From Lachnospiraceae bacterium (GTDB lineage Bacteria > Bacillota > Clostridia > Lachnospirales > Lachnospiraceae): 10,521 nucleotides of DNA. The stretch spans positions 1-10,521 of the forward strand of contig JAAWLS010000052.1 in NCBI GenBank assembly GCA_022798035.1. The letters are read 5' to 3'. Below the pieces are notes generated by a model. It was given only the letters and a program-made list of their open reading frames with translations. It was not told where the DNA came from and searched no databases. Positions 1 to 10,521 of this stretch are shown piece after piece; positions within the stretch are counted from its first letter, which is position 1; every line of letters starts with the position of its first letter. A program made the translations under genes and the position numbers.

Positions 1-6
1 GCTGAC

Positions 7-54
7 GCGACGCATTTGCGGCGCAGAATTTCGTAAAACGAAATTCCTTTTTAT
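7..54 (+). promoter_or_regulatory. Leader hairpins upstream of ribU; probable transcription attenuator
   Basis: A perfect 9-bp stem (GAATTTCGT at 26-34, ACGAAATTC at 38-46) with an AAA loop is followed by CTTTTTAT, the form of an intrinsic terminator. A second, GC-rich hairpin with one mismatch lies just before it (7-13 with 18-24). The terminator sits only 34 nt before the ribU start codon, so it is placed to attenuate rib expression. An FMN riboswitch is the usual controller of such operons and would lie upstream of base 1; its conserved aptamer is not visible here. The hairpin could instead end an unseen upstream gene. Confidence 0.55.
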
Positions 55-87
55 CTTAGAAATAACAATACAAAGGAGTGTTTCACT

Positions 88-717
88 ATGAGTACTATGA
101 ATACAGTAACTGCGGGAAAACAGGTCAAACAGAGAGATGTGTGGAAGATGACGATGACGGCTATGCTGTCTGCCATTGCTTTTGTGCTGATGTTTCTGGA
201 ATTTTCCGTACCGGTTATGCCCTCTTTTATCAAGATGGATTTGTCGGAGCTGCCGGCATTGATTGGAGCTTTCGCCATGGGTCCCGTCAGCGGAGTGATG
301 ATTTGTCTGATTAAGAATCTGCTGCACCTGTTTATGACTACTACCGGAGGCGTGGGAGAGTTCTCTAATTTTATTCTGGGAGCTTGTTTCGTTCTTCCGG
401 CAGGAATGATTTATCAGAAGTGGAAAAGCAAAAAGAGCGCTGTGGCAGGTGCTTTGACAGGCGCACTGCTGATGGCAGTGGTCAGCATTTTTTCTAATTA
501 TTTTATTGTGTATCCTGTGTATTACAATTTTATGCCGGAGGAAGTGGTTCTTGGGGCATACCAGATGATTTTTCCAGGAGTAAAAAATATATTGGAATCT
601 CTGATAGTGTTTAATGCACCATTTACATTTGTGAAAGGATTGTTCAGCGTGGCAGTTACACTCGCCATCTACAAACCTCTCTCCCCATTTTTAAAAGGTG
701 CTTATCGGAAACAGTGA
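88..717 (+). CDS. ribU: Riboflavin ECF transporter, substrate-binding S component RibU
   Basis: A 209-residue, very hydrophobic protein that fits RibU, the membrane S component that captures riboflavin and docks on the shared energy-coupling module (EcfT with two EcfA ATPases, not in this window). After a short charged cytoplasmic N-terminus, the first membrane segment (about residues 25-43) contains an AxxxA pattern (AMLSAIA) of the kind S components use to contact EcfT. The stretch with FLEFSVPVMPSF and KMDLSELPALIGAF, followed by GPVSGVMICLIKNLLH, is characteristic of RibU. About six membrane segments are apparent, which is normal for the family. The start at 88 has AAAGGAGTG upstream with good spacing. 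Its stop overlaps the ribosome binding site of ribD, so uptake and synthesis genes are co-transcribed. I saw no truncation. Confidence 0.93.
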   Translation: MSTMNTVTAGKQVKQRDVWKMTMTAMLSAIAFVLMFLEFSVPVMPSFIKMDLSELPALIGAFAMGPVSGVMICLIKNLLHLFMTTTGGVGEFSNFILGACFVLPAGMIYQKWKSKKSAVAGALTGALLMAVVSIFSNYFIVYPVYYNFMPEEVVLGAYQMIFPGVKNILESLIVFNAPFTFVKGLFSVAVTLAIYKPLSPFLKGAYRKQ

Positions 718-727
718 GGAATGAAAT

Positions 728-1897
728 ATGCAGCAGACAGAGAGAAAGACACCGGAAGACTACATGCGGCAGGTGATTGCACTGGCAAAAAAAGGCGAGG
801 GGCAGGTATCACCGAATCCTATGGTAGGCTGTCTGGTGGTAAAAGATGGAAAAATAATTGCCAGCGGTTACCATGAGCGGTACGGGGGATTTCATGCGGA
901 GCGCAACGCGCTGCAAAACTGCAGGGAGGATACGGAAGGGGCTGAACTGTATGTGAATCTGGAGCCCTGCTGCCATTACGGCAAGACGCCGCCCTGTACG
1001 GAGATTATCATAGAAAAGAAAATAAAAAAAGTCTACGTAGGCTGTCTGGATTCCAATCCGAAGGTGGCAGGAAAAGGCGTGGAAATACTGCGGGAGCAGG
1101 GAATATTGGTGGAAACCGGGATTCTGGAACAGGAGTGCAGAGCATTAAATGAAGTGTTTTTTCACTATATGGAACACCATATGCCATTTCTGGCTATGAA
1201 GTATGCTATGACGCTGGATGGAAAAATTGCCTGTGAAAACGGAGATTCCAAATGGGTTACTGGAGAGGAAGCAAGAGCGTATGTTCAGTGTCTCCGCAAT
1301 CGTTATCGGGGAATTATGGCAGGCATTCAGACGGTGCTTGCAGACGACCCTATGCTGAACTGTCGTATGGAAGGAGGCCGCAGTCCCGTGCGGATTATCT
1401 GTGATTCCAGACTGCGGATTCCCCTGGACAGCCAGATTGTAAAAACTGCAGCTCAGATAGAGACGATTGTCGCCTGGAATCGGGAGAGGGCAGAAAAAGA
1501 CAAAGGGCAGGGGCCTTTGGATGAAATTTTGAGAGAACTAACAGACAGAGGCGTCATTTTGATGGATGCCCCGGCGAGAGAACGAGACGGCATGCTGCAG
1601 TTGGATTTGGGCTGTCTGATGCAGAAATTGGCAGAGAGAGGCATTGACAGCATTCTGCTGGAAGGCGGAGGGACACTGAACGCTTCCATTTTAAGAGAAG
1701 GTCTGGTACAGCGGATTTACGCTTTTGTGGCGCCGAAACTGGTGGCCGGAGCTAAGGCAAAGTCTCCGGTGGAAGGCGTTGGAATTTCCCGGATGAGAGA
1801 CGCTGTTTTGCTTCAGGAGACAGAGACAACCATGTATGGAAAAGATATATGCATTACAGGCAGGATTGGAGGAAAAGAGTGTTTACCGGAATTGTAG
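728..1897 (+). CDS. ribD: Bifunctional diaminohydroxyphosphoribosylaminopyrimidine deaminase / 5-amino-6-(5-phosphoribosylamino)uracil reductase RibD
   Basis: This cytoplasmic enzyme carries out two successive riboflavin steps: deamination of the pyrimidine produced from GTP by cyclohydrolase II, then NADPH-dependent reduction of the ribose to a ribityl chain. The N-terminal deaminase domain (about residues 9-150) shows the zinc site as HAERNAL and PCCHYGKTPPC, which supply the His, the catalytic Glu and the two Cys ligands. The C-terminal reductase domain (about 155-385) shows KYAMTLDGKIA, DSKWVTGEEAR, ADDPMLNCR and the nucleotide-binding ILLEGGGTLN. The length of 389 residues is slightly above the usual 360-370. 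The start at 728 uses a GTGAGGA ribosome binding site lying across the ribU stop codon. The 3' end overlaps the ribE start by 19 nt, which suggests translational coupling. Confidence 0.95.
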   Translation: MQQTERKTPEDYMRQVIALAKKGEGQVSPNPMVGCLVVKDGKIIASGYHERYGGFHAERNALQNCREDTEGAELYVNLEPCCHYGKTPPCTEIIIEKKIKKVYVGCLDSNPKVAGKGVEILREQGILVETGILEQECRALNEVFFHYMEHHMPFLAMKYAMTLDGKIACENGDSKWVTGEEARAYVQCLRNRYRGIMAGIQTVLADDPMLNCRMEGGRSPVRIICDSRLRIPLDSQIVKTAAQIETIVAWNRERAEKDKGQGPLDEILRELTDRGVILMDAPARERDGMLQLDLGCLMQKLAERGIDSILLEGGGTLNASILREGLVQRIYAFVAPKLVAGAKAKSPVEGVGISRMRDAVLLQETETTMYGKDICITGRIGGKECLPEL

Positions 1898-2526
1898 AAG
1901 AGATAGGAAAGATTTGTGAAATAAAAAAGGGCTCCCTTTCTGCAGAAATAAAAATTCAGTGCAGGAAAGTGCTGGAAGGAACAAAGGTGGGAGACAGCAT
2001 TGCAGTCAATGGAATCTGTCTGACGGTGACTTCTCTGTCAGGAGATGGTTTTACGGCAGACGTGATGGCAGAGACTATGCGGCGCAGCAGCTTGTCAGAT
2101 TTGAAGGTCCCGGGAGCTGTCAATCTGGAGCGGGCCATGGCCGCAGACGGCAGATTTCACGGCCATATCGTTTCCGGTCATATTGACGGAACCGGACAGG
2201 TAACTGGAATCCGCCAGGAAGAAAATGCAGTCTGGTATACGATTGCGGCAGATGAAAGACTTCTTGGCTATATTGTAGAGAAGGGTTCTGTGGCTTTGGA
2301 TGGAATCAGTCTTACCGTGGCAAAAGTGACGGCCAAAGATTTTCAGGTATCTGTGATACCTCACACCAGGCAGGAAACTTCCCTTACGGAGAAACAGGCA
2401 GGAAGCCTTGTGAATGTTGAATGCGACATGATAGGAAAATACGTGGAAAAACTTTTGCACGGCGCAAAAGAGGAGAAAGAGAGCAGCATTACAGAAGGAT
2501 TTTTGATGGAGCACGGATTTCTGTAA
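1879..2526 (+). CDS. ribE: Riboflavin synthase, alpha subunit
   Basis: Catalyses the last step of the pathway, dismutation of two 6,7-dimethyl-8-ribityllumazine molecules to riboflavin and the pyrimidine intermediate. The protein has 215 residues, normal for the family, and consists of two homologous beta-barrel repeats. The first begins with the hallmark FTGIVEEIG and contains GDSIAVNGICLTVT; the second contains SGHIDGTGQV, GSVALDGISLTV and VIPHTRQETSL, ending with the trimerisation helix VECDMIGKYVEKLL. I choose the GTG at 1879 because family members begin M-F-T-G and because GGAGG (1868-1872) lies 6 nt before it. An in-frame ATG at 1849 would add 10 unrelated residues. The first 19 nt overlap ribD. 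The gene is called ribC in some Gram-positive bacteria. Confidence 0.94.
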   Translation: MFTGIVEEIGKICEIKKGSLSAEIKIQCRKVLEGTKVGDSIAVNGICLTVTSLSGDGFTADVMAETMRRSSLSDLKVPGAVNLERAMAADGRFHGHIVSGHIDGTGQVTGIRQEENAVWYTIAADERLLGYIVEKGSVALDGISLTVAKVTAKDFQVSVIPHTRQETSLTEKQAGSLVNVECDMIGKYVEKLLHGAKEEKESSITEGFLMEHGFL

Positions 2527-2556
2527 ATGACGTGCCGGGAAAGGAAGTAAAGAAAT

Positions 2557-3762
2557 ATGAGCAAGAAAATTGACACCGTAGAGCAGGCAATAGAAGATAT
2601 CCGGCAAGGAAAAATTGTGATTGTGATTGACGATTCAGATAAAGAATGCGAGGGAGATTTTGTCTGCGGAGCAGAATTTGCCACACCAGAAAATATAAAC
2701 TTTATGGCGATTCACGGAAGAGGATTGATTTCGATGCCGATGGGAAGGGAGCTCTGTCAGCAGCTGGGATTAAAACAGATGGTGGAGCCCAGCATGAGCA
2801 ATGAACAGATTGCATTTACCGTGTCCATTGACGGAATTCACACAGATACAGGAATTTCGGCTTTTGAGCGTTCCGAGACGGCGCTGGCAACTGTCCGGGA
2901 GGGAGCGAAGCCGGAAGATTTCAGACGGCCGGGCCATATGTTTCCGCTGGAAGCCAGAGAGGGCGGCGTGCTAAAACGTACAGGGCATACGGAGGCCACA
3001 GTGGATTTATCAGTGCTTGCCGGACTAAAACCATGCGGACTGTGCTGTGAAATCATGCAGGAAGACGGAACGATGATGCATACGGAGCGTCTGCTGGAAT
3101 TGGCAGAAGAGCACAAGTTGACCGTTATCACAGTGGCAGATTTGGTTCGTTACCGGATGGACCGGGAGAGCCTGGTACAGCAGGAAGCCCATGCAAAAAT
3201 GCCTACCAGATATGGGGAATTTGAAATTTATGGATATGTAAATAAATTAAACGGGGAACATCACGTTGCGCTGGTGATGGGAGATGTCGCCAACGGTGAG
3301 CCGGTGCTGTGCCGTGTCCACTCAGAATGCTTGACTGGTGATGTGTTCGGTTCCGGACGCTGTGACTGCGGAGAGCAGCTGGATGCGGCTATGAAAGCCA
3401 TTGCCGAGGAAGGCAGAGGGATTCTTCTGTACATGCGTCAGGAGGGCCGGGGAATCGGCCTCATCAATAAATTAAAGGCCTATGAACTGCAGGAACAGGG
3501 ATTTGATACAGTGGAAGCCAATGTGAAGCTGGGATTTGCTCCGGATTTGAGAGATTATGGAATTGGAGCTCAGATTCTGCACGACCTTGGAGTGGAAAAA
3601 CTCCGCCTGCTGACAAACAATCCCAAGAAGATTGCAGGATTGTCTGGGTACGGAATTTCCATTGAAGAGCGTGTTTCTATTCAGATGCCGGCCAAAAAGA
3701 CAGACGTATTCTACTTAAAAACAAAACAGGATAAAATGCAGCATATGACAAATTATGATTGA
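2557..3762 (+). CDS. ribBA: Bifunctional 3,4-dihydroxy-2-butanone-4-phosphate synthase / GTP cyclohydrolase II RibBA
   Basis: A fusion of the two entry enzymes of the pathway. The N-terminal RibB domain (about residues 1-200) converts ribulose 5-phosphate to 3,4-dihydroxy-2-butanone 4-phosphate and shows the acidic metal site [11 protein letters not shown] plus [24 protein letters not shown] in two adjoining blocks. The C-terminal RibA domain (about 205-395) opens GTP with loss of formate. It has the zinc cluster in [17 protein letters not shown] (three Cys), the catalytic [10 protein letters not shown] and the terminal LLTNNPKKI. The acidic loop reads DKECEGDF where most homologues have DRENEGD(L/F), a mild variation that keeps the Glu and Asp ligands. 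The length of 401 residues is typical. AAGGAAG (2541-2547) lies 9 nt before the ATG, and the gene follows ribE by 30 nt in the same operon. Confidence 0.95.
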
Positions 3763-3815
3763 TGATTCAAATGCTGAACTATTATAAAACTATGAAAAGA
3801 AAAGAGGAAAAAAAC

Positions 3816-4283
3816 ATGAGAGTATTAGAAGGAAATGTAGTAGCAAAAGGAACAAAAATCGGAATCGTTGCAGCCAGATTTAATGAGTTTATCGTATCAA
3901 AATTGGTGGGCGGCGCACAGGATGCTTTAATCCGCCATGGAGTAAATGACGACGACATTACCTTGGTATGGGTTCCTGGTTCTTTTGAGATTCCTTTGGC
4001 AGCACAGAAGATGGCGGAGACAGGCAGGTATGACGCAGTGATTTGCCTGGGTGCAGTTATCAAAGGGGCTACCGACCACTATGACTATGTGTGTGCAGAA
4101 GTCAGCAAAGGAGTGGCGGCAGTAGGACTAAAGACAGAGCTTCCAGTTATTTTTGGAATCGTTACAACTGATAATATTGAACAGGCAATTGAGCGTGCTG
4201 GAACAAAAGCCGGAAACAAAGGATATGATGCGGCATGCACGGCAATCGAGATGGTAAATCTGATGAAGAATATCAGCCATTAA
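3816..4283 (+). CDS. ribH: 6,7-dimethyl-8-ribityllumazine synthase (riboflavin synthase beta subunit)
   Basis: Condenses the RibD product (after dephosphorylation) with the RibB product to give lumazine, the substrate of riboflavin synthase; family members build 60-subunit capsids or pentamers. The protein is 155 residues, the normal length. Recognisable blocks are the N-terminal [15 protein letters not shown], the substrate loop [20 protein letters not shown] with the catalytic His, and [17 protein letters not shown]. The ATG at 3816 is chosen over an upstream in-frame ATG (3759) because the family begins close to this residue and AGAGG (3803-3807) is correctly spaced. It is the last gene of the rib unit and is followed by a strong terminator. 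Confidence 0.95.
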
Positions 4284-4310
4284 TATACGCATCCACATAC
4301 AGAAAATAAG

Positions 4311-4352
4311 AAACAGGAAGATATCCTAATTGGGGATATCTTCCTGTTTTTT
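4311..4352 (+). terminator. Rho-independent terminator of the rib operon
   Basis: A perfect 16-bp stem (4311-4326 with 4334-4349) closes a 7-nt loop and ends in a run of T (4347-4352). It lies 27 nt after the ribH stop codon. Read on the minus strand it still forms the stem but has only a weak T-tract, so it may also hinder transcription coming from the invertible segment. Confidence 0.9.
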
Positions 4353-4368
4353 GATACATAATAAAAAA

Positions 4369-4395
4369 TGCAACATTTCTTACAAAAATGTTGCA
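4369..4395. repeat. Left inverted recombination site of the invertible segment
   Basis: The site consists of arm TGCAACATTT, spacer CTTACAA and arm AAATGTTGCA. The two 10-bp arms are exact inverted copies, the layout of a tyrosine-recombinase core site. Its reverse complement matches the site at 5158-5184 at 26 of 27 positions, including the asymmetric 7-bp spacer, and the similarity stops at the site edges. Four flanking A/T pairs (4365-4368 with 4396-4399) lengthen this copy's stem to 14 bp. Read on the minus strand the stem runs straight into six T residues, making an intrinsic terminator for leftward transcription. Confidence 0.85.
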
Positions 4396-4415
4396 TTTTC
4401 TTCGCTACACTTCTT

Positions 4416-4442
4416 ATATCGGAAAGTATCTGGAAAATATTA
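4416..4442 (-). promoter_or_regulatory. Sigma-28 (SigD/FliA)-like promoter inside the invertible segment, facing the left site
   Basis: On the minus strand the element reads TAAT (4442-4439), 15 nt of spacer, then TCCGATAT (4423-4416). This matches 10 of 12 bases of the Gram-positive SigD consensus TAAA-N15-GCCGATAT. Transcription would start near 4409, about 13 bp inside the left site, heading outward. In the present orientation it meets the hairpin plus T-run of the left site. After inversion it would lead into csrA and flagellin. An overlapping SigA-type candidate also fits on the same strand (TTGTAA at 4465-4460, 17 nt, TAATAT at 4442-4437), so the sigma factor is not certain. Confidence 0.6.
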
Positions 4443-4561
4443 CCCCTGATTTTATTTTTTTACAAATCATAACGATTTATCTCATGAAAATAACAATTTG
4501 TTTATTTTCAAATAAATGTGAATGCTCTGAATTGCTATTTTCAGGGAGTTTTGAATCGTTA

Positions 4562-5140
4562 CTACAAATTAATTTTCATAAAGATAGAATCCCGTTCATC
4601 CTGCTCAATGCCCAAATATTTCTTTGTTACGCAGTAGGAGGAATGATTAAACACATCCATCAAAAGAGCAGGAGGGACGCCTTGCTTCCAGGCATGGTAG
4701 CCAAAAGTTTTGCGCAAGGAGTGACAGCTGATATGCGAGGCATGCAGCGTTTCCTCCGCAGCTTTTTTCATAATACGGAAGGCTTGGGAGCGGCTTAATG
4801 GCACGGAGTAATCTGTCGTCTTTGTGAAGATATAATTCTGAGGAGCTGGATTACGGGTGTCTTTATAGAGTTCCAGCGTTTGTTTTAAGTGGTGGTTTAA
4901 GGCCACGGTGTTTTGTTTTCCTGTCTTTTTTTCTGTGACAGATAAATGTTCATGAAAATGCTTTTCTTTAAAATCATACACATCTTCCCAAGTTAGATTC
5001 AGAATATCGCTGATGCGGAGCGCAGTGTTGAGTCCAAATACAATCAAGGTGTAGTTTCTGAGATTTGGATGAGCGCTTTGATAGTAATTTAAAAATTTCC
5101 TTAAGTCTTCTTTTTTGCGAATTGGCTGTGTTGTTCCCAT
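4562..5140 (-). CDS. Short FimB/XerD-like tyrosine recombinase (predicted DNA invertase)
   Basis: A 192-residue site-specific recombinase that is essentially only a catalytic domain plus a short N-terminal helix region, as in FimB and FimE (about 200 residues) and unlike phage integrases (about 300-400). All active-site residues are visible: Arg42 in TALRISDIL, a beta-hairpin Lys (72 or 75) in TEKKTGK, His140 and Arg143 in CHSLRKT, His166 in FNHSSY, and the nucleophile Tyr175 in TKKYLG. I choose the ATG at 5140 because GGAGGA (5153-5148) precedes it by 7 nt; the longer open frame back to 5215 would run through the repeat. The right site begins only 18 bp upstream of the start codon, so its promoter must lie in or beyond the repeat. 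It runs opposite to all flanking genes. The likely job is inverting the segment that encodes it. Confidence 0.88.
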   Translation of the reverse strand: MGTTQPIRKKEDLRKFLNYYQSAHPNLRNYTLIVFGLNTALRISDILNLTWEDVYDFKEKHFHEHLSVTEKKTGKQNTVALNHHLKQTLELYKDTRNPAPQNYIFTKTTDYSVPLSRSQAFRIMKKAAEETLHASHISCHSLRKTFGYHAWKQGVPPALLMDVFNHSSYCVTKKYLGIEQDERDSIFMKINL

Positions 5141-5157
5141 ATTTTGTTCCTCCATTC

Positions 5158-5184
5158 TGCAACATTTTTGTAAGAAGTGTTGCA
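5158..5184. repeat. Right inverted recombination site of the invertible segment
   Basis: The site consists of arm TGCAACATTT, spacer TTGTAAG and arm AAGTGTTGCA. The spacer is the exact reverse complement of the left-site spacer, and the whole site differs from the inverted left site at one base, the G at 5177. It lies between the recombinase start and csrA, ending 64 bp before the csrA start codon. Unlike the left site, the bases following it on the plus strand (AAAAGTC) are not a T-run, so a transcript crossing it toward csrA should not be terminated there. Confidence 0.85.
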
Positions 5185-5248
5185 AAAGTCTTTGGTAAAA
5201 GTTGATAGATAACACGGGGATGCCGGGAAGTAAAACAGGAGGTTTATG

Positions 5249-5560
5249 ATGTTGAAATTATCCGTAAAGCCAGGAGAGTATGTCTTAATCGGCGAGGAGA
5301 TTAAGGTGGTGTTTACCGGGGGCAGTTCCAGTAATCTGCGGATTCTGGTAGAGGCTCCTAAAGATTATAACATTGTACGGAGCGGGGCGCTGGAGCGATA
5401 TGGAATGGCGGCAGACCCGGGCAATGAGGTGAAGTATCACAGAGAACGGGAGCTTTCGCCGGAGGCAAAAGAGCAAATCAAATCCATTCTCATGGCGGAG
5501 CGAAAGCGGGCGCGGAGAGAGGAACGGGCAAAAGATGCAAAGGTGAAATACGGAATGTAA
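5249..5560 (+). CDS. csrA: CsrA-family RNA-binding translational regulator with a charged C-terminal extension
   Basis: CsrA dimers bind GGA motifs in mRNA leaders and, in Firmicutes, repress translation of flagellin. Residues 1-50 align without gaps to classic CsrA: LKLSVKPGEYVLIG at the start, then RILVEAPKD at 31-39 and Arg44, a key RNA-contact residue. Two things are unusual. Position 6, normally an RNA-contacting Arg (LSRKPGE), is Val here. The protein is also 103 residues long against the usual 60-75, with a Lys/Arg/Glu-rich predicted helical tail from about residue 60. I choose the ATG at 5249 over 5246 because AGGAGG (5237-5242) gives 6-nt spacing and the protein then begins M-L like its family. 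It lies 162 nt before flagellin. Its partner fliW is not in the window. Confidence 0.85.
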   Translation: MLKLSVKPGEYVLIGEEIKVVFTGGSSSNLRILVEAPKDYNIVRSGALERYGMAADPGNEVKYHRERELSPEAKEQIKSILMAERKRARREERAKDAKVKYGM

Positions 5561-5646
5561 CTTATCCGAAGGTAATAACGCAGAAAAGCCGGTCAGACTG
5601 TGGAAGCAATAAAGTCATGCGGGCGCTGCTTATTATAAAAAATATG

Positions 5647-5715
5647 CGCTTCCTCAAAGGAGCGGAAACCTCTGCAAACGGATTTGCGGAGCGAAAAACC
5701 ATAACACAAGGAGGA
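5647..5715 (+). promoter_or_regulatory. Flagellin 5' leader with predicted CsrA binding sites
   Basis: The mRNA leader holds a bulged hairpin (5647-5654 with 5658-5664). It is followed by a 9-bp hairpin (5670-5678 with 5683-5691, one wobble pair) whose 4-nt loop is CGGA, so a GGA triplet is displayed at the apex. The Shine-Dalgarno region ACAAGGAGG (about 5706-5713) is a second GGA site of the ACANGGA type. An upstream hairpin site plus a site on the Shine-Dalgarno is the arrangement described for CsrA control of hag in Bacillus subtilis. The adjacent csrA gene supports this reading, but binding is inferred from sequence only. Confidence 0.6.
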
Positions 5716-5722
5716 AAATATT

Positions 5723-7729
5723 ATGGCAATGATCGTACAACACAACTTAACAGCAATGAACTCTAACAGGATGCTTGGCATCACCACCGGACAGCAGGCA
5801 AAATCATCTGAAAAGCTTTCTTCTGGATATCGGATTAACCGTGCGGCAGACGATGCGGCAGGTTTGACGATTTCTGAGAAAATGAGAAAGCAGATTCGGG
5901 GACTTGACCGGGCTTCCACCAATGCGCAGGATGGAGTTTCCGCAGTGCAGACTGCTGAGGGTGCTTTGACAGAAGTTCATTCCATGCTTCAGAGAATGAA
6001 TGAATTGGCTACTCAGGCAGCCAACGGAACAAATTCTGAATCTGACCGGGATGCCATTCAGGCGGAAATTGACCAGCTGACGACAGAGATTGACCGTGTG
6101 GCTGAGACAACTAAGTTTAATGAAATTTATCTGCTGAAGGGAAATAAAGAAGGTTCTACCAGTACTACAACAATAGCTGCACATGATGCAGGAATCAAAG
6201 GAAAACTGTTGGATAAAGGCGGCGGAACAAGTACATTTGAGTTGGACAAAGCCCTTGAAAACGGCGATAAGATTACCATCGGCGGAGCTGAGTACACCAT
6301 CGGAACAACAGCAAATCATGTTGAGGCGGATGAGCTGAATACAAGTACGGATGGGTATGAGGAGGCCTCAACGACGCTTGACGGCACGACTTTGACTGCA
6401 GGTGACAGTGTAACTTATAAAGGAAATAAGTATACTTTAACAGATAAAGTTGCGCTGGATGACGTTTTAGCTGAGTTGAAAACAGCTGGCGCTAAGTTTA
6501 AAATCGGAGAAACAGAAATCACTGTAACTACCACAACTACGGATACAGCTGACAAAATAATAAAAGACCCTACGGCTGCTACAGCTAACCTGAATGCGGC
6601 AGAAGTGGAAAAATTAATCAAATATGCTCAGGACAATGACCAGCAGATTGTCATTACAAGCATAAAACCAAAGCAGACAATAGGCAATGCAGCGAGTGCA
6701 GTTGCTGGAACTGCTGTGACAGGTAATTTTACGGTGGTTTCTTCCCTGGAAAAAGGAGAAATCAGCAGTCTTTTGGTAGCTGACAAGAAAGCTTCAACTA
6801 TTGCGAAAGCCGGCGGAATTAAAGATGGTACGGCAACAGATGACGCTACTGAAGTGAAGCTTGGAGCAGGAGACAGCATTACAGTAGGTGGCGAGACAAC
6901 AAAAATAACAGCACAAGAGCCTATAGCAGCCAAAGACGTATATACGGCTATTGATGGTTTAGCTGCTGACGGTACTGCTACCGTGAAAATCGGAGTAGGT
7001 CTGGAACAGAAAACATATACAGTAGTAGAAGAGGCAGATGTAGATGAGGAAGCAGGAAAGCTCACAAAGGACGCCATTCTTGCCAAAATTCATGACGGAG
7101 ATGTAGTAAGTACAGATGGCGGTACCACATTGAATACCGTAATCGGCGATATTGCACTTCCAGAAAGCAACGAAAAAGTAATCAGTGCAAAAAAAGCATA
7201 CTCTATGATTGCAGATGAACTGCAGAAGGCTTCCAGCATTGGAACAGATGTGGCAGCTTCCGTAACAAATGATGGAGATGGTAAATTTACCATTACCCAG
7301 GGAACCGTTGAAATGAAAGACGCATTGTCCTTCAATCTGCATGTGGGTTCTGACGCAGATATGACCAACAAGATTACCGTTGACATTGCCTCTATGGACG
7401 CAACCGGATTGGGCGTAAAGGGATTGAATGTATCAGATAACAGTGGAAATGCTGCAACTTATGCAATTGATGCTATCGCAGATGCAATTTCAAAGGTATC
7501 TGCACAGCGTTCTGCTCTTGGAGCGATTCAGAACCGTCTTGAGCATACCATTGCCAACCTGGATAACGTGGTTGAGAACACCACCGCCGCTGAGTCACGT
7601 ATCCGTGATACAGATATGGCAGAGGAAATGGTGGAATACAGCAAGAACAACATTCTGGCTCAGGCAGGTCAGTCTATGCTGGCTCAGGCAAATCAGTCTA
7701 CCCAGGGCGTACTGTCACTGCTTCAGTAA
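5723..7729 (+). CDS. fliC: Flagellin
   Basis: The major filament subunit, secreted through the flagellar export apparatus and assembled outside the cell. The conserved N-terminal D0/D1 region (about residues 1-142) includes QHNLTAMNSNRML, EKLSSGYRINRAADDAAGL and the D1 helix with LQRMNELATQAANGT. The conserved C-terminal D1/D0 region (about 578-668) includes ALGAIQNRLEHTIANL, ESRIRDTDMAEEMVEYSK and a Leu/Gln-rich end. The middle (about 143-577) is variable, rich in Thr, Ala and Gly, and seems to contain diverged repeats of a beta motif (GDxIT.GG..YTI). Residues equivalent to the Toll-like receptor 5 contacts Arg90, Leu94 and Glu114 are kept as Arg91, Leu95 and Glu115. At 668 residues it is larger than hag-type flagellins (about 300). 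The Shine-Dalgarno GGAGG is well spaced. Also called hag or flaA in relatives. Confidence 0.95.
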   Translation: MAMIVQHNLTAMNSNRMLGITTGQQAKSSEKLSSGYRINRAADDAAGLTISEKMRKQIRGLDRASTNAQDGVSAVQTAEGALTEVHSMLQRMNELATQAANGTNSESDRDAIQAEIDQLTTEIDRVAETTKFNEIYLLKGNKEGSTSTTTIAAHDAGIKGKLLDKGGGTSTFELDKALENGDKITIGGAEYTIGTTANHVEADELNTSTDGYEEASTTLDGTTLTAGDSVTYKGNKYTLTDKVALDDVLAELKTAGAKFKIGETEITVTTTTTDTADKIIKDPTAATANLNAAEVEKLIKYAQDNDQQIVITSIKPKQTIGNAASAVAGTAVTGNFTVVSSLEKGEISSLLVADKKASTIAKAGGIKDGTATDDATEVKLGAGDSITVGGETTKITAQEPIAAKDVYTAIDGLAADGTATVKIGVGLEQKTYTVVEEADVDEEAGKLTKDAILAKIHDGDVVSTDGGTTLNTVIGDIALPESNEKVISAKKAYSMIADELQKASSIGTDVAASVTNDGDGKFTITQGTVEMKDALSFNLHVGSDADMTNKITVDIASMDATGLGVKGLNVSDNSGNAATYAIDAIADAISKVSAQRSALGAIQNRLEHTIANLDNVVENTTAAESRIRDTDMAEEMVEYSKNNILAQAGQSMLAQANQSTQGVLSLLQ

Positions 7730-7744
7730 TTCTATCTTGGATAA

Positions 7745-7780
7745 CAAAACACCGATGGTCTCCATCGGTGTTTTGCTGTT
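7745..7780 (+). terminator. Rho-independent terminator of flagellin
   Basis: A perfect 14-bp stem (7745-7758 with 7762-7775) closes a 3-nt loop 15 bp after the flagellin stop codon. The T residues that help termination form the distal part of the stem, followed by GCTGTTT. Its end abuts the remnant reading frame on the minus strand. Confidence 0.85.
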
Positions 7781-7848
7781 TAAATGGGATTGAGAATGAT
7801 TTCTTTGGGTATCGTGACCTGGGATTTCTGACGTAATTCAGTCAGCAT
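7780..7848 (-). pseudogene. Truncated AbrB/MazE-type antitoxin remnant
   Basis: A 22-codon reading frame on the minus strand starts with ATG at 7848, preceded by a good AGGTGGAG ribosome binding site. It encodes LRQKSQVTIPKEI, the recognisable swapped-hairpin start of SpoVT/AbrB and MazE-like antitoxins (usual pattern LR.K.Q.TIPKEI). The frame stops after a few more residues, next to the flagellin terminator, where the family normally continues for 30-60 residues. No toxin gene is next to it. It looks like the broken 5' end of an antitoxin gene cut off where the flagellin 3' end was joined. A functional micropeptide is possible but less likely. Confidence 0.55.
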
Positions 7849-7954
7849 AATATTTCTCCACCTTATTTGTATAAAGCGCATATAAAAGCAAAAAAATACA
7901 ACATTCGAAAGGCCGTAACCAGACAATAAAATATAAAAAACGGATAGAAAAATG

Positions 7955-7983
7955 TGGACTTTATGGTATTTGTGATATATAGT
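7955..7983 (+). promoter_or_regulatory. Probable SigA promoter of the zinc-ribbon gene
   Basis: TGGACT (7955-7960) and TATAGT (7978-7983) are separated by 17 nt and match 4 and 5 of 6 consensus bases. The pair lies 34 nt before the start codon at 8018, after the flagellin terminator, which fits separate transcription of that gene. Confidence 0.5.
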
Positions 7984-8017
7984 TATAGAAGAAATTTATT
8001 TTATGGGAGGGTTAATT

Positions 8018-8614
8018 ATGGCATTTATTAAGTGTCCTGAATGTGGGAAAGAGGTTTCTGATACGGCAGAGAGATGTTCTGGTTGTGGTTGTGATATTAA
8101 AAGAAATATTGATGAAATGAAAAAACAAGAAAGAAGAATTAATAAATCAAAAAAATCATCAATGAATAAGAGTTTAATTTTAGTTGTTATCTTTATAGTT
8201 GTAATTATTGGTGTTTTTGTTGGTATTCAGAAACAACGTGATAAAGATGCTTTGACGAATTTGAATTTACTTTTTTCACATATAGAAGATATATCCGAAT
8301 ATAAAATGTATGTTTTTACGGAAGTAGACGGAAAATACTATTATAATGACGATGGAGCTGATTTTGCGATTGACGAAATATCTCAAAGAATATCGAATTT
8401 AGATATTTGTGTTAAATATATAGATGAACATTATTCGAAATCAAAAAATGCTATTGACGATAAGATAGAAGAAACAAATTATGGTTGCAAGACATGGGAG
8501 GAGTATAGAAAATACCTTAATTCAAACTATTTTCTTGATGAAGATATTAGTAATCAAGAAAGAGCAGTAAAAATATTAATAGAATATGTTGAGTTGATGG
8601 AGAGGGAAAATTAG
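8018..8614 (+). CDS. Zinc-ribbon, single-pass membrane protein of unknown function
   Basis: The 198-residue product begins with a small zinc ribbon (CPECG at residues 6-10 and CSGCG at 20-24, ligands Cys6, Cys9, Cys20 and Cys23). A basic linker (about 28-50) and one strong membrane helix (about 52-70, VVIFIVVIIGVFVGI) follow. The remaining roughly 125 residues are hydrophilic, rich in Asp, Glu, Lys, Asn and Tyr. The basic linker suggests the ribbon stays in the cytoplasm and the C-terminal part is outside. I recognise no domain in that part. The ATG at 8018 is preferred over 8003 because the GGGAGGG ribosome binding site overlaps the upstream ATG. The gene is much more AT-rich than its neighbours, which suggests horizontal acquisition. 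It is monocistronic, with its own promoter and terminator. Confidence 0.75.
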   Translation: MAFIKCPECGKEVSDTAERCSGCGCDIKRNIDEMKKQERRINKSKKSSMNKSLILVVIFIVVIIGVFVGIQKQRDKDALTNLNLLFSHIEDISEYKMYVFTEVDGKYYYNDDGADFAIDEISQRISNLDICVKYIDEHYSKSKNAIDDKIEETNYGCKTWEEYRKYLNSNYFLDEDISNQERAVKILIEYVELMEREN

Positions 8615-8625
8615 CAAAAACAGAT

Positions 8626-8685
8626 GGGGCTGTCGTTTTAACGATTAAAAAATCGTAAAGCGGCAGTTCCCTTTGTGACTTTTTT
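8626..8685 (+). terminator. Terminator of the zinc-ribbon gene
   Basis: A long, wobble-containing hairpin (8626-8645 with 8652-8670, one bulged A, loop TAAAAA) lies 12 nt after the stop codon. It is followed about 10 nt later by a run of T (8680-8685). The offset T-run makes this a less than ideal terminator. Confidence 0.6.
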
Positions 8686-8717
8686 ATGTCTATATTTAGG
8701 CTATTCTATTTCTAATT

Positions 8718-8805
8718 GCAAGATACACTTTTTAAAGGGAATCAATATCTTCCTGTTCTCCCTTTTTGTATCTTATTATGAAGCAAGATACAAAATATCT
8801 TTTGC
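8718..8805. repeat. Short repeats forming alternative hairpins between convergent genes
   Basis: AAGATACA occurs at 8720-8727 and 8785-8792, both within GCAAGATACA, and its complement TGTATCTT lies between them at 8767-8774. AAAGGGA (8734-8740) also pairs with TCCCTTT (8759-8765). The middle copy can pair with only one outer copy at a time. The stretch lies downstream of both convergent genes and probably helps end the minus-strand glycosylase transcript. No gene is seen between 8615 and 8804. Confidence 0.5.
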
Positions 8806-9338
8806 TATGATAAAAAAAACAGAATTTTCTCTCTCCAATATTCCGTTAGACGTTCCAAGTGCCAAGAGGCATTTGCCGGGCTGGTGGAGGGAAGCCGGCA
8901 GATAGAAGATACGGTTTTCTCAGGAACAGGATTCATCTGAGCCAGCAGAGGGACCGTGTACTTTTCATAGAGCTCGCAGGCTTTGTTTCCATTTCCAAAG
9001 ACGGCAGTGATGGAAGTCTGATTCAGCAGATTTGGAATATCAGCAGGAACCACATTGCGGATGCTGCTGTCTGAAGAGCCGACAATCTCACAACTTTGGA
9101 TGACATCCCAAAGGGCAATTCGGTGGTTCAGAAGGAGCTGCTTTTTCTCTGAAATTGTGATGGGAAGGGGTTCCTGTGTGACGGCGGCCAGGACTTTCCA
9201 GAATCGGTTCTGGGGATGGCCGTAATAAAAATGCTGTTCCCTGGATTTGACGGAAGGGAAAGTTCCAAGAATCAGAACTTTGGAGTTTTCATCAAAAACA
9301 GGCTGAAATTCGTGAGTATGGTGATGGTAGTCTGTCAT
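8805..9338 (-). CDS. DNA-deoxyinosine (hypoxanthine) glycosylase, uracil-DNA glycosylase superfamily family 6
   Basis: This enzyme removes hypoxanthine arising from adenine deamination and starts base-excision repair in the cytoplasm. The 177-residue protein shows the superfamily blocks in order: ILGTFPSVKSRE (residues 23-34, motif 1), FYYGHPQNRFWKVL (37-50), ALWDVIQSC with GSSDSSI (75-93), FGNGNKA (114-120), and the C-terminal RLPSTSPANA (148-157, motif 2). The YGHPQNRFW and LPSTSPAN forms are those of the hypoxanthine family, not of classic Ung. The length is normal. I choose the ATG at 9338 because AGAAAGG lies upstream at usable spacing and homologues begin just before a histidine-rich stretch like this one (DYHHHTHEF). 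The upstream frame to 9479 would run through its own promoter. It stands alone, convergent with the zinc-ribbon gene. Confidence 0.87.
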   Translation of the reverse strand: MTDYHHHTHEFQPVFDENSKVLILGTFPSVKSREQHFYYGHPQNRFWKVLAAVTQEPLPITISEKKQLLLNHRIALWDVIQSCEIVGSSDSSIRNVVPADIPNLLNQTSITAVFGNGNKACELYEKYTVPLLAQMNPVPEKTVSSICRLPSTSPANASWHLERLTEYWREKILFFLS

Positions 9339-9429
9339 GGAAATCATCCTTTCTAAATAAGTCAGACAATGAAGAGAAGGCTGTAATACCAGCAAAATCA
9401 AAAATTTTTTTCCATAATTATGTGATATG

Positions 9430-9458
9430 ATTATAGCTTTCTTCTGCTCTGTTGTAAA
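9430..9458 (-). promoter_or_regulatory. SigA promoter of the deoxyinosine glycosylase gene
   Basis: On the minus strand TTTACA (9458-9453) is followed by exactly 17 nt and a perfect TATAAT (9435-9430). Five of six and six of six bases match consensus. The start would be near 9423, giving a leader of about 85 nt. It sits 9 bp outside the palindromic element at 9467-9750. Confidence 0.8.
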
Positions 9459-9466
9459 GATTCTTT

Positions 9467-9750
9467 TAGGTAATTGCAAAACACTTAAATTATCGCAATT
9501 TCATGTACAATTTATAAAATTCTCTCTCAATATTTCCATCATGCAAAAGCACAAAATACGAGACGCGCAAGACATTCCAGCGTGCCTCTGACTGCAAAGA
9601 ACTACGTTCAGTAAAGACTTCCGTAATCCTTTGAGTCACGCTTCCATAGCGCTAAATGTATTTCTTAGCTTTTGCATGAGAAAATATTTAGTCGTAATGT
9701 TTTGAATTGTACATGAAATTTTGAAAAATATTGAGTTTCGCAATTACCTA
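9467..9750. mobile_element. 284-bp imperfect palindrome, probable MITE
   Basis: The ends are perfect inverted copies (TAGGTAATTGC at 9467-9477, GCAATTACCTA at 9740-9750). The arms continue as an imperfect inverted repeat of about 80 bp, with well-kept blocks such as CATGTACAATT against AATTGTACATG and CATGCAAAAGC (9540-9550) against GCTTTTGCATG (9668-9678). Weaker similarity runs on toward a centre near 9609. It has no credible gene. The outermost TA at each end could be a target duplication of the kind made by IS630/Tc1-mariner transposases, pointing to a non-autonomous miniature element. It fills most of the gap between the glycosylase and MATE genes. An alternative is a long structured RNA. 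Confidence 0.6.
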
Positions 9751-9782
9751 ACTTCATATAGAGAGAAAGGAGGAGGAATTTG

Positions 9783-10436
9783 ATGAGCGATAATCCTCTG
9801 GGATATGAAAAAATTCCGAAACTGTTGAAGAGCTTTGCCATTCCGAGTATCACGGCGTCTTTAGTGGGCTCTGTTTACAACATTGTGGACCAGATTTTTA
9901 TTGGTCAGGGAATCGGATATCTTGGAAATGCGGCAACGAATGTTTCTTATTCATTTTCTACGATTTGCCTTGCCATTTCCCTGCTGATTGGCATCGGCAG
10001 CGTTTCCCGGTTTTCCCTTTATCTTGGAAATAAAGAGCCGGAATCGGTAGCCAGGGCGGCGGGAAACGGAATAAGCCTGATGATAATTTTTGGACTGGCT
10101 TATCTGATAATAGGAGAAAGCCTGCTGAATCCCTTTCCCAAATTGTTTGGAGCTACCGCAGAGGTATTTCCCTTTGCCCGGCAGTATGCCGGAGTCACTT
10201 TGGTGGGAATGCCGTTTTTGATTGTCACCAATGGAATGAGCAATCTAATCCGGGCAGATGGAAGCCCCAGGTATTCGATGCTCTGTATGGTGGCAGGCGC
10301 CGTTGTCAATACCATTCTTGACCCGATTTTCATTTTGTCTTTCACTGGGGTATCTTTGGAGCGGCTCTGGCAACAGTTCTGGGACAGATTTTGTCCTTTG
10401 TTTTTGCAATACGTTATTTGCGCGGCCAGGTGCTGA
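9783..10436 (+). pseudogene. MATE-family multidrug efflux transporter, N-terminal half, frameshifted
   Basis: MATE transporters export drugs or metabolites using sodium or proton gradients and have 12 membrane helices in about 450 residues. From the ATG at 9783 (GGAGG at 9772-9776, 6-nt spacing) the frame shows NPLGYEKIPKLLKSFAIPS, VYNIVDQIFIGQGIGYLG, GNAATNVSYSFSTICLAISL, NLIRADGSPRYSM and NTILDPIFI, a confident match to the first lobe. After about residue 184 the frame turns into unrelated sequence and stops at 10436. The expected continuation, FVFHWGIFGAALATVLGQ, appears in another frame from 10334. One missing T in the TTTT run at 10333-10336 explains the break. This may be a real inactivating mutation, a phase-variable tract or a sequencing error. 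Confidence 0.75.
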
Positions 10437-10468
10437 AGCTGGCCGAGAAGCCCAAGGAGGACGATAAC
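10334..10468 (+). pseudogene. Continuation of the MATE gene in the shifted frame
   Basis: This stretch encodes WGIFGAALATVLGQILSFVF, a typical sixth-helix region of MATE proteins, directly continuing the frame lost at about 10333-10336. After AIRYL (about 10415) the translation becomes hydrophilic (KLAEKPKEDDN) and no longer resembles a MATE protein, which should have six more helices. The frame stays open to the window end. So the transporter may be both frameshifted and cut short or joined to other DNA here. Confidence 0.55.
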
Positions 10469-10521
10469 ATGGACCAGGATAAGTTCAATAAGATGTTTGA
10501 AACGGCGATGCAGCAGTACCG
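10469..10521 (+). CDS. Start of an unidentified protein, partial at the window edge
   Basis: An ATG at 10469 is preceded by AAGGAGG about 8 nt upstream, a near-ideal ribosome binding site. The 17 visible codons read MDQDKFNKMFETAMQQY, an amphipathic helix start. I do not recognise the family from so little. It is in the same frame as the shifted MATE continuation, so it could instead be an internal Met of a fused reading frame. The strong ribosome binding site favours a new gene. Confidence 0.45.
   Translation, partial: MDQDKFNKMFETAMQQY

Follow-up and report, generated by a model that had tools for sequence, protein, structure and literature searches.

A probable self-contained invertible sigma28-type promoter cassette upstream of csrA and flagellin in a Lachnospiraceae bacterium

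The Hin segment of Salmonella, which controls flagellin and alternates two flagellins, carries both a promoter and the recombinase within it. The fimS segment of Escherichia coli is an invertible promoter, and its small tyrosine recombinases, FimB and FimE, are encoded outside the segment. In Bacillus subtilis, a CsrA-type GGA hairpin lies near the ribosome site of the flagellin gene hag. Hin is a serine recombinase (PMC11868660), and fimS is described as a 296-bp segment with a promoter only (PMC5903667). The same source describes a putative invertible fimbrial segment of 844 bp in Providencia stuartii, with a recombinase ORF inside and 14-bp repeats, and names flagellar genes among those near invertible sites (PMC5903667). 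The flagellar switch of C. difficile (Cdi4, with RecV) is reported as a promoter-less 154-bp segment with 21-bp repeats, located before flgB and acting after initiation (PMC5386303). For cwpV of the same species, the terminator proposed to determine the OFF state is placed where the left repeat meets the invertible region (PMC2784873). The titles and abstract openings that we searched mention no invertible promoter for a Lachnospiraceae csrA–flagellin locus; the supplement of PMC5903667 or PhaseFinder (Jiang et al.) could list such loci.

The window analysed here is a stretch of 10,521 nucleotides from a Lachnospiraceae assembly. We consider it very probable that it holds a self-contained phase-variation cassette that places flagellin under an invertible sigma28 promoter; one of the two sites would double as the terminator of the OFF state (Table 1). 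The segment lies where the original prediction placed it, between the end of the rib operon and csrA–flagellin, with ribH on its left and csrA and flagellin on its right. The sigma28-type promoter, the GGA hairpin preceding flagellin and the terminator-like form of the left site are additions to that prediction. The second hairpin in the gap on the ribH side is terminator-like on the minus strand according to the terminator scan and T-rich on the plus strand as judged by eye. Elsewhere in the window are a uracil-DNA glycosylase superfamily gene (8805–9377, minus strand), a MatE-family gene (9780–10436) with a 218-residue frame that is apparently shortened near the contig end, and a head-to-tail pair of 24-bp repeats at the 3′ end of flagellin (7652–7699).

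Table 1. Features of the putative cassette and its neighbours, in window coordinates
Feature	Position	Strand	Remarks
ribH	3819..4283	+	Last gene of rib operon; outside module
Second hairpin, ribH/segment gap	4308..4352		Arms 4308–4326/4334–4352
Intrinsic-terminator-like structure	4363..4401	-	Left site plus T-run, in path of the proposed OFF outward transcript
csrA-distal recombination site (left IR)	4369..4395		10-7-10, arms perfectly mirrored
Putative invertible segment	4396..5157		762 bp between sites; drawn in proposed OFF orientation
Predicted sigma28/SigD-type promoter	4416..4442	-	TAAT-N16-CCGATAT, directed away from csrA here
Tyrosine recombinase, proposed invertase	4562..5140	-	192 aa, Pfam PF00589
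csrA-proximal recombination site (right IR)	5158..5184		Single mismatch, outer arm
csrA	5246..5560	+	104 aa, first gene of proposed controlled operon
GGA-loop hairpin, proposed CsrA-binding site	5670..5691	+	31 bases 5′ of flagellin
Flagellin	5723..7729	+	668 aa

The locus shares features with each of these systems, as far as the cited sources describe them, and is identical to none. An invertible promoter and a small tyrosine recombinase are common to it and fimS, but here the recombinase is inside the segment. The enclosed promoter and recombinase recall Hin, except that the window enzyme is a PF00589 tyrosine recombinase rather than a serine recombinase and the window has one flagellin. Enclosure of the recombinase is also described for the P. 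stuartii segment, which differs in concerning fimbriae and in its 14-bp repeats. Cdi4/RecV is likewise clostridial and combines imperfect inverted repeats, a site-specific recombinase and control of flagellar genes; unlike the promoter-less segment described before flgB, the window segment is longer, encodes its own recombinase, contains a sigma28-type promoter consensus and adjoins csrA–flagellin. An intrinsic terminator is the proposed OFF determinant both here and in cwpV, where the promoter is described as lying outside and the terminator as present in one leader orientation only; here the promoter would move, and the terminator would consist of the distal site and an outer T-run. The GGA hairpin resembles that of hag, but csrA is directly upstream of flagellin in the window, behind the putative invertible promoter.

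In inverted alignment the two sites agree at 26 of 27 bases, as claimed from the sequence originally, and the asymmetric spacer, CTTACAA, is the same in both members of the inverted pair. The 10-bp arms are mirrored at 10 of 10 bases in the left site and 9 of 10 in the right. The original description of mirrored arms around a 7-bp asymmetric spacer, with the spacers exact reverse complements, is thus correct. Searching the assembly (2.26 Mb in 325 contigs, 63.6% complete) with up to three mismatches gave only these two sites. For comparison, 109 loci (L003–L111) were reduced to 93 with non-identical recombinase DNA by leaving out loci in which no recombinase match exceeded 45% identity and loci whose recombinase DNA exactly duplicated another; L113–L132 and L139–L183 are outside the 93-locus counts. 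An inverted repeat with a score of at least 14 surrounds the recombinase in 71 of the 93; of pairs taken across loci, 43 of 279 reach that score, and of shuffled pairs 1 of 93. Raising the threshold to 24, the window's own score, gives 37/93, 5/279 and 0/93. The remaining 22 loci had no repeat scoring 14 within the 320 nt searched per side. Among the cultured commensal relatives, which include Eubacterium sp. 14-2, Roseburia faecis M72 gave no site pair at a score of 14. The central seven bases are identical within the locus in 55 of 59 cases and in 1.8% of between-locus comparisons, and their self-complementarity is about that of chance (2.1 of 7). In 58 loci, most mismatches between the copies are in the outer arms (55, compared with 13 in the inner arms and 24 in the centre). 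These are inverted repeats with an identical asymmetric core, as expected of an inverton. Positions 4401–4416 were considered as a half-site of a third site, but were dropped because they align with a conserved post-promoter region in nine relatives.

The enclosed protein belongs to the tyrosine recombinase/phage integrase family (PF00589; 1.6e-25, 90.3 bits against a cut-off of 27.1). Arg42, Lys72, His140, Arg143, His166 and Tyr175, which we take to be the catalytic residues of this family (R-K-H-x-x-R-H-Y), are each conserved in at least 91 of the 93 relatives, in agreement with the full catalytic set noted originally for the 192-residue enzyme. The scores for NF007371 and NF007370, presumably models of Fim-type tyrosine invertases, are far below the cut-offs (40.1 against 222 bits and 32 against 221 bits), and we make no claim of membership in these tyrosine-type DNA invertases. 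The top match in a sequence search of the PDB is the XerC-like entry 4a8e (3.8e-8). The gene has a Shine–Dalgarno sequence (GGAGG) eight bases 5′ of its start, which is 17 bases from the adjoining site. A sigma70 promoter scan of 4280–5730 found two candidates where 3.3 were expected, which is not above chance. Relatives at E 1e-30, in any context and counting the window's own, occur in 17 of 200 family genomes and 14 of 291 class genomes. The original prediction regarded a recombinase inside its own invertible segment as less usual; within this recombinase family such enclosure is the usual arrangement. A second recombinase group consists of matches with 43–48% identity in G011, G014, G015, G001, G002 and G007; in two of its loci (L024 and L025) the fetched 1.5 kb gave no match to csrA or flagellin. 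A phage origin was also considered and set aside: only one weak relative (35%) was found in viral_contigs, in a scan that detects close relatives only.

In the interval from the recombinase stop to the left site, the minus strand carries a predicted promoter with one mismatch to the sigma28 consensus, which Neville et al. (2013, PMC3720852) give as TAAA / CCGATAT with spacings of 15–17. The N16 spacing was chosen after an initial scan with spacings of 14–17, so that the shuffles test N16 alone. With this spacing, outward-directed TAAA-N16-CCGATAT occurs behind the recombinase in perfect form in 37 of the 93 loci and with at most one mismatch in 66, against dinucleotide-shuffle expectations of 0.0 and 0.5. 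The opposite strand of the same region has no perfect motif and two with at most one mismatch, and the region upstream of the recombinase has three and six, respectively, directed outward and none and one directed inward. The upstream outward motifs include those of a sub-group of five loci (L070, L086, L093, L101 and L109) in which the sigma28 promoter is 5′ of the recombinase and not 3′. In all 67 loci with both features called, the site pair encloses the promoter. The predicted promoter is inside the segment and would be able to face its target, as expected of an inverton. A sigma28-type promoter is present in the csrA–flagellin gap in none of 66 modules and in the gap between site and csrA in two of 66. 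The same genome encodes FliA (above the profile cut-off) and another flagellin (C59, locus L133) behind the same −35/−10 elements and spacing; this 2.6-kb locus has no recombination site of this type.

Orientation was called OFF where the promoter is directed away from csrA or flagellin, as in the proposed state of the window. The 93 loci gave 65 OFF and 5 ON calls, with 23 uncalled; many of the 70 callable loci could be nearly locked. The ON loci are at five separate places on the recombinase tree and require five separate changes. When DNA was compared with csrA on the same strand, the segment was inverted in L059 relative to L065, L100, L072 and L096, in L077 relative to L105, in L042 relative to L033, L051 and L041, and in L070 relative to L093, L101 and L086. 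The similarity changes over at the sites in all four groups; the inverted alignment of the more distant pairs is fragmented. Past the distal site, the direct match between opposite-orientation pairs extends over 24–46 bases, mainly the site itself, and is absent for L070 and L101. This match is short because the distal genes differ, and the collinearity of the flanks therefore depends on the csrA side. The comparisons are largely of metagenome-assembled genomes, in which the assembly gives the majority orientation at best. Both orientations occur among related species, as expected of an inverton. The comparison of related genomes suggested with the original prediction found both orientations with the changeover at the sites, although between species and not strains, and its interpretation as an invertible switch is supported by this and by the five places on the tree. 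Its suggestion that inversion is well placed to switch motility is too wide, because the C59 flagellin has the same type of promoter and no such site in its 2.6-kb locus. The switch may alter the make-up of the filament rather than motility, and most likely acts by flipping the sigma28 promoter.

Read outward, the distal site forms a hairpin followed by a T-run, a terminator shape (at least five T in eight bases and an energy of at most −5), in 52 of 66 loci. The csrA-side site has this shape in two of 66, with a weaker hairpin (mean energy −8.3, against −14.4 for the distal site). For these counts the site away from the promoter in the assembly was rebuilt from half-sites of the same locus. 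A separate terminator scan identified the left site of the window as a minus-strand terminator. We propose that the distal recombination site doubles as a predicted OFF terminator; in the main group, the recombinase mRNA would also terminate there in the OFF state. In the five-locus sub-group with the promoter 5′ of the recombinase, the recombinase mRNA would not end at the distal site; its hairpin is stronger in 5/5 and its T-run weaker (two to five T in eight bases).

The csrA gene is within 86–778 bases of the recombinase in 80 of the 93 relatives and is accompanied by flagellin in 78 of these 80; three further loci have flagellin alone and ten have neither. The CsrA of the window scores 55 bits against a cut-off of 27 for PF02599 and is under the NCBIfam CsrA equivalog cut-offs. 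The hairpin before flagellin, CTCTGCAAA-CGGA-TTTGCGGAG, has its GGA within the loop. Such a GGA-loop hairpin is found 5′ of flagellin in 74 of 78 loci. The number expected from mononucleotide shuffles is 11.6, a slightly lenient control in that the shuffles omitted the last 15 bases. Structure prediction for the intergenic region yields the window hairpin, and the overall energy of the region is only mildly low (z = −1.84). The combination of CsrA and a GGA-loop hairpin by the flagellin start is as expected of a CsrA-controlled flagellin leader, and CsrA would be expected to bind the hairpin.

From the sites, the recombinase, the promoter consensus, the terminator shape and the two orientations among relatives, all of them read from sequence, we infer the following mechanism. 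The recombinase would invert the DNA between the 27-bp sites, with crossover within the asymmetric spacer that the sites share. One FliA/SigD-type promoter would lie in the segment, near its end and behind the recombinase gene. In the OFF state this promoter would be directed away from csrA, and its transcript would immediately meet the terminator formed by the left site and the T-run. Inversion would put the promoter at 5111–5137 on the plus strand, facing the csrA-side site, the outer arm of which is mismatched and which has no T-run, so that a transcript would run through a leader of about 100 nt into csrA and flagellin. The co-transcribed CsrA would probably tune flagellin translation via the GGA hairpin.

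The segment could be invertible and yet act mainly on the recombinase or on the ribH-side genes, with csrA–flagellin a bystander, which we consider highly improbable. The gene beyond the distal site points outward in 26 of 66 loci by mechanical ORF calls, giving candidate promoter targets, but in the other 40 it is convergent, as is ribH in the window, and its identity varies, for which reason a conserved distal target was dropped. Two loci (L115 and L121) have a related recombinase, a site pair and a perfect sigma28-type promoter without csrA in 6.5 kb, and secreted- or wall-bound-looking protein genes point outward on both sides: one side encodes a polysaccharide deacetylase with choline-binding repeats, and the opposite side in L121 a protein with Big_2 domains. 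These loci could use inversion to alternate between two surface proteins. The nearness of csrA in most relatives and the terminator-like distal site speak against such control in the window, and the main-group promoter is behind the recombinase gene and directed away from it. It is also very unlikely that the unit is a mobile cassette that integrates and excises with the sites as its ends. The variable distal genes would fit this, as would the distribution of ribH, which is in 29/29 genus genomes and near a recombinase match of >45% identity only in this assembly (elsewhere in the genus the two are on separate contigs or at least 50 kb apart). Lone sites without a recombinase are also found upstream of two csrA–flagellin paralogues in related genomes. 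These resemble the single site without a segment that the original prediction named as the sign of a mobile element, but the loci are paralogous. The sites, moreover, enclose the recombinase and promoter only, neither csrA nor flagellin; the spacers are inverted and not direct, so that recombination yields inversion rather than excision; and opposite orientations are found among relatives. The whole cassette may have been moved by other means.

That the sites and recombinase are retained as a fossil, with the segment locked OFF in this species, is unlikely, though less so than the preceding explanations. It would agree with the 65 OFF calls among 70 and with the single orientation known for this species; the recombinase frame is nevertheless intact with its conserved residues present, and decay would not have kept the two spacers identical. 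Given that the hairpin of the left site is terminator-like, the repeats might be a terminator-type palindrome with an accidental copy and no recombination. This reading is largely refuted, and we give it almost no weight: the two sites of a locus have the same asymmetric spacer, which is not shared between loci, and relatives have inverted segments.

Some related loci depart from the arrangement with an enclosed recombinase. Among 30 csrA loci (L139–L168), five have no recombinase match above 40% in the fetched flank, three of them with a site pair (L154, L166 and L167) and two with one site (L143 and L162). In L166 a recombinase is ∼2.4 kb away (L117), and L154 has two-mismatch promoter motifs in both directions. 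No partner for the single sites was found within 8.2 and 6.9 kb upstream, allowing up to one mismatch in the six-base arms, and these stretches (L181, 8240; L182, 6947) have no sigma28 motif toward csrA with up to one mismatch and no recombinase; these two loci may be decayed or have the partner elsewhere. L155 and L168 have short site pairs with the recombinase outside. Enclosed and detached forms of the recombinase thus both exist. In L068 the recombinase is between two outward-directed flagellins inside a large inverted duplication, which may mean that two flagellins alternate there or that the assembly is at fault.

An invertible promoter cassette for flagellin may be present in several copies per genome. 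In G012, six recombinases adjoin csrA–flagellin, each with a site pair around a promoter variant, TTAA-N16-ACGATAT; the pair in L020 is weak (score 14), and the spacers of L129 and L130 are nearly the same. Four of the six flagellins were compared (those of L122 and L020 were outside the comparison, the L020 flank being short) and are 85–89% alike over the N-terminal 150 residues and 17–28% alike in the centre. On the basis of these six cassettes, each with its own invertase, and of flagellins that are alike at the N end and divergent in the centre, we somewhat favour the idea that motile gut Lachnospiraceae carry independent flagellin switches, with an invertase and a largely private spacer for each cassette and the far-side site as the OFF terminator. 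Single cells would then differ in their filament antigens, with the cassettes mostly off. L068 suggests that some cassettes alternate two flagellins.

The flagellins of gut Lachnospiraceae are considered to be major immune antigens. Flagellin preparations from Roseburia inulinivorans and Eubacterium rectale are reported to have stimulated IL-8 secretion (PMC3720852). The use of a recombination site as a terminator as well would be a compact design. If the proposed switch is real, the presence of a flagellin gene would not equate to its expression, the orientation ratios in metagenomes would be a direct readout of the flagellins that are likely to be made, and the variability of the host response to the bacteria would become testable.
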